A stretch of DNA of 54,889 nucleotides from Clostridia bacterium (GTDB taxonomy: Bacteria > Bacillota > Clostridia > Oscillospirales > CAG-272). Shown one piece after another: positions 1 through 54,889 of this stretch (positions within the stretch are counted from its first letter, which is position 1; each line of letters opens with the position of its first letter). The stretch spans positions 1-54,889 of the forward strand of contig JAFUNJ010000003.1 in assembly GCA_017482355.1 (NCBI GenBank). The letters run 5' to 3'. The notes below the pieces were generated by a model that saw only the letters and a program-made list of their open reading frames with translations, had not been told where the DNA came from and did not search any database. The position numbers were made by a program, and so were the translations under genes.

Positions 1-311
1 AGAACGTCGTGAGACAGTTCGGTCCCTATCTGTCGTGGGCGTAGGATATTTGAGAGGAGCTGACCTTAGTACGAGAGGACCGGGTCGGACGTACCTCCGG
101 TGCACCGGTTGTTCTGCCAAGGGCATAGCCGGATAGCCGCGTACGGAAGTGATAAACGCTGAAGGCATCTAAGCGTGAAACATGCTTCAAGATTAGATAT
201 CCCACAACTTAAGTTGGTAAGGTCACTTGTAGACTACAAGTTTGATAGGTCGGAGGTGTACGCACAGTAATGTGTTTAGCTGACCGATACTAATTGACCG
301 AGGGCTTGAAC
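1..311 (+). rRNA. 23S ribosomal RNA, 3' end (partial)
   Basis: The window opens inside a 23S rRNA gene. The sarcin-ricin loop is readable at about 67-83 (core AGTACGAGAGGACC), and the last conserved segment, ending GACCGAGGGCTTGAACTT, runs out at about 311. Only the last few hundred bases of the gene are present. The exact 3' end is estimated from the usual conserved terminus. No 5S rRNA follows; a terminator comes about 70 bases later. Confidence 0.95.
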
Positions 312-382
312 TTCTATTAAGTTCAAACTACTTGAGTTTCAGTTCCGTTTCGCTTTCCATATTCGGTTGTGAATGAGCATTT

Positions 383-414
383 AACCTCACCAAACGGTGA
401 GGTTTTTTCTTTTC
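383..414 (+). terminator. Intrinsic terminator of the rRNA operon
   Basis: Nine-base-pair stem AACCTCACC / GGTGAGGTT with loop AAAC, followed by a T-rich tail. It lies downstream of the 23S gene and just before the promoter of the next gene, so it most likely ends the rRNA transcript. Confidence 0.9.
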
Positions 415-417
415 CTA

Positions 418-446
418 TGGACTTTTTTCGGCATCTGTTATATAAT
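418..446 (+). promoter_or_regulatory. SigA-type promoter for the gene at 476
   Basis: TGGACT (418-423), 17-bp spacer, TATAAT (441-446). The expected transcription start near 453 lies after the ATG at 449, so that codon cannot be the start. This supports the ATG at 476. Confidence 0.6.
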
Positions 447-475
447 TAATGAAGATCAATGCTGAAGGAGGGTAT

Positions 476-1087
476 ATGTTCGGATTATTTTCAAAGAAAA
501 ACTTACTAAAGACCGATTCAAACGTAGATCAAAAGAATTTTCTGTTTGAGCGTCTCGACGAAGATCTTGGTCGGACGGAGAGCACCGACGATCCTCACAG
601 CTTTTTTCTCTGCTACAAGGATGCGGTTGACGCTTGCGCAGAGCTGCTTTCTCTCAGATTAGGCGATGAGATCGATAACCAAATCCTCAAGACCCTGCAT
701 TATCTGTTCGGCAATAAAACCGAGATAACGAACAAATTTCTCGAGCGTTCAAGCTCAAGCGGCAGATTGTCTTACGATACTGACGCTATAATAGAGCATA
801 AAAACGACATGACAGCTGATAGCTATGATTATTTCCTTTCACTTACGGGTCTGGATGAGCTTTTCTACACCTACTGTACGGTTACGTTTGGCGGCACTCA
901 CACATACGACTACATCTGCGAAATTCCCAATATTTCCGTAGGCGACGATGTTATAGTTCCTGTTGGTGAAGAAGAAACGGAAAAGCTAGCGAAGGTAACG
1001 GCAATCAGTGAATACCGTTACGACGAGGTCCCTTATCCCGTTTCTAAAACTAAAAGAATCATTGCAAAATACGGCTGCGGACTGTAA
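476..1087 (+). CDS. Hypothetical protein with C-terminal beta module
   Basis: A 203-residue soluble protein that I do not recognise as a named family. The start at 476 is chosen because GGAGGG lies five to nine bases upstream, whereas the in-frame ATG at 449 has no ribosome binding site and overlaps the likely transcription start. The first ~145 residues are acidic with no clear motif. The C-terminal ~50 residues (from about NISVGDDVIVPVG to the end, with a PYPVSKTKRI run) resemble a short beta-rich module common at the end of uncharacterised Firmicutes proteins and loosely recall the N-terminus of PriA. No signal peptide or membrane segment is seen. It is followed four bases later by ylmH, so the two may be co-transcribed. 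Confidence 0.7.
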   Translation: MFGLFSKKNLLKTDSNVDQKNFLFERLDEDLGRTESTDDPHSFFLCYKDAVDACAELLSLRLGDEIDNQILKTLHYLFGNKTEITNKFLERSSSSGRLSYDTDAIIEHKNDMTADSYDYFLSLTGLDELFYTYCTVTFGGTHTYDYICEIPNISVGDDVIVPVGEEETEKLAKVTAISEYRYDEVPYPVSKTKRIIAKYGCGL

Positions 1088-1091
1088 AACT

Positions 1092-1901
1092 ATGAATAAA
1101 ACAGAGATCATAAACAAAATTTCATCCAATCCCGAGCAGAGGATCCTGCTCAGCCACATTTTCGACCTTTGCGAGCGTCGGAACGGCAGAAACGTGATAA
1201 CTGCGAGTGACTTTATGTCGGAGCCGGACGCGTATTTGGCTGAAATTCTTATAAATACTGTTAAAGCCGATAACTACGTATTTTTTGGCGGATACGCTGA
1301 TGCGGAGCGAAAATGCGTCGTTTTTCTGCCCGATTATTATACAGAGGACGATATAAGTGACGAGCCGTCGCTCTGCGATGTTAGCTATATTGAGGCATCT
1401 GTCGACAAATTCAACGAAAAATCGGCGAGCTTTTCGCATCGTGATGTCCTCGGCTCGCTTATGGGGCTTGGAATAGAGCGTCATCTTATCGGCGATATTG
1501 TAGCGGATGGCGGACGTGCGGTCTTTGCGGTTAAGAGCAAGATCGTGCCGTTTATAACAGAGAATCTTATCAAGATCAGTCGATACCCCGTTACTATAAC
1601 GGTCTATGATAAATACGAAATGTCCCCAAAGCAGGACTACGTTTCGGATTCCGATACAGTCGCATCAATGCGCCTTGACGCAGTAATTTCAAGTGTTTTT
1701 TTGGTGTCGAGAAATTCCGCCTGCGACGCGATAAACGGTGGACTTATCAGTGTGAACGGAATTGCCGTAATGAAGCCCGACCGAACGGTAAACGAGGGCG
1801 ACAAGCTGTCGCTTCGCGGAAAGGGCAAGGCGATAATTGATTCCGTCGGCGGATTTTCGAAGAAAGGAAGAATCAGGTTCTCCTACCGCAAATATAAATA
1901 A
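1092..1901 (+). CDS. ylmH: YlmH-type S4-domain RNA-binding protein
   Basis: 269 residues. The C-terminal ~75 residues form an S4 RNA-binding domain: MRLDAVISSVFLVSRNSACD, then GLISVNGIAVMKPDRTVNEGD, the usual S4 pattern. The N-terminal two thirds match the YlmH layout, with an internal region around GSLMGLGIERHLIGDIV typical of the family. YlmH homologues bind ribosomes and have been linked to rescue of stalled 50S-peptidyl-tRNA complexes and, by gene location in other Firmicutes, to division genes. Here the division cluster (sepF, divIVA) is not next to it. The start at 1092 is four bases past the upstream stop; the upstream in-frame ATG at 1008 would lie inside the previous gene. The Shine-Dalgarno is weak, which suggests coupling to the upstream gene. 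Confidence 0.85.
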   Translation: MNKTEIINKISSNPEQRILLSHIFDLCERRNGRNVITASDFMSEPDAYLAEILINTVKADNYVFFGGYADAERKCVVFLPDYYTEDDISDEPSLCDVSYIEASVDKFNEKSASFSHRDVLGSLMGLGIERHLIGDIVADGGRAVFAVKSKIVPFITENLIKISRYPVTITVYDKYEMSPKQDYVSDSDTVASMRLDAVISSVFLVSRNSACDAINGGLISVNGIAVMKPDRTVNEGDKLSLRGKGKAIIDSVGGFSKKGRIRFSYRKYK

Positions 1902-1902
1902 A

Positions 1903-3090
1903 ATGTACTCATTAATGCTTTCAATAATATATCTTGCCTTCATGAGTCTCGGTCTGCCCGATGCGCTTCTCGGCTCGGCTTGGCCGATAATGAGGCAGGA
2001 TCTAGGCGTACCGCTGTCGTATATGGGAATAATATATATGATAGTGTGCGGCGGAACGATAATATCAAGCTTGCTTTCAGACAGAATACTGCGCAGATTC
2101 AGCACAGGCATTGTCACTGCAGTATCTGTCGGAATGACGATGCTTGCGCTTTTCGGCTTTTCTGTCGCGGGAAATTTCTATTTAATTTGCCTTATCGCGA
2201 TTCCTTACGGACTCGGCGCAGGCGCGGTTGACGCGGCGCTGAACAATTACGTCGCGCTCCACTATTCGTCGAAGCACATGAGCTGGCTTCACGCCTCATG
2301 GGGCGTAGGTGTTACGATAAGTCCGTATATTATGAGCTACTCTCTCGGCACGAAATACGGCTGGGAGGGCGGATATTTCAGTGCCGGCGTGATTCAGCTC
2401 GTTCTTACCGCATTCCTTTTTGCCGTTCTGCCGGTATGGAAAAAAGCGGCGACAAAACGAGGGGAAGAAGAGGTAAAACCGAAGGTTCTGAGCGTCCGTC
2501 AGGCGCTTAAATTCAAGGGCTTTCCGCTTATGCTCGTCTCGTTTTTCTGCTATTGCGCGCTTGAACAGACCGCGATAATTTGGGCGACGAGCTACCTGAA
2601 CGGAAGCCGCGGAGTCGATCCGAAAACCGCCGCGTCGTTCGGCTCGATGTTCTGCATCGGAATCACGGTCGGACGAATTCTTCTCGGCTTTATAGCTGAC
2701 CGCCTCGGCGACAGATTCATGATAAGAGCCGGTTGTGCGGTAACGCTTTTAGGCATATTGCTCGTCTGGCTTCCGGTAAACAGTCCGTTGCCTGCACTCA
2801 TTGGTCTCATCGTTATCGGATTCGGAAATTCGCCGATATATCCGTGTATAATCCATTTGACCCCCGATAGCTTCGGGCGTGAGAACTCACAGTCGCTCGT
2901 GGGCAAGCAGATGGCGATGGCATACTTCGGAAACACTCTTATGCCGCCGCTTTTCGGCGTGCTTGCGCAGTTTACAAGCTTGTCGCTCTATCCGATATAC
3001 CTCGCGGTTTTCGGTGTTATAATGCTTGTCAGCTTTGAAGCGATGGTAAAAAAGGTCGATGCGGCGAAATCAGAAGCAAAAACCGAGTAA
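1903..3090 (+). CDS. Major facilitator superfamily transporter
   Basis: 395 residues with about twelve hydrophobic segments and the MFS pattern, including a charged cytoplasmic loop after TM2 (SDRILRRFS), its counterpart in the second half (ADRLGDRF) and a long central loop rich in Lys and Glu at about residues 185-205. The segment LNNYVALHYSSKHMSWLHAS followed by WGVG is typical of FucP/FHS-like MFS members, so a sugar or small organic solute is a guess only. The ATG at 1903 is one base after the ylmH stop, and TM1 starts immediately. No terminator is seen after it; the rpmE promoter begins 26 bases downstream. Confidence 0.85.
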   Translation: MYSLMLSIIYLAFMSLGLPDALLGSAWPIMRQDLGVPLSYMGIIYMIVCGGTIISSLLSDRILRRFSTGIVTAVSVGMTMLALFGFSVAGNFYLICLIAIPYGLGAGAVDAALNNYVALHYSSKHMSWLHASWGVGVTISPYIMSYSLGTKYGWEGGYFSAGVIQLVLTAFLFAVLPVWKKAATKRGEEEVKPKVLSVRQALKFKGFPLMLVSFFCYCALEQTAIIWATSYLNGSRGVDPKTAASFGSMFCIGITVGRILLGFIADRLGDRFMIRAGCAVTLLGILLVWLPVNSPLPALIGLIVIGFGNSPIYPCIIHLTPDSFGRENSQSLVGKQMAMAYFGNTLMPPLFGVLAQFTSLSLYPIYLAVFGVIMLVSFEAMVKKVDAAKSEAKTE

Positions 3091-3116
3091 AAAGCCAAAA
3101 TTTTTTGAAAAAACTA

Positions 3117-3145
3117 TTGCAATATATAAAAAACTGTGTTATAAT
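3117..3145 (+). promoter_or_regulatory. SigA promoter of rpmE
   Basis: TTGCAA (3117-3122), 17-bp spacer, TATAAT (3140-3145), 39 bases upstream of the rpmE start. Confidence 0.85.
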
Positions 3146-3184
3146 ATCTCGTAATGTAATTATTAAAGGATAAGAGGTGCAATA

Positions 3185-3391
3185 ATGAAAGCAGGAATCC
3201 ATCCCGAATACAAAGAAGTAACCGTAAGATGTGCTTGCGGCGAAGAATTCGTGACCCGCTCCACTAAGGACAGCATCCGCGTTGAAATCTGCTCGAAGTG
3301 CCATCCGTACTTCACCGGTAAGCAGAAGTTCGTAGACGCAGGCGGACGTGTTGACAAGTTCAAGAGACGTCTTGCAGCTTCCGGAAAGTAA
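3185..3391 (+). CDS. rpmE: Ribosomal protein bL31 (zinc-binding form)
   Basis: 68 residues, full length for bL31. Four cysteines (C16, C18, C37, C40; CxC...CxxC) mark the zinc-binding C+ form, which stores zinc in the ribosome and is replaced by a C- paralogue under zinc limitation in bacteria that have one. The conserved HPEY near the N-terminus and [20 protein letters not shown] are diagnostic. AAGGATAAGAGG precedes the ATG. It is a single-gene unit with its own promoter and two downstream hairpins. Confidence 0.97.
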
Positions 3392-3402
3392 TAGGAACGA
3401 GT

Positions 3403-3461
3403 TATACGGGACAGCTATGTCCCGTATAAGCGGGGACAGGTATCTGTCCCCTTGTTTTTTT
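3403..3461 (+). terminator. Tandem hairpins; second is a terminator
   Basis: Two consecutive perfect hairpins. The first (3403-3428) has arms TATACGGGACA / TGTCCCGTATA. The second (3432-3451) has arms GGGGACAG / CTGTCCCC and is followed by TTGTTTTTTT. The second is a good intrinsic terminator for rpmE. The first has no U-tract and shares the GGGACAG core, so the pair looks like a repeat-derived element. Confidence 0.85.
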
Positions 3462-3481
3462 CTTAAACGGAGGTGAAAAAT

Positions 3482-4774
3482 ATGGAAGTAACCGAAAAGA
3501 TCGAAATAGAAAAAGCTGCGATAGTAGGCATTGTGACCTATGAAAATCCCGCAGAAGAATGTGAAGCATCGCTTGACGAGCTTGAGCGCCTGCTTGATAC
3601 GGCAGGAGGCGAGGTCAAGGTGCGCCTTGTGCAGAATAAAGAAAACCCCGACGTCCGTACCTTCCTCGGAAGCGGTAAGACAAAGGAGCTTCGCGAGCTT
3701 TGTCAAAACGAGGGGATAACTCTTGTCGTCTGCGACTCGGAGCTTTCTCCGTCGCAGATAAGAAATATGGAGGACGTGCTTAATGAGGGTGACAGCGAGC
3801 CGATACGCGTTATCGACCGTTCGATGCTCATTCTCGACATCTTCGCGCTCCACGCAACGAGCGCAGAGGGTAAATTGCAGGTAGAGCTTGCACAGCTCAA
3901 ATATACCGTTCCGCGTCTTATCGGTAAAGGTCTTTCGCTCTCCCGTCAGGGCGGCAGCGGAAGCATTGCGGCAAGAGGCCCGGGTGAAACGAAGCTCGAG
4001 CTTGACCGCCGTCATATAAAGCGCCGTATGCAGGCATTGTCAACTGAACTTGAAGAGCTCGAGCAGCGCCGCGCAACTCAGAGAAAACAGCGTGATCGTT
4101 CGGGAATCTGTAAGGTCGCTATCGTCGGATATACTAATGCGGGAAAGAGCACGCTTCTTAACCGCTTGACCGACGCAGGCATTCTTGCCGAGGATAAGCT
4201 GTTTGCAACGCTTGACCCGACGACGAGAAAATTTGCGCTTCCCGACGGAACCGAGATACTCCTCGTTGACACCGTCGGATTCATAAGAAACCTGCCGCAC
4301 CACCTGATAAAGGCGTTCCGTTCGACGCTCGACGAGGCGGCTTATTCCGATATTATCATAATGATGACCGACGCATCGGATAAGGAAAACCAGGCACAGC
4401 TTGAGGTCACCGAAAAGCTTCTTTCCGACCTTGACGCAGGCGGAAAGCCGACGCTTTGCGTCTTCAATAAATGCGATAAAGAGGGCGAATCTATACCGAA
4501 GCCCCCGACATCGGTGCCGAGCGAAAACGTGTTTTACGTTTCGGCGAAAACGGGGCAGAACGTCGATGCGCTCATTACGCGCTTAAGCGAAATAGTGAAT
4601 GAAAAGACCTCGCGTCTCGTCTTTGAGATTCCGATGTCAAGGCAGGACGAGGTTGCGAAGATGTATCGTTTTGCAAAGGTCGAAAGCATCGATTACGAGG
4701 GCGAAAATACCGTTGTCACAGCAATCTGTGACAGCCGCGCGAAGGGAATGTTTGAAAAGTGGCTGAAGAAGTAA
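3482..4774 (+). CDS. hflX: Ribosome-splitting GTPase HflX
   Basis: 430 residues, the usual HflX length. The N-terminal domain carries the family signature SGSIAARGPGETKLELDRR at about 159-177, then an Arg/Glu-rich coiled coil (about 178-207), then the G domain with G1 GYTNAGKS (216-223), G3 DTVGF (263-267) and NKCD (G4). HflX binds stalled or stressed 70S ribosomes in the cytoplasm and splits them using GTP; it also binds ATP. GGAGGTG ends about six bases before the ATG at 3482; an in-frame GTG at 3473 is part of that Shine-Dalgarno. It overlaps the next gene by 16 bases. Confidence 0.95.
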   Translation: MEVTEKIEIEKAAIVGIVTYENPAEECEASLDELERLLDTAGGEVKVRLVQNKENPDVRTFLGSGKTKELRELCQNEGITLVVCDSELSPSQIRNMEDVLNEGDSEPIRVIDRSMLILDIFALHATSAEGKLQVELAQLKYTVPRLIGKGLSLSRQGGSGSIAARGPGETKLELDRRHIKRRMQALSTELEELEQRRATQRKQRDRSGICKVAIVGYTNAGKSTLLNRLTDAGILAEDKLFATLDPTTRKFALPDGTEILLVDTVGFIRNLPHHLIKAFRSTLDEAAYSDIIIMMTDASDKENQAQLEVTEKLLSDLDAGGKPTLCVFNKCDKEGESIPKPPTSVPSENVFYVSAKTGQNVDALITRLSEIVNEKTSRLVFEIPMSRQDEVAKMYRFAKVESIDYEGENTVVTAICDSRAKGMFEKWLKK

Positions 4775-5382
4775 GAATAACCCTCGAAAAGTACGGCGAA
4801 GCGGAATTTACCGAGAAAAAATCGGTCTTTTACGGCTACGCGTCCCCGGTAAAGGACGAGGAAGAGGCGATCGAATTTATCAATACGATAAAGAAGAAGC
4901 ACGGTGACGCGCGCCATAACGTCTACGCGTATATGGTCGGGCAGAATATCGCGCGTTATTCCGACGCAGGCGAGCCGCAGGGAACTGCGGGAATACCTGT
5001 GCTTGACGTGATACGCAAAAGCGGATTTACAGATGCGGTCATCGTCGTTGCGCGTTATTTCGGCGGCATACTCCTCGGCGCGGGTGGGCTTGTAAGAGCA
5101 TATTCAACGGCGGCGAAAATGGCGGTAGACGAGGCAAAGATAGTGACCTACAGCACCTATCGTCAGTTTGACCTTCTGCTGAATTATACCGACCACGGAA
5201 AAATAACGATGCTTTTATCTAATGCCGATCCTATAAACGACGGCATAGATTACGCAGAAAACGTAAAGCTCTCGCTCGCATTGCCGATAGACAAATTCGA
5301 CGATTTCAAGGAAAAAGTCCTTGAGATCACGGCAGGAAGAGCAGTTTTTGTCGATAACGGAACACGTTTTGATAAACAGTAA
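4759..5382 (+). CDS. YigZ/IMPACT (UPF0029) family protein
   Basis: 207 residues, full length for the bacterial YigZ family. The N-terminal IMPACT fold has the conserved HNVYAYMVG and SDAGEPQGTAGIPVLDVI segments, then VVARYFGGILLGAGGLVRAY, which is the diagnostic motif. The C-terminal ~70 residues form the second alpha/beta domain. The bacterial function is unsettled; the eukaryotic relative IMPACT regulates GCN2 in translation control, which fits co-transcription with hflX but is not proof. GTG start at 4759, inside the end of hflX, implying translational coupling. A terminator follows. Confidence 0.9.
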   Translation: MAEEVRITLEKYGEAEFTEKKSVFYGYASPVKDEEEAIEFINTIKKKHGDARHNVYAYMVGQNIARYSDAGEPQGTAGIPVLDVIRKSGFTDAVIVVARYFGGILLGAGGLVRAYSTAAKMAVDEAKIVTYSTYRQFDLLLNYTDHGKITMLLSNADPINDGIDYAENVKLSLALPIDKFDDFKEKVLEITAGRAVFVDNGTRFDKQ

Positions 5383-5388
5383 AAACGA

Positions 5389-5417
5389 GAGAACGCGGAA
5401 CGCGTTCTCCTGTTTTT
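5389..5417 (+). terminator. Intrinsic terminator after the hflX operon
   Basis: Stem GAGAACGCG / CGCGTTCTC with a 3-base loop (5389-5409), then CTGTTTTTC. Confidence 0.88.
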
Positions 5418-5503
5418 CGACATAAAAAAGAGGAGTTTTTGCGTTTTTTGCGTATATTATATATACTATTAGCAATGATGAATCTATTTACGGAGGTTTA
5501 GCA

Positions 5504-6490
5504 ATGACCGTTACCGAAATGATCAATGAAAGAGAAAAATCGGCTCTTTCGGAATTTGCATTTTTGTCCGCGAATTCGAAGGGCAGAGAATATCCTATAA
5601 ATCCGTGTGATCTGCGCGGAGAATTTCAGCGTGACCGTGATAGGATAATACACAGTAAGGCGTTCCGCCGACTGATGCATAAGACGCAGGTTTTCCTCTC
5701 GCCCGAGGCGGATCATTACCGCACCCGTCTTACTCATACTCTTGAAGTAAGCCAGGTCGCAAGAAGTATTGCAAGAGCGCTTCGTCTTAACGAGGATCTC
5801 GCTGAAGCGATAGCCCTCGGTCACGACCTCGGACATACGCCGTTCGGACACGCAGGCGAGCGAGTGCTCCGCCGTTGCTACGATCCGTCGTTCGCTCATT
5901 ACGAGCAGAGCATAAGAGTCGTCGAGAAGCTTGAAAAGCTGAACCTTACGTGGGAGGTGCGCGACGGAATTTTGCACCATACGAAGGGCGGCGCGTCCAC
6001 CCTTGAAGGACAGCTGATACTCGAAGCGGATCATATCGCATACATAAACCACGATATAGACGACGCCTGCCGCGCAGGAGTGCTTCGTTACTCCGATATT
6101 CCGAGCGATATAATCGAAACTCTCGGATATACGCACGGCGAGCGTATAAATACGATGGCGCTCAGTATTATCAGAGCAAGCGAGGGACGCCCCGTTATCG
6201 AAATGGAGCCGAAGATCCGCGAGGCGACTGACCGCCTGCACGAATTTCTGTACGAAAATGTCTACCGCAACCCGATCGCGAAGGGCGAGGAGGGCAAGGC
6301 GGAGGAGCTGCTTGAAAAGCTCTACGACTACTTTATAAGCCATCCCGAAGAGATGCCCGACGAGCATAGAAATACGGCGGAAAGAGAGGGCGTATCCCGC
6401 GCGGTCTGCGACCATATCTCCTGTATGACCGATAGATATGCTCTGAATCTTTATAAAAAGCTGTTCTTGCCCGATCCCTGGAGGGGATGA
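5504..6490 (+). CDS. dgt: dGTP triphosphohydrolase-like HD protein
   Basis: 328 residues. An HD-domain phosphohydrolase of the dNTPase family, with the opening RDRIIHSKAFRRLMHKTQVF, then RTRLTHTLEVSQVARSIAR (first metal His) and LGHDLGHTPFGHAGE (the HD pair plus the catalytic His). A later His-Asp pair, ADHIAYINHDIDD, completes the site. The family hydrolyses dNTPs to deoxynucleoside and tripolyphosphate, controlling dNTP pools. The length and the short C-terminus match the type-2 dGTPase-like group often found just upstream of dnaG, as here. GGAGG precedes the ATG. The protein ends shortly before a repeat-filled gap. Confidence 0.93.
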   Translation: MTVTEMINEREKSALSEFAFLSANSKGREYPINPCDLRGEFQRDRDRIIHSKAFRRLMHKTQVFLSPEADHYRTRLTHTLEVSQVARSIARALRLNEDLAEAIALGHDLGHTPFGHAGERVLRRCYDPSFAHYEQSIRVVEKLEKLNLTWEVRDGILHHTKGGASTLEGQLILEADHIAYINHDIDDACRAGVLRYSDIPSDIIETLGYTHGERINTMALSIIRASEGRPVIEMEPKIREATDRLHEFLYENVYRNPIAKGEEGKAEELLEKLYDYFISHPEEMPDEHRNTAEREGVSRAVCDHISCMTDRYALNLYKKLFLPDPWRG

Positions 6491-6850
6491 TAGTGAATCA
6501 ATCGCATCCGCGAGATCCAAACGGCTTTTCCGTTTGCCCTATGGGTTTCGACTTCGTCCGCCCGCTGTCATTAATCCCGCCGAGATTCCGTCTCGTTTCA
6601 GGCGAACCCCAAACGCTCATTTCATTCGCATTTGGGAACCCCGCGCACTCGACGCGGCTGCGCCGTTCGACTACGCGTCGCCGTCATCCTGAGTGAAGCG
6701 TAGCGGAATCGAATGGGTCTGGCGACGCTACGCTCAGAATGACACGGCGGGATGCAGTCGAACCGCAAAGCGGCGATTCTCAAAATCGGAATCTCGGGCG
6801 GACTACGCTCAAGATGACCGCGGATTTTCTGTTGTATAAACATAAACTGA
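6491..6850. repeat. Intergenic repeat block between dgt and dnaG
   Basis: About 360 bases with no believable gene. Three modules can be seen. First, a CCAAACGGCTTTTCCGTTTG hairpin region near 6517. Second, a 40-base module at 6603-6643 of the form GAACCCCAAA...TTTGGGAACCCC with CTCATTTCATTCGC in the centre; the same module occurs at 35388-35428 and 13156-13295. Third, a long imperfect inverted repeat at about 6680-6746, CGTCATCCTGAGTG...AGCGTAGCG against CGCTACGCTCAGAATGACACG, the kind that yields spurious 'CHSERS' peptides when translated. The right end (GGAATCTCGGGCGGACTACG, about 6789-6810) matches 35488-35512. Likely non-autonomous mobile or REP-like DNA. Confidence 0.75.
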
Positions 6851-6866
6851 CATAAGGAGGGAAAGT

Positions 6867-8594
6867 ATGATATCGCCTCAGATCATCGAAGAAATCAAAT
6901 ACCGAAACGATATTGAAGAAGTAATATCACAGCACGTTTCCCTCAAAAGAGCGGGAAACAATCTGAATGGTCTTTGCCCGTTCCATAGCGAAAAAACCCC
7001 GTCGTTCACGGTCTTTACGGGAACGAAATCCTTTTACTGCTTCGGTTGCGGTGCGGGAGGAGACGTGATCTCATTCGTAATGAGAACAGAGAACCTGACG
7101 TACGTTGACGCGCTTCGCGCCTTGGCAAAGCGTTCGGGAATCGAAATTCCCGAGGACGAAAAGGCACAGCAAACGGGCGTACGCCGCGAGCGAATAATCG
7201 AAATGAATAAGGACGCGGCGCGCTTCTTCCACGAGTGCCTGAAGAAAAGTAAGGAAGCGCAGGAATACGTCGCAAAACGAAATCTCTCTACCGCGCTTAT
7301 CAAGCATTTCGGCATCGGATATGCTCCGAACGACTTTGAAGCGCTTGCAAAGCATCTGCGAAGTAAGGGCTATACGCAGGAGGAAATGAAAGAGGGCTTC
7401 CTCTGCTCGATAAGTAAGAAAAACGGCAGATCCTACGACATTTTCCGAAACAGAATAATGTTCCCGATAATAGATGTCAGGGGCGACATAATCGCCTTCG
7501 GCGGTCGAACCTTGAGTAACGATAAATCGGAAGCAAAATATATAAATACGAACGATACGCCCATCTTTAACAAAAGGCGAAATCTGTTCGCGCTTAATTA
7601 CGCGAAAAACTCCTGCTCCGACCAGATGATACTCTGCGAGGGATATATGGATGTCATAAGCTTGCACGGTGCCGGCTTTACGAATGCAGTCGCATCCTGC
7701 GGAACGGCATTCACGCCCGACCAGGCACGGCTTATGAAAAAATACACGAAAAGCGCGATAATCTGCTTTGACGCAGACGAAGCCGGTCAGCGTAATGCCG
7801 ATAAGGTCTTCAAGCTGCTCTCCGAGGTCGGTCTTGAAGCTAAGCTTTTGAAGGTCGAAAACGCAAAGGACCCTGATGAGTTCATCGGAAAATTCGGAAA
7901 AGAAGCGTTCACTCGGCTTCTTAACAGAAGCCGAAGCCGCTTCGATTTCAAGTTCTCGTCAATAATCGCAAAATACAATATTAACGACGTAAATGACAAG
8001 GTGAAAGCTGCATCCGAGCTTTCCGACTTGCTTGCAAGCGGTTGGAGCGAGGTCGAGCGCGATGTCTACTCGCGACAGGTCGCAAAGCACCTTGATATAT
8101 CGCTTGAAAGCTTCAAGGCGGATATCAAGCGTAAGATGTCGAAAAATGAAAAAGCAGAGAAAAAAGACTTCGGAAGAAGTGTAATGATGTCGACTGAGGG
8201 ATACGGAGACCGTATAAACCCCGATCGGCTTCTGAATCAGGGTGCGGCGGGAGCCGAGGACGCGATCATCGGAATACTCGCAACCTACCCCGAGCTTATC
8301 CCGAAAGCAAAGGATAAGTCGGGACTTACGGAAGACGATTTCGTTACCGATTTCAACCGTCGGGTGTACAAAAAAATGACGGAGCTCGGAAGCGGATTCG
8401 ATATAGGGCTTATCGGCGACGATTTCAGCCAGGAGGAAATATCGCGTATCGTCCGCAATTCCGTGTCGCGCCAGTCGCTGACCGATAACGGAGAAAAGGT
8501 GCTCAGCGAATGTATTGCTCGGCTCAAGGCGTTAAAGAAAAAGGAAAATCAATCGCTTGAAGATCTCATCGCAAGCAAACGAAACAAAATATAA
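6867..8594 (+). CDS. dnaG: DNA primase DnaG
   Basis: 575 residues, normal length. N-terminal CHC2 zinc finger: C37, H40, C58, C61 ([12 protein letters not shown] ... YCFGC). The catalytic TOPRIM core includes [15 protein letters not shown] (acidic Glu) and [11 protein letters not shown]. The C-terminal helicase-binding domain follows a basic/charged linker. DnaG makes RNA primers at the replication fork with the DnaB-type helicase. AAGGAGGGAAAGT precedes the ATG. It sits 14 bases upstream of rpoD, the conserved macromolecular synthesis arrangement; rpsU, the third member in some bacteria, is instead at 38101. Confidence 0.98.
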
Positions 8595-8608
8595 ACGAGG
8601 GTGAAAAA

Positions 8609-9757
8609 ATGGAAAAGGAAAACAACATTAACAATACCGTGCCGGAAATAAACATGCCTGTAGGCAACGGCGAAAAGAAGTTCGATATCCGTGAGCTTGT
8701 CGAAAAGGGCAAGGCAAAGGGCTCGCTTTCTCAGAGCGAAATCATGGAGGCGTTCGAGGACGTAGACTACGATATAGAGCAGGTAGAAAAGCTCTATGAG
8801 GTTCTTGAAGGAATGGGGATCGAGGTAACGGGTTACCTTGACACTCCCGAATTCCAGGCGATCGAAAACGACGTAGAGCGTTACGAGAGCGCCGAGGATA
8901 TGGAAAAGATGCTCACTCAGGAGGGACTTTCCGTTGACGACCCCGTTCGTATGTACCTTAAGGAGATAGGTACCGTGCCGCTTCTCGATTCCGAGAGAGA
9001 GCTCATGCTCGCAGAGAAGATGGCAGACGGTGACGCTAAGGCAAAGGACGAGCTTGTAAGAGCAAACCTTCGTCTTGTCGTAAGTATCGCAAAGAGATAC
9101 GTCGGAAAGGGAATGTTCTTCCTCGACCTTATTCAGGAGGGCAACCTCGGACTTATGAAGGCGGTCGAGAAGTTCGACTACCGTAAGGGCTATAAGTTCT
9201 CGACCTACGCTACCTGGTGGATCAGACAGGCAATAACGAGAGCTATCGCAGATCAGGCAAGAACGATCCGTATTCCCGTTCACATGGTCGAAACGATCCA
9301 TAAGGTCTCCCGTATCCAGAGACAGCTTCTTCAGGAGCTTGGTCACGAGGCAAGCGCTGAGGAGATCGCCGAGCACATGGGAATGAGCGCCGAAAAGGTC
9401 AGAGAGATAATGAAAATATCTCAGGATCCCGTTTCGCTCGAAATGCCGATAGGCGAGGAAGAGGATTCGCACCTCGGCGACTTTATCGAGGACGATTCTA
9501 ATCCCGCACCTGCCGACGTTGCGGCACAGCGCCTGCTCAGCGAGCAGTTAAACGAAGTGCTTCACACCCTTACTCCCCGTGAGGAGCAGGTGCTCAAGCT
9601 TCGCTTCGGACTTATCGACGGCAGAGCCAGAACTCTTGAAGAAGTCGGCAAGGAATTCCATATAACAAGAGAGCGAATCAGACAGATCGAGGCAAAGGCA
9701 CTCCGTAAGCTCCGTCATCCGAGCCGTTCGAAGCGTCTGCGCGATTATCTTGATTAA
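8609..9757 (+). CDS. rpoD: Primary sigma factor SigA/RpoD
   Basis: 382 residues, the size of Firmicutes SigA. Region 1.1 is short (first ~95 residues, acidic). Region 1.2 starts at [16 protein letters not shown]. Regions 2.1-2.4 include [37 protein letters not shown] and [17 protein letters not shown]. Region 3 contains the HMVETI stretch, and region 4 has [15 protein letters not shown] and the helix-turn-helix [20 protein letters not shown]. It directs RNA polymerase to promoters of the TTGACA-17-TATAAT type, which is exactly what is seen repeatedly in this window. It is probably co-transcribed with dnaG. Confidence 0.98.
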
Positions 9758-9781
9758 TTATCGTCTGTCGATAAAATCGAC

Positions 9782-9810
9782 TTGACATATCTGCTTATTT
9801 GTAGTAAAAT
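9782..9810 (+). promoter_or_regulatory. SigA promoter of the lipoprotein gene
   Basis: TTGACA (9782-9787), 17-bp spacer, TAAAAT (9805-9810). A weak hairpin (TTATCG / CGATAA, about 9759-9775) just upstream may end the rpoD transcript. Confidence 0.8.
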
Positions 9811-9862
9811 ATAATCTGTATACATACGGTAAAATTTACCGCATATCAGGAGGAAACCGATA

Positions 9863-11572
9863 ATGAAAAAAAGACTGTTGGCTTTCTTTATAGCTGTAAC
9901 TTGTCTGATCATGCCTGTACTCACATCTTGCTCTGAAAAGAAAGAGACAACAAGTACGGGTACAAAGCCGTTGACCGTTACTCTTTACGGAATAAAGGGC
10001 GAGGGCACTACCGACGAAGCAATAAAGGCGGTTCAGGACGAGCTTAACGTCTATTCCGAAGGAAACCTTACTACGCGCGTGATCCTTAAGCTGTTTACAG
10101 AGGATGAGTATTACGCAAAGCTTGACGAGGCACTTGTTGCTGCAAAGGAATACAAAAAGAACAATAAGGGCTCCTTGAATTCTACCGGTAAGGACAAAAA
10201 TAATGATAAGGTAGAGTTCCCGAAGGAAAACAGTGCACAAGTAGACATTTTCATGGTCCGCGGCTATGAAATGTTCGAAAAGTACAATGAAGAAGGACAT
10301 ATCGAAGCTCTTAACCTTACCGATAAGAGCGGCCTTATGAGAAAATATATTTCCGATAGATTCTTAGCGCTTACCAATATGGCAACGCTCGGTAATCTCG
10401 GAAATAAGTATCCTTCCGGTATCATGAACAATACCGTTTACGGCGATTACACCTATCTCCTTGTAAATAAGGAAGTAGCGGATAAATACGGCTATGCCGA
10501 GAATAACCTTGATACGCTCCCCGAGCTTAACAACCTGCTTAGAGATGCCGCAAAGGATTTCAAGAATTACGTAACGCTTTATAACGCTCCCGAGGTAAAC
10601 CTTGATGATTTCGGCGGAACGATGGTCGGTACGGTTATCGAAGATACCGACAACGCATTTAAGAAGAAGTCTCCTACATCTCTTCTTGAAAACGAGAAGT
10701 ATCTCGAATACGCAAAGTATTATAATCTCTTCAAGAGCAAGGGCTATATTACCGTTGGGGACGCGTATGCGCTTCCCGAGGATAAAAAGGTTGCGGCAGC
10801 TTTCATTAAGGGTAATGCGTCGATCCCCGAGCAGTACGGAGAGGACTACCTCGTAGTTCCTTACGCTAAGCCCGTTATGGAAGATATGGGAACGATATTC
10901 TGCGTAAGCAAATACGCAAGTGAATCTGCGAGAGCTCTTGAGATAATCAATCTTCTCCAGACGAACGTTGAGTATAGAAACACCTTCCAGTACGGTGTTG
11001 AGGACGTACACTACCGTGTTGACGACTATACGGGAATGATTGATATTATCAGCGAAGACTATAATATGAATCCTCAGGATACCGGTAACCTCTTCCTTCT
11101 CAAGGAAAACTCCTCTATGGACGCAGCTACCAAGGCGCTTTGCGCAAATAACTGGGCGCTCGCTAAGCAGCAGCTCCGCGACACCGTCGTTGCTCCTTAT
11201 CTGCTCTTTACTCCCGACTTGAGCGAGCTTGATTACGACGGCTTCAAGGCAGAAAGCGATAGTGTTCTTAATAAGCTTATGGCGTATAATCCCGGCTCGT
11301 CTCAGACCTTTGAAGCGTATGCGGCACAGCTCAACGCCGCATTCAAGAAGACAGATGCGTTCATCAGCTTCGCTGATAATAGCGCAGTACCTGCTCTCGC
11401 CGACGAGACTGTCGGTGACGAAACGACGGGCGATGAGACTACAGGTGATGAAACCACAGGTGACGAGACTACTGGCGACGAAACCCCCGAGCCCGCTCCC
11501 CAAGAACCGGAGATACCCGATCCCGTATTCAAGCAGTACGAGCTTTGGTGCGTCAAATATAAAATAGTATAA
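9863..11572 (+). CDS. Solute-binding-protein-like lipoprotein
   Basis: 569 residues. The signal peptide MKKRLLAFFIAV... ends in the lipobox LTSC, with Cys23 as the lipidated residue, so it is anchored on the outer face of the membrane. The body (about 38-500) has the look of a type-1 extracellular solute-binding protein: an N-terminal beta strand PLTVTLYGIKGEG, a middle YTYLLVNKEVADKYG and later ARALEIINLLQTN. It is followed by a low-complexity Thr/Glu/Asp tail with five GDETT/P repeats and a Pro-rich segment. No ABC permease or ATPase gene is adjacent, so it may serve a transporter encoded elsewhere or act as a stand-alone receptor. AGGAGG precedes the ATG, and the gene has its own promoter and a downstream hairpin. 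Confidence 0.8.
   Translation: MKKRLLAFFIAVTCLIMPVLTSCSEKKETTSTGTKPLTVTLYGIKGEGTTDEAIKAVQDELNVYSEGNLTTRVILKLFTEDEYYAKLDEALVAAKEYKKNNKGSLNSTGKDKNNDKVEFPKENSAQVDIFMVRGYEMFEKYNEEGHIEALNLTDKSGLMRKYISDRFLALTNMATLGNLGNKYPSGIMNNTVYGDYTYLLVNKEVADKYGYAENNLDTLPELNNLLRDAAKDFKNYVTLYNAPEVNLDDFGGTMVGTVIEDTDNAFKKKSPTSLLENEKYLEYAKYYNLFKSKGYITVGDAYALPEDKKVAAAFIKGNASIPEQYGEDYLVVPYAKPVMEDMGTIFCVSKYASESARALEIINLLQTNVEYRNTFQYGVEDVHYRVDDYTGMIDIISEDYNMNPQDTGNLFLLKENSSMDAATKALCANNWALAKQQLRDTVVAPYLLFTPDLSELDYDGFKAESDSVLNKLMAYNPGSSQTFEAYAAQLNAAFKKTDAFISFADNSAVPALADETVGDETTGDETTGDETTGDETTGDETPEPAPQEPEIPDPVFKQYELWCVKYKIV
11414..11488 (+). repeat. Coding tandem repeat, five 15-bp units
   Basis: Five consecutive GDETT-type units (the last is GDETP) in the C-terminal tail of the lipoprotein. 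The codons vary between copies (GGT/GGC, GAC/GAT, ACG/ACT/ACC), so the repeat is not a fresh slippage product and the peptide seems selected. Confidence 0.9.
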
Positions 11573-11591
11573 TAGACGAAAGAGTGTTTCA

Positions 11592-11622
11592 ACAGAGGGG
11601 CGTTTAACGACGTCCCTCTTTG
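11592..11622 (+). terminator. Terminator-like hairpin after the lipoprotein gene
   Basis: AGAGGG / CCCTCT outer stem with an inner CGT / ACG pairing, followed by only a short T run before GGGATGA. Possible weak terminator. Confidence 0.5.
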
Positions 11623-11637
11623 GGATGATTATAGAAG

Positions 11638-12486
11638 ATGCCTGATATAGTAATAGAAAACCAAATATTCCCATCAGAGCGCGCGCTGTACAATCTCACG
11701 TCGGCGCTAGTAAAAAACTGCGTTTTTGCAGGCGAAGAGGACGGCGAATCGGCACTCAAGGAATGCCGCGACGTAAAGCTCGATAGCTGTAAATTCGAGC
11801 TTCGCTATCCGCTTTGGCATGCAAAGGGATATGAAATGACGGACTGCGAAATGGCAGAGACTGTCCGCGCGCCGATCTGGTATTCCGATAACGGGATCAT
11901 TAGAAATTCACGAATAAACGGAATAAAATGTCTGCGCGAGTGCAAAAATACCTTAATAGATAATTCGAGCATCGTCTCGGACGAATTCGGTTGGATCTGC
12001 GACGGAGTTAAATTCGAGAATACCGAAATAACGTCGCAGTATCTTCTGTTTCAAAGCAAAAATATTGAGGCGAAAAACCTCAAAATGAAGGGCAAATATT
12101 CCTTCCAGTACTGCGAAAACGCAGTGATCGAGGACTCCTATCTCGATACGAAGGACGCCTTCTGGCATTCAAAAAACGTGACAGTTAAAAACAGTACCGT
12201 GAAGGGCGAATATCTCGCCTGGTTCTCGGAAGGGCTTACCCTGATCGACTGCAAGATCATCGGCACACAGCCGCTTTGCTACTGTAAGGATCTGACACTC
12301 ATAAACTGTACGATGGAAGAGACCGATCTCAGCTTCGAGTATTCAGACGTAAAGGCGGATATAAGTGGCAATATCGTATCGGTGAAAAATCCCGCGTCGG
12401 GCCATATAAACGCCGACAGTATAGGAGAAATAATTCTCGACGGCTCGATAATGGAATGCCGATGCAAAATTAAAGAAAAAAACTAA
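11638..12486 (+). CDS. DUF3737 family beta-helix protein
   Basis: 282 residues built of short strand-turn repeats (ENT/KNS/KNL/ENA-type turns), the pattern of a right-handed parallel beta-helix. Features such as RYPLWHAKGYEMTDCEM, RAPIWYSDNG and DAFWHSKNVTVKNS match the DUF3737 family of widespread single-domain bacterial proteins. The function is unknown; homologues are found in many gut anaerobes and lactobacilli. No signal peptide, so probably cytoplasmic. Cysteine content is high (about a dozen), which is not obviously metal-binding. The start at 11638 has only a weak upstream purine stretch. It ends 29 bases before rubrerythrin. Confidence 0.85.
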   Translation: MPDIVIENQIFPSERALYNLTSALVKNCVFAGEEDGESALKECRDVKLDSCKFELRYPLWHAKGYEMTDCEMAETVRAPIWYSDNGIIRNSRINGIKCLRECKNTLIDNSSIVSDEFGWICDGVKFENTEITSQYLLFQSKNIEAKNLKMKGKYSFQYCENAVIEDSYLDTKDAFWHSKNVTVKNSTVKGEYLAWFSEGLTLIDCKIIGTQPLCYCKDLTLINCTMEETDLSFEYSDVKADISGNIVSVKNPASGHINADSIGEIILDGSIMECRCKIKEKN

Positions 12487-12515
12487 AATCTTTTCATAAA
12501 GAGAGGTAAATAAAG

Positions 12516-13055
12516 ATGGCAAAGGAACTTAAAGGAACGAGAACGGAAGCAAATCTTCTTGCCGCATTCGCAGGCGAAAGCCAGGCAAGAAACAAGTACA
12601 CCTACTTTGCAAGCGTAGCAAAGAAGGCGGGCTACGAGCAGATCGCGGAGATCTTCCAGAAGACCGCAGATAACGAAAAAGAACACGCAAAGATGTGGTT
12701 CAAGGAGCTCGGACTCCTTGGCGACACCGCCGCCAACCTCAAGAGCGCGGCAGAGGGTGAAAACTACGAGTGGACCGATATGTACGCCGGCTTTGCAAAG
12801 GAAGCTGAGGAGGAGGGCTTCACGGCTCTCGCAGCTAAGTTCAGAGCGGTAGCACTTATCGAAAAGTCGCATGAAGAAAGATTCCTCGCGCTTCTCAATA
12901 ACGTCGAAATGCAGAAGGTATTTGAAAAGGCGGAGGAAACAATGTGGGAGTGCCGTAACTGCGGACACCTCGTCATCGGTAAAAAGGCACCGCAGGTATG
13001 TCCTGTCTGCGCACATCCGCAGAGCTACTTCGAGGTCAGAAAAGAGAATTACTGA
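12516..13055 (+). CDS. rbr: Rubrerythrin
   Basis: 179 residues. The N-terminal ferritin-like four-helix domain has two ExxH-type diiron motifs: [15 protein letters not shown] and, later, [12 protein letters not shown], with the extra Glu in [15 protein letters not shown]. The C-terminal rubredoxin-like domain has CRNCGH ... CPVCAHP, the FeS4 site. Rubrerythrin reduces hydrogen peroxide in the cytoplasm of anaerobes, using electrons passed through the rubredoxin centre; it is a standard oxidative stress protein in Clostridia. AGAGAGGTAAATAAAG precedes the ATG. A strong terminator follows. Confidence 0.97.
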
Positions 13056-13063
13056 TAAACAAT

Positions 13064-13090
13064 AAAATCCACCCGAGAGGGTGGATTTTC
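13064..13090 (+). terminator. Intrinsic terminator of rbr
   Basis: Perfect 11-bp stem AAAATCCACCC / GGGTGGATTTT with a GAGA loop. Confidence 0.92.
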
Positions 13091-13136
13091 TTGTGTTGAA
13101 ACTATGCTATCTGTTGCGGTATTTTGCTAAGTTGTC

Positions 13137-13312
13137 GTAGGGCGTGGGCTTGCTCGAAACCCCAAAGTTCATTGCATTCGCTTCGGGGAACTCCACGCGC
13201 TCCCGCCGTTCTAAAGGAAAGTAACATCATTTTTGCGCGGTGCGTCGAGGCAGGGTTTCCCCGAAACTAGCGAACGCGAGCTTTTGGGGTTCCCGAGGTT
13301 GTCGCACCCTAC
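13137..13312. repeat. MITE-like palindromic intergenic element
   Basis: The element begins GTAGGGCG and ends CGCACCCTAC, short terminal inverted repeats. Inside it carries two inverted copies of the CCCCAAA...GGGGAA module (13156-13194 and 13253-13295), so the whole element can fold on itself. The same module is seen at 6603 and 35388, and the GTAGGGCG end is also the end of the element at 22312. No reading frame in it looks real. Confidence 0.75.
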
Positions 13313-13334
13313 AAACAATGTGGATAAGATCTTA

Positions 13335-14192
13335 TTACTTTACAATAATATTCGACCACGCTCTTTTATCGCCGTCTCTTACCTCAACACGCAACCATTT
13401 TTCGTCATCGCGGAAGGTATATTCATGACGTGTGATCCCGTCACCGCGCTTGACTCTGTTAGGAAGCCAGGCAAAATCGGACAGAACCGCAATAGTGTCG
13501 CAGGGCGAGGTCTCGATAATTACCTTGTTGTCCTTACGCGTTACGGTAACCATAGGTCCTTGGCTTGCAAAAAAGTCGCCGCTCTTTACAGCGCGAATGA
13601 TTGCTTCATCGGTTAGCTCGTCGGCTTTTACCATAACCCAACCCTTTCGGTCGTCAATGCCGCCGTAGTAGTGCGCGTCGTCAACCGCGAAAATGCCGAA
13701 ATACATGCCGTTCACGGCACACATATCCACGAAATGATCGGAATATGGACGCAGACTTTGTCCTGCCTCGGAAACCGCGTTGTATATCTCGGTTGCGGTA
13801 ATGCCGCTGAGTGCCTGTGCGTCGCCAACCGAATTGAGAGACCATGCAGGATGTGCAAGCACCGCTGCGCCACCTGCGCCGTTTATCTTGTCAATAATCG
13901 CTTGTCTGTCGTCACACGTCTCAGCATTCGGGTCATTTTTCATGCCCAAACCGACAATGTGCATCGTGGAAGTGCCGGGTCCGTTATCGTATTCGATGCC
14001 CGAAATAATGTGAAGCCCACCTATCTCCTTGCTTTCTCCGTAACGCCAGTGATCGGTAAGGGTTATCGCGTCGTAGCCGTCGTTTTTGAAGGAGGTCGCT
14101 ATCTCCTCGGGGGATAGCTTTCCGTCTGAGATGTTGGAGTGAAGATGAAAAGCGACCTTGTAATATTTGTTTCCGTTTTTGTCCTGATACAT
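13335..14192 (-). CDS. PHP-domain metal-dependent phosphoesterase
   Basis: 285 residues. PHP-fold signature motifs: FHLHSNISDGKLSPEEI (motif 1, HxH), ITLTDHW (motif 2), an Asp/Glu motif at SGIEYD, and VLAHPAW (motif 3). A later AVDDAHYYGG supplies the C-terminal metal ligands. About the last 70 residues form a small beta domain with an FFASQGPM start, as in other stand-alone PHP proteins acting on phosphate or sugar-phosphate esters. The substrate is unknown. GAGGA precedes the ATG, and a good promoter lies 30 bases upstream of it on the minus strand. Confidence 0.88.
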   Translation of the reverse strand: MYQDKNGNKYYKVAFHLHSNISDGKLSPEEIATSFKNDGYDAITLTDHWRYGESKEIGGLHIISGIEYDNGPGTSTMHIVGLGMKNDPNAETCDDRQAIIDKINGAGGAAVLAHPAWSLNSVGDAQALSGITATEIYNAVSEAGQSLRPYSDHFVDMCAVNGMYFGIFAVDDAHYYGGIDDRKGWVMVKADELTDEAIIRAVKSGDFFASQGPMVTVTRKDNKVIIETSPCDTIAVLSDFAWLPNRVKRGDGITRHEYTFRDDEKWLRVEVRDGDKRAWSNIIVK

Positions 14193-14222
14193 TTTTATTT
14201 CCTCGCTTGAAGTACTAAGGAA

Positions 14223-14251
14223 ATTGTATCACAGTAAAAACGGTAAGTCAA
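14223..14251 (-). promoter_or_regulatory. SigA promoter of the PHP gene
   Basis: On the minus strand TTGACT (14246-14251), 17-bp spacer, TACAAT (14223-14228). Confidence 0.8.
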
Positions 14252-14252
14252 G

Positions 14253-14288
14253 AGAAAAAGCAGGGCGGAGATCTGTGCGCCCTGCTTT
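14253..14288 (-). terminator. Terminator of the nucleotidyltransferase fusion gene
   Basis: Stem AAAGCAGGGCG / CGCCCTGCTTT with a 10-base loop just past the stop of the minus-strand gene at 14295, then TTTTCTC on the minus strand. Confidence 0.85.
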
Positions 14289-14294
14289 ATATAT

Positions 14295-16421
14295 TTATTT
14301 CCCATTCCTCAATAGCGCAAGGATCTCCTTTTCCGATAGGGAAATAAGCTCCTCGGCATACTCACCCGATGCCGCCTCGGCGATTATCGTGTAACCGCCG
14401 TTACGCGGGATCACGCGAACGCTTCCTTTTTCGTATTCTGTCTTGACTCCGTCACCCGACGGAGTACCGAGCGAAGTAAGGATCGAAAAACGCCGTCTGT
14501 CATTTGTGCGGAGAATGGAGGAGGAAAGGGCAAAGCTCGGAATGTGAACGCATAGCTCGCGCAAGCTTTTTCCCGACACAGAAATAAGAGCAAGAAGCTC
14601 CGCCGCCGCGATCGCACCGTGAAGAAGCTCGGGGAATGCCGAAACGTTTTTTCTCGCCTCGCTTTCGCTCTCCCCTGACGGACACAGAGTGTAAATATAA
14701 GGATTCTTTCGGCAAAGGTCCAAAAGCACCGACGGCACGGAGGAGGGAAGCGATACCTTATCTCTTATCAGATACCTTAAAAGCAGTGCCTTGATATGCC
14801 AGTCGTCGAGGATAAATCCATCCTGCTCGGCTGAAAGCGAAAAGCCGTCACTTGATAACGAAAGCTTTATTCCGTTATCGCAGATCATTGCCCCGACTCC
14901 CTCAAGTGCTTCCTTCATCAGGCGCGAAGCGCAGTCCTCGTTTTTGACCGTGACCCTTATACCCTCAAGCGGACATCTGTTGGATACAACGAACGGCAGA
15001 TAAGCTTCGTTAAGAAAATCAATATGCGATAGACGCATTTTCTTTTCTTCCTTTGCTTTTTCCGCACCGAATGACGAAACAAACTTGCGCTCAAAATCGC
15101 GCGTCGGATAGAGTCCGTCGCGATCGTATATTGTGACCGACGTTTGCCTGTCGTCGCTTCTTACAAAGAGCGAAAGCCCAAGCCCGAGCTCTGCCCCCGC
15201 ATAAGATGCCGCCGCTTCAAACCCATGCCCGAGAATGACCGCCTCATCCGCGATCTGACCTATTCCTCGCAAAAGCGCAGACGATACGCGTTCGGAATTT
15301 TGAGAGCCGTCAGTCATTATGCCGATTCGACCTCCTCCTGAAGCTGTTGCGAGCGCAAGACCTAATCTTACGCAGAACGAGGGCGACGCGGTCCTGATGT
15401 CGGTGCGGAACGCTCCTTCATCAAGCATTTCGCGTATTTTATCGGGAGAAACGGGCGCTCCCTGACGAATAAAGGAGCCGTCGGGTATCTCGCTTCCCGA
15501 CGGAAGCACGGTGCCCTCGCTGATGACGCAGTTGTCTCCGATAACGCATCCGTGACCGATAACACAGTCGCGGAGAATGTTAGTTCCGTCACCGATAATC
15601 GTGTTTGAGCAAATGACGGAGCTTTCGATCTTGCTTCTCCGCCCGACCTTGACTCCGTTAAGAATTACCGAGCCGTTAACTCCTTCGGGCGGTAAACGGC
15701 AATCCTTGCCGACAGAATTTTTGCCGTTACTGTAACGGAGATTTGCCTGCTTGTAGGATGAAAAATCGCCAATATCGCACCAATAGCTTTGATCGGTAAA
15801 GGTCGCGATCTTTTCCCCCGAGCTTAAAAGCTTCGGGAAAACGTCGTTTGAAAAGTCGCATTTTCCTTCGGGAATAAAGTCGAATATTCTCTTTGACATA
15901 ACGTAAATACCGGTATTAATAAGGTCGGAATAGGTCGAGGAAAGAGATGGCTTTTCGCAGAAACCGCTGACGTATCCGTCACCGTCGGTAAGAACGACAC
16001 CGTACTCACCCGGCTCGGAGCAGTGAGTGAGTATCATAAGAACGGGCGCGTCCATTTTCTTGCGGCGGTCAATTGCCGCGCTGAGATCGCATTCCGAAAG
16101 CGCGTCGCCGCTAATAACGATAAAATCGTCGTCACCGATAAAGCTCTCGGCGTTTTTTACACCGCCAGCTGTGCCGAGCGGAGTTTCTTCGCTAAGATAG
16201 GTAAGCTCTACCCCCTGTGTCGACGCGCCGAGTGTGCTGATTATCTTGTCGGATAGATACCCGACGGTTATAGCCGCCTCGCCTATTCCGTGACTGCGGA
16301 GGAGCGAAAGAATGCGAACGATCGTTGGAACGCCGCCGATAGGAAGAAGCGGTTTGGGAATAGTGTCGGTTATCGGGCGAAGGCGTCTGCCCTCGCCGCC
16401 TGCCATAATTATTGCTTTCAT
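14295..16421 (-). CDS. Sugar-1-P nucleotidyltransferase / phosphomannomutase-like fusion
   Basis: 708 residues in three parts. (1) About 1-230: a nucleotidyltransferase with IIMAGGEGRRLRPITDTIPK, GTAGGV and the metal-site ISGDALSECD. (2) About 240-330: left-handed beta-helix hexapeptides (IGDGTNILRDCVIGHGCVIG). (3) About 350-708: a phosphohexomutase-type region (IGIMTDGSQNSERV and onward). Such fusions are annotated as mannose-1-phosphate guanylyltransferase/phosphomannomutase and feed surface polysaccharide synthesis. The mutase part shows no ASHNP phosphoserine loop; the segment GLGLSLFVRSDDRQTSVTIY occupies that place, so mutase activity is doubtful. It is followed downstream on the same strand by the PHP gene, which has its own promoter. 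No glycosyltransferase genes are adjacent. Confidence 0.88.
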   Translation of the reverse strand: MKAIIMAGGEGRRLRPITDTIPKPLLPIGGVPTIVRILSLLRSHGIGEAAITVGYLSDKIISTLGASTQGVELTYLSEETPLGTAGGVKNAESFIGDDDFIVISGDALSECDLSAAIDRRKKMDAPVLMILTHCSEPGEYGVVLTDGDGYVSGFCEKPSLSSTYSDLINTGIYVMSKRIFDFIPEGKCDFSNDVFPKLLSSGEKIATFTDQSYWCDIGDFSSYKQANLRYSNGKNSVGKDCRLPPEGVNGSVILNGVKVGRRSKIESSVICSNTIIGDGTNILRDCVIGHGCVIGDNCVISEGTVLPSGSEIPDGSFIRQGAPVSPDKIREMLDEGAFRTDIRTASPSFCVRLGLALATASGGGRIGIMTDGSQNSERVSSALLRGIGQIADEAVILGHGFEAAASYAGAELGLGLSLFVRSDDRQTSVTIYDRDGLYPTRDFERKFVSSFGAEKAKEEKKMRLSHIDFLNEAYLPFVVSNRCPLEGIRVTVKNEDCASRLMKEALEGVGAMICDNGIKLSLSSDGFSLSAEQDGFILDDWHIKALLLRYLIRDKVSLPSSVPSVLLDLCRKNPYIYTLCPSGESESEARKNVSAFPELLHGAIAAAELLALISVSGKSLRELCVHIPSFALSSSILRTNDRRRFSILTSLGTPSGDGVKTEYEKGSVRVIPRNGGYTIIAEAASGEYAEELISLSEKEILALLRNGK

Positions 16422-16501
16422 AAGTTACCCTGAATTATAAAATTTTGAATACACCGCGCCTGTTTTTACGATAATCGTATCAAACAGTAACGGAGGAAAA
16501 T

Positions 16502-16771
16502 ATGATAAAGGGAATAAACAAAAATATGATAGTCGTAAAAAATACGGGAAGCAGATATTTTGAGGAAGCGCACTTTATAATCAAAAATTGCGCGTCTGAC
16601 CGTTCCGAGCGCGACCTCGTAAAGGAAGCGTCAAAAATAGTCGGCACGGTTCTTACCGAAAACGGAAAGGTCTCAAAGCCGAAAAGAGGAATAATAAAAG
16701 GACTTATAACCGTTTTACTGTCCTTTATTTCGGGCGCCGCGCTCGGAATATTACTCTGCCTTCTGTCTTAA
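16502..16771 (+). CDS. Small protein with C-terminal membrane anchor
   Basis: 89 residues. A soluble N-terminal ~60 residues, with a basic PKRGIIKG run, precedes one hydrophobic C-terminal helix (VLLSFISGAALGILLCLL). I recognise no family. GGAGG at a good distance before the ATG makes it a credible gene. The layout is that of a tail-anchored protein. Its stop codon overlaps the stop of the convergent gene on the other strand. Confidence 0.7.
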   Translation: MIKGINKNMIVVKNTGSRYFEEAHFIIKNCASDRSERDLVKEASKIVGTVLTENGKVSKPKRGIIKGLITVLLSFISGAALGILLCLLS

Positions 16772-16965
16772 AGATCGTCAGCGTCCTGAACGGGCTTCTC
16801 GTCGATCTTCATAAATATCTTGCCGTCGACAGTTTTTCTCGGCATAACGTGAAGATCCTTTGTAAGCCCCGTGTAGCTGCCGAGCGGATCGGCGACGCTC
16901 TGATATGAGTTTATCGCGTCATAGGTCTTCGGAAAATCGCTCTTGTTTTTATCTTTCTTTTTCAT
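16768..16965 (-). CDS. Small hypothetical protein
   Basis: 65 residues, Lys- and Asp-rich, soluble, with a distinctive middle (VADPLGSYTGLTKDLHVMPR) that looks conserved rather than random. No family recognised. AGGCGG lies upstream of the ATG on the minus strand. The stop overlaps the stop of the 89-aa gene in a shared TTAA (16768-16771). Confidence 0.6.
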   Translation of the reverse strand: MKKKDKNKSDFPKTYDAINSYQSVADPLGSYTGLTKDLHVMPRKTVDGKIFMKIDEKPVQDADDL

Positions 16966-17085
16966 CTCAATTACCGCCTTTCAAGGTGTTTTACGGTATT
17001 ATTCCAAAAAAGAGGATAATTTATACCGCGTTTTCGTTTAAAATTTGTTCACGAATATATACACATAATATTAACATCTTGAGTG

Positions 17086-17256
17086 TATACTAAATGTAGG
17101 TATATTTGTTCGATTATGACATAGCTCGGGTAGGACAAAGGCACAAGCCGTAGGACGGTATGACGGCGAGTGTTCCTAACAGGGCGGTCAGTAGCTTAAT
17201 AATACTAATTAAACGGAAGGAGAGGTCCGCTTTTTTTCGGCGGACAAAATTACTTA
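17086..17256 (+). promoter_or_regulatory. Promoter region and structured leader of rnjA
   Basis: A TATACT -10 box (17086-17091; the -35 is poor) predicts a leader of about 160 bases, much longer than neighbouring leaders. It contains a GCCGT / ACGGC hairpin near 17147-17167, two GTAGGAC copies, and a strong Shine-Dalgarno GGAAGGAGAGG (17215-17225). That Shine-Dalgarno is 31 bases before the ATG; between them lies a hairpin GTCCGC / GCGGAC (17225-17245) whose loop is a T7 run. There is no other ribosome binding site and no in-frame start closer to it. Folding of the hairpin would bring the two together. Confidence 0.55.
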
Positions 17257-18936
17257 ATGGCAAAAAAGAAAAAGAATAATGCACGCGTCAAGGTGATGAT
17301 GCTCGGAGGACTTAACGAGATCGGAAAGAATCTTGCCGTCATCGAGTGTGAAAATGACATCATCATGGTCGATTGCGGTCTCGGATTCCCCGATGACGAT
17401 ATGCTTGGTGTTGACCTCGTTATCCCCGACACGACCTATCTTGAAAAGAACTGTGACAGAATAAGAGGACTGTTCCTCACACACGGACACGAGGATCACA
17501 TTGGAGCTATCCCGTACGTTCTCCGCAAGCTCGATATACCGATATACGGCACACGGCTTACGCTCGGAATCATCGAAAATAAGCTGATGGAGCATGAGCT
17601 TCCCTATGAGCCGGAGCTTAACTGCGTAACGGCGGGCGAGACGGTGAGTGCCGGTTGCTTCTCGGTCGAATTTATAAGGGTCAATCACTCGATTGCCGAC
17701 GCTTGCTGTCTGGCAATAAAAACACCCGCAGGAACGATAGTCCATACGGGTGACTTCAAGCTTGACTTAACGCCTATTGAGGGTGAGATCATGAATCTCA
17801 CGCGCCTCGGTCAGCTCGGAGAGGAGGGCGTCCTTCTTCTGATGTGCGAGTCGACGAACGCAGAGCGCCCGGGATATACTCCGTCGGAAAAGAAGGTCGG
17901 ACAGTCGCTCGATAATATCTTTATGCAGAAGAGCGATAAGAGAATAGTTATAGCGACGTTCTCGTCGAACGTGCACCGCGTTCAGCAGATAATAAATACG
18001 AGTGCACAGTACGGAAGAAAGGTCGCGATAACTGGTCGTTCGATGATGAACATAATCGGCGCGGCAACGCGGCTCGGCTATATGTCGGTGCCGGACGGCG
18101 TCCTTATCGACATTAACGATATAAGGAAATACCCCCCGAATCAGATCACACTTATCACGACGGGAAGCCAGGGCGAGCCGATGTCGGCGCTTTACCGTAT
18201 GGCGTTTCGTTCGCACGATAAGGTGCAGCTCGGCTCGGAGGATCTCGTCGTAATATCCGCGTCGGCGATTCCCGGAAACGAGAAGATGGTCGACAAGATC
18301 ATAAACGAGCTTCTTAAAAACGGCGCAGACGTTTTCAAAAACGACAATTTCGAGGTTCACGTTTCGGGTCACGCTTGCCAGGAGGAGATCAAGCTCATGC
18401 TGGCGCTGACGAAGCCGAAATACTTTATGCCGATACACGGAGAGTTTAAGCATCTGAACGCAAATAAAAAGAATGCCGTCGATATGGGCATTCCCGAAAG
18501 TAACGTATTCATTTCGGAGATCGGTAAGGTGCTCGAGCTCGGGCAGGACGGAGCGCGCTTTAACGGTAACGTCGAGGCAGGCAGAGTGCTGATAGACGGC
18601 TACGGAATTGGCGACATTGGAAACATCGTTCTACGCGACCGTCGACATCTCTCTCAGGACGGACTTATGGTCATCGTTGCATCGGTAGACCTCGCGTACA
18701 GAATGCTCATCTCGGGACCCGAGGTCGTCTCTCGCGGATTCGTCTACGTAAGAGAAGCCGAGGAGCTGATGGATACCGCGAAGGAGATAGCGAAGAACGC
18801 GATCGAAGAATGCTTCGACCGTGGAATCGACGAAAGAAGCGAGATAAAGAACTCCGTCAAGAACGCTCTTTCACGCTATATTCTCCAAACGACGGGCAGA
18901 AAGCCGATGATCTTGCCGATAATTATGGACGTGTAA
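17257..18936 (+). CDS. rnjA: Ribonuclease J
   Basis: 559 residues. Metallo-beta-lactamase/beta-CASP ribonuclease: HGHEDH at 76-81 is the dinuclear zinc site, followed by GDFKLD and a beta-CASP domain with ATFSSNVHR, TTGSQGEPMSAL and a late HVSGHA, then GEFKHL, and a C-terminal oligomerisation domain. RNase J has 5'-to-3' exonuclease and endonuclease activity and matures and degrades RNA in Firmicutes. Only one paralogue is in the window, so rnjA versus rnjB is not distinguishable; the symbol is by convention. A long leader with a remote Shine-Dalgarno suggests post-transcriptional control. A strong terminator follows. Confidence 0.95.
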   Translation: MAKKKKNNARVKVMMLGGLNEIGKNLAVIECENDIIMVDCGLGFPDDDMLGVDLVIPDTTYLEKNCDRIRGLFLTHGHEDHIGAIPYVLRKLDIPIYGTRLTLGIIENKLMEHELPYEPELNCVTAGETVSAGCFSVEFIRVNHSIADACCLAIKTPAGTIVHTGDFKLDLTPIEGEIMNLTRLGQLGEEGVLLLMCESTNAERPGYTPSEKKVGQSLDNIFMQKSDKRIVIATFSSNVHRVQQIINTSAQYGRKVAITGRSMMNIIGAATRLGYMSVPDGVLIDINDIRKYPPNQITLITTGSQGEPMSALYRMAFRSHDKVQLGSEDLVVISASAIPGNEKMVDKIINELLKNGADVFKNDNFEVHVSGHACQEEIKLMLALTKPKYFMPIHGEFKHLNANKKNAVDMGIPESNVFISEIGKVLELGQDGARFNGNVEAGRVLIDGYGIGDIGNIVLRDRRHLSQDGLMVIVASVDLAYRMLISGPEVVSRGFVYVREAEELMDTAKEIAKNAIEECFDRGIDERSEIKNSVKNALSRYILQTTGRKPMILPIIMDV

Positions 18937-18941
18937 TTAAG

Positions 18942-18970
18942 AAAAGCACCTGCGAAGGCAGGTGCTTTTT
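18942..18970 (+). terminator. Intrinsic terminator of rnjA
   Basis: 12-bp stem AAAAGCACCTGC / GCAGGTGCTTTT with a GAAG loop. It is followed by an A/T-rich stretch (18972-19018) with repeated GATAATAGAGAATAAA-like units. Confidence 0.92.
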
Positions 18971-19054
18971 GGATAATAGAGAATAAAGAATAGATAATAG
19001 AGAATAAATAGTAAACAATCGTTTTGATATGAGTGTAAATCATAAATTGCGTAA

Positions 19055-19086
19055 AAAATAGCAAACACAAAGGTGTTTGCTATTTT
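19055..19086. terminator. Bidirectional hairpin after DUF975
   Basis: Stem AAAATAGCAAACAC / GTGTTTGCTATTTT with a 4-base loop, just past the minus-strand stop at 19092. Its A and T flanks let it work in both directions. Confidence 0.88.
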
Positions 19087-19091
19087 AATAT

Positions 19092-19721
19092 TCAGACTTG
19101 TTCTCCGAAAGGAGGTGGAGGTGGCGCGTAGAAGAACTGCTCAAAATCTCTCTTAACGTCGTTATAGAAATTGACCGCCGTCATCTGCATATATGGCTCA
19201 AGCCATATTGAAATAAGTCCGAGCGTCGGAATCGAAAGAAGTGCCCAACCGATAAACGAAAGATTGAGAACGGAAAATTCCCATTTTTTGCCTTTCATCA
19301 TTTGCTCTGAAAGACGCAGAGCTTCCATGACGGGCATATTCGGATTCTCGGCAATAATGTACGGCGCCTGCGAGTAAGAAAGCGCCTTGATGATTCCGGG
19401 AATGATGAACAGTATCGACCAAAGTATGGTAATGATGGAGGAAAGGAGAGTAACCTTCAAAAACGGCCAGAAATTGCGAAATCCGTCGAACAGATCGCCA
19501 ACTCTCGGACGGTAGCTGCGGTCAAAGGCAACGTGAAGACGGATGTTGATCATTCCGAGCGACATTGCCGAAGATAGAACAAGGGAAATAATCACGCCGA
19601 TCAGCGGAAATCCCGAGCCGATCGAGCCAATGAATCCGCCGACGAGAGATACTAAAAAGAATGCGCCGATCTTGCCGTCTATCTGAATCCGCGCCAGCGC
19701 CTTAATTTCTTTTCTTGACAT
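19092..19721 (-). CDS. DUF975 family membrane protein
   Basis: 209 residues with about five hydrophobic segments and the family features: an N-terminal cytoplasmic RKEIKALAR helix, the SLGMINIRLHVAF loop, DLFDGFRNFWPFLKV, and the conserved ALRLSEQMMKGKKWEFSVLN near the fourth segment. A proline-rich C-terminus (APPPPPFGEQV) is unusual in style. The function is unknown; the family is common in Firmicutes. GGAGG precedes the ATG, and a SigA-type promoter lies just upstream. Confidence 0.9.
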   Translation of the reverse strand: MSRKEIKALARIQIDGKIGAFFLVSLVGGFIGSIGSGFPLIGVIISLVLSSAMSLGMINIRLHVAFDRSYRPRVGDLFDGFRNFWPFLKVTLLSSIITILWSILFIIPGIIKALSYSQAPYIIAENPNMPVMEALRLSEQMMKGKKWEFSVLNLSFIGWALLSIPTLGLISIWLEPYMQMTAVNFYNDVKRDFEQFFYAPPPPPFGEQV

Positions 19722-19749
19722 AATATCCTCCTTTGAGGGATGTTACAGT

Positions 19750-19778
19750 ATTATAGCACTAAGATGTTAAAAAGTAAA
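19750..19778 (-). promoter_or_regulatory. SigA-type promoter of DUF975
   Basis: Minus strand TTTACT (19773-19778), 17-bp spacer, TATAAT (19750-19755). Confidence 0.65.
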
Positions 19779-19796
19779 TGAATATGATGAAAACTT

Positions 19797-20924
19797 TTAC
19801 TCGATATACGGATTTCTCTTAAATACCTCGCTCGTCGCTTCTTTACGGCAAAGCGCCATAAGCTTATCGGCGCGGAGCGAAAGCTCAAACTGCCTAAGCA
19901 CATTTTCAGGCAGATCAAATCCGTCAGCTGTCTTCGTTACGATATTGACAGAAGCTGTTTTTCTGATCTTGTTAAGATACTCTCTGCCTTTACCGTTCGC
20001 AGCGAGAAGCGCGGTGAATAACGGACGTTCCTTAACCGTTTCCGCTTTCACGCCGAGAACTGATGAAAGGATCGCGCGTCTTATTCTTGCCGCAGTGTAG
20101 CTTTTGTTTACAGATGATGAAATGAGTTCGTCTAGCGAGGAGACGCTTTCAGCGTTTGCCTTAATAAGTCCCGCAACGCCGCCATTCATGCCGTAATAGG
20201 AAGAAAGAGTATCGGTATCAGTTATTCGAAGCGTATGAAGCGCGACTGCCTCATATGCGGCGGGATCTGTCGGAACGGTTCTCTCAAATACCGAAATCGC
20301 GCTTTCGGGAAGCATCTCGGAAGCGTCAGCGCCGCCGTAAATAAGCTCGCGCGAGCGAGAGGCGGAATATCCTTCCTCGCGCTTGTAGGTGTAGGGAAGT
20401 ATACTGCAATTTTCGTCCTTCAGAGCGGCAATATATTCGACCGCCAGAATGTCGTTCGGAGTCGTCGGGAAGCCGTCGCCCGAGAGGGAGTGGAAAATTT
20501 CCTCGGCGCTTTTTATGTGTCCGTTCTTGCCGTTTTCGCGTATCGCGTTCAGGTATTCTTCCGAGCGTATAACGTCGGCGGCGCACGAAAGCGCGTCAAC
20601 GTCACCGTTTTCGCTTCCGAAAGCGAGAATATCAACTCCGCCGAGCGACGAGATAAGCGCAACTGCGCCCTTCGCAAAATGCTCGGCAGACGACGAGCAG
20701 TACGGGAATGGAAGCTCAAGCACAAGATCCGAGCCGTTCTTTATCGCCGCCTCGGCACGCAGATGCTTCGGGTAGATAGACAGCCGACCGCGCTGAACGG
20801 TGCTTCCGCTCATTATGCTTATAACCGTCGTATCAGCGCCGAAATGCGCACGAACGAGGTCTATTTGTATTTTGTGCCCCAAATGAAAGGGATCGTATTC
20901 GCAAATTATTGCGACGGTCTTCAT
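19797..20924 (-). CDS. tmcAL: tRNA(Met) cytidine acetate ligase TmcAL
   Basis: 375 residues from the ATG at 20924, which has AAAGGAG in front; the longer in-frame start at 20957 lacks one. The N-terminus CEYDPFHLGHKIQ carries the HxGH nucleotidyltransferase motif (H14, H17), then MSGSTVQRG and LPFPYCSSSAE, all diagnostic of the former DUF795/YlbM family. TmcAL uses acetate and ATP to make N4-acetylcytidine at the wobble base of elongator tRNA(Met). Its divergent neighbour is ackA, another acetate-handling gene; this pairing is seen in other Firmicutes and may be functional, but that is inference. Confidence 0.92.
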   Translation of the reverse strand: MKTVAIICEYDPFHLGHKIQIDLVRAHFGADTTVISIMSGSTVQRGRLSIYPKHLRAEAAIKNGSDLVLELPFPYCSSSAEHFAKGAVALISSLGGVDILAFGSENGDVDALSCAADVIRSEEYLNAIRENGKNGHIKSAEEIFHSLSGDGFPTTPNDILAVEYIAALKDENCSILPYTYKREEGYSASRSRELIYGGADASEMLPESAISVFERTVPTDPAAYEAVALHTLRITDTDTLSSYYGMNGGVAGLIKANAESVSSLDELISSSVNKSYTAARIRRAILSSVLGVKAETVKERPLFTALLAANGKGREYLNKIRKTASVNIVTKTADGFDLPENVLRQFELSLRADKLMALCRKEATSEVFKRNPYIE

Positions 20925-20962
20925 TTTTCTGCTCCTTTGAAGGTAATATTTTGACAAAAGAC

Positions 20963-20991
20963 TTGTAATTTAAGGAAAAATAGTGTATAAT
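20963..20991 (+). promoter_or_regulatory. SigA promoter of ackA
   Basis: TTGTAA (20963-20968), 17-bp spacer, TATAAT (20986-20991). Confidence 0.8.
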
Positions 20992-21034
20992 CGTAATGTT
21001 ATAAATGTTTATAAAAATTCGGAGGAAATAAATA

Positions 21035-22243
21035 ATGAAAGTTCTTGTTGTAAATGCAGGAAGCTCGTCCCTTAAGTATCAGCTTTTCGAGACCGAGAAC
21101 GGCGCAGTCCTTGCAAAAGGTATCTGCGAAAGAATCGGTATCGACGGTATCATCGAGCATCGCCTCGGCGAGGATGGCGAAAAGAATAAGCGCCAGCTCG
21201 ATATGCCTAACCACGCAGTCGCTATGAAGATCGTAGTCGACACTCTTACCGATAAGACCCTCGGATGCCTTTCCGATATGGGTGAAATTAAGGCAGTCGG
21301 ACACCGTGTTGTCCATGGCGGCCCTTACTTCTTCGAAAGCTGCCTCGTAACACCCGAGGTAATCGAAAAGCTCAAGCTCTGTAACGATTTCGCGCCTCTT
21401 CACACCCCCGCGCACCTTATGGGCATCGAGGGCTGTACCGAGGTAATGCCTAACGTTCCTCAGGTTCTCGTATTCGACACTGCGTTCCATCAGACCATGC
21501 CCGATTACGCGTATACCTACGCGCTTCCTAAGGACATGATCGAGAAGGATCATATCCGCCGTTACGGCGCACACGGAACCTCTCACCGTTTCGTTTCTAT
21601 CGAGATGGCTAAGCTTCTTGATATGCCTGTTGAGGACACCAAGATCGTAACCTGCCATATCGGTAACGGCTCGTCTATCTCCGCAGTTAAGGGCGGAAAG
21701 TGCATCGACACTTCGATGGGCTTCACTCCCCTTGAGGGCGTTGAAATGGGTACACGTTGCGGATCTATCGACCCCGCTATCGTAACCTATATTATGAAGA
21801 AGTACGGATATACTCCCGACGAGATGTCGAACTTCATGAACAAGAAGTGCGGCTTCCTCGGTCTTTCGGGCATTTCCTCCGACTCCCGCGATATTGAAGC
21901 GGCTATCTTAGAGGGAAATGAGCAGGCACTCCTCACCGCTAACGTTCTTGCATACCAGGTTAAGAAGTACATCGGCTCCTATGCAGCAGCGATGAACGGT
22001 CTTGATGCGATCGTATTCACCGCAGGTATGGGTGAAAACAACCCCGAGCTTCGTGAAAGAGTATGTAAGGAGCTTTCCTACTTCGGCGTTGAGATCGACA
22101 TGGAGCTTAACGCAAAGACTCTCCGTCAGCCCAACACCGTTGAGCTCTCGACTTCTAACTCGAAGGTCAAGGTCTACGTTCTTCCTACAAACGAAGAGCT
22201 CATGATCGCAAAGGATACCGAAGCTATCGTAAGCAAGCTTTAA
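21035..22243 (+). CDS. ackA: Acetate kinase
   Basis: 402 residues, standard length. ASKHA-fold kinase motifs: N-terminal VLVVNAGSSSLKYQLFE, HRVVHGG, FDTAFHQTMP, then YGAHGTSHRFV and the nucleotide-binding HIGNGSSISAV, with FTAGMGENNPELRE near the C-terminus. It makes acetate and ATP from acetyl phosphate at the end of anaerobic fermentation, in the cytoplasm. GGAGG precedes the ATG. Codon use looks biased (for example frequent GTAA, CTC, TCC), in line with high expression. The usual partner pta is not adjacent. It has its own promoter and terminator. Confidence 0.98.
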   Translation: MKVLVVNAGSSSLKYQLFETENGAVLAKGICERIGIDGIIEHRLGEDGEKNKRQLDMPNHAVAMKIVVDTLTDKTLGCLSDMGEIKAVGHRVVHGGPYFFESCLVTPEVIEKLKLCNDFAPLHTPAHLMGIEGCTEVMPNVPQVLVFDTAFHQTMPDYAYTYALPKDMIEKDHIRRYGAHGTSHRFVSIEMAKLLDMPVEDTKIVTCHIGNGSSISAVKGGKCIDTSMGFTPLEGVEMGTRCGSIDPAIVTYIMKKYGYTPDEMSNFMNKKCGFLGLSGISSDSRDIEAAILEGNEQALLTANVLAYQVKKYIGSYAAAMNGLDAIVFTAGMGENNPELRERVCKELSYFGVEIDMELNAKTLRQPNTVELSTSNSKVKVYVLPTNEELMIAKDTEAIVSKL

Positions 22244-22257
22244 TTTGTGTTTATATT

Positions 22258-22287
22258 AGTCCTCTCCGAACGGAGAGGACTTTTATT
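22258..22287 (+). terminator. Intrinsic terminator of ackA
   Basis: 10-bp stem AGTCCTCTCC / GGAGAGGACT with a GAAC loop, then TTTATTT. Confidence 0.92.
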
Positions 22288-22497
22288 TACAGTAAGATGT
22301 TTCACCACACCGTAGGGCGGGGGCTTGCTCCCGCCGTATGCCTTCTCCAATTGGAGAAGGCATTGAGTTGTATTCTTTTGAAGCGGCTGGAGCAAGCTGT
22401 ACAGTGTAATAAGATAGTATACAAGTAGTGCAAGGACATAGTATACAGTTTTATGGTAAAATAAAGGCATCAAAAAAGCTCCAAAGGAGATAGGAAG

Positions 22498-23640
22498 ATG
22501 CCTTGGAAGGATAAAACTGTGGAAGAAATAAGAAAAGAATTTGTAGAAGCAGCGAAAAGGTGTTCAAATTTCAGTTCGTTATGTCGCGAATTTGGCATTA
22601 CCCGAACAACAGGTTACAAATGGGCAAAGAGATACGAGGAAGATGAATCTCTGTCGGATCGAAGCAGACGCCCTAATATTACAGTTAACAAGACACCGAA
22701 AGCAATCGAAGCCCAAATCATTGAGACACGTAGAGCACATCCGGGTTGGGGAGCAAAAAAGATCAAAGTGTCGCTCGAAAACAAGGGTATTGAAATGCCA
22801 TGTATAAAAACGGTCAACAACATTTTAAATCGTTATGGCTGCATATCAAAAGAAGAATCTTTAAAGCATAAAGCTTTTATACGTTTTGAAAAAGAACATT
22901 GCAACGAAATGTGGCAAACAGACTTTAAGGGTGAGTTCAAAATGCGAGATGGGAACTATTGTTTTCCGTTGGATATCTTCGACGATCATAGCAGGTTCGT
23001 TATTAGAATAAAACCGTCAGAGAGCACGTCAAATCTCGTGTTACCTACATTCAGGGAAGCTTTTTATGAATACGGGATGCCCGATTCCGTTCTTTCAGAC
23101 AACGGAGCACAATTTGCCGGCTTTCGTCAAGGATACACACAATTTGAGAAATGGCTTATGAATCATGACATATTGCCAATACACGGTCGTATCAAACATC
23201 CTCAAACACAAGGCAAGATAGAACGCTTTCACAGAGCTATGAATCAAGAGCTGTTAAAGCATTATATCCCCAGGAACATTTCTGATGCAGAGCGCGTTTT
23301 TAGCGAATGGCGTAACTGTTACAACAATGAAAGACCGCACGAAGCTTTAGGAATGAGATGTCCCTCGGATATATACGTACCGAGCGAAAGAACCTATTAT
23401 GATCAGGTGGAAAGATACGAGTATAGCGGACAACATCACATTGTAAAAGTAAATAGTTGGGGTTACGTCAGATTTGGCAGTTGGCAGATCTATTTGAGTG
23501 AAACGATGGCAAATGAGCACATAGAATTTAGAGCGAATCCCAACGGAGATACTTTCATTGCGTGTTACAGAAATTTTGCCATAGCAGAATTTGATGTACA
23601 TACGGGCAAACTTATACACCGTAAAATCCAAAGACTTTGA
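22498..23640 (+). CDS. IS481-family DDE transposase
   Basis: 380 residues. The N-terminal helix-turn-helix (about 20-45, SSLCREFGITRTTGYKWAKR) is followed by a second DNA-binding segment (RAHPGWGAKKIKVSL) and an rve integrase core with D142 (WQTDFKGEF), D201 (LSDNGAQF) and E242 (QGKIERFH), all intact. The C-terminal ~80 residues form a beta domain. AAAGGAGATAGGAAG precedes the ATG. The base composition is A/T-richer than the flanking housekeeping genes, fitting recent arrival. Confidence 0.92.
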   Translation: MPWKDKTVEEIRKEFVEAAKRCSNFSSLCREFGITRTTGYKWAKRYEEDESLSDRSRRPNITVNKTPKAIEAQIIETRRAHPGWGAKKIKVSLENKGIEMPCIKTVNNILNRYGCISKEESLKHKAFIRFEKEHCNEMWQTDFKGEFKMRDGNYCFPLDIFDDHSRFVIRIKPSESTSNLVLPTFREAFYEYGMPDSVLSDNGAQFAGFRQGYTQFEKWLMNHDILPIHGRIKHPQTQGKIERFHRAMNQELLKHYIPRNISDAERVFSEWRNCYNNERPHEALGMRCPSDIYVPSERTYYDQVERYEYSGQHHIVKVNSWGYVRFGSWQIYLSETMANEHIEFRANPNGDTFIACYRNFAIAEFDVHTGKLIHRKIQRL

Positions 23641-23649
23641 ACGCGCAAC

Positions 23650-23698
23650 CGCATTTGGAATCCTCCCTCCGCTACGCTCCGTTCGGCTTCCAAATGCG
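23650..23698 (+). terminator. Hairpin downstream of the transposase
   Basis: Arms CGCATTTGGAA / TTCCAAATGCG (perfect, 11 bp) separated by 27 bases that include GCTACGCTCCGTTCGG. It lies inside the IS, after the stop. It may end transposase transcription, but there is no T-run, so it could instead be a nested repeat. Confidence 0.5.
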
Positions 23699-23799
23699 TA
23701 AAACGGTAATCTTAAATGTGTATACCATGTCCTTACACAAACTGTTTACAATGTTACTCTTGACACAAGCCCCCGCCCTACAAATAAATGCCTAAATTA

Positions 23800-24537
23800 T
23801 TACTCGTTTTCCTCTTTCTTCACCGTACCGTCTTTTTTGCTGTAAGTAACGAGATACTTCTTCCTATCCTCCGGTTCGTGAAGCGAAAGGGTAATAGGAT
23901 CGGCAGCTACAAGCGCCTCGACAAGCGACTTAGGATCCTTTACGGTATCGGGGAGAAATGCTCCACAGTATGGACGGTAGGGAACGTCGTGATGATAATC
24001 CGCGCCCGTCGTAAGAAGAGAGCCGTGCTTCAGGGCGAGTGCAGTTACATCGGCGTAAGCAGAGGTGTGATACCATGGATGACTGCTGAGCTCATACCCG
24101 TCAAGGAAACGGGGGTCAAGCGGATAATATCCCGAACGGAACGGATGCGCCTGAATAAGCAGTCCTCCGCGTTCCTTTACAAGGGTATAAAGCTCCTCCT
24201 GCGTCATATCGTATACCTCGGGGAACTCCTCGGTAAAGGATTCGTTTAGACCGTAAACGAGCAGATGGCTGTTATCGTGTCGGTGCATTGTGACCTCCAT
24301 TCCGTAAATAACGGTAACGCCGATTTCCTCGCCCAAGCGCTTCGCCATTCTGTATTCGTCGGTATATCTCTTTGCAAATTCGTTGGCGTCTCCGTTTTTG
24401 ACGTAGCTTCTCTGATAGTGATTGGTAAGGACGATTCCGTCGATACCGTTTTCAGACGCTACCTTTAAAACAGTCTCGGCATCTCCGAGACAGCATTCAC
24501 TGATTCCCGAAGTGTGTGCGTGCATATCAATTAACAT
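23800..24537 (-). CDS. PHP-domain phosphoesterase
   Basis: 245 residues from the ATG at 24537; the GTG nine bases upstream is part of the AGGTG ribosome binding site. PHP motifs: IDMHAHTSGISEC (HxH), IVLTNHYQ, a YGMEVT glutamate, LLIQAHPFR, then a C-terminal TTGADYHHD with further metal ligands. It is shorter than the PHP protein at 13335 and not closely related to it. A hydrolase of phosphate esters is likely; the substrate is unknown. It lies downstream of yebC on the same strand, with a hairpin between them. The C-terminal tail is highly charged (KKDGTVKKEENE). Confidence 0.88.
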   Translation of the reverse strand: MLIDMHAHTSGISECCLGDAETVLKVASENGIDGIVLTNHYQRSYVKNGDANEFAKRYTDEYRMAKRLGEEIGVTVIYGMEVTMHRHDNSHLLVYGLNESFTEEFPEVYDMTQEELYTLVKERGGLLIQAHPFRSGYYPLDPRFLDGYELSSHPWYHTSAYADVTALALKHGSLLTTGADYHHDVPYRPYCGAFLPDTVKDPKSLVEALVAADPITLSLHEPEDRKKYLVTYSKKDGTVKKEENE

Positions 24538-24557
24538 ATTTTTCACCTATAAGCAAA

Positions 24558-24594
24558 GAAGGAGAAATAGTGGTAAAACCCCTATTCCTCCTCC
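24558..24594 (-). terminator. Hairpin after yebC
   Basis: Minus strand GGAGGAGGAATAG / CTATTTCTCCTTC with a 12-base loop just past the yebC stop; few Ts follow. It may be a weak terminator or attenuator before the PHP gene. Confidence 0.45.
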
Positions 24595-24597
24595 AAA

Positions 24598-25326
24598 TCA
24601 TTCTTCGTTTTCCCAGTTGTGATAGACGTTCTGAACGTCGTCGTTTTCGTCGAGCTTCTCAAGAAGAAGACTCATATTCTTGATAGCGTCCTCATCGTCA
24701 AGTGTGACGTAGTTAGACGGGATCTTGTCCTTGTCGGCAGAAACGATCTTGTAGCCCTTGCCTTCAAGGTCAGCGCGAATAGCCGAAAGGTCTTCCGGTA
24801 CGGTGTAGATCTCGAACGCCTCCTCGGAAGCAACGAAATCCTCAGCCCCTGCCTCAAGAGAATCCTCCATAAGCTTGTCCTCGTCAACCTTGCCGTCGTT
24901 CTCAATAATAATAACGCCCTTGTCGGTGAAGAGGTAGCCGACGCATCCGCTTGTACCCATATTTCCGCCGTACTTGTCAAAGAAGTGACGAACCTCGGCG
25001 GCGGTACGGTTACGGTTATCGGTTGCGGTCTCAACGATTACGGCAACTCCGCTCGGACCGTAGCCCTCATAGGTTATCTCCTCGTAAACTGCGGCATCGG
25101 CGGCAGATGCCTTCTTGATCGCACGCTCGATGTTATCGTTCGGGACGTTGTTGTCCTTTGCCTTTGCGATAAGGTCGCGCAGACGCGAGTTGGAGTTCGG
25201 ATCGGGACCGCCCTCCTTGACCGCGATTGCGATCTCCTTACCTATTTTGGTGAACACCGAAGCTCTTTGTGCGTCGGTCTTCTCCTTTTTATGCATTATA
25301 TTTTTCCATTTACTGTGTCCGGACAT
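24598..25326 (-). CDS. yebC: YebC/PmpR family protein
   Basis: 242 residues, full length. N-terminal MSGHSKWKNIMHKKEKTDA is the family hallmark, and ARDLIAKAKDNN-like and YEGYGPSGVAVIVE segments follow. YebC-family proteins were annotated as transcription regulators; more recent work on YebC2-type members links them to translation of proline stretches. The sequence alone does not tell which. It lies 18 bases downstream of argS and is very probably co-transcribed with it, which fits a translation role. Confidence 0.95.
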   Translation of the reverse strand: MSGHSKWKNIMHKKEKTDAQRASVFTKIGKEIAIAVKEGGPDPNSNSRLRDLIAKAKDNNVPNDNIERAIKKASAADAAVYEEITYEGYGPSGVAVIVETATDNRNRTAAEVRHFFDKYGGNMGTSGCVGYLFTDKGVIIIENDGKVDEDKLMEDSLEAGAEDFVASEEAFEIYTVPEDLSAIRADLEGKGYKIVSADKDKIPSNYVTLDDEDAIKNMSLLLEKLDENDDVQNVYHNWENEE

Positions 25327-25344
25327 ATCATTTAACCTCGTTTA

Positions 25345-27090
25345 TCAAATCTTTGGTGTTTTCTTCAGGCATATAAGCCCGAAAGCGTTTCCGAGAACGG
25401 TCTTCGTTGCCTCACTTAGACGCACGCGGAAGGCGCGAGCGTTATCTTCGTTTGCCGAAAGGATAGGACAGTCGTGGTAGAAGCGGTTGAACGCCGCGCA
25501 GATGTCGAGAATGTATCTAGTGATGACCATCGGCTCGCTGTCGGTGATCGCATCGTTTACCTTTTCGGTGAAGAGTGAAAGAACTCTGCAAAGCGCCGCT
25601 TCTGCTGCCTGCGGCTCGTAGCCGGCTGTTGCCGACTTGTCGGGAACTCCGCCCGCCTTTTCGGTGATCGAGCAGCAACGCGCGTAGGTGTACTGTGCGT
25701 AAGGACCTGTGTTGCCCTCAAAGGAAAGCGCATCCTCGAGCGAGAAGTCGTTGTCCTTGATACGGCTGTTTGTCAGATAATAGAATACGATAGCGCCGAT
25801 ACCGACTGCCTCTGCGACCTCGTCCTTGTTTTCAAGGTCGGGGTTCTTTTCTTCCATTATCGCCTTTACCTTCTCGACTGCCATTTTGAAGAGGTCCTTG
25901 AGAAGAATTACGTTACCTGTTCTCGTTGCAAGCTTCATACCGCCGATAGAAACGGTGCCGTAAGGAATGTGAACGAGCTCGCCGTACCATTCGTAGCCCA
26001 TAAGCTCGAGAACCTTGAACCACTGCTGGAAGTGAAGTATCTGCTGATTTGACGTAACGTAAACGCACTTGTCGAAATTGTAATGCTCCTTGCGGTAAAC
26101 TGCCGCGGCGATATCACGCGTAGGATAAAGCGTCGAGCCGTCGCGCTTAAGAATAAGGCAGGGAGGCATATTGTATTCGGAAAGGTCAACTATCGACGCG
26201 CCGTCGTCAATTTTGAGCAGGTCGCAGTCGCGCAGACGCTGAACCTGTGCAGGCATAAGATCGGTGTAGAAGCTCTCGCCTGCGTAGGAATCGAAGGTGA
26301 TTCCGAGCTGCTTGTAAGTCTTTTCGTATTCGTTTAGCGAAATTTCAATAAACCATTTCCAGAGAGCGATGTTTTCCTCGTCTCCGATCTCCATCTTGTG
26401 GAACTCGGCGCGGCTCTGATCGGCAAGGTCATCACGCGCGGGCACACCGTTTTCGGGATCGCCCTTGATCGTGTTGTTGATGCGGACGTAAAGCTCAACG
26501 AGCTTGTCGATTCCGCCCTCCTCGATCTGCTCCTTGTTGCCCCAAAGCTTGTACGCAACGATAAGCTTACCGAACTGCGTTCCCCAGTCGCCGAGATGAT
26601 TTATGCCGACTGCGTTCCAGCCGCAGAACTCGTGAAGCTTCTTAAGCGAGTGACCGATAACGGTCGTTCCGAGATGACCTATATGGAAGGGCTTTGCAAC
26701 GTTCGGCGAGGAGTAGTCGATAACGAGCGTCTTGCCCTTACCGCTATCGCTCTTACCGTAATCGTCACCCTCGGAAATTACCTTGTCGAGGATGCCGCCC
26801 GTAAAATAGCTGTCGTCAATAAAGAAGTTAAGATATCCGCCTGCGACCTCGGCTTTGGCAAGATATTCGACCTTGTCCATCGCCTCGGAAAGAAGAGAAG
26901 CAATAACGGGAGGCGCCTTGCGAAGCGCCTTGCTCAGCTTGAAGCAGGGGAATGCAATATCGCCCATATCTCTGCTTGGCGGATATTCGAGCATCGAAAG
27001 AAGCTCGGACGCCGAAAGCTCAGATTCGGGGGATATTTTCTTGATAGCGCAGGACAGTGCCTGCGAAAGCGTGTTCTTAAAATTTAACAC
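25345..27090 (-). CDS. argS: Arginyl-tRNA synthetase
   Basis: 581 residues, class I synthetase. N-terminal ArgRS additional domain, then DYSSPNVAKPFHIGHLG with HIGH at 136-139. Downstream, the KMSK-equivalent GGMKLATRTGNV fits ArgRS enzymes that lack a canonical KMSKS. The C-terminal anticodon-binding domain includes NRFYHDCPIL. It charges tRNA(Arg). GTG start at 27090 with GGAGGA in front. There is no T-box leader; a plain SigA promoter lies about 40 bases upstream. Confidence 0.97.
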   Translation of the reverse strand: MLNFKNTLSQALSCAIKKISPESELSASELLSMLEYPPSRDMGDIAFPCFKLSKALRKAPPVIASLLSEAMDKVEYLAKAEVAGGYLNFFIDDSYFTGGILDKVISEGDDYGKSDSGKGKTLVIDYSSPNVAKPFHIGHLGTTVIGHSLKKLHEFCGWNAVGINHLGDWGTQFGKLIVAYKLWGNKEQIEEGGIDKLVELYVRINNTIKGDPENGVPARDDLADQSRAEFHKMEIGDEENIALWKWFIEISLNEYEKTYKQLGITFDSYAGESFYTDLMPAQVQRLRDCDLLKIDDGASIVDLSEYNMPPCLILKRDGSTLYPTRDIAAAVYRKEHYNFDKCVYVTSNQQILHFQQWFKVLELMGYEWYGELVHIPYGTVSIGGMKLATRTGNVILLKDLFKMAVEKVKAIMEEKNPDLENKDEVAEAVGIGAIVFYYLTNSRIKDNDFSLEDALSFEGNTGPYAQYTYARCCSITEKAGGVPDKSATAGYEPQAAEAALCRVLSLFTEKVNDAITDSEPMVITRYILDICAAFNRFYHDCPILSANEDNARAFRVRLSEATKTVLGNAFGLICLKKTPKI

Positions 27091-27128
27091 TGTCGTTCCT
27101 CCGTATTATAAATGCACATACATATTTT

Positions 27129-27157
27129 ATTTTACTACATTATACAGTATTTGTCAA
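27129..27157 (-). promoter_or_regulatory. SigA promoter of argS
   Basis: Minus strand TTGACA (27152-27157), 17-bp spacer, TAAAAT (27129-27134). Confidence 0.8.
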
Positions 27158-27230
27158 TAGAATAAGGGCAGAGAAACAGGGCGAAAAACAGTGATTTTTT
27201 GTCGTTTTTGCAGTAATGGCGATGCTTTCT

Positions 27231-27476
27231 TTGGCTCCCTTGTGTAAAGGGAGCTGACGCTGTAGGCGGCTGAGGGATTGTTTTTGGGGCTTTTGCGTTT
27301 TGCAATCCCTCCGTCACCGCCGAGACCCATTCGGCTTCGTCTGCCGTGTCATTACGAGCAAAGCGTAGCGTAGTCGAACGGCGTAGCCGCGTCGAGCATA
27401 GCGAGACGGAATCTCGGCAGACTGCGGTTAGGGTGACAACGGCGGCGCGCCGCCTCCCTTTACACAAGGGAGGCAA
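27231..27476. repeat. MITE-like element with ~23-bp inverted ends
   Basis: The left end TTGGCTCCCTTGTGTAAAGG (27231-27253 in full) is repeated inverted at 27453-27475 with one or two mismatches. Between them is a GC-rich body with the TCATTACGAGCAAAGCGTAGCG-type segment and ATCTCGG palindromes also seen near 6.7 kb. No gene is seen in the 448-base gap between argS and the metallophosphoesterase; this element fills most of it. Confidence 0.78.
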
Positions 27477-27505
27477 ATGACGGCGCCAATCTCTCGTCAA
27501 ACAAT

Positions 27506-27533
27506 ATCCCCCGAACTTTTTTGTTCGGGGGAT
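27506..27533 (-). terminator. Hairpin after the metallophosphoesterase gene
   Basis: 11-bp stem ATCCCCCGAAC / GTTCGGGGGAT directly after the minus-strand stop. The loop is A6 on the minus strand; the following T content is modest (ATTGTTTG). Confidence 0.75.
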
Positions 27534-27539
27534 CGTCAT

Positions 27540-28391
27540 TCACGAATGAATTACATATAGATAAGGCGGATAGTTTGCGTTCAGCGGCGAAGTGTACTGA
27601 GGCACGTTACCGAGCTTGCTTTCATGCTCAACGTGACAGTCACCGCAGATGATCGCCTTGACGGGAGTATCGTCGGCACCGACAATGTCAAACACAGTTT
27701 TCCAGCCGTCGCCGTTGCAAACGCCCTGGTCGCCGATGCTCCAGTCGGGCTGATTACGATCTGCGTTATACTTGTGGAACTCCTTCGTTGAAAGCGGAAC
27801 GTGTTGGAAAAGCACGACGTTATCCTCGCCTTCAAGCGCGTTCACCAAGTCATTAAGCGACTTTTCGGGGTAGTGATACGGTCCGTTATATACGCCGATG
27901 AGCGTAAGCTCACCGAGCTTCATCTTCTGAAGATCGGGGTTTTCTCCCGTGAGCGCAGTAAATATTTTTTTCATCTCGGACTCGGGCTTTCCCGAGAAGA
28001 TCATATCGTGATTTCCGATAACGAACATATAGGGTGTCTTAAGCTTGTCAATATTTTTCTTTATGAAATCAAATGCGCTCTGCGAAAAGAAATCAAGAAT
28101 ATCGCCGGTGAAAACGATAACGTCGGCGCAGTCGGGATTGGCGGCAAGCTCGTCGCACATCTTTTCGAAGAGCTCCGAGGAGGGAACGCCCTCCACGCGG
28201 AAATGGTTGTGGCGAAGGTTGTGAAAATCAATAAGCTTCGTTCCGTTCCAGTATCCGTCGCCCTCGATAACGTATTCGCCCTCTTTTTCGTTACACATTA
28301 CGACGTGCGAATCGGTAATATGAAGTATGCGGTATTCCTTTTCAAGACCGGGAACGATGACATCTTTTCTTACAAATTCGTTGGTTCTCAT
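27540..28391 (-). CDS. Calcineurin-like metallophosphoesterase
   Basis: 283 residues. Metallophosphoesterase motifs in order: LHITDSHVV (DxH), FTGDILD (GDxxD), VIGNHDMIF (GNHD), LFQHVPLS and, near the C-terminus, ICGDCHVEH (GxxH variant GDCH). No signal peptide, so cytoplasmic. It may act on a phosphodiester or monoester; no close named family is recognised, and neighbours give no clue. GAAGAGGTG precedes the ATG. A possible minus-strand promoter is TTGATT-17-TACCAT at 28425-28453. Confidence 0.87.
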   Translation of the reverse strand: MRTNEFVRKDVIVPGLEKEYRILHITDSHVVMCNEKEGEYVIEGDGYWNGTKLIDFHNLRHNHFRVEGVPSSELFEKMCDELAANPDCADVIVFTGDILDFFSQSAFDFIKKNIDKLKTPYMFVIGNHDMIFSGKPESEMKKIFTALTGENPDLQKMKLGELTLIGVYNGPYHYPEKSLNDLVNALEGEDNVVLFQHVPLSTKEFHKYNADRNQPDWSIGDQGVCNGDGWKTVFDIVGADDTPVKAIICGDCHVEHESKLGNVPQYTSPLNANYPPYLYVIHS

Positions 28392-28507
28392 AAAGCACCT
28401 CTTCGGTATGGATTTATTACATACATGGTAGCATTTTTGAGTTCAAAAATCAACGGCAAAAATCCCAAAAAACTGTCCTGTTTTTCGTGCAAAATCACGT
28501 TAGGCAC

Positions 28508-28536
28508 TTGCATTTTCATTTGATGTATGTTATAAT
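28508..28536 (+). promoter_or_regulatory. SigA promoter of the smc operon
   Basis: TTGCAT (28508-28513), 17-bp spacer, TATAAT (28531-28536). The leader then contains a GCCCGC / GCGGGC hairpin (28567-28584) before the smc ribosome binding site. Confidence 0.85.
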
Positions 28537-28610
28537 AACTTATTATATATAATAGGCGTATTGTGTGCCCGCGCGTGTGCGGGCGTGAAAACGATTTAAG
28601 GAGTAGAGTT

Positions 28611-31600
28611 TTGAGATTAAAAGCGCTTGAAATGCAGGGGTTCAAATCCTTCCCCGACAAGACTGTCTTGTCCTTCGATCAGGGAATAACCGCCGTCGTC
28701 GGACCTAACGGAAGCGGAAAATCGAATATAACGGACGCAGTCAGATGGGTGCTTGGTGAAATGTCGACTAAGAGCATACGCGGATCAAAAATGGAGGACG
28801 TCATCTTCGGCGGCTCCGATAACCGCCGTCCGATGGGATATGCGGAGGTAACGCTCATAATCGACAATACTGTCGGTATAGGTCGTCTTGACAGCGAATA
28901 TGACGAGGTCTCGGTAACACGACGCTACTACCGCGGCGGCGATAGCGAATATCTGATAAACGGCAAGGCATCGCGTCTGAAGGACATCGCTGAGCTGTTC
29001 ATGAATACAGGTGTCGGTAAGACGGGTTATTCTAATATCGGTCAGGGTAAGATCGCAGAGATAATTTCTCAGAAGAGTGACGAACGCCGTTCCGTTTTTG
29101 AGGAAGCGGCGGGAATATCGAAATACAGAGTAAGAAAGAACGAAGCGGAAAGAAAGCTTAAGGACACAGAGGCAAACCTCGTGCGTCTTTCCGATATAAT
29201 CGGCGAGCTTTCCTCGCGCGTCGGTCCGCTTGAAAAGGAAGCGGCGGCGGCAAGAAAGTATCTCGACCTTTACGAGCAGAAGAAAGAGGTTGACGTTGCC
29301 CTCTGGCTCTACGACGCCGAAACGATGCGTGCTAGAGCAAATGAGACAGAGCGCGCATATATGTCGGCAAAACTCGCACTCGAAAGTGCCGAGAGCGAAA
29401 TATCGGCTCTTGAAGCGAGAAGCGAAAATCTCTATACCAAAGCGGCGGAAAGCCAAAGCGGTGCCGAGGAGCTTACTAACCGCGTAAGCGAATATATCGA
29501 AAAGCGCCACGGAATTGAGAGCAACAGCCGCGTCCTTGAAAACGATATACTTCATACCGAAAGCCGTATCGAGCAGACGAAGAACGAAAGAGAGCTTCGT
29601 CGCCTTTCACTCTCCGACGGTGAAAAGAGAGGGAAGGAGCTTGAAAATGAGCTTAAGGAAAAGACAGAAAAGCTCGATGCTCTCCGTAACGAGCTTGAGG
29701 AGCTTGAAAAAAAGGCGTCCGAAAAGAAAGAGCTTATCTCCTTCCTTGAAGAAAAGATCCTCGAATGCGAGGACGGAGAGCACCTGACCGAGAGCAAGCT
29801 TATCGACGAAAGGGTTCGCCTTTCTGCTCTGACCGGCTCGCACGAAAGCGAAAGTGAAAGAAGTGCGTCGCTCAAAAACGAGATAGCAGAGCTTGAGGCA
29901 GAGATCGCAGTCATTACCGACGCTATAAGCCGCTCGGAAAAAACGATAGCCGATTATCTCTCCTCGATCGAAGAGGACAAGGCAAAGGCGCAGGAAAAGG
30001 AAAACGAAATTTCCGCCCTCCGCACGGAGCTTGACGGAGTCAAGAGCGTGATCGACCGCCTTAACCTCACAATAGAATCGAAAAATCACCGCGCAGAAAC
30101 GCTCAAGAGAATGGACGACCTTCTCGAGGGCTATAACCATAGCGTAAAGAACGTGATGCACGCCGTCGAAAACGGTGCGATAAAGGGTATTCACGGTCCG
30201 GTGTCGAAGCTTATTTCGGTAAAGGGCGAATACAGCATTGCTATCGAAACGGCGCTTGGCGCGAATATTCAGAACATAGTAACCGAGGACGAGGAAGCCG
30301 CAAAGGCAGCCATCGCCTACCTTAAAAAGACGAACGGCGGACGCGCGACCTTCTATCCGCTTACCGCGATGAAGGCGCAGACGCCTGTCATATCCGAAAA
30401 CGAACTAAAGAATAAAAAGGGCTATGTCGGAATGGCAGACGCGCTCTGCGGTCACGATAAAAAGCACGCAGGAGTTATCGGAAATCTGCTCGGCAGAACG
30501 GCAGTTTTCGATAATATCGACAACGCGGCGTACGTTGCAAAATCCTTCGGCTACCGCATAAGAATAGTTACCCTCGACGGACAGATAATAAATGCAGGCG
30601 GCTCGTTCACAGGTGGCTCGACTCGTCAGGACAGCGGTATTCTTACAAGAAGCGCCGAAATATCCTCGCTCAAGAGCGAGGTCGCAAAGCTTGGTATCGA
30701 GCTCGGAAGCAAGAAGGCACACGAAGGCGAGCTTAATCGTGATATCGAGAAGCTTAATAGCGATATCGGCGGTATAAGCGAAAGAATCGCGCTTCTTACG
30801 ATGATGCTCAATGCAGAACAGACGCAGTTCGAGGTAAATAAGAGCCGTCACGAAAATGAGACGCTTCGCCGGAAGGCTCTGAACACCGCCCTCGAAGGAC
30901 TCGGCAGAGAACACGAGCAGTACGATATCGAGAGATCGAGTATTGAAGAAGCTATAAAGGCGCTCGAAAACGAGCTTACTGATAAGAAGAGAGAGACGGA
31001 AAATACCGTCGCACGCAGAAACCGAGAGGACGACGCTCTTGCCGCTATCCTTTCTTCCTATAACGACGGAAGAATTGCCGAGGCGGCGTTCGAAAAGGAC
31101 GTTGAATCTCTTAATTCGGGAATCACTCTTAACGAAAGCACAGTCGAGGCGCTCCGCGAGCAGATTGCACGCTCTGAGGAGCTTGGTGCTACGCTTGAGC
31201 AGAAGCTTTCCGACATCAAAAAGCGCATAAGCGAAAACAAGGTCACATTTGATACCTTGGCGGACGATATTAGCGCCCTTGAAGCCGAAAGAAGCAAGCT
31301 TATCTCTCAGAATATCGAATATGAGAAGATACAGAGCCGTATAAGAGAGGAGCTTCGTGAGAAGACTCACGTAAGAGAGACTCTTTTCCGCGAGTTTACA
31401 AAGCTTGAGGGCGTAAGAGAAAGTTTGACGACCGAGCATGACCGTCTTGCGGCTAAAATATGGGAGGACTACGAGCTTACCTATACTGCGGCAACAGAGC
31501 TGAATTACGCACCCGTAACCGAGGAAACGCGCCCGACCTACGGCGCGCGCCAGACCGAGCTTCGTAATAAGCTCCGCGCTCTCGGACACGTAAACGTCGG

Positions 31601-32207
31601 AGCTATCGAGGAATACGCAGACGTAAAGGAACGTTACGATTTCAACACCGCTCAGTTTGAGGATCTGACGAAGGCACGCGAAGGGCTCGACGGAATCATC
31701 TCGCGTCTCGAAAAGGAAATGAAGACGATGTTCGTTACCGCCTTTGAGGAGATAAACAAGAACTTCAAGGTCACCTTCAAGGAGCTTTTCGGCGGAGGAA
31801 CTGCGGAAATTTCCTTGACTGACCCCGAAAACGTTCTGACAAGCGGAATCGAAATAAAGGTAGCACCTCCCGGAAAGATAATAAAGAATCTTATATCTCT
31901 ATCCGGCGGAGAGCAGTCGTTTGTCGCTATCGCGCTTATATTCGCGATACTGAACGTAAACCCGACACCGTTCTGCATATTCGACGAGATCGAAAGTGCG
32001 CTTGACGAGGTAAACGTCGTACGCCTCAGCGACTATATGCACAGATATTCAGAGAAGACGCAGTTTATCGTCATCACTCACCGCCGCGGCACTATGGAAG
32101 CGGCAGATATGCTCTACGGTATCACGATGCCCGACAGAGGTATATCCAAGGTGCTGAGTATGAACGTAAACGAGGTCGAGAAGAAAATGGGAGGAGAGCT
32201 TAACTGA
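28611..32207 (+). CDS. smc: Chromosome partition protein SMC
   Basis: 1198 residues from a TTG start at 28611, preceded by AAGGAG; the M at position 8 and the sequence LKALEMQGFKSFPDKTV show that the true N-terminus is here. Walker A GPNGSGKS (31-38), long coiled coils with a hinge in the middle (about 505-650, with GAIKGIHGPVSKLI), the ABC signature LSGGEQSF at about 1097, and Walker B FCIFDE at about 1121. SMC with ScpA and ScpB organises and segregates the chromosome. The usual upstream rnc and acpP are absent here. The stop overlaps the ftsY start (TGATG). Confidence 0.97.
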   Translation: MRLKALEMQGFKSFPDKTVLSFDQGITAVVGPNGSGKSNITDAVRWVLGEMSTKSIRGSKMEDVIFGGSDNRRPMGYAEVTLIIDNTVGIGRLDSEYDEVSVTRRYYRGGDSEYLINGKASRLKDIAELFMNTGVGKTGYSNIGQGKIAEIISQKSDERRSVFEEAAGISKYRVRKNEAERKLKDTEANLVRLSDIIGELSSRVGPLEKEAAAARKYLDLYEQKKEVDVALWLYDAETMRARANETERAYMSAKLALESAESEISALEARSENLYTKAAESQSGAEELTNRVSEYIEKRHGIESNSRVLENDILHTESRIEQTKNERELRRLSLSDGEKRGKELENELKEKTEKLDALRNELEELEKKASEKKELISFLEEKILECEDGEHLTESKLIDERVRLSALTGSHESESERSASLKNEIAELEAEIAVITDAISRSEKTIADYLSSIEEDKAKAQEKENEISALRTELDGVKSVIDRLNLTIESKNHRAETLKRMDDLLEGYNHSVKNVMHAVENGAIKGIHGPVSKLISVKGEYSIAIETALGANIQNIVTEDEEAAKAAIAYLKKTNGGRATFYPLTAMKAQTPVISENELKNKKGYVGMADALCGHDKKHAGVIGNLLGRTAVFDNIDNAAYVAKSFGYRIRIVTLDGQIINAGGSFTGGSTRQDSGILTRSAEISSLKSEVAKLGIELGSKKAHEGELNRDIEKLNSDIGGISERIALLTMMLNAEQTQFEVNKSRHENETLRRKALNTALEGLGREHEQYDIERSSIEEAIKALENELTDKKRETENTVARRNREDDALAAILSSYNDGRIAEAAFEKDVESLNSGITLNESTVEALREQIARSEELGATLEQKLSDIKKRISENKVTFDTLADDISALEAERSKLISQNIEYEKIQSRIREELREKTHVRETLFREFTKLEGVRESLTTEHDRLAAKIWEDYELTYTAATELNYAPVTEETRPTYGARQTELRNKLRALGHVNVGAIEEYADVKERYDFNTAQFEDLTKAREGLDGIISRLEKEMKTMFVTAFEEINKNFKVTFKELFGGGTAEISLTDPENVLTSGIEIKVAPPGKIIKNLISLSGGEQSFVAIALIFAILNVNPTPFCIFDEIESALDEVNVVRLSDYMHRYSEKTQFIVITHRRGTMEAADMLYGITMPDRGISKVLSMNVNEVEKKMGGELN

Positions 32208-33112
32208 TGGGCTTTTTCGAAAAACTTAAAGCAGGACTTGCGAAAACGAAAAACGCCGTTTTCGGACGGCTCGACGGACTTTTTAAGTCGTTTTCAAAGG
32301 TCGACGAGGAGCTGCTCGAGGAGCTTGAGGAAATACTGATCACAGCCGACGTCGGCGTGAACGTAACAGAAAGCATACTAGATTCGCTCCGCGAAAAAAT
32401 AAGAAAAGAGAAGATAACCGATCCTATGGAGGTAAAGGCGGCGCTTCAGGTGCTTCTACGCGAAAAGGTCGGAGAGGGAGAATGGCTTGACCTTTCGACA
32501 AGTCCCTCGGTCATTCTCGTTATCGGCGTAAACGGAGTCGGTAAAACTACGTCAATAGCCAAGATCGCGAATCTTCTCAAAAAGGACGGCAAAAGCGTGC
32601 TTCTTGCCGCAGCAGATACCTTCCGCGCCGCGGCGATAGATCAGCTCGGCGTGTGGGCAGACCGCGTAGGCGTTGAGCTTATCCGTCACGGAGAGGGCTC
32701 GGATCCTGCCGCAGTCGTTTTCGATGCACTGAGTGCCGCGAAAAAAAGAGGAACCGACGTAGTTATAGTTGATACCGCAGGACGCCTTCACAATAAGAAA
32801 AACCTGATGGATGAGCTTGCGAAGATAAACAGAGTCATCGAGCGTGAAACGCCGGGCGCTTCCCGTGAGACGCTACTCGTTCTCGACGCGACGACGGGAC
32901 AGAATGCAGTCCTTCAGGCAAAGGAATTCAAAAATGCAGCACCTTTAACGGGTCTTGTGCTCACCAAGCTCGACGGCACGGCAAAGGGCGGAATAGTATT
33001 CTCGATAAAAGAGGAGCTTGGAATCCCCGTGAAATTCATTTGCGTCGGCGAGCAGATAGACGATCTGCAGTATTTCGTTGCCGACGAATTTGTCACGGCA
33101 CTGTTTGAATGA
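32207..33112 (+). CDS. ftsY: Signal recognition particle receptor FtsY
   Basis: 301 residues. It has an N-terminal amphipathic helix (GFFEKLKAGLAKTKNAVF) and no long acidic A domain, as in other Firmicutes. NG domain: GVNGVGKT (107-114), DTAGRLHNKK, TKLDGTAKGG. It receives ribosome-SRP complexes at the membrane with Ffh. Start overlaps the smc stop by one base. The smc-ftsY order is conserved in Firmicutes. Confidence 0.97.
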   Translation: MGFFEKLKAGLAKTKNAVFGRLDGLFKSFSKVDEELLEELEEILITADVGVNVTESILDSLREKIRKEKITDPMEVKAALQVLLREKVGEGEWLDLSTSPSVILVIGVNGVGKTTSIAKIANLLKKDGKSVLLAAADTFRAAAIDQLGVWADRVGVELIRHGEGSDPAAVVFDALSAAKKRGTDVVIVDTAGRLHNKKNLMDELAKINRVIERETPGASRETLLVLDATTGQNAVLQAKEFKNAAPLTGLVLTKLDGTAKGGIVFSIKEELGIPVKFICVGEQIDDLQYFVADEFVTALFE

Positions 33113-33113
33113 T

Positions 33114-33722
33114 ATGGAAATTGTACTTGCATCAAGAAACAGACATAAGATAGCGGAGATCGAAAGAGTGCTGAAGGAAAGCGGTGTAAACGACGTAACG
33201 CTTCTTTCGCTTGACGATATCGGCTATCACGGTGAGATCGAAGAAACGGGTAATACCTTTGAAGAAAACGCCTATATAAAGGCGTGCGTTCCTGCGAAAA
33301 TGGGCTACTACGCAATAGCGGATGACAGCGGTCTATCCGTCGAAGCACTCGGCGGACGCCCGGGAGTTTATTCCGCGCGTTATGCAGGAGAGCCGTGTAA
33401 CGATAAAAATAATAACGACAAGCTTTTGAGTGAGCTTGAAAACGTCCCCGACGAAAAGAGAAACGCGGCGTTTATATCGGTCATCGCGTTTGTTGACCCG
33501 AATAAGATAGACGAGCCGCATTATTTTCGAGGCGAATGTAAGGGAACGATGATCCGTGAAGAACGCGGAAACGGCGGGTTCGGCTACGATCCGATATTCT
33601 ATATGCCGCAGCTTGGTAAGACCTATGCAGAGATAAATATCGACGAAAAAAACGCAGTCAGTCATCGCGGACAGTCGATAAGAAAATTTGCGTCTTTCCT
33701 TAAGGAGAATAAGAATTTATGA
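33114..33722 (+). CDS. rdgB: XTP/dITP diphosphatase (RdgB/HAM1)
   Basis: 202 residues. N-terminal EIVLASRNRHKIAEIERVL, then NTFEENAYIKA, the catalytic DDSGLSVEALGGRPGVYSAR and GGFGYDPIFYMP, the HAM1 family signature; the ending AVSHRGQSIRKF is also conserved. It removes non-canonical purine nucleotides (ITP, dITP, XTP) by hydrolysis to the monophosphate. The start at 33114 is one base past the ftsY stop; the longer frame from 33078 would lie inside ftsY. The stop overlaps the next start (ATGA). Confidence 0.95.
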   Translation: MEIVLASRNRHKIAEIERVLKESGVNDVTLLSLDDIGYHGEIEETGNTFEENAYIKACVPAKMGYYAIADDSGLSVEALGGRPGVYSARYAGEPCNDKNNNDKLLSELENVPDEKRNAAFISVIAFVDPNKIDEPHYFRGECKGTMIREERGNGGFGYDPIFYMPQLGKTYAEINIDEKNAVSHRGQSIRKFASFLKENKNL

Positions 33723-34954
33723 AGCGCCTCGGAATCTATGGCGGATCCTTCAACCCGATACACATCGGGCATATAAAAGCCGCGAACGCGTTTTACGACG
33801 AAATGAAGCTCGATGAGCTGATAATAATTCCGACTGCTGTTTCGCCTTTCAAAACAGACGACCTTGATAACGATCCGTACGAGCGCTTAAAAATGGCAAA
33901 AGCGGCGTTTGAAAACAGCGATAGGAATATCACAGTTAGCGACTACGAGATAAAAAAGGGTGGCAAAAGCTATACCTATCTTACCCTCGAGCATTTTTCA
34001 TCACCCGACAGAGAGCTTTATTTCCTGATGGGAACCGATATGCTCCTGTCGCTTGACGGCTGGAAAAATCCCGACATTATCCTGAAGCTGGCAACTGTTT
34101 GTCACGCTCGGCGCGAAGACGTTGATTCTGAAACCGAAAAGGCAATAGAGGAAGCAAAATCGCGTTATGAGAGCGAGTATAACGCAAAAATAATCGACCT
34201 TGTATCCGAGCCGTTTGAGGTCTCGTCGACCGAAATAAGAAACGCGGTGAAGGAAGGGAAGAGCATCTCGGGTCTCGTTTCCCCCGAGGTCGAAGAAATA
34301 ATCAAAAAAGACAAGCTGTACCTATCCTGCCCGCTCTACGCGGCGGTCAGAACGCTTGTAAAAGAGAAAAGATGGAAGCATATCTTCGGTACCGAGGAGG
34401 AAGCAAAGGCGCTTTCTAAGATATTTGACCTGTCCGAGACCGACAGCGAGCGCCTGCGCCGCGCGGCACTGCTTCACGATATTACGAAGTACCTTACGCG
34501 AGAAGAGCACCTGGCGTTTCTTGAGGGCGTCGGCGTAACGCCCGACGACGGCACGCTCGCGAGCGATAAAACGCTTCATCAAATGTCGGGCGCGTACATG
34601 GCAAAAAAACTTTATCCCGATTACGTTGACGACGCCGTTTTCGACGCAATACGTTATCACACGACGGGTAAGGCGGATATGCCGCTTCTGACGAAGCTGA
34701 TGTATCTATGTGACTTTATCGAGCCGACGCGAACCTTCCCCGACTGCGTAAAGCTCCGCGTGATATTCTATGAAATGATAGAAAAAGGCAATAAGCTACG
34801 AGTGCTCGACGAGATAATGCTGATAGCGCTCGATATGACGGTCGCAGACCTAGTCGAAAACGGACACCCGATACATTCGGACACCGAAAAAGCAAGAGAA
34901 TATATTATAGAAAAGCTAAAGGAAAACAACTATGGAAGAAAAGAAAGTATTTGA
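33719..34954 (+). CDS. nadD: NadD-YqeK fusion: NaMN adenylyltransferase plus HD hydrolase
   Basis: 411 residues, two domains usually encoded by adjacent genes nadD and yqeK. Residues 1-200: GGSFNPIHIGH (8-18, nucleotidyltransferase HxGH), GTDML and SSTEIR (169-174), making nicotinate-mononucleotide adenylyltransferase for NAD synthesis. Residues ~205-411: an HD domain with H221, HD at 253-254, H287, H314 and D332 (MYLCDFIEPTR), matching YqeK, a symmetrical Ap4A hydrolase. A short linker (KLYLSCPLYA) joins them without a stop. The sequence reads cleanly through the join, so this is a true fusion rather than a sequencing error as far as can be seen. It lies between rdgB and rsfS, all coupled by overlaps. 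Confidence 0.93.
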   Translation: MKRLGIYGGSFNPIHIGHIKAANAFYDEMKLDELIIIPTAVSPFKTDDLDNDPYERLKMAKAAFENSDRNITVSDYEIKKGGKSYTYLTLEHFSSPDRELYFLMGTDMLLSLDGWKNPDIILKLATVCHARREDVDSETEKAIEEAKSRYESEYNAKIIDLVSEPFEVSSTEIRNAVKEGKSISGLVSPEVEEIIKKDKLYLSCPLYAAVRTLVKEKRWKHIFGTEEEAKALSKIFDLSETDSERLRRAALLHDITKYLTREEHLAFLEGVGVTPDDGTLASDKTLHQMSGAYMAKKLYPDYVDDAVFDAIRYHTTGKADMPLLTKLMYLCDFIEPTRTFPDCVKLRVIFYEMIEKGNKLRVLDEIMLIALDMTVADLVENGHPIHSDTEKAREYIIEKLKENNYGRKESI

Positions 34955-35309
34955 GCCGAAAGAAATTGCGGAAATGATAATAAAGGTGCTTGACGCACGC
35001 AAGGGACGCGACATCAAGCTCCTTCACGTAACCGAAAAAACGGTTCTTGCAGACTATTTTGTTATCTGCGGCGGTAACTCTACCACGCAGGTAAAGGGTC
35101 TATCCGACGAGGTAGAATACAAGCTCGGTCTTGAGGGCATCAGCGCCGATCACGTAGAAGGACACGACAGCGCATCGTGGGTGCTTCTCGACTATTCGAG
35201 CGTTATAGTAAACATCTTCACTCCCGATGCAAGAGAGTTTTACAATCTCGAAAAGCTCTGGGCAGAAGCAGAAGAGGTGGATATTTCGGGTCTGCTTACA
35301 GAAGACTGA
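34932..35309 (+). CDS. rsfS: Ribosomal silencing factor RsfS
   Basis: 125 residues, full length. Conserved DIKLLHVTEKTVLADYFVIC, then STTQVKGLSDEVE, and HVEGHDSASWVLLDYSSVIV followed by FTPDAREFYNLEKLW. RsfS binds uL14 on the 50S subunit and blocks joining when nutrients are low. Start overlaps the end of the nadD-yqeK gene by 23 bases, the last gene of the smc operon. A repeat block follows. Confidence 0.96.
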   Translation: MEEKKVFEPKEIAEMIIKVLDARKGRDIKLLHVTEKTVLADYFVICGGNSTTQVKGLSDEVEYKLGLEGISADHVEGHDSASWVLLDYSSVIVNIFTPDAREFYNLEKLWAEAEEVDISGLLTED

Positions 35310-35317
35310 AACGGATC

Positions 35318-35530
35318 CCAAACGCTATCGCGTTTGATCCTCGCTTCGCTCTGATTTCGACTGGGTCCGCCCGTTGTCATTCTTATCGCGACCCCCCAAT
35401 GCTCATTTCATTCGCATCGGGGAACCCCTTATCGCGTAGCGAAGCGAAGTCGAACTGCGAAGCAGCGCCGAAACGTATGTGTAGGCGGAATCTCGGGCGT
35501 ACTCCGCTCGGGATGATATCAAGATTACTC
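35318..35530. repeat. Intergenic repeat block between rsfS and leuS
   Basis: Homologous to the block at 6491-6850: CCCAAACGCTATCGCGTTTG near 35318, TTTCGACTGGGTCCGCCCG near 35355, the 40-base module at 35388-35428 (CCCCCCAA...ATCGGGGAACCCC), and the right end GGAATCTCGGGCGTACTCCG at about 35488-35508. The two blocks differ by many substitutions and gaps, so they are old or diverged copies. No gene in the 268-base gap. Confidence 0.75.
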
Positions 35531-35577
35531 TTGTGTTGTAGCAAATTAAAATATTTTCTCAAAAGAAGGACAGAAAA

Positions 35578-37977
35578 ATGAAGTACGAACATCGTTTGAT
35601 CGACAAAAAATGGCAGGATAAATGGGAAGAAGCCAAGCTTTTCGAAGCAAAAGCGGACACTTCAAAAAAGAAATTCTATTCCCTCGTTGAGTTCCCGTAC
35701 CCGTCGGGCTCGGGGATGCACGTAGGACATATCAAGGCATATTCGGGTCTTGAGGTCGTCTCCCGTAAAAGAAGAATGGAGGGCTATAACGTCCTCTTCC
35801 CGATCGGCTTTGACGCTTACGGACTGCCGACCGAAAACACCGCTATCAAGACGGGCGTTCACCCCCGTCAGGTAACCGATAACAACATAAAGAAGTTCAC
35901 CTCGCAGTTAAAGCGCGTCGGCTTCTCGTTCGACTGGAGCAGAGTGGTTGACACGACCGAGGAGGAATACTATAAGTGGACGCAGTGGATATTCCTCAAA
36001 ATGTACGAAAACGGACTCGTTTTCCGCGATAAGACGCTTGTGAACTACTGCCCGTCGTGTAAGGTCGTCCTTTCAAACGAGGACTCTCAGGGCGGTAAGT
36101 GCGACATCTGCCATTCCGAGATCGTACAGAAGACGAAGGAGGTTTGGTATCTCCGTATTACAGAGTACGCGGACAAGCTGCTTCAGGGACTTGAGGGCGT
36201 TGATTACCTCCCGAACGTCCGTCTTCAGCAGGAAAACTGGATCGGAAAGAGCACGGGTGCATTCGTCAACTTCAAGCTTAACGTCGACGATTCGCTCCGT
36301 ATTTACACGACCCGTCCCGACACGCTCTACGGTGTAACCTTTATGGTAATCGCTCCCGAGCATCCGATAATCGAAAAATACCGTGATGTTATCACGAATA
36401 CAGAAGCGCTCGATGCATACAAAGCAGAGTGCGCAAAGAAGAGTGAGTTCGAAAGAACACAGCTCGTAAAGGAAAAGACGGGAGTTCGCATCGAAGGTCT
36501 TTCGGCAATCAACCCGATAACCGAAAAGGAAATTCCGATCTACGTTGCCGACTACGTAATGATGGGCTATGGCACGGGCGCTATCATGGCAGTTCCCGCG
36601 CACGATAGCCGTGACTACGACTTCGCTAAGAAGTTCGGTATCGACATAATTGAGGTCATCAAGGGCGGCGATATTTCCGTAGAAGCTTATACCGGCGACG
36701 GCGAAATGGTAAATTCCGGCGTGCTTAACGGTATCACCAATAAGAAGGACGCTATCGACAAGATCCTCGAATTTCTGACTGAAAAGGGAATCGGCGAAAA
36801 GGGCGTGCAGTTCAAGATGAAGGACTGGGCGTTCAACCGTCAGAGATATTGGGGTGAGCCGATACCGATCGTACACTGCCCCGAATGCGGAATAGTTCCT
36901 GTACCCTATGAGGAGCTTCCTCTCCGCCTTCCTCCCGTTGATAACTTCCAGCCCGGCTCCGACGGCGAAAGCCCGCTTGCAAAGATCGAGTCCTTCGTAA
37001 ACTGCAAGTGTCCGAAGTGCGGCGCGGCGGCTAAGCGTGAGACCGACACCATGCCTCAGTGGGCGGGCTCGTCGTGGTACTTCCTCCGTTACACCGACCC
37101 GAAGAACCCCGATTGCTTCGCGTCGAAGGAGGCAATGAACTATTGGCTTCCTGTTGACTGGTACAACGGCGGTATGGAGCACGTTACCCGTCACATGATC
37201 TATTCGCGCTTCTGGCATAAGTTCCTTTACGATCTCGACCTCGTTCCGACCTCCGAGCCCTACGCAAAGCGTACCGCGCAGGGACTTATTCTCGGCTCGG
37301 ACGGCGAGAAGATGAGTAAGTCGCGCGGAAACGTAGTTGATCCGAATACCGTCGTTGACGAAAGCGGCGCAGATACTCTCCGTCTCTACGTCCTCTTTAT
37401 GGGTGACTACGAGCAGGCGGCACCGTGGAACGAAAGCTCGATGAAGGGCTGCCGCAGATTCCTCGACCGTACAGCGGCTCTTACAGAGCTCGTAAAGGGC
37501 GAGGGCGTAACCCCCGAGCTTGAAACGCTCATCCATAAGACTATTAAAAAGGTAACGGAAGACATCGAGGCGATGAAGTTCAATACCGCCATCGCGCAGA
37601 TGATGATACTTATTAACGCGATCTACGATCACGGCTCGCTCACGAAGGACGAGCTCGGAATCTTCGTTCGACTCCTTTCTCCCTTCGCTCCTCATATCTG
37701 CGAGGAGATCTGGGAAGCGCTCGGAAACGGCGGCTTCTGCTCGGTTGCCGAGTGGCCTCAGTACGATGAAGCAAAGACCGTTGATTCGACAGTCGAGTAC
37801 GCAGTCCAGGTTCTCGGTAAGCTCCGCGGAACCGTAATCGTCAATGCAAACGACGATAAGGACACGGTTCTGAGTAAAGCCAAGGCAGTCGACAAGGTCG
37901 TTCCTTTCCTTGAAGGAAAGACGATAATCAAGGAAATTTTCGTTCCGAATAAGCTCGTAAACTTCGTCGTTAAATAA
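35578..37977 (+). CDS. leuS: Leucyl-tRNA synthetase
   Basis: 799 residues, slightly short of the ~800-870 typical for bacterial LeuRS, but all parts are present. HIGH equivalent HVGH at 48-51; editing domain (about 220-400, with TTRPDTLYGVTF and MAVPAHDSRDYDF); two zinc-type Cys pairs (YCPSCKVVLSNEDSQGGKCDIC and CKCPKCGAA); KMSKS at about 578-582 (DGEKMSKSRGNVVDP); anticodon-binding domain at the end. It charges tRNA(Leu) and edits mischarged products. AAGGACAG precedes the ATG. No T-box is seen in the upstream region. Confidence 0.97.
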   Translation: MKYEHRLIDKKWQDKWEEAKLFEAKADTSKKKFYSLVEFPYPSGSGMHVGHIKAYSGLEVVSRKRRMEGYNVLFPIGFDAYGLPTENTAIKTGVHPRQVTDNNIKKFTSQLKRVGFSFDWSRVVDTTEEEYYKWTQWIFLKMYENGLVFRDKTLVNYCPSCKVVLSNEDSQGGKCDICHSEIVQKTKEVWYLRITEYADKLLQGLEGVDYLPNVRLQQENWIGKSTGAFVNFKLNVDDSLRIYTTRPDTLYGVTFMVIAPEHPIIEKYRDVITNTEALDAYKAECAKKSEFERTQLVKEKTGVRIEGLSAINPITEKEIPIYVADYVMMGYGTGAIMAVPAHDSRDYDFAKKFGIDIIEVIKGGDISVEAYTGDGEMVNSGVLNGITNKKDAIDKILEFLTEKGIGEKGVQFKMKDWAFNRQRYWGEPIPIVHCPECGIVPVPYEELPLRLPPVDNFQPGSDGESPLAKIESFVNCKCPKCGAAAKRETDTMPQWAGSSWYFLRYTDPKNPDCFASKEAMNYWLPVDWYNGGMEHVTRHMIYSRFWHKFLYDLDLVPTSEPYAKRTAQGLILGSDGEKMSKSRGNVVDPNTVVDESGADTLRLYVLFMGDYEQAAPWNESSMKGCRRFLDRTAALTELVKGEGVTPELETLIHKTIKKVTEDIEAMKFNTAIAQMMILINAIYDHGSLTKDELGIFVRLLSPFAPHICEEIWEALGNGGFCSVAEWPQYDEAKTVDSTVEYAVQVLGKLRGTVIVNANDDKDTVLSKAKAVDKVVPFLEGKTIIKEIFVPNKLVNFVVK

Positions 37978-38013
37978 TTTTTACCAAAAAAACAGAATAT
38001 TTCAAACTTTTAC

Positions 38014-38042
38014 TTGACATAATAAAACGGATGTGTTATTAT
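38014..38042 (+). promoter_or_regulatory. SigA promoter of rpsU
   Basis: TTGACA (38014-38019), 17-bp spacer, TATTAT (38037-38042). Confidence 0.85.
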
Positions 38043-38100
38043 ATTGAGTGGAATTTGAAAAAAATTCTCTTTGCTTACAATGCGAGGGGAGGGATAGATA

Positions 38101-38277
38101 ATGGCAGAAGTAAGAGTAAAAGAAAATGAATCTCTGGATAGCGCTCTTCGTAGATTTAAGAGACAGTGTCAGAGATCCGGCGTTCTCGCAGAGCTCCGCA
38201 AGAGAGAGTGCTATGAGAAGCCCAGCGTAAAGCGCAAGAAGAAGGCAGAAGCAGCCCGTAAGCGCAAGTATAAGTAA
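38101..38277 (+). CDS. rpsU: Ribosomal protein bS21
   Basis: 58 residues: [20 protein letters not shown], then [20 protein letters not shown] and a Lys/Arg-rich tail ending KRKYK. This is the standard bS21 sequence and length. bS21 sits near the anti-Shine-Dalgarno region of the 30S subunit and aids initiation. AGGGGAGGGATAGATA precedes the ATG. In many bacteria rpsU is next to dnaG and rpoD; here it is 28 kb away with its own promoter and terminator. Confidence 0.97.
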
Positions 38278-38282
38278 TCTTA

Positions 38283-38312
38283 AAAAAGAGCAGACTTCGG
38301 TCTGCTCTTTTT
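38283..38312 (+). terminator. Intrinsic terminator of rpsU
   Basis: Stem AAAGAGCAGAC / GTCTGCTCTTT with a TTCG loop, then TTTG. Confidence 0.92.
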
Positions 38313-38314
38313 GC

Positions 38315-38507
38315 ATGCTTGATGAATTGATGCTTACGCATCATGAATTGGCTTCGCCATGATTTCTCGCTTCGCTCCATGAATTGAATTGCAATTTAAT
38401 GCCCATAGGGCAATTCATGCCGCAGGCAATTAATGAAAGCTTGCTTTCAATTCATGCAACGCAGTTGCAATTCATATCGCGTTATCTTTAACAGATAACG
38501 CGATATA
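38315..38507. repeat. Array of mini-hairpins spaced by AATTCAT
   Basis: About 190 bases made of short perfect hairpins, each joined by ATGAATTG or CAATTCATG linkers: GATGCTTACGCATC, GGCTTCGCC, GCCCATAGGGC, GCCGCAGGC, GAAAGCTTGCTTTC, GCAACGCAGTTGC, and finally ATCGCGTTATC / GATAACGCGAT. The stems differ in sequence while the linkers are constant, so the structure, not the stem sequence, is repeated. No gene. It lies between rpsU and the LRR gene. Confidence 0.8.
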
Positions 38508-39929
38508 TCAGTTATCTTCAATCACACATTCCATTCCGTTTACGGTGACTTTTGACGGCAGGTTTCCGTCGTTACCGCCGGTAACGCGAAGGTAGAAGGT
38601 GTATTCACGCTCGATTCCGACAGTCGAGTTCTTCCTGTTCGTTCCGTTGGGGTATCCGCACCAGTAATATGACTGTGTAAACGGCTCGAATTCCGTGACG
38701 CTTTGCGCCTTTGCGACCGCTTCATAATCGAAGAAATCAACGTCTCCGCCAAAGATGTAAGTGTATCCGGTATCGCCGATATAACCGAAGCTGACGGTTA
38801 TTCTCGGGTTTGACGCCTTCTTATATTTGTTTATCGCAGTCGTAAGTGCTGAATTTTTGCCGGTAAACAGACGATCCTCGTACATCGCGTCAACTCTCAG
38901 AAGATGTTCTGCCACTTCATTCGGGATGTTTACTTCCTGGATGGAAGAACAACCCGCAAACGTCGTGCAGAATTCTCCCGTTACGAAGAACGAAGTGTTG
39001 ACCGTGAGCTTTTGAAGCTTAGTACAACCCTTAACGTCGGATGCAATATCGTAGGAGGCTGCCTCGCTTTCATCCATTTTCGGGATCAGCATTTCGGTAA
39101 GTGCGATACAACCCGTGAAGGACGGAGAATAAGATTCGACCTCGCTCGGAAGATTTTCGACAGTCTCAAGAGCTGTGCAGTTTAGAAATGCGCCCTTCAT
39201 TACCTTTACGCCGTCGCCGAGGGCAACGTGAGGAATTGAAACGCAGCCGGAGAAGGTGTTTTCAAGAACAGTAATGCTCTTGCCTCCTGTGACTGAAATA
39301 AGCGAAACGCAGTTTTCAAAGGTGTGTACCGCTTCGGTAACGGTAGACGGAAGCGCTATTTCTTTAAGAGAGGAGCATCCCTCAAAGGTGAAGGGAAGCG
39401 CTGTTATGCCTTCCTCGATTTTAACGGTGGTCAGAGCCGTGCATCCGCGGAATGAAGAAGTACAGGCGGTTGCATTTTTTGGAATATATCCGTTGGTAAG
39501 CGAAACGCAGTTCATGAATGCTTCGGAAAGCTCGGTGGCATTATTTCCGCCGATGACAGTTTTAAGCTTCGGACAGTCCTTGAACGCGCCGTTCATCGTT
39601 TTGATACCGTCACCAAGCTCGACAAGAGTCAGATCGGGGCATTCGGTAAACGCGTAATCAATCGCCGTAACGGAGTCGGGAATAGTCACCTTTTTAAGTC
39701 CCACCATACCGCGAAAAGCATTTTCCGCGATCACCTTGACGGGCTTTCCGCCGAGCTCCTTAGGGATAGTGATCTCGCTTTCAATGCCCGAATATCCGGT
39801 AACGGTGACATATCCGTCGGTTATTTCATATATGAGATCTGGTTTCTTGTTTTCGCTGCCGCACGACACCGTAAGAAGCATCGACACGGTCATAAGAAGA
39901 AGCAACAAAAAACGGTAGTATCCTTTCAT
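38508..39929 (-). CDS. BspA-type leucine-rich-repeat lipoprotein
   Basis: 473 residues from the ATG at 39929 (GAAAGGAA in front). Signal peptide with lipobox LTVSC, so membrane-anchored outside. About residues 45-330 hold LRR_5-type repeats of about 23 residues (pattern: ...FxGCxSLxxVxLPxxVxxI...), e.g. AFRGMVGLKKVTIPDSVTAI and SFRGCTALTTVKIEEGITAL. The last ~130 residues form a beta-rich domain. Such proteins are common on gut bacteria and are thought to bind host or other surface ligands. It is next to a sporulation gene group but has its own strong promoter, so it is probably unrelated. Confidence 0.88.
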   Translation of the reverse strand: MKGYYRFLLLLLMTVSMLLTVSCGSENKKPDLIYEITDGYVTVTGYSGIESEITIPKELGGKPVKVIAENAFRGMVGLKKVTIPDSVTAIDYAFTECPDLTLVELGDGIKTMNGAFKDCPKLKTVIGGNNATELSEAFMNCVSLTNGYIPKNATACTSSFRGCTALTTVKIEEGITALPFTFEGCSSLKEIALPSTVTEAVHTFENCVSLISVTGGKSITVLENTFSGCVSIPHVALGDGVKVMKGAFLNCTALETVENLPSEVESYSPSFTGCIALTEMLIPKMDESEAASYDIASDVKGCTKLQKLTVNTSFFVTGEFCTTFAGCSSIQEVNIPNEVAEHLLRVDAMYEDRLFTGKNSALTTAINKYKKASNPRITVSFGYIGDTGYTYIFGGDVDFFDYEAVAKAQSVTEFEPFTQSYYWCGYPNGTNRKNSTVGIEREYTFYLRVTGGNDGNLPSKVTVNGMECVIEDN

Positions 39930-39960
39930 ATATCCGTTCCTTTCAATAAACATCCAAACT

Positions 39961-39989
39961 ATTATATATCATTTCGCGGTTTTTGTCAA
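39961..39989 (-). promoter_or_regulatory. SigA promoter of the LRR lipoprotein
   Basis: Minus strand TTGACA (39984-39989), 17-bp spacer, TATAAT (39961-39966). Confidence 0.85.
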
Positions 39990-40002
39990 CTTTTGACGGA
40001 AT

Positions 40003-40041
40003 CAAAAAGCGCGGCACTCTTATCGAGTGTCGCGTTTTTTT
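40003..40041. terminator. Bidirectional terminator overlapping the spoVM end
   Basis: Stem GCGCGGCACTC / GAGTGTCGCG with a 5-base loop, A-run to the left and T-run to the right. The minus-strand reading frame of the spoVM-like peptide ends inside the hairpin (stop at 40020-40022), so it mainly terminates that transcript. Confidence 0.88.
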
Positions 40042-40112
40042 CTTTTTCTGCCGAGGAAAAAGCGGAAGACAGGAGCTAAGAATTTCGGCGGAGAGAATAC
40101 TATGACCTTCAT
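40020..40112 (-). CDS. spoVM: SpoVM-like 30-aa peptide
   Basis: A 30-residue frame, MKVIVFSPPKFLAPVFRFFL, then GRKRKKRDTR. It aligns without gaps to B. subtilis SpoVM (26 aa): Met-Lys start, PKFL at the centre (Pro9 equivalent), Arg17, Leu-Gly at 20-21, then a basic tail. SpoVM is an amphipathic helix that recognises the positive curvature of the forespore and recruits SpoIVA for coat assembly. AAAGGGG precedes the ATG at a good distance. A small membrane protein gene is 17 bases upstream. The C-terminal tail is a few residues longer than in Bacillus. Identification is from memory of the family pattern; no alignment was run. Confidence 0.8.
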   Translation of the reverse strand: MKVIVFSPPKFLAPVFRFFLGRKRKKRDTR

Positions 40113-40129
40113 AAAATACCCCTTTACGA

Positions 40130-40297
40130 TCAACCTTTATTAAAATACATGACCCCGAGCGCAATTATGAGAAGCGACTCTATAAGCGCCAAAGCACGCG
40201 CAGACAGGAAAAATGCAAGCAGAATTCCAAGTCCAAAGGCAATGATGGCGATCTCGGGAAGAATGTCTTTACCGTTTCCGTTAAGGCGCTTTCTCAT
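40130..40297 (-). CDS. 55-aa membrane protein upstream of spoVM
   Basis: 55 residues: a basic N-terminus (MRKRLNGNGKDILPE) then two hydrophobic helices (AIIAFGLGILLAFFL and LIESLLIIALGVMYF) ending NKG. No family recognised. The Shine-Dalgarno is weak (CGAG region). It lies just upstream of the SpoVM-like peptide with only 17 bases between, so the two are probably co-transcribed, and a role in sporulation is a reasonable inference from position only. Confidence 0.62.
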   Translation of the reverse strand: MRKRLNGNGKDILPEIAIIAFGLGILLAFFLSARALALIESLLIIALGVMYFNKG

Positions 40298-40320
40298 ATC
40301 AGTTCTCGCTTTCGTGTTTG

Positions 40321-40342
40321 ATAGGGCGGCGTGCCGCCCTAT
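40321..40342. repeat. Palindrome between clp and the 55-aa gene
   Basis: Perfect 10-bp inverted repeat ATAGGGCGGC / GCCGCCCTAT with a two-base centre; no T-run on either side. It may weaken read-through from the clp gene, or be a REP-type repeat, since TAGGGCGG also opens the element at 22312. Confidence 0.6.
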
Positions 40343-40350
40343 CCCGTTTA

Positions 40351-42651
40351 CTACATAATATGCGAAAGAATGTTTTTCGTTACGGTTTTTACCGAAATTT
40401 TTTCGTTTTCTACGGAAATTACAAGAGAAACGCCATCTTTTTTTGACGGTAGGTTGGCAATGACCGCACCCTCGATCTCGGTTTTGATGAAGGAATATAT
40501 ATCACGCGCGCCACCGCTTCCGCATTTTGAGGCGGCGGTTATGACCTCAGGGCGTATCTCGACTGAAAGTCCGTTATCAGATAGGCGGGAGCGTAAGCCA
40601 TTAAGACGTTTTTCAGCTATTTTGTAAGCCGAATCGGTATCGAGCCGATCGAAGTTGACGATGCAGTCGAGCCGTCCGATGAGCTCGGGACTGAAAAAGT
40701 CCTTTGCACATTTGAGCTGACGTTCTCCTCCGATTGAGGTAAAGCCGACTGCGGCGGTATCTGACGAGCCGACGTTTGAGGTCAGAATGATAACGCAACC
40801 GCGGAAGTCGGCGCGCTTGCCTTGCGGATCGGTTATGAAGCCGTGATCTAGTATCTGAAGGAGCAGGGAAAACACGTCGCGGTCCGCTTTTTCGGCTTCG
40901 TCGAAAAGTACCACGGAATAGGGCTTGCTCCGCACCTCCTTGATGAGCAGCCCCTCGTCGCGGTAGCCGACGTAGCCGGGCGGCGAGCCAATTAGCCGCG
41001 ATAAGCTGTGCTTTTCGGAGTATTCGGACATATCAAGACGAATTATGGCATCGGAGCTTCCGTAAAACTGCTCGGCGATGGCACTTGCGAGCGCGGTCTT
41101 ACCGACCCCCGACGGACCTAAAAACATCATCGACGCGATCGGCGATACGCTTTCGTGAATGCCGAGAATACCCGCGCGAAGTGTGGAAGACACCGTTTTT
41201 ATGGCACTTTTTTGACCGAAAACTGCACTTAAAAGCCCGTTTTCGAGCCCAAAAAGGTCATTTTCAGACGGTAAACGGACGCTTCCTCGCCGCTTTTCGA
41301 GCACCTTTTCAATATCGGCGCGGACAAGCACAGGCGCATTTTCGTCGCGCTTCATTCCCTCAAGCCGCGCTTGGATATTTTTCTCGACTGCATGCGAGAG
41401 CTCGTCGTCTGCCTCGTTTAGTCCCTTGATGATTCCGCCGAGGAATTTCTTGTCCTCGCTTCTGCGCTCGATCTCGATATGCTTCGCGGACGCCGCCTCG
41501 TCAATGAGGTCTATCGCCTTATCGGGCAGACGCTTTGACGGAACGTAGCGCACTGACAGCTCGACCGCGGCGGAAATTGCGCCGTCGTCGATCAATACGC
41601 CGTGATGCTCCTCGTATTTTCCCTTGATGCCGCGAAGGATGCCTATTGCCTCGCTCCTTGTCGGCTCCTCGACAGTTATCGGTAAAAATCGGCGTTCAAG
41701 GGCGGGATCGCTTTCGATATGTCGGCGGTATTCGCTTACCGTCGTCGCGCCGATCAGCCGTATTTCACCGCGTGCCAGCGACGGCTTCATAATGCTTCCT
41801 GCATCGATAGCACCCTCCGAGGCGCCTGTACCGACTATCGTGTGAAGCTCGTCGATAAAAAGTATTATGTCAGGATCCTCCGATGCTTCAAGGAGGATCG
41901 TTTTCATTCGTTCTTCAAATTCACCACGGTATTTTGCACCCGATATTATCGCGGCAATATCGAGTGAAACTATTGCCTTGCCGAGTAAAAACGACGGCAC
42001 GCTTCCGTCTTTTATCCTGCTTGCAAGTCCCTCAACGACAGCAGTTTTTCCGACTCCGGGCTCGCCGATAAGGCAAGGGTTATTCTTTCTTCTTCGGCAG
42101 AGTGCTTCTATGAGCGCTTCAAGCTCGCTTTCGCGTCCGATAACGGGATCAAGCGTGCATTCACAGAGATTCTTGCCGTATTTCGTTATCGTCGGCGGCA
42201 GCTTTTTGCGTTCCTCGCTTCGCTTCACTGCCGTCTTTAAGGTGCTCAGGTCGGGAAGGATCTCACCGCCTGATCTGTGCTTTTCGATTATACGAACGGC
42301 AATGCTTTCCTTTTCGCTTAAGAGCGCTGACAAAAGCTGTTCCGTTCCTATTCTGCCGAATGCGCCGGGCATTTCCTTTGCGGCTCTTTCGATCACGCTC
42401 CGTAGGCGCGGAGTCATTTCGGGCGGCGGAATGGTTTTGCTTCCGCTTCCGTTAAGATAGGTAACTGCCTGCTTTACGTTTTTATAATCAAGCCCGTGCT
42501 TTTTTAAAATATCGGCAGCGACAGAGCTTTCCTCGCTGAGCAGACCGAGGAGAAGATGCTCGGTTCCGATATAGGTGTGTCCCATTTCCGACGCCTCGGT
42601 CTGCGCTCTTTTGAGCGCATTTTGCGCCGCAGGGGTGAAACGGCTCGTCAT
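40351..42651 (-). CDS. ClpC-type AAA+ ATPase
   Basis: 766 residues. Clp N-domain repeats (1-145), then AAA1 with Walker A GEPGVGKT (196-203) and Walker B IILFIDE (262-268), a middle stretch of about 55 residues (390-445), AAA2 with Walker A GPSGVGKT (512-519) and Walker [10 protein letters not shown]. The D2 loop after TSNVGSS carries AVGF, matching the VGF loop by which ClpC docks on ClpP. It unfolds proteins for ClpP or refolds them. The middle domain is shorter than usual for ClpC, and no mcsA/mcsB/ctsR genes are nearby, so this is not the standard stress-controlled clpC operon. GGAGG precedes the ATG; the preceding gene ends 53 bases upstream. Confidence 0.9.
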
Positions 42652-42704
42652 AATACCGCCTCCTACCGTTTTTTACTATTATTGACTGCGTTTTACCGCC
42701 GTAA

Positions 42705-43235
42705 TCAAAGCGGAACGCGGTGCTTTTCGTAGGCGAGGGCGAGGCGGTTCCAGGTCTCCTTATTTATTACTCCGTCTGTCGGTATGCCGTGAATGAATTG
42801 AAATTCTCTTACTGCGCGCTCGGTATCGAGGTCAAACACGTTATCGTCGTTCAGCTCCTCGCCGTATGGGTAGGATACTCCGAGTGCCTTCAGCATGATC
42901 TTTACGATCGTAATCAGCTCGCTTTTGTCGCCGACCTTTGTAACACCGTCCTTGAGCACCTGATCGAAGGGAGAAATGTTTTTGGGCGCGGATAGAATCA
43001 TATCGGCTTTTTCGTGCTCGGTGCTTAGCTTTCTGAAGGTCTCGTAATTCACTCTGCCGTCGGGGGTGAGACCATGCTTTTTCTGAAACGCGGTGACCGA
43101 TTCGACCGTTGTCGAGCCGTAGATCCCGTCGGGGTTTACTCTCGGAATATCGCGGTCTACGCGCGAGATATCGTATAGGTACACCTGTATTTGACGCACT
43201 GATTCCTTATAAAATGGCATTTCTGTATTCATCAT
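42705..43235 (-). CDS. Two-domain peptidoglycan-binding protein
   Basis: 176 residues with two PG_binding_1 domains: DGIYGSTTVESVTAFQKKHG (first, ~12-70) and FDLDTERAVREFQFIHG ... PTDGVINKETWNRL (second, ~95-170). No signal peptide and no catalytic domain. The start overlaps the stop of the upstream SpoIID-like gene (ATGA), so it is translationally coupled to it, and it probably acts with it on the spore cortex or germ cell wall. Confidence 0.9.
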   Translation of the reverse strand: MMNTEMPFYKESVRQIQVYLYDISRVDRDIPRVNPDGIYGSTTVESVTAFQKKHGLTPDGRVNYETFRKLSTEHEKADMILSAPKNISPFDQVLKDGVTKVGDKSELITIVKIMLKALGVSYPYGEELNDDNVFDLDTERAVREFQFIHGIPTDGVINKETWNRLALAYEKHRVPL

Positions 43236-44638
43236 AGCTGACTTCCTCCGTCTATTACGTAACCGGGAAATTGCGTAGGTGACGTTATTTCGCCTGATCT
43301 TATATCGGCGTAAAGGTCACCTATCGCCGTCCAGGTCGCAAGGTTTACTACTCCCGTTACGGGGAGTCCGACAAGATTCTGAACTGCAAGTACGGCGTTT
43401 CGTGTCTGTTCGTCGTAAACGCCGCTGTTGCCCGCCTCGGGAACCTCTGTGAACACCGTCGAAATTGCGTTCAGATAGGTTTGAAGCGGAACCATATAAT
43501 CACCGTCGAAGCCGAGCGTGATGAGAAAGCCGGGGTAGGGTCGGTAGGGCGCGAGAAGCTGATTATCGGGAAGCGACAGGATTATTGCGTTATATACGTC
43601 GAACATTCGGGCATAAGTGTTTTCGTCGATGATTCCCGTTTCCGGTATGCCGTAGGTTCTTTGAAAGCCGCGGACTGCTTGCTCGGTCTGAGAGTCGAAG
43701 ATGCCGTTGATTTCGACTGTGTTTACCGTGTCCTCGTACTGCGCTATGTAGTTTATCATATACTGGATCACTCTTATTTCATCGCCCTCGGCGCCGGGGG
43801 AGAGGGTGTTCGGAAAAATCTTTGGGATCTCGTTATAGGTGATCCCCTCGGACGATAGGTCGTTCAGGCGCTTTACGCTCGCGTATATCTGCTGGATTTT
43901 ATACCAGGTCGCACGCCCGACGATGCCGTCAACTGCGAGGTCGAATATACTTTGAAATTCGGTGACTGCGTCACGCGTTGCGACGTCGTAAAAGCCGTTT
44001 GGGTTCGGGATCTTCGGTATTGACGGAAAATTATTCGATATTCTGTTCAGCCGAAGCTGAACGAACGCGACGTCGTTACCTGTTGAGCCGAGGTTCAGGT
44101 TGCGGCGCGGCGCGGTCGTCGTTATTCCGCGTATCGGCGCATCGACGACGATGCTTATATCGTCTCCGTAGTATGTTTTGACGATCTCGACGGAGTTTTG
44201 CCCTTGCTCGGCGAGGCCGACACTGCCCCACTGAGATAAGCCGTTACAGGTTACGGTCGTGCCGTTACAGTACTGCGCGAAAAGCGGCTCAATGAAGCCG
44301 TCGCGGCGCAGGTAGTCGCTGAATATATCGTCTACTATGACTGAGACGGTATCGTATATATTTCTGCCGTTTATGAATGATTGGTCGATGGTAGTGGAGT
44401 TCGTTATGTCGAAGGGGTAACCGCGCGAACGGTAATATTCGGTATAGACACGGTTAAGGGCGAAGGATATCTGCGCGAGTATATTTGCGCGCAAGGAGCT
44501 TTCGGGCCAGGTTGGGTATATTTCGCTTGACGCAACGTTTTTTATGTAATCGGAGAAGGGGAGAGTGACGTTTTGCGCGTCGGCGTCCGGCTCGCCTAAA
44601 TGGACTGTTATGTTTTCGGGAATGTATGGGAAAGGCAT
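43232..44638 (-). CDS. SleC-like SpoIID and peptidoglycan-binding protein
   Basis: 468 residues from the ATG at 44638 (AGAGGTGATCT in front). Residues ~25-160 form a SpoIID-like lytic transglycosylase domain: PFSDYIKNVASSEIYPTWPE with candidate catalytic Glu39, SLRANILAQISFALNRVY, then CNGLSQWGSVGLAEQGQNSV and a TYYG ending, as in SpoIID/SleC. It is followed by three PG_binding_1 domains (~176-250, ~280-360, ~385-450). In C. difficile and C. perfringens SleC, a prodomain, SpoIID domain and binding domain are one chain that degrades spore cortex during germination. Here the N-terminal prodomain is a separate gene (44881). No signal peptide. Confidence 0.87.
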   Translation of the reverse strand: MPFPYIPENITVHLGEPDADAQNVTLPFSDYIKNVASSEIYPTWPESSLRANILAQISFALNRVYTEYYRSRGYPFDITNSTTIDQSFINGRNIYDTVSVIVDDIFSDYLRRDGFIEPLFAQYCNGTTVTCNGLSQWGSVGLAEQGQNSVEIVKTYYGDDISIVVDAPIRGITTTAPRRNLNLGSTGNDVAFVQLRLNRISNNFPSIPKIPNPNGFYDVATRDAVTEFQSIFDLAVDGIVGRATWYKIQQIYASVKRLNDLSSEGITYNEIPKIFPNTLSPGAEGDEIRVIQYMINYIAQYEDTVNTVEINGIFDSQTEQAVRGFQRTYGIPETGIIDENTYARMFDVYNAIILSLPDNQLLAPYRPYPGFLITLGFDGDYMVPLQTYLNAISTVFTEVPEAGNSGVYDEQTRNAVLAVQNLVGLPVTGVVNLATWTAIGDLYADIRSGEITSPTQFPGYVIDGGSQL

Positions 44639-44659
44639 TAGATCACCTCTGATAATTTT

Positions 44660-44880
44660 TTCGCATTTCTTTGCTCGTGCAAAGAAACGCTTGCAAAGAA
44701 ACACGCCAAGGAGACAACGGGCTTGAATTTTGCCTTCGCAAAATTCTGCACACGTTTTCTCCTTTGGAAACCTCTTTCGGTTTAAGGAAGATACGCCACG
44801 TTGTCTTGCCTTCCCCTCAGGGGAAGGTGTCTGCGACGAAGGAGCAGACGGATGAGGTGTTTTTTAGCAACGCAACCTCT
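44660..44880. repeat. Intergenic repeat between the two SleC-like genes
   Basis: About 220 bases with tandem and inverted motifs: CATTTCTTTGCTCGTGCAAA followed by GAAACGCTTGCAAAGAAACA, a TTTTGCCTTCGCAAAATT hairpin, a CCTTCCCCTCAGGGGAAGG hairpin, and GTCTGCGACGAAGGAGCAGAC. No gene is seen. This type of repeat is common between genes of gut Clostridia. Its position between the 131-aa gene and the SpoIID-like gene may reflect the breakpoint of a former SleC fusion. Confidence 0.7.
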
Positions 44881-45276
44881 TTATAAATTCGGCAACTCGC
44901 TATTCTCAAATCTCGTGAGGTCATTCGGCTGAAGCGTATTATCGCCGACGGCGATGGGAACGAGAAGCACCTGCTGTATTGCCGTTACGCCGTCGAAAAC
45001 GGGAATATTTGCGTTTACGACGTGGTAAAAGCCGTCCTTATCGGTGTCGATCGTATAGAAGCTTGAGACCTCGCCGCCGTCGACAACGAGTGAATTTTCC
45101 TTTGGCGGTGTCGGAAGCTCGATTATTTCTGACAGTCCTGCGTTATCTGTCAGCGTCACTGCAATGACCGTTCCCGTGTCCGACGAGCTTACCGTGACGA
45201 GCGCGCCCTCGACGGGAAGCGCACCACCTGCTGTTCTTACGTTTACTGTAATAAACCCTCTGCCTTGTTCTGCCAT
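44881..45276 (-). CDS. SleC prodomain-like protein (beta-sandwich)
   Basis: 131 residues. MAEQGRGFITVNVRTAGGAL PVEGALVTV-type opening, then strand-rich segments and LVVDGGEVSSFYTIDTDKDG, and a tail VAVGDNTLQPNDL-like with leucines and acidic residues. This is a carboxypeptidase-regulatory/transthyretin-like beta-sandwich and resembles the N-terminal prodomain of Clostridium SleC (opening of the type GxLTVxxxDxxxxxPIxGAxV). It has no signal peptide. GAAAGGAA precedes the ATG. It is first in the minus-strand group and diverges from spoIIAA; a spore-type promoter is possible upstream. Confidence 0.72.
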   Translation of the reverse strand: MAEQGRGFITVNVRTAGGALPVEGALVTVSSSDTGTVIAVTLTDNAGLSEIIELPTPPKENSLVVDGGEVSSFYTIDTDKDGFYHVVNANIPVFDGVTAIQQVLLVPIAVGDNTLQPNDLTRFENSELPNL

Positions 45277-45300
45277 GATTTCGTTCCTTTCGTTTTTTAC

Positions 45301-45329
45301 AGATTATGAAACGGCGGAAAAAATGTGAA
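45301..45329 (-). promoter_or_regulatory. Possible mother-cell sigma-E-type promoter
   Basis: Minus strand TTCACATT (45322-45329), 13-base spacer, CATAATCT (45301-45308), 24 bases upstream of the SleC prodomain-like gene. It resembles the sigma-E pattern (about ATATT, 14, CATACAnT) but is not a perfect match, and no strong TTGACA/TATAAT is seen for this gene. Weak evidence. Confidence 0.35.
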
Positions 45330-45415
45330 GGACAAACTTTTTTGATTCGCTGACCGAATATGACATTTTACGCGCTTGTATGGTAGTAAAATGTGCATAG
45401 AAAGGATGTGTGAAT

Positions 45416-45775
45416 ATGAACGGAAACGAACTCACAATAAATTATAAGCAGGTCAGCGTTGCGCTCGACGAGGATGGGGAATGCGTTTGCTATCTCCGCG
45501 GCGAGCTTGATCATCACAGCGTAAAGGAGATACGCGAGGTGATTGACTCCAAGCTGATAGATTACCGTCCAATGAGCGTTATTTTCGATCTCAGCGAGGT
45601 GACCTTTACCGATTCCGCGGGTCTCGGGCTTGTCCTCGGCAGATACACGAGGGTGAACGGTTACGGCGGAAAGCTTATGCTTATAAGCGTTCCCGACGAT
45701 TTTATGAAGATCCTGCGTCTGTCGGGGGCTGACAGATTTTTAACCATACGCGGTCGCGGCAACAAGACTGCATAA
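45416..45775 (+). CDS. spoIIAA: Anti-anti-sigma factor SpoIIAA
   Basis: 119 residues, STAS fold. LRGELDHHSVKEIRE and VIFDLSEVTFTDSAGLGLVL, where S67 in DSAG is the site phosphorylated by SpoIIAB (Ser58 in Bacillus). It binds SpoIIAB when unphosphorylated and frees sigma-F in the forespore. ATG at 45416 has AAAGGAT upstream; a GTG six bases earlier is also in frame. First gene of the spoIIA operon. Confidence 0.95.
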   Translation: MNGNELTINYKQVSVALDEDGECVCYLRGELDHHSVKEIREVIDSKLIDYRPMSVIFDLSEVTFTDSAGLGLVLGRYTRVNGYGGKLMLISVPDDFMKILRLSGADRFLTIRGRGNKTA

Positions 45776-45807
45776 TCCTGCCTTCGGGCAGTACATAGGA
45801 GAAAGAT

Positions 45808-46239
45808 ATGAAAAAGACACTTATAAATAAAATGAAGACCGTTTTTGACAGCGATTCGCGCAACGAAAGCTTTGCGCGTTATGCGGTGACTGCGTTTATT
45901 GCGCGGCTTGACCCTGACGTTGGTGAGCTTGCCGACATAAGGACCGCAGTTTCTGAGGCGGTAACGAACGCGATAATTCACGGCTATAAGAGCAAAGAGG
46001 GAAGCGTAGTAGTTGAGGTCAGGATCTATTCCGACAGGAGCGTCAGAATTACCGTCAGCGATCGCGGATGCGGTATAGAGGACATTGAGCAGGCGAAGTT
46101 GCCGCTGTTTACGACCGACGAAAGCGGTGAGCGCGGCGGTATGGGCTTTGCTATTATGGAGAGCTTTTCTGACCGTCTTAAGGTCAGGTCGGTCCTCGGA
46201 CGCGGAACGACGGTCACGATGACAAAGAAGCTGAAATGA
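45808..46239 (+). CDS. spoIIAB: Anti-sigma-F kinase SpoIIAB
   Basis: 143 residues. GHKL kinase fold: VSEAVTNAIIHGY (N box), VSDRGCGIED (G1), GERGGMGFAIMESFSD (G2 lid region). It binds sigma-F and phosphorylates SpoIIAA. GGAGAAAGAT precedes the ATG; the stop overlaps the sigF start (ATGA). Confidence 0.95.
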   Translation: MKKTLINKMKTVFDSDSRNESFARYAVTAFIARLDPDVGELADIRTAVSEAVTNAIIHGYKSKEGSVVVEVRIYSDRSVRITVSDRGCGIEDIEQAKLPLFTTDESGERGGMGFAIMESFSDRLKVRSVLGRGTTVTMTKKLK

Positions 46240-46952
46240 CGCGAGAGGAAAACATTGAGCTTGTAAAAGCCGCACAGGCGGGCGATCCTACGGCGCTCGA
46301 TACTCTCGTTTCGCAAAATATGGGTCTATGCAAAAGTATTGCGGTCAGATTCATGAATCGCGGAGTCGAGTACGACGATCTCGTTCAGCTTGCGTCTGTC
46401 GGTATGATAAAGGCGGTAAGGAGCTTTGATACCTCCTTCGGAACTGCCTTTTCGACCTACGCCGTTCCTCTCATAATCGGCGAGATACGGCGCTTTTTGC
46501 GCGACGACGGAATAGTCAAGGTCGGGCGGAATATCAAGCGCATAGGTACTGACGCTATGAAGAAAAAGGAGGAGTTTCTCCGCGAGCACGGGCGCGAGCC
46601 GAAGATGAGTGAGCTTTCAGAGCTTTGCGGCGTTCCGGTCGAGGAGCTTGTTTCTGCCCTTGACGCATCTTGTCCCGTTAAGTCGATCTACGAGCCGGTT
46701 GGAAGCGACAGTGACGGCGCATGTCTATGCGATCTTCTTTCCGATGACAGCGACGAGATCGGAAAGACGACCGATAAAATCGCTCTTGCCGAAGCCCTCA
46801 AAGCTCTGCCGGAAACGCAGAGAAAGCTTATATATTTAAGGTACGTAAAGGAAATGTCGCAGGCGAATACGGGACGCATTTTAGGTATGACGCAGGTCAA
46901 GGTATCGCGCGAGGAGAAGAAGATCATTGAGGCGCTGAGACGTGCTTTGTAG
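46236..46952 (+). CDS. sigF: Forespore sigma factor SigF
   Basis: 238 residues. Region 2: YDDLVQLASVGMIKAVRSFD, then FSTYAVPLIIGEIRRFLRDDG, the hallmark of SigF/SigG/SigB-type factors; region 3 (REPKMSELSELCGVPVEEL) and region 4 with YLRYVKEMSQANTGRILGMT and QVKVSREEKKI. The operon context and ATGA coupling to spoIIAB make it SigF rather than SigG. It drives early forespore genes. Confidence 0.96.
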   Translation: MTREENIELVKAAQAGDPTALDTLVSQNMGLCKSIAVRFMNRGVEYDDLVQLASVGMIKAVRSFDTSFGTAFSTYAVPLIIGEIRRFLRDDGIVKVGRNIKRIGTDAMKKKEEFLREHGREPKMSELSELCGVPVEELVSALDASCPVKSIYEPVGSDSDGACLCDLLSDDSDEIGKTTDKIALAEALKALPETQRKLIYLRYVKEMSQANTGRILGMTQVKVSREEKKIIEALRRAL

Positions 46953-47032
46953 TTTTCTCTGTTATTTGTCATAAAAGCCAATAGAGAGAAACAAAATTCG
47001 GGAATATTCAGCGTTATTTTTTAAAAAAATCA

Positions 47033-47061
47033 TTGACAAACTCGAAACGGTTGTGTATAAT
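47033..47061 (+). promoter_or_regulatory. SigA promoter of yceD-rpmF
   Basis: TTGACA (47033-47038), 17-bp spacer, TATAAT (47056-47061). It overlaps the in-frame ATG at 47033, showing that the true yceD start is further downstream. Confidence 0.88.
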
Positions 47062-47104
47062 ATATGTTGCGACATTTTGTAAAGAGATGAAAAAGGAAGA
47101 TTTT

Positions 47105-47620
47105 ATGCGTGTTGATATGACCCCGATCCTTACGGGAAAGACGGACAAGATCCCCTTCGTTTTCGATTATGAAGACGCGGCAGAGCTTTTTTCCGAGGTT
47201 TCCTTTGACGGTCCCGTTCATATTGACGGTGTGATCACGGAACGCTCCGGCTGTATGCTTCTCACGCTGAAGGCAAGCGTTTCTTATACTACCGAGTGCG
47301 CAAGATGCTTAAAGGAGCTTCATCGCTCCCTCACCTTTGATCTCTCAAAAAATGCGGCGGTAAGCGGTTCGCTTGAGGGCGATGATAACGACGATTACGT
47401 CATTGTCGAAAATTCGGTTCTTGATCTGCGCGACCCTGTTGAGGAGCTTCTGTTCCTTGAGCTTCCGTCAAGAGATCTCTGCTCGGACGATTGTCAGGGA
47501 CTTTGTCCTAAGTGCGGCAAGGATCTCAATGAAGGAAAATGTAACTGCGAGACGAAGGAGATAGATCCCCGTCTTGAGGTTCTTAAAAAGTTCCTTCAGA
47601 ATAACGATGATAATAATTAA
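47105..47620 (+). CDS. DUF177/YceD 23S rRNA accumulation protein
   Basis: 171 residues from the ATG at 47105 (AAGGAAG in front). DUF177 features: a first strand-rich half, the [15 protein letters not shown] cysteine pair in the middle, and a C-terminal [20 protein letters not shown] with CNC, a Cys cluster typical of Firmicutes YceD. The family is needed for normal 23S rRNA accumulation and is regularly encoded directly before rpmF, as here (23 bases between). Confidence 0.9.
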
Positions 47621-47643
47621 CCACTTTGAAGGAGGTGCTAAAT

Positions 47644-47829
47644 ATGGCAGTACCGAAGAGAAAAGTATCGAAGGCAAGACGTGACAAAAGACGCTCCAGC
47701 ACTTGGAAGCTCGACCTTCCCGGAATGACCACGTGCCCTAAGTGCGGAGAGGCAGTTCTTCGTCACAGAGTATGCAAGGCATGCGGAACCTACGCCGGCA
47801 AGGAGATCGTTGCAGTAGATAACGACTGA
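47644..47829 (+). CDS. rpmF: Ribosomal protein bL32 (zinc-binding form)
   Basis: 61 residues: [19 protein letters not shown], a TWKLDLPG core, and CPKCGE ... CKACG zinc ribbon (four Cys). GGAGGTG precedes the ATG. Full length. Confidence 0.97.
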
Positions 47830-47851
47830 TAGCGAAGTTTTTGCACGAATA

Positions 47852-47883
47852 AGCCCGCCGCGTAATTGCGGAGGGCTTTGTTT
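47852..47883 (+). terminator. Intrinsic terminator of yceD-rpmF
   Basis: Stem AGCCCGCCGC / GCGGAGGGCT (with mismatches) and a 6-base loop, then TTGTTT. Confidence 0.8.
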
Positions 47884-47929
47884 CGTCAGTGGGGTAACCC
47901 AAAAATTTTAACAAAGGAGGGCTTGCTTT

Positions 47930-49237
47930 ATGGTTCTCATAGATGACGTTCTTCCCGGCTCAGCCGCCGATGAAGCAGGCGTTAAGCGCGGAGATTACCT
48001 TATCAGAATTAACGGCAAGGACATAAACGACGTTCTTGACTATCGTTACTATATTACAGAGCCGAGAGTGAAGCTCCTTCTTCACCGCGGCCCCGAGCTT
48101 CTTAACGTTGCGATCAGAAAGCCGCAGTACGATGATATCGGTCTTGTTTTCAATACCTTCTTGATGGATGAAAAGAAGTCGTGCAAGAATAAGTGCATCT
48201 TCTGCTTCATTGATCAGCTTCCGAAGGGAATGAGAAAGCCGCTTTATTTCAAGGACGACGACTCGCGTCTGTCGTTCCTTATGGGCAACTATATCACGCT
48301 TACCAATATGGACGAGCACGATATCGAGCGCATTATAAAGATGAAGATGTCGCCGATAAATATATCGGTACATACGACTGATCCAGAGCTTCGCTGTAAG
48401 ATGCTGAGCAACCGATTTGCCGGCTCCTGCTACGAGACGATGAAGCGTTTTGCTGAGGCGGGGATCGAGATGCACTGCCAGATCGTCCTTTGCAAGGGCG
48501 TAAACGACGGTGCGCAGCTTATGAAGAGCATGAGAGACTTAGCTGACCTTTATCCTGCCGTAAATTCCGTTTCGATAGTTCCTGCAGGAATTACGAAGCA
48601 CAGAGAGGGACTTTTTCCGCTTACTCCATTTACGAGCGAGGAAGCGTCGAAGATAATCGCGCAGGTCGAGGGATTTGCCGAAAGCTGTCTATCAAAATAC
48701 GGAAGCAGGATCTTCTTCTGCGCCGACGAGCTTTATCTTTCAGCGAAAAAGAAATTCCCGAGGGGCGATTACTACGAGGGATATTCACAGATAGAAAACG
48801 GCGTCGGAATGGTCAGATCCTTCTCGGACGAGTTTGCGTTGGCACTCAAGGATATAAACGATTTCGATCCGAAGCGCGAGCGTCACTTGTCGCTTGCGAC
48901 GGGAGTTGCCGCTTATCCGCTTATTTCGTTTATGGCGGAGGAGCTGAAGAAGCGTTGCCGCAATCTCGATATTAACGTATACGAGATAAAGAACGACTTT
49001 TTCGGCGAGAATATCACAGTTGCCGGACTTATAACCGGCAAGGACCTTTACGAGCAGCTTTGGGATAAGAAGCTAGGCAAGACGCTGTTTTTACCGTCTG
49101 TCATGCTTCGTCATGAGAAGGACAGATTCCTTGACGATGTCAGCCCGAGATGGCTTGAGGAAAAGCTGAACGTAAATATTGAATTTATTGATACCGACGG
49201 ATTTGATTTCGTCGAAAAGATCTTAACGCTGTCTTGA
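47930..49237 (+). CDS. DUF512 radical-SAM/PDZ protein
   Basis: 435 residues. N-terminal PDZ-like domain (1-70, LPGSAADEAGVKRGDYLIRI). A radical-SAM-like core with C85, C89, C92 (CKNKCIFCF), so a potential 4Fe-4S cluster; then the DUF512 C-terminal domain. Found next to der in many Firmicutes, as here; the product of its reaction is unknown. AGGAGGG precedes the ATG. Only 13 bases to der. Confidence 0.92.
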   Translation: MVLIDDVLPGSAADEAGVKRGDYLIRINGKDINDVLDYRYYITEPRVKLLLHRGPELLNVAIRKPQYDDIGLVFNTFLMDEKKSCKNKCIFCFIDQLPKGMRKPLYFKDDDSRLSFLMGNYITLTNMDEHDIERIIKMKMSPINISVHTTDPELRCKMLSNRFAGSCYETMKRFAEAGIEMHCQIVLCKGVNDGAQLMKSMRDLADLYPAVNSVSIVPAGITKHREGLFPLTPFTSEEASKIIAQVEGFAESCLSKYGSRIFFCADELYLSAKKKFPRGDYYEGYSQIENGVGMVRSFSDEFALALKDINDFDPKRERHLSLATGVAAYPLISFMAEELKKRCRNLDINVYEIKNDFFGENITVAGLITGKDLYEQLWDKKLGKTLFLPSVMLRHEKDRFLDDVSPRWLEEKLNVNIEFIDTDGFDFVEKILTLS

Positions 49238-49250
49238 AGGAGGAGATACT

Positions 49251-50591
49251 GTGAGTACACCTGTAGTTGCAATAGTCGGACGTCCTAACGTCGGCAAGAG
49301 TACGCTTTTTAATAAACTTACGGGCAAGCGTATCTCTATCGTCGAGGATACTCCCGGCGTTACCCGTGACAGAATTTATCACGAAACAGAATGGAGAGGC
49401 AGAAAGCTTCTTCTTATTGATACGGGCGGAATTGAGCCCAGAACCGATAACGCGATGCTCAAGTATATGCGCCGTCAGGCGGAGACCGCTATTGAGACGG
49501 CTGACGTTATCGTGTTCCTCACCGACGTAAACGTCGGCATGCTCGACGAGGACAGACAGATCGCTTCTCTCCTTATGAGGAGCGGAAAGCCCGTCGTTTT
49601 AGCGGTAAACAAGGTCGACCGCGTCGGTATGCCTCCTGCGGAGTTTTACGAGTTCTATCAGCTCGGCTTCAAGGACGATCCGATCCCGATCTCGGCTCTT
49701 CACGGTACCGGCTCGGGCGATCTGCTTGACGTTGTGCTTGCGTACTGTCCCGATGATGACGGAAATGACGAGGGCGAGCTTGATGAAAATATCAAGGTCG
49801 CAGTAATCGGTAAGCCGAACGCAGGAAAATCCTCGATAATCAACAAGCTTCTCGGCACAGAGCGCCTTATCGTTTCCGACGTTGCGGGAACGACAAGAGA
49901 CGCAATAGATACCGCGCTCGAAAATGAGCACGGAAAGTACGTCCTTATTGATACCGCAGGAATACGCCGTCAGAGCAAGGTCGACGATCCTATTGAAAAA
50001 TACAGCGTTCTCCGCGCAAAGCTTGCAGTCGAGAGAGCGGACGTTTGCGTTATCATGATAGACGCGAACGAGGGAATTACCGAGCAGGACGAAAGAATTG
50101 CAGGTATTGCCCACGAGGCAGGAAAGCCGTCGGTCATTTGTATCAACAAATGGGATCTTATCGAAAAGGATAATAATACCGTCAAGGAATTTACCGAAAA
50201 GGTATATCAGGCGTTCTCTTATATGACTTACGCAGAGGTCATTTACCTTTCAGCAAAGACGGGTCAGCGCGTTGACAAGCTTTACGGTCTTATAAACGAT
50301 GCGTACGAGCAGAGCAGACGCCGCATTACGACGGGAATTCTCAACGACGTTCTTTCCGACGCTACGGCTCGCGTTCAGCCGCCGTCCGATAAGGGAAAGT
50401 ATCTCAAGGTCTACTATATGACGCAGATAGGCGTTCAGCCGCCTACCTTCGTAATATTCTGTAATTCCGTTGAGCTTTTCCATTTCTCGTATAGAAGATA
50501 TATTGAAAACTGTCTGCGCGATACCTTTGGATTCAAGGGCACGCCGATCAAGATCATAATCCGCGAACGCGGGGAGGATAGTGGAAAATGA
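49251..50591 (+). CDS. der: Ribosome assembly GTPase Der
   Basis: 446 residues, two G domains in tandem and a KH-like C-terminal domain. First G1 GRPNVGKST (about residue 9), second GKPNAGKSS (about 187), each followed by DTxG and NKxD. Required for 50S subunit assembly. GTG start at 49251 with GGAGGAG. The stop overlaps the plsY start (ATGA). Confidence 0.97.
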   Translation: MSTPVVAIVGRPNVGKSTLFNKLTGKRISIVEDTPGVTRDRIYHETEWRGRKLLLIDTGGIEPRTDNAMLKYMRRQAETAIETADVIVFLTDVNVGMLDEDRQIASLLMRSGKPVVLAVNKVDRVGMPPAEFYEFYQLGFKDDPIPISALHGTGSGDLLDVVLAYCPDDDGNDEGELDENIKVAVIGKPNAGKSSIINKLLGTERLIVSDVAGTTRDAIDTALENEHGKYVLIDTAGIRRQSKVDDPIEKYSVLRAKLAVERADVCVIMIDANEGITEQDERIAGIAHEAGKPSVICINKWDLIEKDNNTVKEFTEKVYQAFSYMTYAEVIYLSAKTGQRVDKLYGLINDAYEQSRRRITTGILNDVLSDATARVQPPSDKGKYLKVYYMTQIGVQPPTFVIFCNSVELFHFSYRRYIENCLRDTFGFKGTPIKIIIRERGEDSGK

Positions 50592-51364
50592 TGCTTTTTA
50601 ACGCCGTTACTACCGCAAGCGATCTTGAAAAGCTTGAAGCTTATAAAAGCTACATTACGTACCGTTACGCACACGGTCCGCTTGGACTTATGATGCTTGA
50701 AGGAAAACTGGATGGGTGGATATATTATATGATAGGAATTGCTATTGCCGTCCTCGGTTATTTTCTCGGAAGCATGAATTTCGCGGTGATAATCTCGAAG
50801 ATCAAATTCCACGAGGACATAAGAACTAAGGGAAGCGGAAACGCCGGCGCTACCAATATGTCGCGTACATACGGTAAGGCGGCAGGAATCGCTACGCTTG
50901 CAGGTGATATTCTTAAGACTGTTATCCCTGTTTTGGTTGCGAAATTTCTTGTTGGAGAGGTGTTCGGATATCTTACGGGACTTATGTGTGCCCTCGGTCA
51001 CGCTTTCCCATGTTACTACAAGTTTAAGGGCGGAAAGTGCGTAGCCGTTACCGCGGCTGTGCTTCTTGTTATGGAGCCGATCGCTTTCCTGTTCCTGTTC
51101 ATAATATTCGCAGCAGTTCTTCTCGCTACGAAATACGTTTCGCTCGCTTCAATATTTTCCGCGCTTGTTTCCCCCGTTATAGTGCATAATTTTATTAAGA
51201 ATAAATGCCACGGCGGAAACCATATCGGAAGTATCTTTTTGATCCTGCAGTGCTTGCTTGTCGTATTCCTTCACAGAGAGAATATTAAGCGCTTGCTTGA
51301 CGGAAAAGAGAATAAATTTTCCTTCAAAAAGAAAAAAACCGAAAATAATGGCAAGGAAAAATAA
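50588..51364 (+). CDS. plsY: Acyl-phosphate glycerol-3-P acyltransferase PlsY
   Basis: 258 residues as an ORF. The PlsY core begins at about residue 48 (MIGIAIAVLGYFLGSMNFAV), with five or so membrane segments, the GSGNAGATN motif, GKxCKV-like KGGKCVAV, and a late GNHIGS-like HGGNHIGS. It acylates glycerol-3-phosphate in phospholipid synthesis. Most PlsY proteins have about 200 residues; here an extra ~47-residue N-terminus has no known counterpart. A downstream ATG (about 50729) could be the real start, but its Shine-Dalgarno is weak, while the upstream ATG overlaps the der stop. Confidence 0.9.
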   Translation: MMLFNAVTTASDLEKLEAYKSYITYRYAHGPLGLMMLEGKLDGWIYYMIGIAIAVLGYFLGSMNFAVIISKIKFHEDIRTKGSGNAGATNMSRTYGKAAGIATLAGDILKTVIPVLVAKFLVGEVFGYLTGLMCALGHAFPCYYKFKGGKCVAVTAAVLLVMEPIAFLFLFIIFAAVLLATKYVSLASIFSALVSPVIVHNFIKNKCHGGNHIGSIFLILQCLLVVFLHRENIKRLLDGKENKFSFKKKKTENNGKEK

Positions 51365-51382
51365 TTTTTTTGAAAAAGAGTA

Positions 51383-51411
51383 TTGCATTTTTTCAAAAGC
51401 TGTGATATACT
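51383..51411 (+). promoter_or_regulatory. SigA promoter of rpmB
   Basis: TTGCAT (51383-51388), 17-bp spacer, TATACT (51406-51411). Confidence 0.85.
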
Positions 51412-51479
51412 TATCGGGTATGAATTTCTAAATAAGAAATAATTGATTAATTTCGGATATATGGATGGAGGTGTCCTAA

Positions 51480-51665
51480 ATGGCAAAGTGTGATATCTGC
51501 GGCAAGGGCGTTGTTTTTGGTCTTAACGTTTCCCATTCCAACCGCAAAACCAGCAGAACCTGGAAGCCCAACGTAAGAAAGGTTAAGGCAGTTGTAAACG
51601 GTACTAACAAGACCGTTCACGTATGCTCCCGTTGCCTGCGCTCGGGTAAAGTAGAAAGAGCTTAA
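51480..51665 (+). CDS. rpmB: Ribosomal protein bL28
   Basis: 61 residues: MAKCDICGKGVVFGLNVSHS, TSRTWKPNVRKVKAVVNG and CSRCLRSGKVERA. The CxxC pairs (CDIC and CSRC) show the zinc-binding form. GGAGGTG precedes the ATG. Confidence 0.97.
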   Translation: MAKCDICGKGVVFGLNVSHSNRKTSRTWKPNVRKVKAVVNGTNKTVHVCSRCLRSGKVERA

Positions 51666-51703
51666 TAAGAAAGAGCCAAAACAGCTCTATAACTATGCTC
51701 AAA

Positions 51704-51739
51704 CGACCGAATGGCAACGATTTGCCGTTCGGTCTTTTT
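51704..51739 (+). terminator. Intrinsic terminator of rpmB
   Basis: Stem GACCGAA(T)GGCA / TGCC(G)TTCGGTC, then TTTTT. Confidence 0.88.
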
Positions 51740-51750
51740 CTTGGTGAAAT

Positions 51751-52455
51751 ATGAAGATTCTTGTTGACGCTAAGATGTCAAATAAGGTGCGTAACTCGCT
51801 TTCAAGCTACGGTGAGGTCATTTCCTTGCCGAAGTGGGACGGGTTTCCCGATCCGGTATCGTCGCACCCCGATATGCTTTTTTATCCCTTTCCCGACGGG
51901 AAGATACTTGTCGGACGGGAATACTATAACGAGAACCGCGGCTTTTTTGACTCGCTGAACGCTCATTTCGTTATAGACGAAAAAACGCCGGGCGGGGAAT
52001 ACCCGTTCGACGTGCGCTTTGACTGCCTCGGCGTTAATGGCGTTTTATACGGAAAAGACGGATTTGTGTCCAAGAGGATCATTGAGCGGTATGCGTCATT
52101 CGTTTCGGTAAATCAGGGATATACGCGGTGCTCGGTCGCGATGCTTTCGGAAAAATGTGCCGTGACTGCTGATCGCGGAATTGCCGCGGCGCTCAGAAAT
52201 AACGGAATTGACGTTCTTACGATCCGCCCGGGATACATAGAATTAAAGGGATACGACAGCGGATTTATCGGCGGCGCAGGTGCGCTTATCTGCGAGGGCG
52301 TTTACGGATTCTTCGGGGATCTGTTTTCGCATCCCGACGGCGATATGATCGCGGAATTTGCCGCGCGGCATAAAATAAAAGCCGTGTCGCTTTCGGATGA
52401 ACCCTTAAGCGACAACGGCGGTCTTCTCATTCTGCGAGAAGCTCTTGCTCGGTAG
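51751..52455 (+). CDS. DUF6873-like protein (possible GME fold)
   Basis: 234 residues. The pattern VNQGYTRCSVAMLSEKCAVTADRGIAAALR, then IDVLTIRPGYIELKGYDSGFIGGAGAL, resembles a family annotated DUF6873 with a guanidine-modifying (GME) fold; C in TRCSVA and D in TADRG would be key residues if so. No signal peptide. The start has a weak ribosome binding site. Its last 29 bases overlap the end of convergent spoVG. Function unknown; the assignment rests on pattern memory. Confidence 0.65.
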   Translation: MKILVDAKMSNKVRNSLSSYGEVISLPKWDGFPDPVSSHPDMLFYPFPDGKILVGREYYNENRGFFDSLNAHFVIDEKTPGGEYPFDVRFDCLGVNGVLYGKDGFVSKRIIERYASFVSVNQGYTRCSVAMLSEKCAVTADRGIAAALRNNGIDVLTIRPGYIELKGYDSGFIGGAGALICEGVYGFFGDLFSHPDGDMIAEFAARHKIKAVSLSDEPLSDNGGLLILREALAR

Positions 52456-52735
52456 CTTCGCCCTCCTCCTCGATACGCTTTAGCTCGGCGAAATACTCGT
52501 CGAGAACCGACTTTTCGAGAAGTGCGCGGAAGTCCGAATTTATGGGATGTATTATGTCCCTATACGTGCCGTCCGGATTCTTGCGGCTCGGCATTACGAT
52601 GAAATATTTGTCCTTGGTGTTAATTACTTTAATGTCATGAAGTGCCAACTGATTATCGAAGGTGACAGATACGACGGCTTTCATCGGACCGTCGTCAGTA
52701 AAGGTTTTGCGAATCTTGATGTCCGTGATCTGCAT
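52427..52735 (-). CDS. spoVG: Septation/RNA-binding regulator SpoVG
   Basis: 102 residues, full length. MQITDIKIRKTFTDDGPMKA and VSVTFDNQLALHDIKVIN, then FIVMPSRKNPDGTYRDIIHP, the family hallmark. SpoVG is a nucleic-acid-binding regulator of sporulation and virulence, controlled by sigma-H in Bacillus. GGAGGCAT precedes the ATG. The 3' end overlaps the convergent gene at 51751 by 29 bases. Confidence 0.95.
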   Translation of the reverse strand: MQITDIKIRKTFTDDGPMKAVVSVTFDNQLALHDIKVINTKDKYFIVMPSRKNPDGTYRDIIHPINSDFRALLEKSVLDEYFAELKRIEEEGEATEQELLAE

Positions 52736-52905
52736 GGCATGCCTCCATATAAATTTGCATTATTTACAACGCACAAAAATATTATATTTGTTGAATATGT
52801 CTATATTTATAAGGAAATTTTTAACTTTTATAAACGGTTTTTTAATTTTTTTGTTTTAACTATACACATCATTAACCTTTTGGGTTCGAAAGGGAAAGGA
52901 ATTCT

Positions 52906-54264
52906 ATGAATATAGTGGAAATTGCCGATATAATGTCGAAAGCGAAGAAAATACATTTCGTCGGTATCGGCGGTATCAGTATGTCATCGCTTTCTGCGAT
53001 AACCAATACGAAGGGCTATACCGTTACGGGAAGTGACAGGACGAAAAGTGCTATGACCGAGCGCCTTGAAAAGCTCGGAATTACCGTTCATTATTCTCAT
53101 AGCGAGGATAACGTTCTCGGCTCGGACGTTATCGTTTATACAGCCGCTGTGCACCCCGACAATCCTGAGCTTAAAAAGGGAAGAGAGCGCGGCATTCCGC
53201 TTATAACGAGAGGGGAATATCTCGGCTGGCTTATGAGCGAATACAAGTGTCGCATCGGTGTAAGCGGTACTCACGGTAAGAGCACTGTTACCTCGATGCT
53301 TACCGAAATATACCTTGCGGGCAAATACGATCCTACCGTCGTCAGCGGCGCTGAGCTTGCCTCTATCGGCGGCGCGTATCACCTCGGCTCGGAGGAGTGT
53401 TTTATCTTCGAGGCGTGCGAATACTGCGATTCCTTTCTTTCATTCTGCCCGACGACTGCGGTCGTAACCAATCTTGAATACGATCACGCGGATTATTTTA
53501 AGACTATGGATCAGCTTCGTGCGTCCTTCAGACAGTACGTTGGCTACGGAAATATTGCCGTTCTCAACGCCGATGACGAGGAAGCCATTGCTCTTGCCGA
53601 AGGTTATAACGGAAAAACGGTTTCCTTCTCCGCCTGTGGAAAGGGTGATTATAACGCTGAAAACGTCGTTTATAACTGCGGATGTGCGTCGTTCGACCTT
53701 ACTTATCACGGCGAAAAGCTTGGTGTAATTACTCTTACCGTTCCCGGAGTTCATAACGTATATAATGCTCTTGCGGCTGCGGCCTCCGCTTTGACAAACG
53801 GCGCAAGCTTCGATGCAGTCAAGGCAGGGCTTTACGCCTTCGGCGGTGCGAAGCGACGCTTCGAATACAAGGGTAAGACGGAAAAGGGAGCCGAGGTATA
53901 TATAGACTACGCTCATCATCCGTCCGAGATCAAGGTCACGCTTAACGCGGCCAAGACCTTCGGAAAGCGCGTTGTGACGGTCTTCCAGCCGCATACCTAT
54001 TCACGTACCGCGAGTTTGTTTGACGATTTTACTGCGTCGTTCTGCGATTCCGACATAACGCTTTTTGCCGACATTTACGCCGCGCGTGAGACCGATACTC
54101 TCGGTGTTTCCTCCGAGCTTCTTGCAAGCAAAACGCCGAACGGTATCTGCCTTAACACCTTTGAAAATATCGCGGAATATCTCAAAAATAACTGCGATGA
54201 AGGCGATATTATCATGATCCTCGGCGCGGGTGACGTTATCAAAATTGCCGACCTGATAATCTGA
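52906..54264 (+). CDS. murC: UDP-N-acetylmuramate--L-alanine ligase
   Basis: 452 residues. Mur ligase: Rossmann-type start FVGIGGISMSSLSAI, P-loop GTHGKSTVTSML (about 119), central domain FEACEYCDSFL, and C-terminal YAHHPSEIKVTL and VTVFQPHTYSRT. It adds L-Ala to UDP-MurNAc in peptidoglycan precursor synthesis. GGGAAAGGAATTCT precedes the ATG. Confidence 0.97.
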   Translation: MNIVEIADIMSKAKKIHFVGIGGISMSSLSAITNTKGYTVTGSDRTKSAMTERLEKLGITVHYSHSEDNVLGSDVIVYTAAVHPDNPELKKGRERGIPLITRGEYLGWLMSEYKCRIGVSGTHGKSTVTSMLTEIYLAGKYDPTVVSGAELASIGGAYHLGSEECFIFEACEYCDSFLSFCPTTAVVTNLEYDHADYFKTMDQLRASFRQYVGYGNIAVLNADDEEAIALAEGYNGKTVSFSACGKGDYNAENVVYNCGCASFDLTYHGEKLGVITLTVPGVHNVYNALAAAASALTNGASFDAVKAGLYAFGGAKRRFEYKGKTEKGAEVYIDYAHHPSEIKVTLNAAKTFGKRVVTVFQPHTYSRTASLFDDFTASFCDSDITLFADIYAARETDTLGVSSELLASKTPNGICLNTFENIAEYLKNNCDEGDIIMILGAGDVIKIADLII

Positions 54265-54288
54265 ATGTTAAAGTTCACAAAAGTTAAC

Positions 54289-54329
54289 ATATTCTCCGAA
54301 CGTTTTTCGCGTTTCGGGGAATATTTTTG
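54289..54329 (+). terminator. Intrinsic terminator of murC
   Basis: Stem ATATTCTCCGAAC / GTTTCGGGGAATAT (with a GT pair) and TTTTGT after it. Confidence 0.85.
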
Positions 54330-54351
54330 TTCTAAAAAGGCGGTAATGCCG

Positions 54352-54380
54352 TTGACAGGTGTTAAATAATGTGATATAAT
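54352..54380 (+). promoter_or_regulatory. SigA promoter with possible flanking operators
   Basis: TTGACA (54352-54357), 17-bp spacer, TATAAT (54375-54380). Two 13-base sites, GTTAAAGTTCACA (54267-54279) and TGTGAATTTTAAC (54391-54403), are reverse complements except for one base and may be operators of the regulator downstream. Confidence 0.8.
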
Positions 54381-54418
54381 TACATATGTATGTGAATTTT
54401 AACACTAAGGAGAAAACA

Positions 54419-54889
54419 ATGAGCTTGGCAAGAAGAAATGCGATACATCAGCTATTCCAAAGCAAGCCCTTTATCACTCTTCATGAGCTGGAGGAGATGT
54501 TCCCCGAGGTTTCGAGCATGACTCTGCGCCGAGATATCGAGTATTTCGAGCGTCAGGGTGAGGCGATCAAGGTCAGAGGCGGCGCGAGATCCATGAAGTT
54601 CATCACGACTTCAATGGAAGATGCGTTCAGCTTGCGACTTCATTCGAACTCCTATGCTAAGGAAAAGATCGCGACTGAGGCGCTTCGTTTTATAGAAACG
54701 GGAAGAAGTATATTCCTCGATTCCGGTACGACCGTGCTTCGCCTTGCGTCGGTAATGCCGAACAGCCGTCTTACCGTTACGACGACGGGACTTAACGTCG
54801 CTATCGAGCTTATGAAAAAGGATCAGCCGATAGTAAATATCGTCGGCGGTATGATAAACCGCGATAACGTGACCGTTTCGGGTAATCAG
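54419..54889 (+). CDS. DeoR/GlpR-type transcription regulator (partial)
   Basis: 157 residues present; the frame is open to the window end, so the gene is cut. N-terminal helix-turn-helix with NAIHQLFQSKPFITLHELEE and SSMTLRRDIEYFERQGEAIK, then VRGGARS, the DeoR-family hallmark; a sugar-phosphate-isomerase-type effector domain follows (FLDSGTTVLRLASVMP, VTTTGLNVAIEL, VNIVGGMINRDNVTVSG). It would repress a sugar or nucleoside operon, with a phosphosugar as effector; the target is beyond the window. AAGGAG precedes the ATG. Confidence 0.92.
   Translation, partial: MSLARRNAIHQLFQSKPFITLHELEEMFPEVSSMTLRRDIEYFERQGEAIKVRGGARSMKFITTSMEDAFSLRLHSNSYAKEKIATEALRFIETGRSIFLDSGTTVLRLASVMPNSRLTVTTTGLNVAIELMKKDQPIVNIVGGMINRDNVTVSGNQ

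Follow-up and report, generated by a model that had tools for sequence, protein, structure and literature searches.

Separate genes for a SleC PRE-like domain and a SleC-family catalytic chain in a Clostridia bacterium and its relatives

In the accepted clostridial model, SleC is a zymogen that is cut by Csp proteases. How should a locus be read in which the parts of SleC lie in separate genes? Such a locus is found in our window, by which we mean the whole stretch of DNA analysed (54,889 nucleotides, contig JAFUNJ010000003.1 of Clostridia bacterium assembly GCA_017482355.1). A sequence-only reading had placed three separate open reading frames (ORFs) here and proposed that a detached prodomain might restrain the enzyme in trans. 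All three ORFs are present on the minus strand. The gap between the first two is also present, but it measures 242 bp and not 243 bp. The features are as follows.

40351-42651, minus strand (same strand as the trio): ORF reading as a ClpC-type ATPase, named from sequence
42705-43235, minus strand: gene for a 176-aa protein with two peptidoglycan (PG)-binding domains (Pfam), sharing 4 bp with the 468-aa gene
43232-44638, minus strand: predicted enzyme gene, 468 aa, with a SpoIID-like lytic transglycosylase domain, then three PG-binding domains, and no pro-linker
44522..44524, minus strand: codon of the candidate catalytic Glu39
44639-44880, minus strand: structured spacer of 242 bp between the 131-aa and 468-aa genes
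44881-45276, minus strand: gene for a 131-aa beta-domain protein, a homologue of the SleC PRE domain by profile comparisons
45300..45327, minus strand: sporulation-type promoter-like site, with a -35 element CAC at 45325-45327 and a -10 element CATAATCTG at 45300-45308
45410-46952, divergent from the trio: ORFs reading as spoIIAA, spoIIAB and sigF, named from sequence

Along the minus strand from 45276 to 42705, the order is the 131-aa gene, the 242-bp gap, the 468-aa gene and the 176-aa gene, which together encode 775 aa with three plus two PG-binding domains. The longest ORF of the 468-aa gene opens further upstream at a GTG; the ATG at 44638 has AGAGGTGA ahead of it. Judged by eye, a signal peptide is absent from both the 131-aa and the 468-aa proteins.

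The SleC homology claimed for the 468-aa protein is well supported. Its best PDB match by a wide margin is 9h68 (“spore cortex-lytic enzyme pre-pro-form”; E = 4.6e-68, residues 4-261). Pfam finds a SpoIID domain exactly at the cut-off (23 bits) and three PG_binding_1 domains; no Hydrolase_2 domain is found by Pfam in any protein of the trio. The Glu39 proposed as catalytic is likewise retained: its column holds Glu in 175 of 177 sequences (65/67 split enzymes, 19/19 long one-chain forms and 91/91 canonical forms, the last including one 245-aa ORF, L245). By homology, the 468-aa protein is thus a SleC catalytic chain that keeps Glu39 and carries three PG-binding domains. In 46 of 55 split loci, the gene immediately downstream resembles that of the 176-aa protein. 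We also considered the 176-aa protein (P0003) as the C-terminal end of the long forms, but its profile fits several PG repeats and has no unique place.

Which part of SleC does the 131-aa protein represent? As a single sequence, it matches 9h68 at a non-significant E = 0.07, and an unrelated methyltransferase scores better (E = 0.0013). With a profile built from 23 separate-gene relatives, the match to 9h68 (residues 60-182) reaches E = 1.6e-17 (next PDB entry, 0.04), and hhalign of a beta-domain profile built only from split forms against 25 canonical SleC N-termini gives a probability of 99.9% and E = 3.8e-32 over 110 columns. These comparisons used split-only profiles, while the genome and locus surveys of the beta-domain used a profile built from split and fused forms. 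AlphaFold2 predicts a beta-rich fold (mean pLDDT 89.5, low confidence past residue 110), from an input alignment of 37 canonical relatives that may bias the fold. The SleC profile match on which the sequence-only reading had staked its claim for this protein was therefore found, and the claimed homology holds at the profile level. In the surveys, a weak beta-domain match was also seen at the end of Amidase_3 proteins.

The 9h68 stretch aligned with the split family terminates in SRQSELIF, just past SRQS. According to the accessible part of a study of C. difficile (PMC6464247), SRQS is the YabG site of preproSleC, cut after R119 in spore formation, and the inhibitory pro part is removed by CspB at germination. 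Because the alignment ends just past the YabG site, the 131-aa protein should correspond to the PRE domain and not to the CspB-removed region. The catalytic alignment with the 468-aa protein restarts at 9h68 residue 217, and the approximately 34 residues of 9h68 between the two alignments have no counterpart in the window. On these alignments, the 131-aa protein is the PRE domain, the 468-aa protein begins at about the position of the mature enzyme, and PRO is absent. The description of the 131-aa protein as a prodomain is therefore half right: it is a homologue of the SleC N-terminus, but of the YabG-removed PRE and not of the Csp-removed PRO.

Is the split a peculiarity of one genome? Among 98 relatives (84 genera), 63 have the SleC-type catalytic domain, scored as a P0002 match with E below 1e-50. 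Fifty-five of these have a split pair, six have a one-chain enzyme other than short canonical SleC, and four have short canonical SleC, a form that G048 and G054 combine with a split pair. Wider sampling of 394 genomes, which overlap the 98, added 12 split pairs, for 67 in all. The sampled order is presumably the Oscillospirales of GTDB. The suggestion that the same gene pair be sought in related genomes thus had a clear outcome: the two genes are same-strand neighbours in all 55 pairs of the first survey and, with the further 12, the beta-domain gene lies immediately upstream of the enzyme gene in 67/67 split loci. These loci span nine families (f1, f10, f11, f13, f14, f18, f21, f23, f26) and dozens of genera, so a local oddity or assembly artefact is ruled out. 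The fission is old and kept in nine families. Among the named canonical loci, 75 of 80 encode one chain. The five exceptions are L205, which has an in-frame stop, L185, whose ORF shows no beta-domain, and three loci that run up against the beginning of their contig frame. One named canonical locus (L181) belongs to Intestinibacillus massiliensis, which the NCBI taxonomy places in Butyricicoccaceae. Searches of an open-licence library showed no account of a split SleC.

The two genes usually lie close together. From the stop of the beta-domain gene to the enzyme domain, the median distance is 23 nt over the 67 split loci, and it is at most 60 nt in 60 of them. The only distances above 100 nt are those in the window and in two congeners, G002 and G007, which among the split loci compared are also the only ones to have part of the 242-bp spacer in common with the window. 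The spacer folds strongly (-90.2 kcal/mol, z -5.6). An Rfam search of 42600-45500 gave no match at E up to 1. The spacer was also considered as a repeat, but a second copy is absent within the window.

Could the 131-aa protein be a coat or spore protein in its own right, sharing only a transcript with the enzyme and making no contact with it? One genome with canonical SleC and Csp (L106 in G055) has lost the enzyme gene and keeps the beta-domain gene, and the weak match in Amidase_3 proteins would also suit a free-standing role. We consider this quite improbable, since none of the 67 split enzymes lacks a beta-gene neighbour, the spacing is tight, and the domain is covalently joined to the enzyme in 91 canonical and 19 long forms.

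How did the two-gene form arise? We built a tree from 65 split, 18 long and 41 canonical rows. All split rows fall into a single clade (SH-aLRT 99.5) and all canonical rows into a second (99), with the long forms placed between the two. The tree comes from a quick search with no bootstrap; it omits two split enzymes with very long branches (L096, L103) and two short sequences (L104, L245), and the named canonical rows were thinned to one in three. Except for L103, a previous tree with 102 rows gave the same picture. In both trees, whose rows include no C. botulinum sequence, the split enzymes group with the long forms and not with canonical SleC. Ten of the 11 long forms scanned have four to six PG-binding domains, and the remaining one (L098) has two plus four LysM domains. 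The 19 long forms include one 333-aa ORF that stops early (L104) and one cut by a contig end (L097). The phylogeny fits a single division of a long, SleC2-like ancestral chain.

We then ask what became of the zymogen device. Canonical forms have a conserved linker, typically PHTLYGxYPPKIPExExKP...GEIVLSRVVIPEYIVVHDG. A short regular expression for the linker core, applied to the 45 residues preceding the catalytic domain, matches 89/91 canonical, 0/67 split and 0/19 long forms. The two canonical misses resemble near-variants, and 1/55 tails of split beta-proteins match. For Csp, we used a profile built from six Csp proteins, one of which was checked and best matches Csp structures (CspB 4i0w, E = 1.4e-89). 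Strong Csp matches (503-921 bits) occur in 4/98 relatives, which are exactly the genomes with short canonical SleC, and there csp lies beside sleC. At a threshold of 1e-10 the profile hits 12/98 genomes; eight of these reach only 57 bits or less, and we read them as other S8 proteases. Csp was found in none of the 59 split-only or long-only genomes, the source genome included. Of the 80 named canonical loci, the genomes of 42 were searched for Csp and YabG; Csp is present in 41, and the exception is a 1.0-Mb MAG.

Across the order, Csp occurs in 18/394 genomes, all of them among the 195 with the beta-domain, so 177/195 beta-domain genomes are without it. The canonical linker motif is found in 16 of the 18 Csp-positive genomes. 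Also Csp-positive are G254, where the gene is interrupted and its linker end is canonical-like, and G274, where the only form fetched is a long one. In G202, which has both long and canonical forms, the long form (L246) adjoins two csp genes, and in three further genomes (G215, G242, G270) the open-frame lengths suggest a long form together with Csp. Altogether, 17 of the 19 long forms are in genomes without Csp. YabG absence was considered as a cause of the split and rejected: YabG is present in 0/98 relatives, but it is missing in 40/42 genomes with canonical SleC too.

The search for cspA, cspB and cspC in the rest of the source genome, which is 77.5% complete, found none; its only S8 protease is not Csp. 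In principle, an ordinary Csp-activated SleC would look the same if the csp genes were absent through incomplete assembly. This has hardly any chance of being correct, since the 59 split-only or long-only genomes without Csp include many that are over 94% complete, and the linker that Csp would cut is itself absent, which already contradicts such a reading. Csp was not found in three congeners (G002, G005, G006) that are 94-96% complete. With both linker and Csp missing, the switch is probably something other than Csp cleavage, in agreement with the sequence-only reading. Its further idea, that detaching the prodomain changed how the enzyme is restrained, fares less well: the long forms, which are the nearest unsplit relatives, are already without the pro-linker and mostly without Csp, so in all probability the zymogen device had gone before the split and was not removed by it.

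Does the free domain instead hold the enzyme inactive? Developed further, the original proposal would have the 131-aa protein bind the finished enzyme in the dormant spore and block its active site, to be released or degraded on a germination signal. The constant pairing of the two genes in 67/67 split enzymes is in keeping with this, as is the lack of a pro-linker in an enzyme that would otherwise be produced in mature form. We nevertheless regard a trans-inhibitor as unlikely, and favour a role of the domain as adaptor or holder, for three reasons. First, in the accessible part of the C. difficile study, the homologous domain is the PRE, which YabG cuts off early, during sporulation, and the inhibitory part is the one cut by CspB (PMC6464247). 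Second, the domain stays attached in the long one-chain forms, which have no linker and mostly no Csp; its removal may not be a switch at all. Third, five loci from three families (L070, L273, L274, L276, L281) have a free beta-domain with a low-complexity N-terminal tail of approximately 160-390 aa. These tails were considered as a possible enzyme domain, but they have no Pfam match and are of low complexity.

When would the genes be expressed? Within 170 nt 5′ of the beta-domain, 47 of 53 split loci have a CATAnnnT box (10 expected; maximum 19 in 200 simulations), with L041 and L042 excluded from the 53 as near-copies. Upstream of the box there is usually an (A/C)(A/C)C element at 17-19 nt. 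Ahead of the enzyme domain, the box occurs in 5/53 split loci against 7.7 expected. A loose sigma-K pattern is found in 13/53 split loci (1.6 expected) and a loose sigma-E pattern in 11/53 (2.8 expected); stricter sigma-E and sigma-G patterns are found in 0/53 each. We read the site 5′ of the beta gene as a putative mother-cell (sigma-K/sigma-E) type promoter heading the operon.

A mother-cell promoter and the Pfam name SpoIID might suggest that the enzyme works in spore formation (cortex trimming or SpoIID-like engulfment) or in mother-cell lysis, and not in germination. However, canonical sleC acts in germination and has a similar site, with the CATAnnnT box ahead of 49/75 loci against 20 expected. 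Moreover, the best PDB match by far is SleC, and the distribution of germination genes points the same way. In the home family, GerA is present in 48/52 genomes with the enzyme and in 1/8 without it (p 6e-6, phylogeny ignored). Strong SleB, defined as Hydrolase_2 at 110 bits or more, a threshold set after the data were seen, is present in 1/63 genomes with the enzyme and in 20/35 without it (p 1.6e-10, phylogeny ignored). The genome lists for enzyme, SleB and GerA were compiled by hand. GerA is thus associated with the enzyme and strong SleB is nearly exclusive with it, and we judge a role in spore formation or mother-cell lysis to be improbable.

The genomes that have canonical SleC and Csp offer a further view. 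In the home family, two of them (G048, G054) have a split enzyme without Glu39 (L096, L103), one has only the beta-domain gene left (L106, above), and in one (G053) a split locus was not found. Overall, Glu39 is lost in 2/5 split enzymes from Csp-positive genomes and in 0/62 from Csp-negative ones. In three Csp-positive genomes of families f13 and f14 (G169, G268, G321), the split enzyme keeps Glu39 beside canonical SleC; loss after replacement by the canonical system is therefore not general.

What mechanism can be proposed? To the homology, gene order, single clade, missing pro-linker and Csp, GerA association and near-exclusion of SleB, which the sequence comparisons establish, we add an adaptor role suggested by the low-complexity tails and by analogy. 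We lean, slightly, towards a Csp-independent, GerA-associated SleC-family cortex lytic transglycosylase whose chain was divided once and whose beta-domain acts in trans mainly as a placement adaptor or holder. A mother-cell sporulation-type promoter would express first the free beta-domain protein and then the catalytic chain, made from about the point where mature SleC starts; an additional PG-binding protein would usually come last. The 131-aa and 468-aa proteins would go to the forespore surface, where the beta-domain protein may bind the enzyme or a spore structure and so place or hold the enzyme. The enzyme would break down the cortex during germination, perhaps activated downstream of GerA by a non-Csp step, e.g., CaDPA release or substrate access.

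It is tempting to extend this proposal. Given that 177/195 beta-domain genomes are without Csp and that the linker is missing in the Csp-less forms examined, many spore formers probably have another means of holding cortex lysis back and setting it off. A bolder possibility, which we hold tentatively and somewhat short of even confidence, is that many Clostridia, in dozens of genera, germinate with a mature-form SleC-family enzyme that is controlled in trans by a partner, with GerA upstream and neither Csp nor proteolysis. If true, clostridial cortex hydrolysis would have a second regulatory logic. The two-gene form also opens the little-understood PRE domain to direct tests of its role: as a separate protein, it can be removed or re-added.

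How does the locus compare with known systems? With canonical SleC (9h68), it has in common the beta-domain, the SpoIID-like catalytic domain with the conserved Glu, the first PG-binding domain and the promoter-like site. Canonical SleC, however, is one chain with a pro-linker and Csp, whereas the source locus has separate chains and neither linker nor Csp was found; canonical SleC has one PG-binding domain in the matched region, whereas the source locus has three plus two; and the canonical clade is separate from the split enzymes in the tree. SleC2a and SleC2b of C. botulinum Group II, as described in the accessible part of PMC5083711, have a SpoIID/LytB domain and 4-5 PG-binding domains in about 698-792 aa. 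Compared by architecture and not by sequence, they differ in being one chain, while the source locus reaches at least four PG-binding domains only over two chains. The same part of that source holds that the function of this second SleC-like protein merits study (PMC5083711). Finally, SleB/YpeB and CwlJ likely serve the same purpose, namely to hydrolyse cortex once a germinant has been sensed. SleB and CwlJ have the Hydrolase_2 fold, which was not found in the trio, and strong SleB is nearly exclusive with the enzyme. According to PMC5083711, SleB requires a separate partner, YpeB, for its localization.

The beta-domain gene and the SpoIID-like enzyme gene of the split SleC locus in the window are separated by a 242-bp spacer (44639-44880) that is highly structured (z -5.6). 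Among the compared loci, this spacer has a partial counterpart in two congeners only, and the genes that flank it are tightly spaced at other loci.

At five loci, the separate beta-domain protein carries a low-complexity N-terminal tail of approximately 160-390 amino acids:

L273:3631-4797, tailed beta-domain protein
L274:5191-6351, tailed beta-domain protein
L276:5146-6681, tailed beta-domain protein
L281:4092-5450, tailed beta-domain protein
L070:5252-6550, tailed beta-domain protein

By eye, a short stretch like KYKEEMMRLYSKS, close to the likely start, is similar in four of the five (L070, L273, L274 and L276) and is perhaps a targeting element. Weak matches to the SleC beta-domain are also seen at the C-terminal ends of two Amidase_3 proteins (L101:4875-5828 and L260:3619-4566), whose genes directly adjoin canonical sleC and csp. 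In a Lachnospiraceae MAG, a canonical sleC (L205:4500-5777) is broken by one in-frame stop between the linker and the catalytic domain.

One subtilisin of the source genome itself was considered as a Csp, the SleC-activating protease, and rejected:

L108:5104-7818 (C7), subtilisin

It is deseasin-like, with repeated GDVNGDGKAD-like blocks recognized by eye.

The top Hydrolase_2 matches in genomes of the home family score 27-108 bits, which is lower than SleB scores in most sister families. A search for YabG (PF05582) detected it in none of the 98 relatives and in 2 of the 42 genomes of named canonical SleC loci; these counts contrast with the statement in PMC6464247 that all spore formers have YabG.
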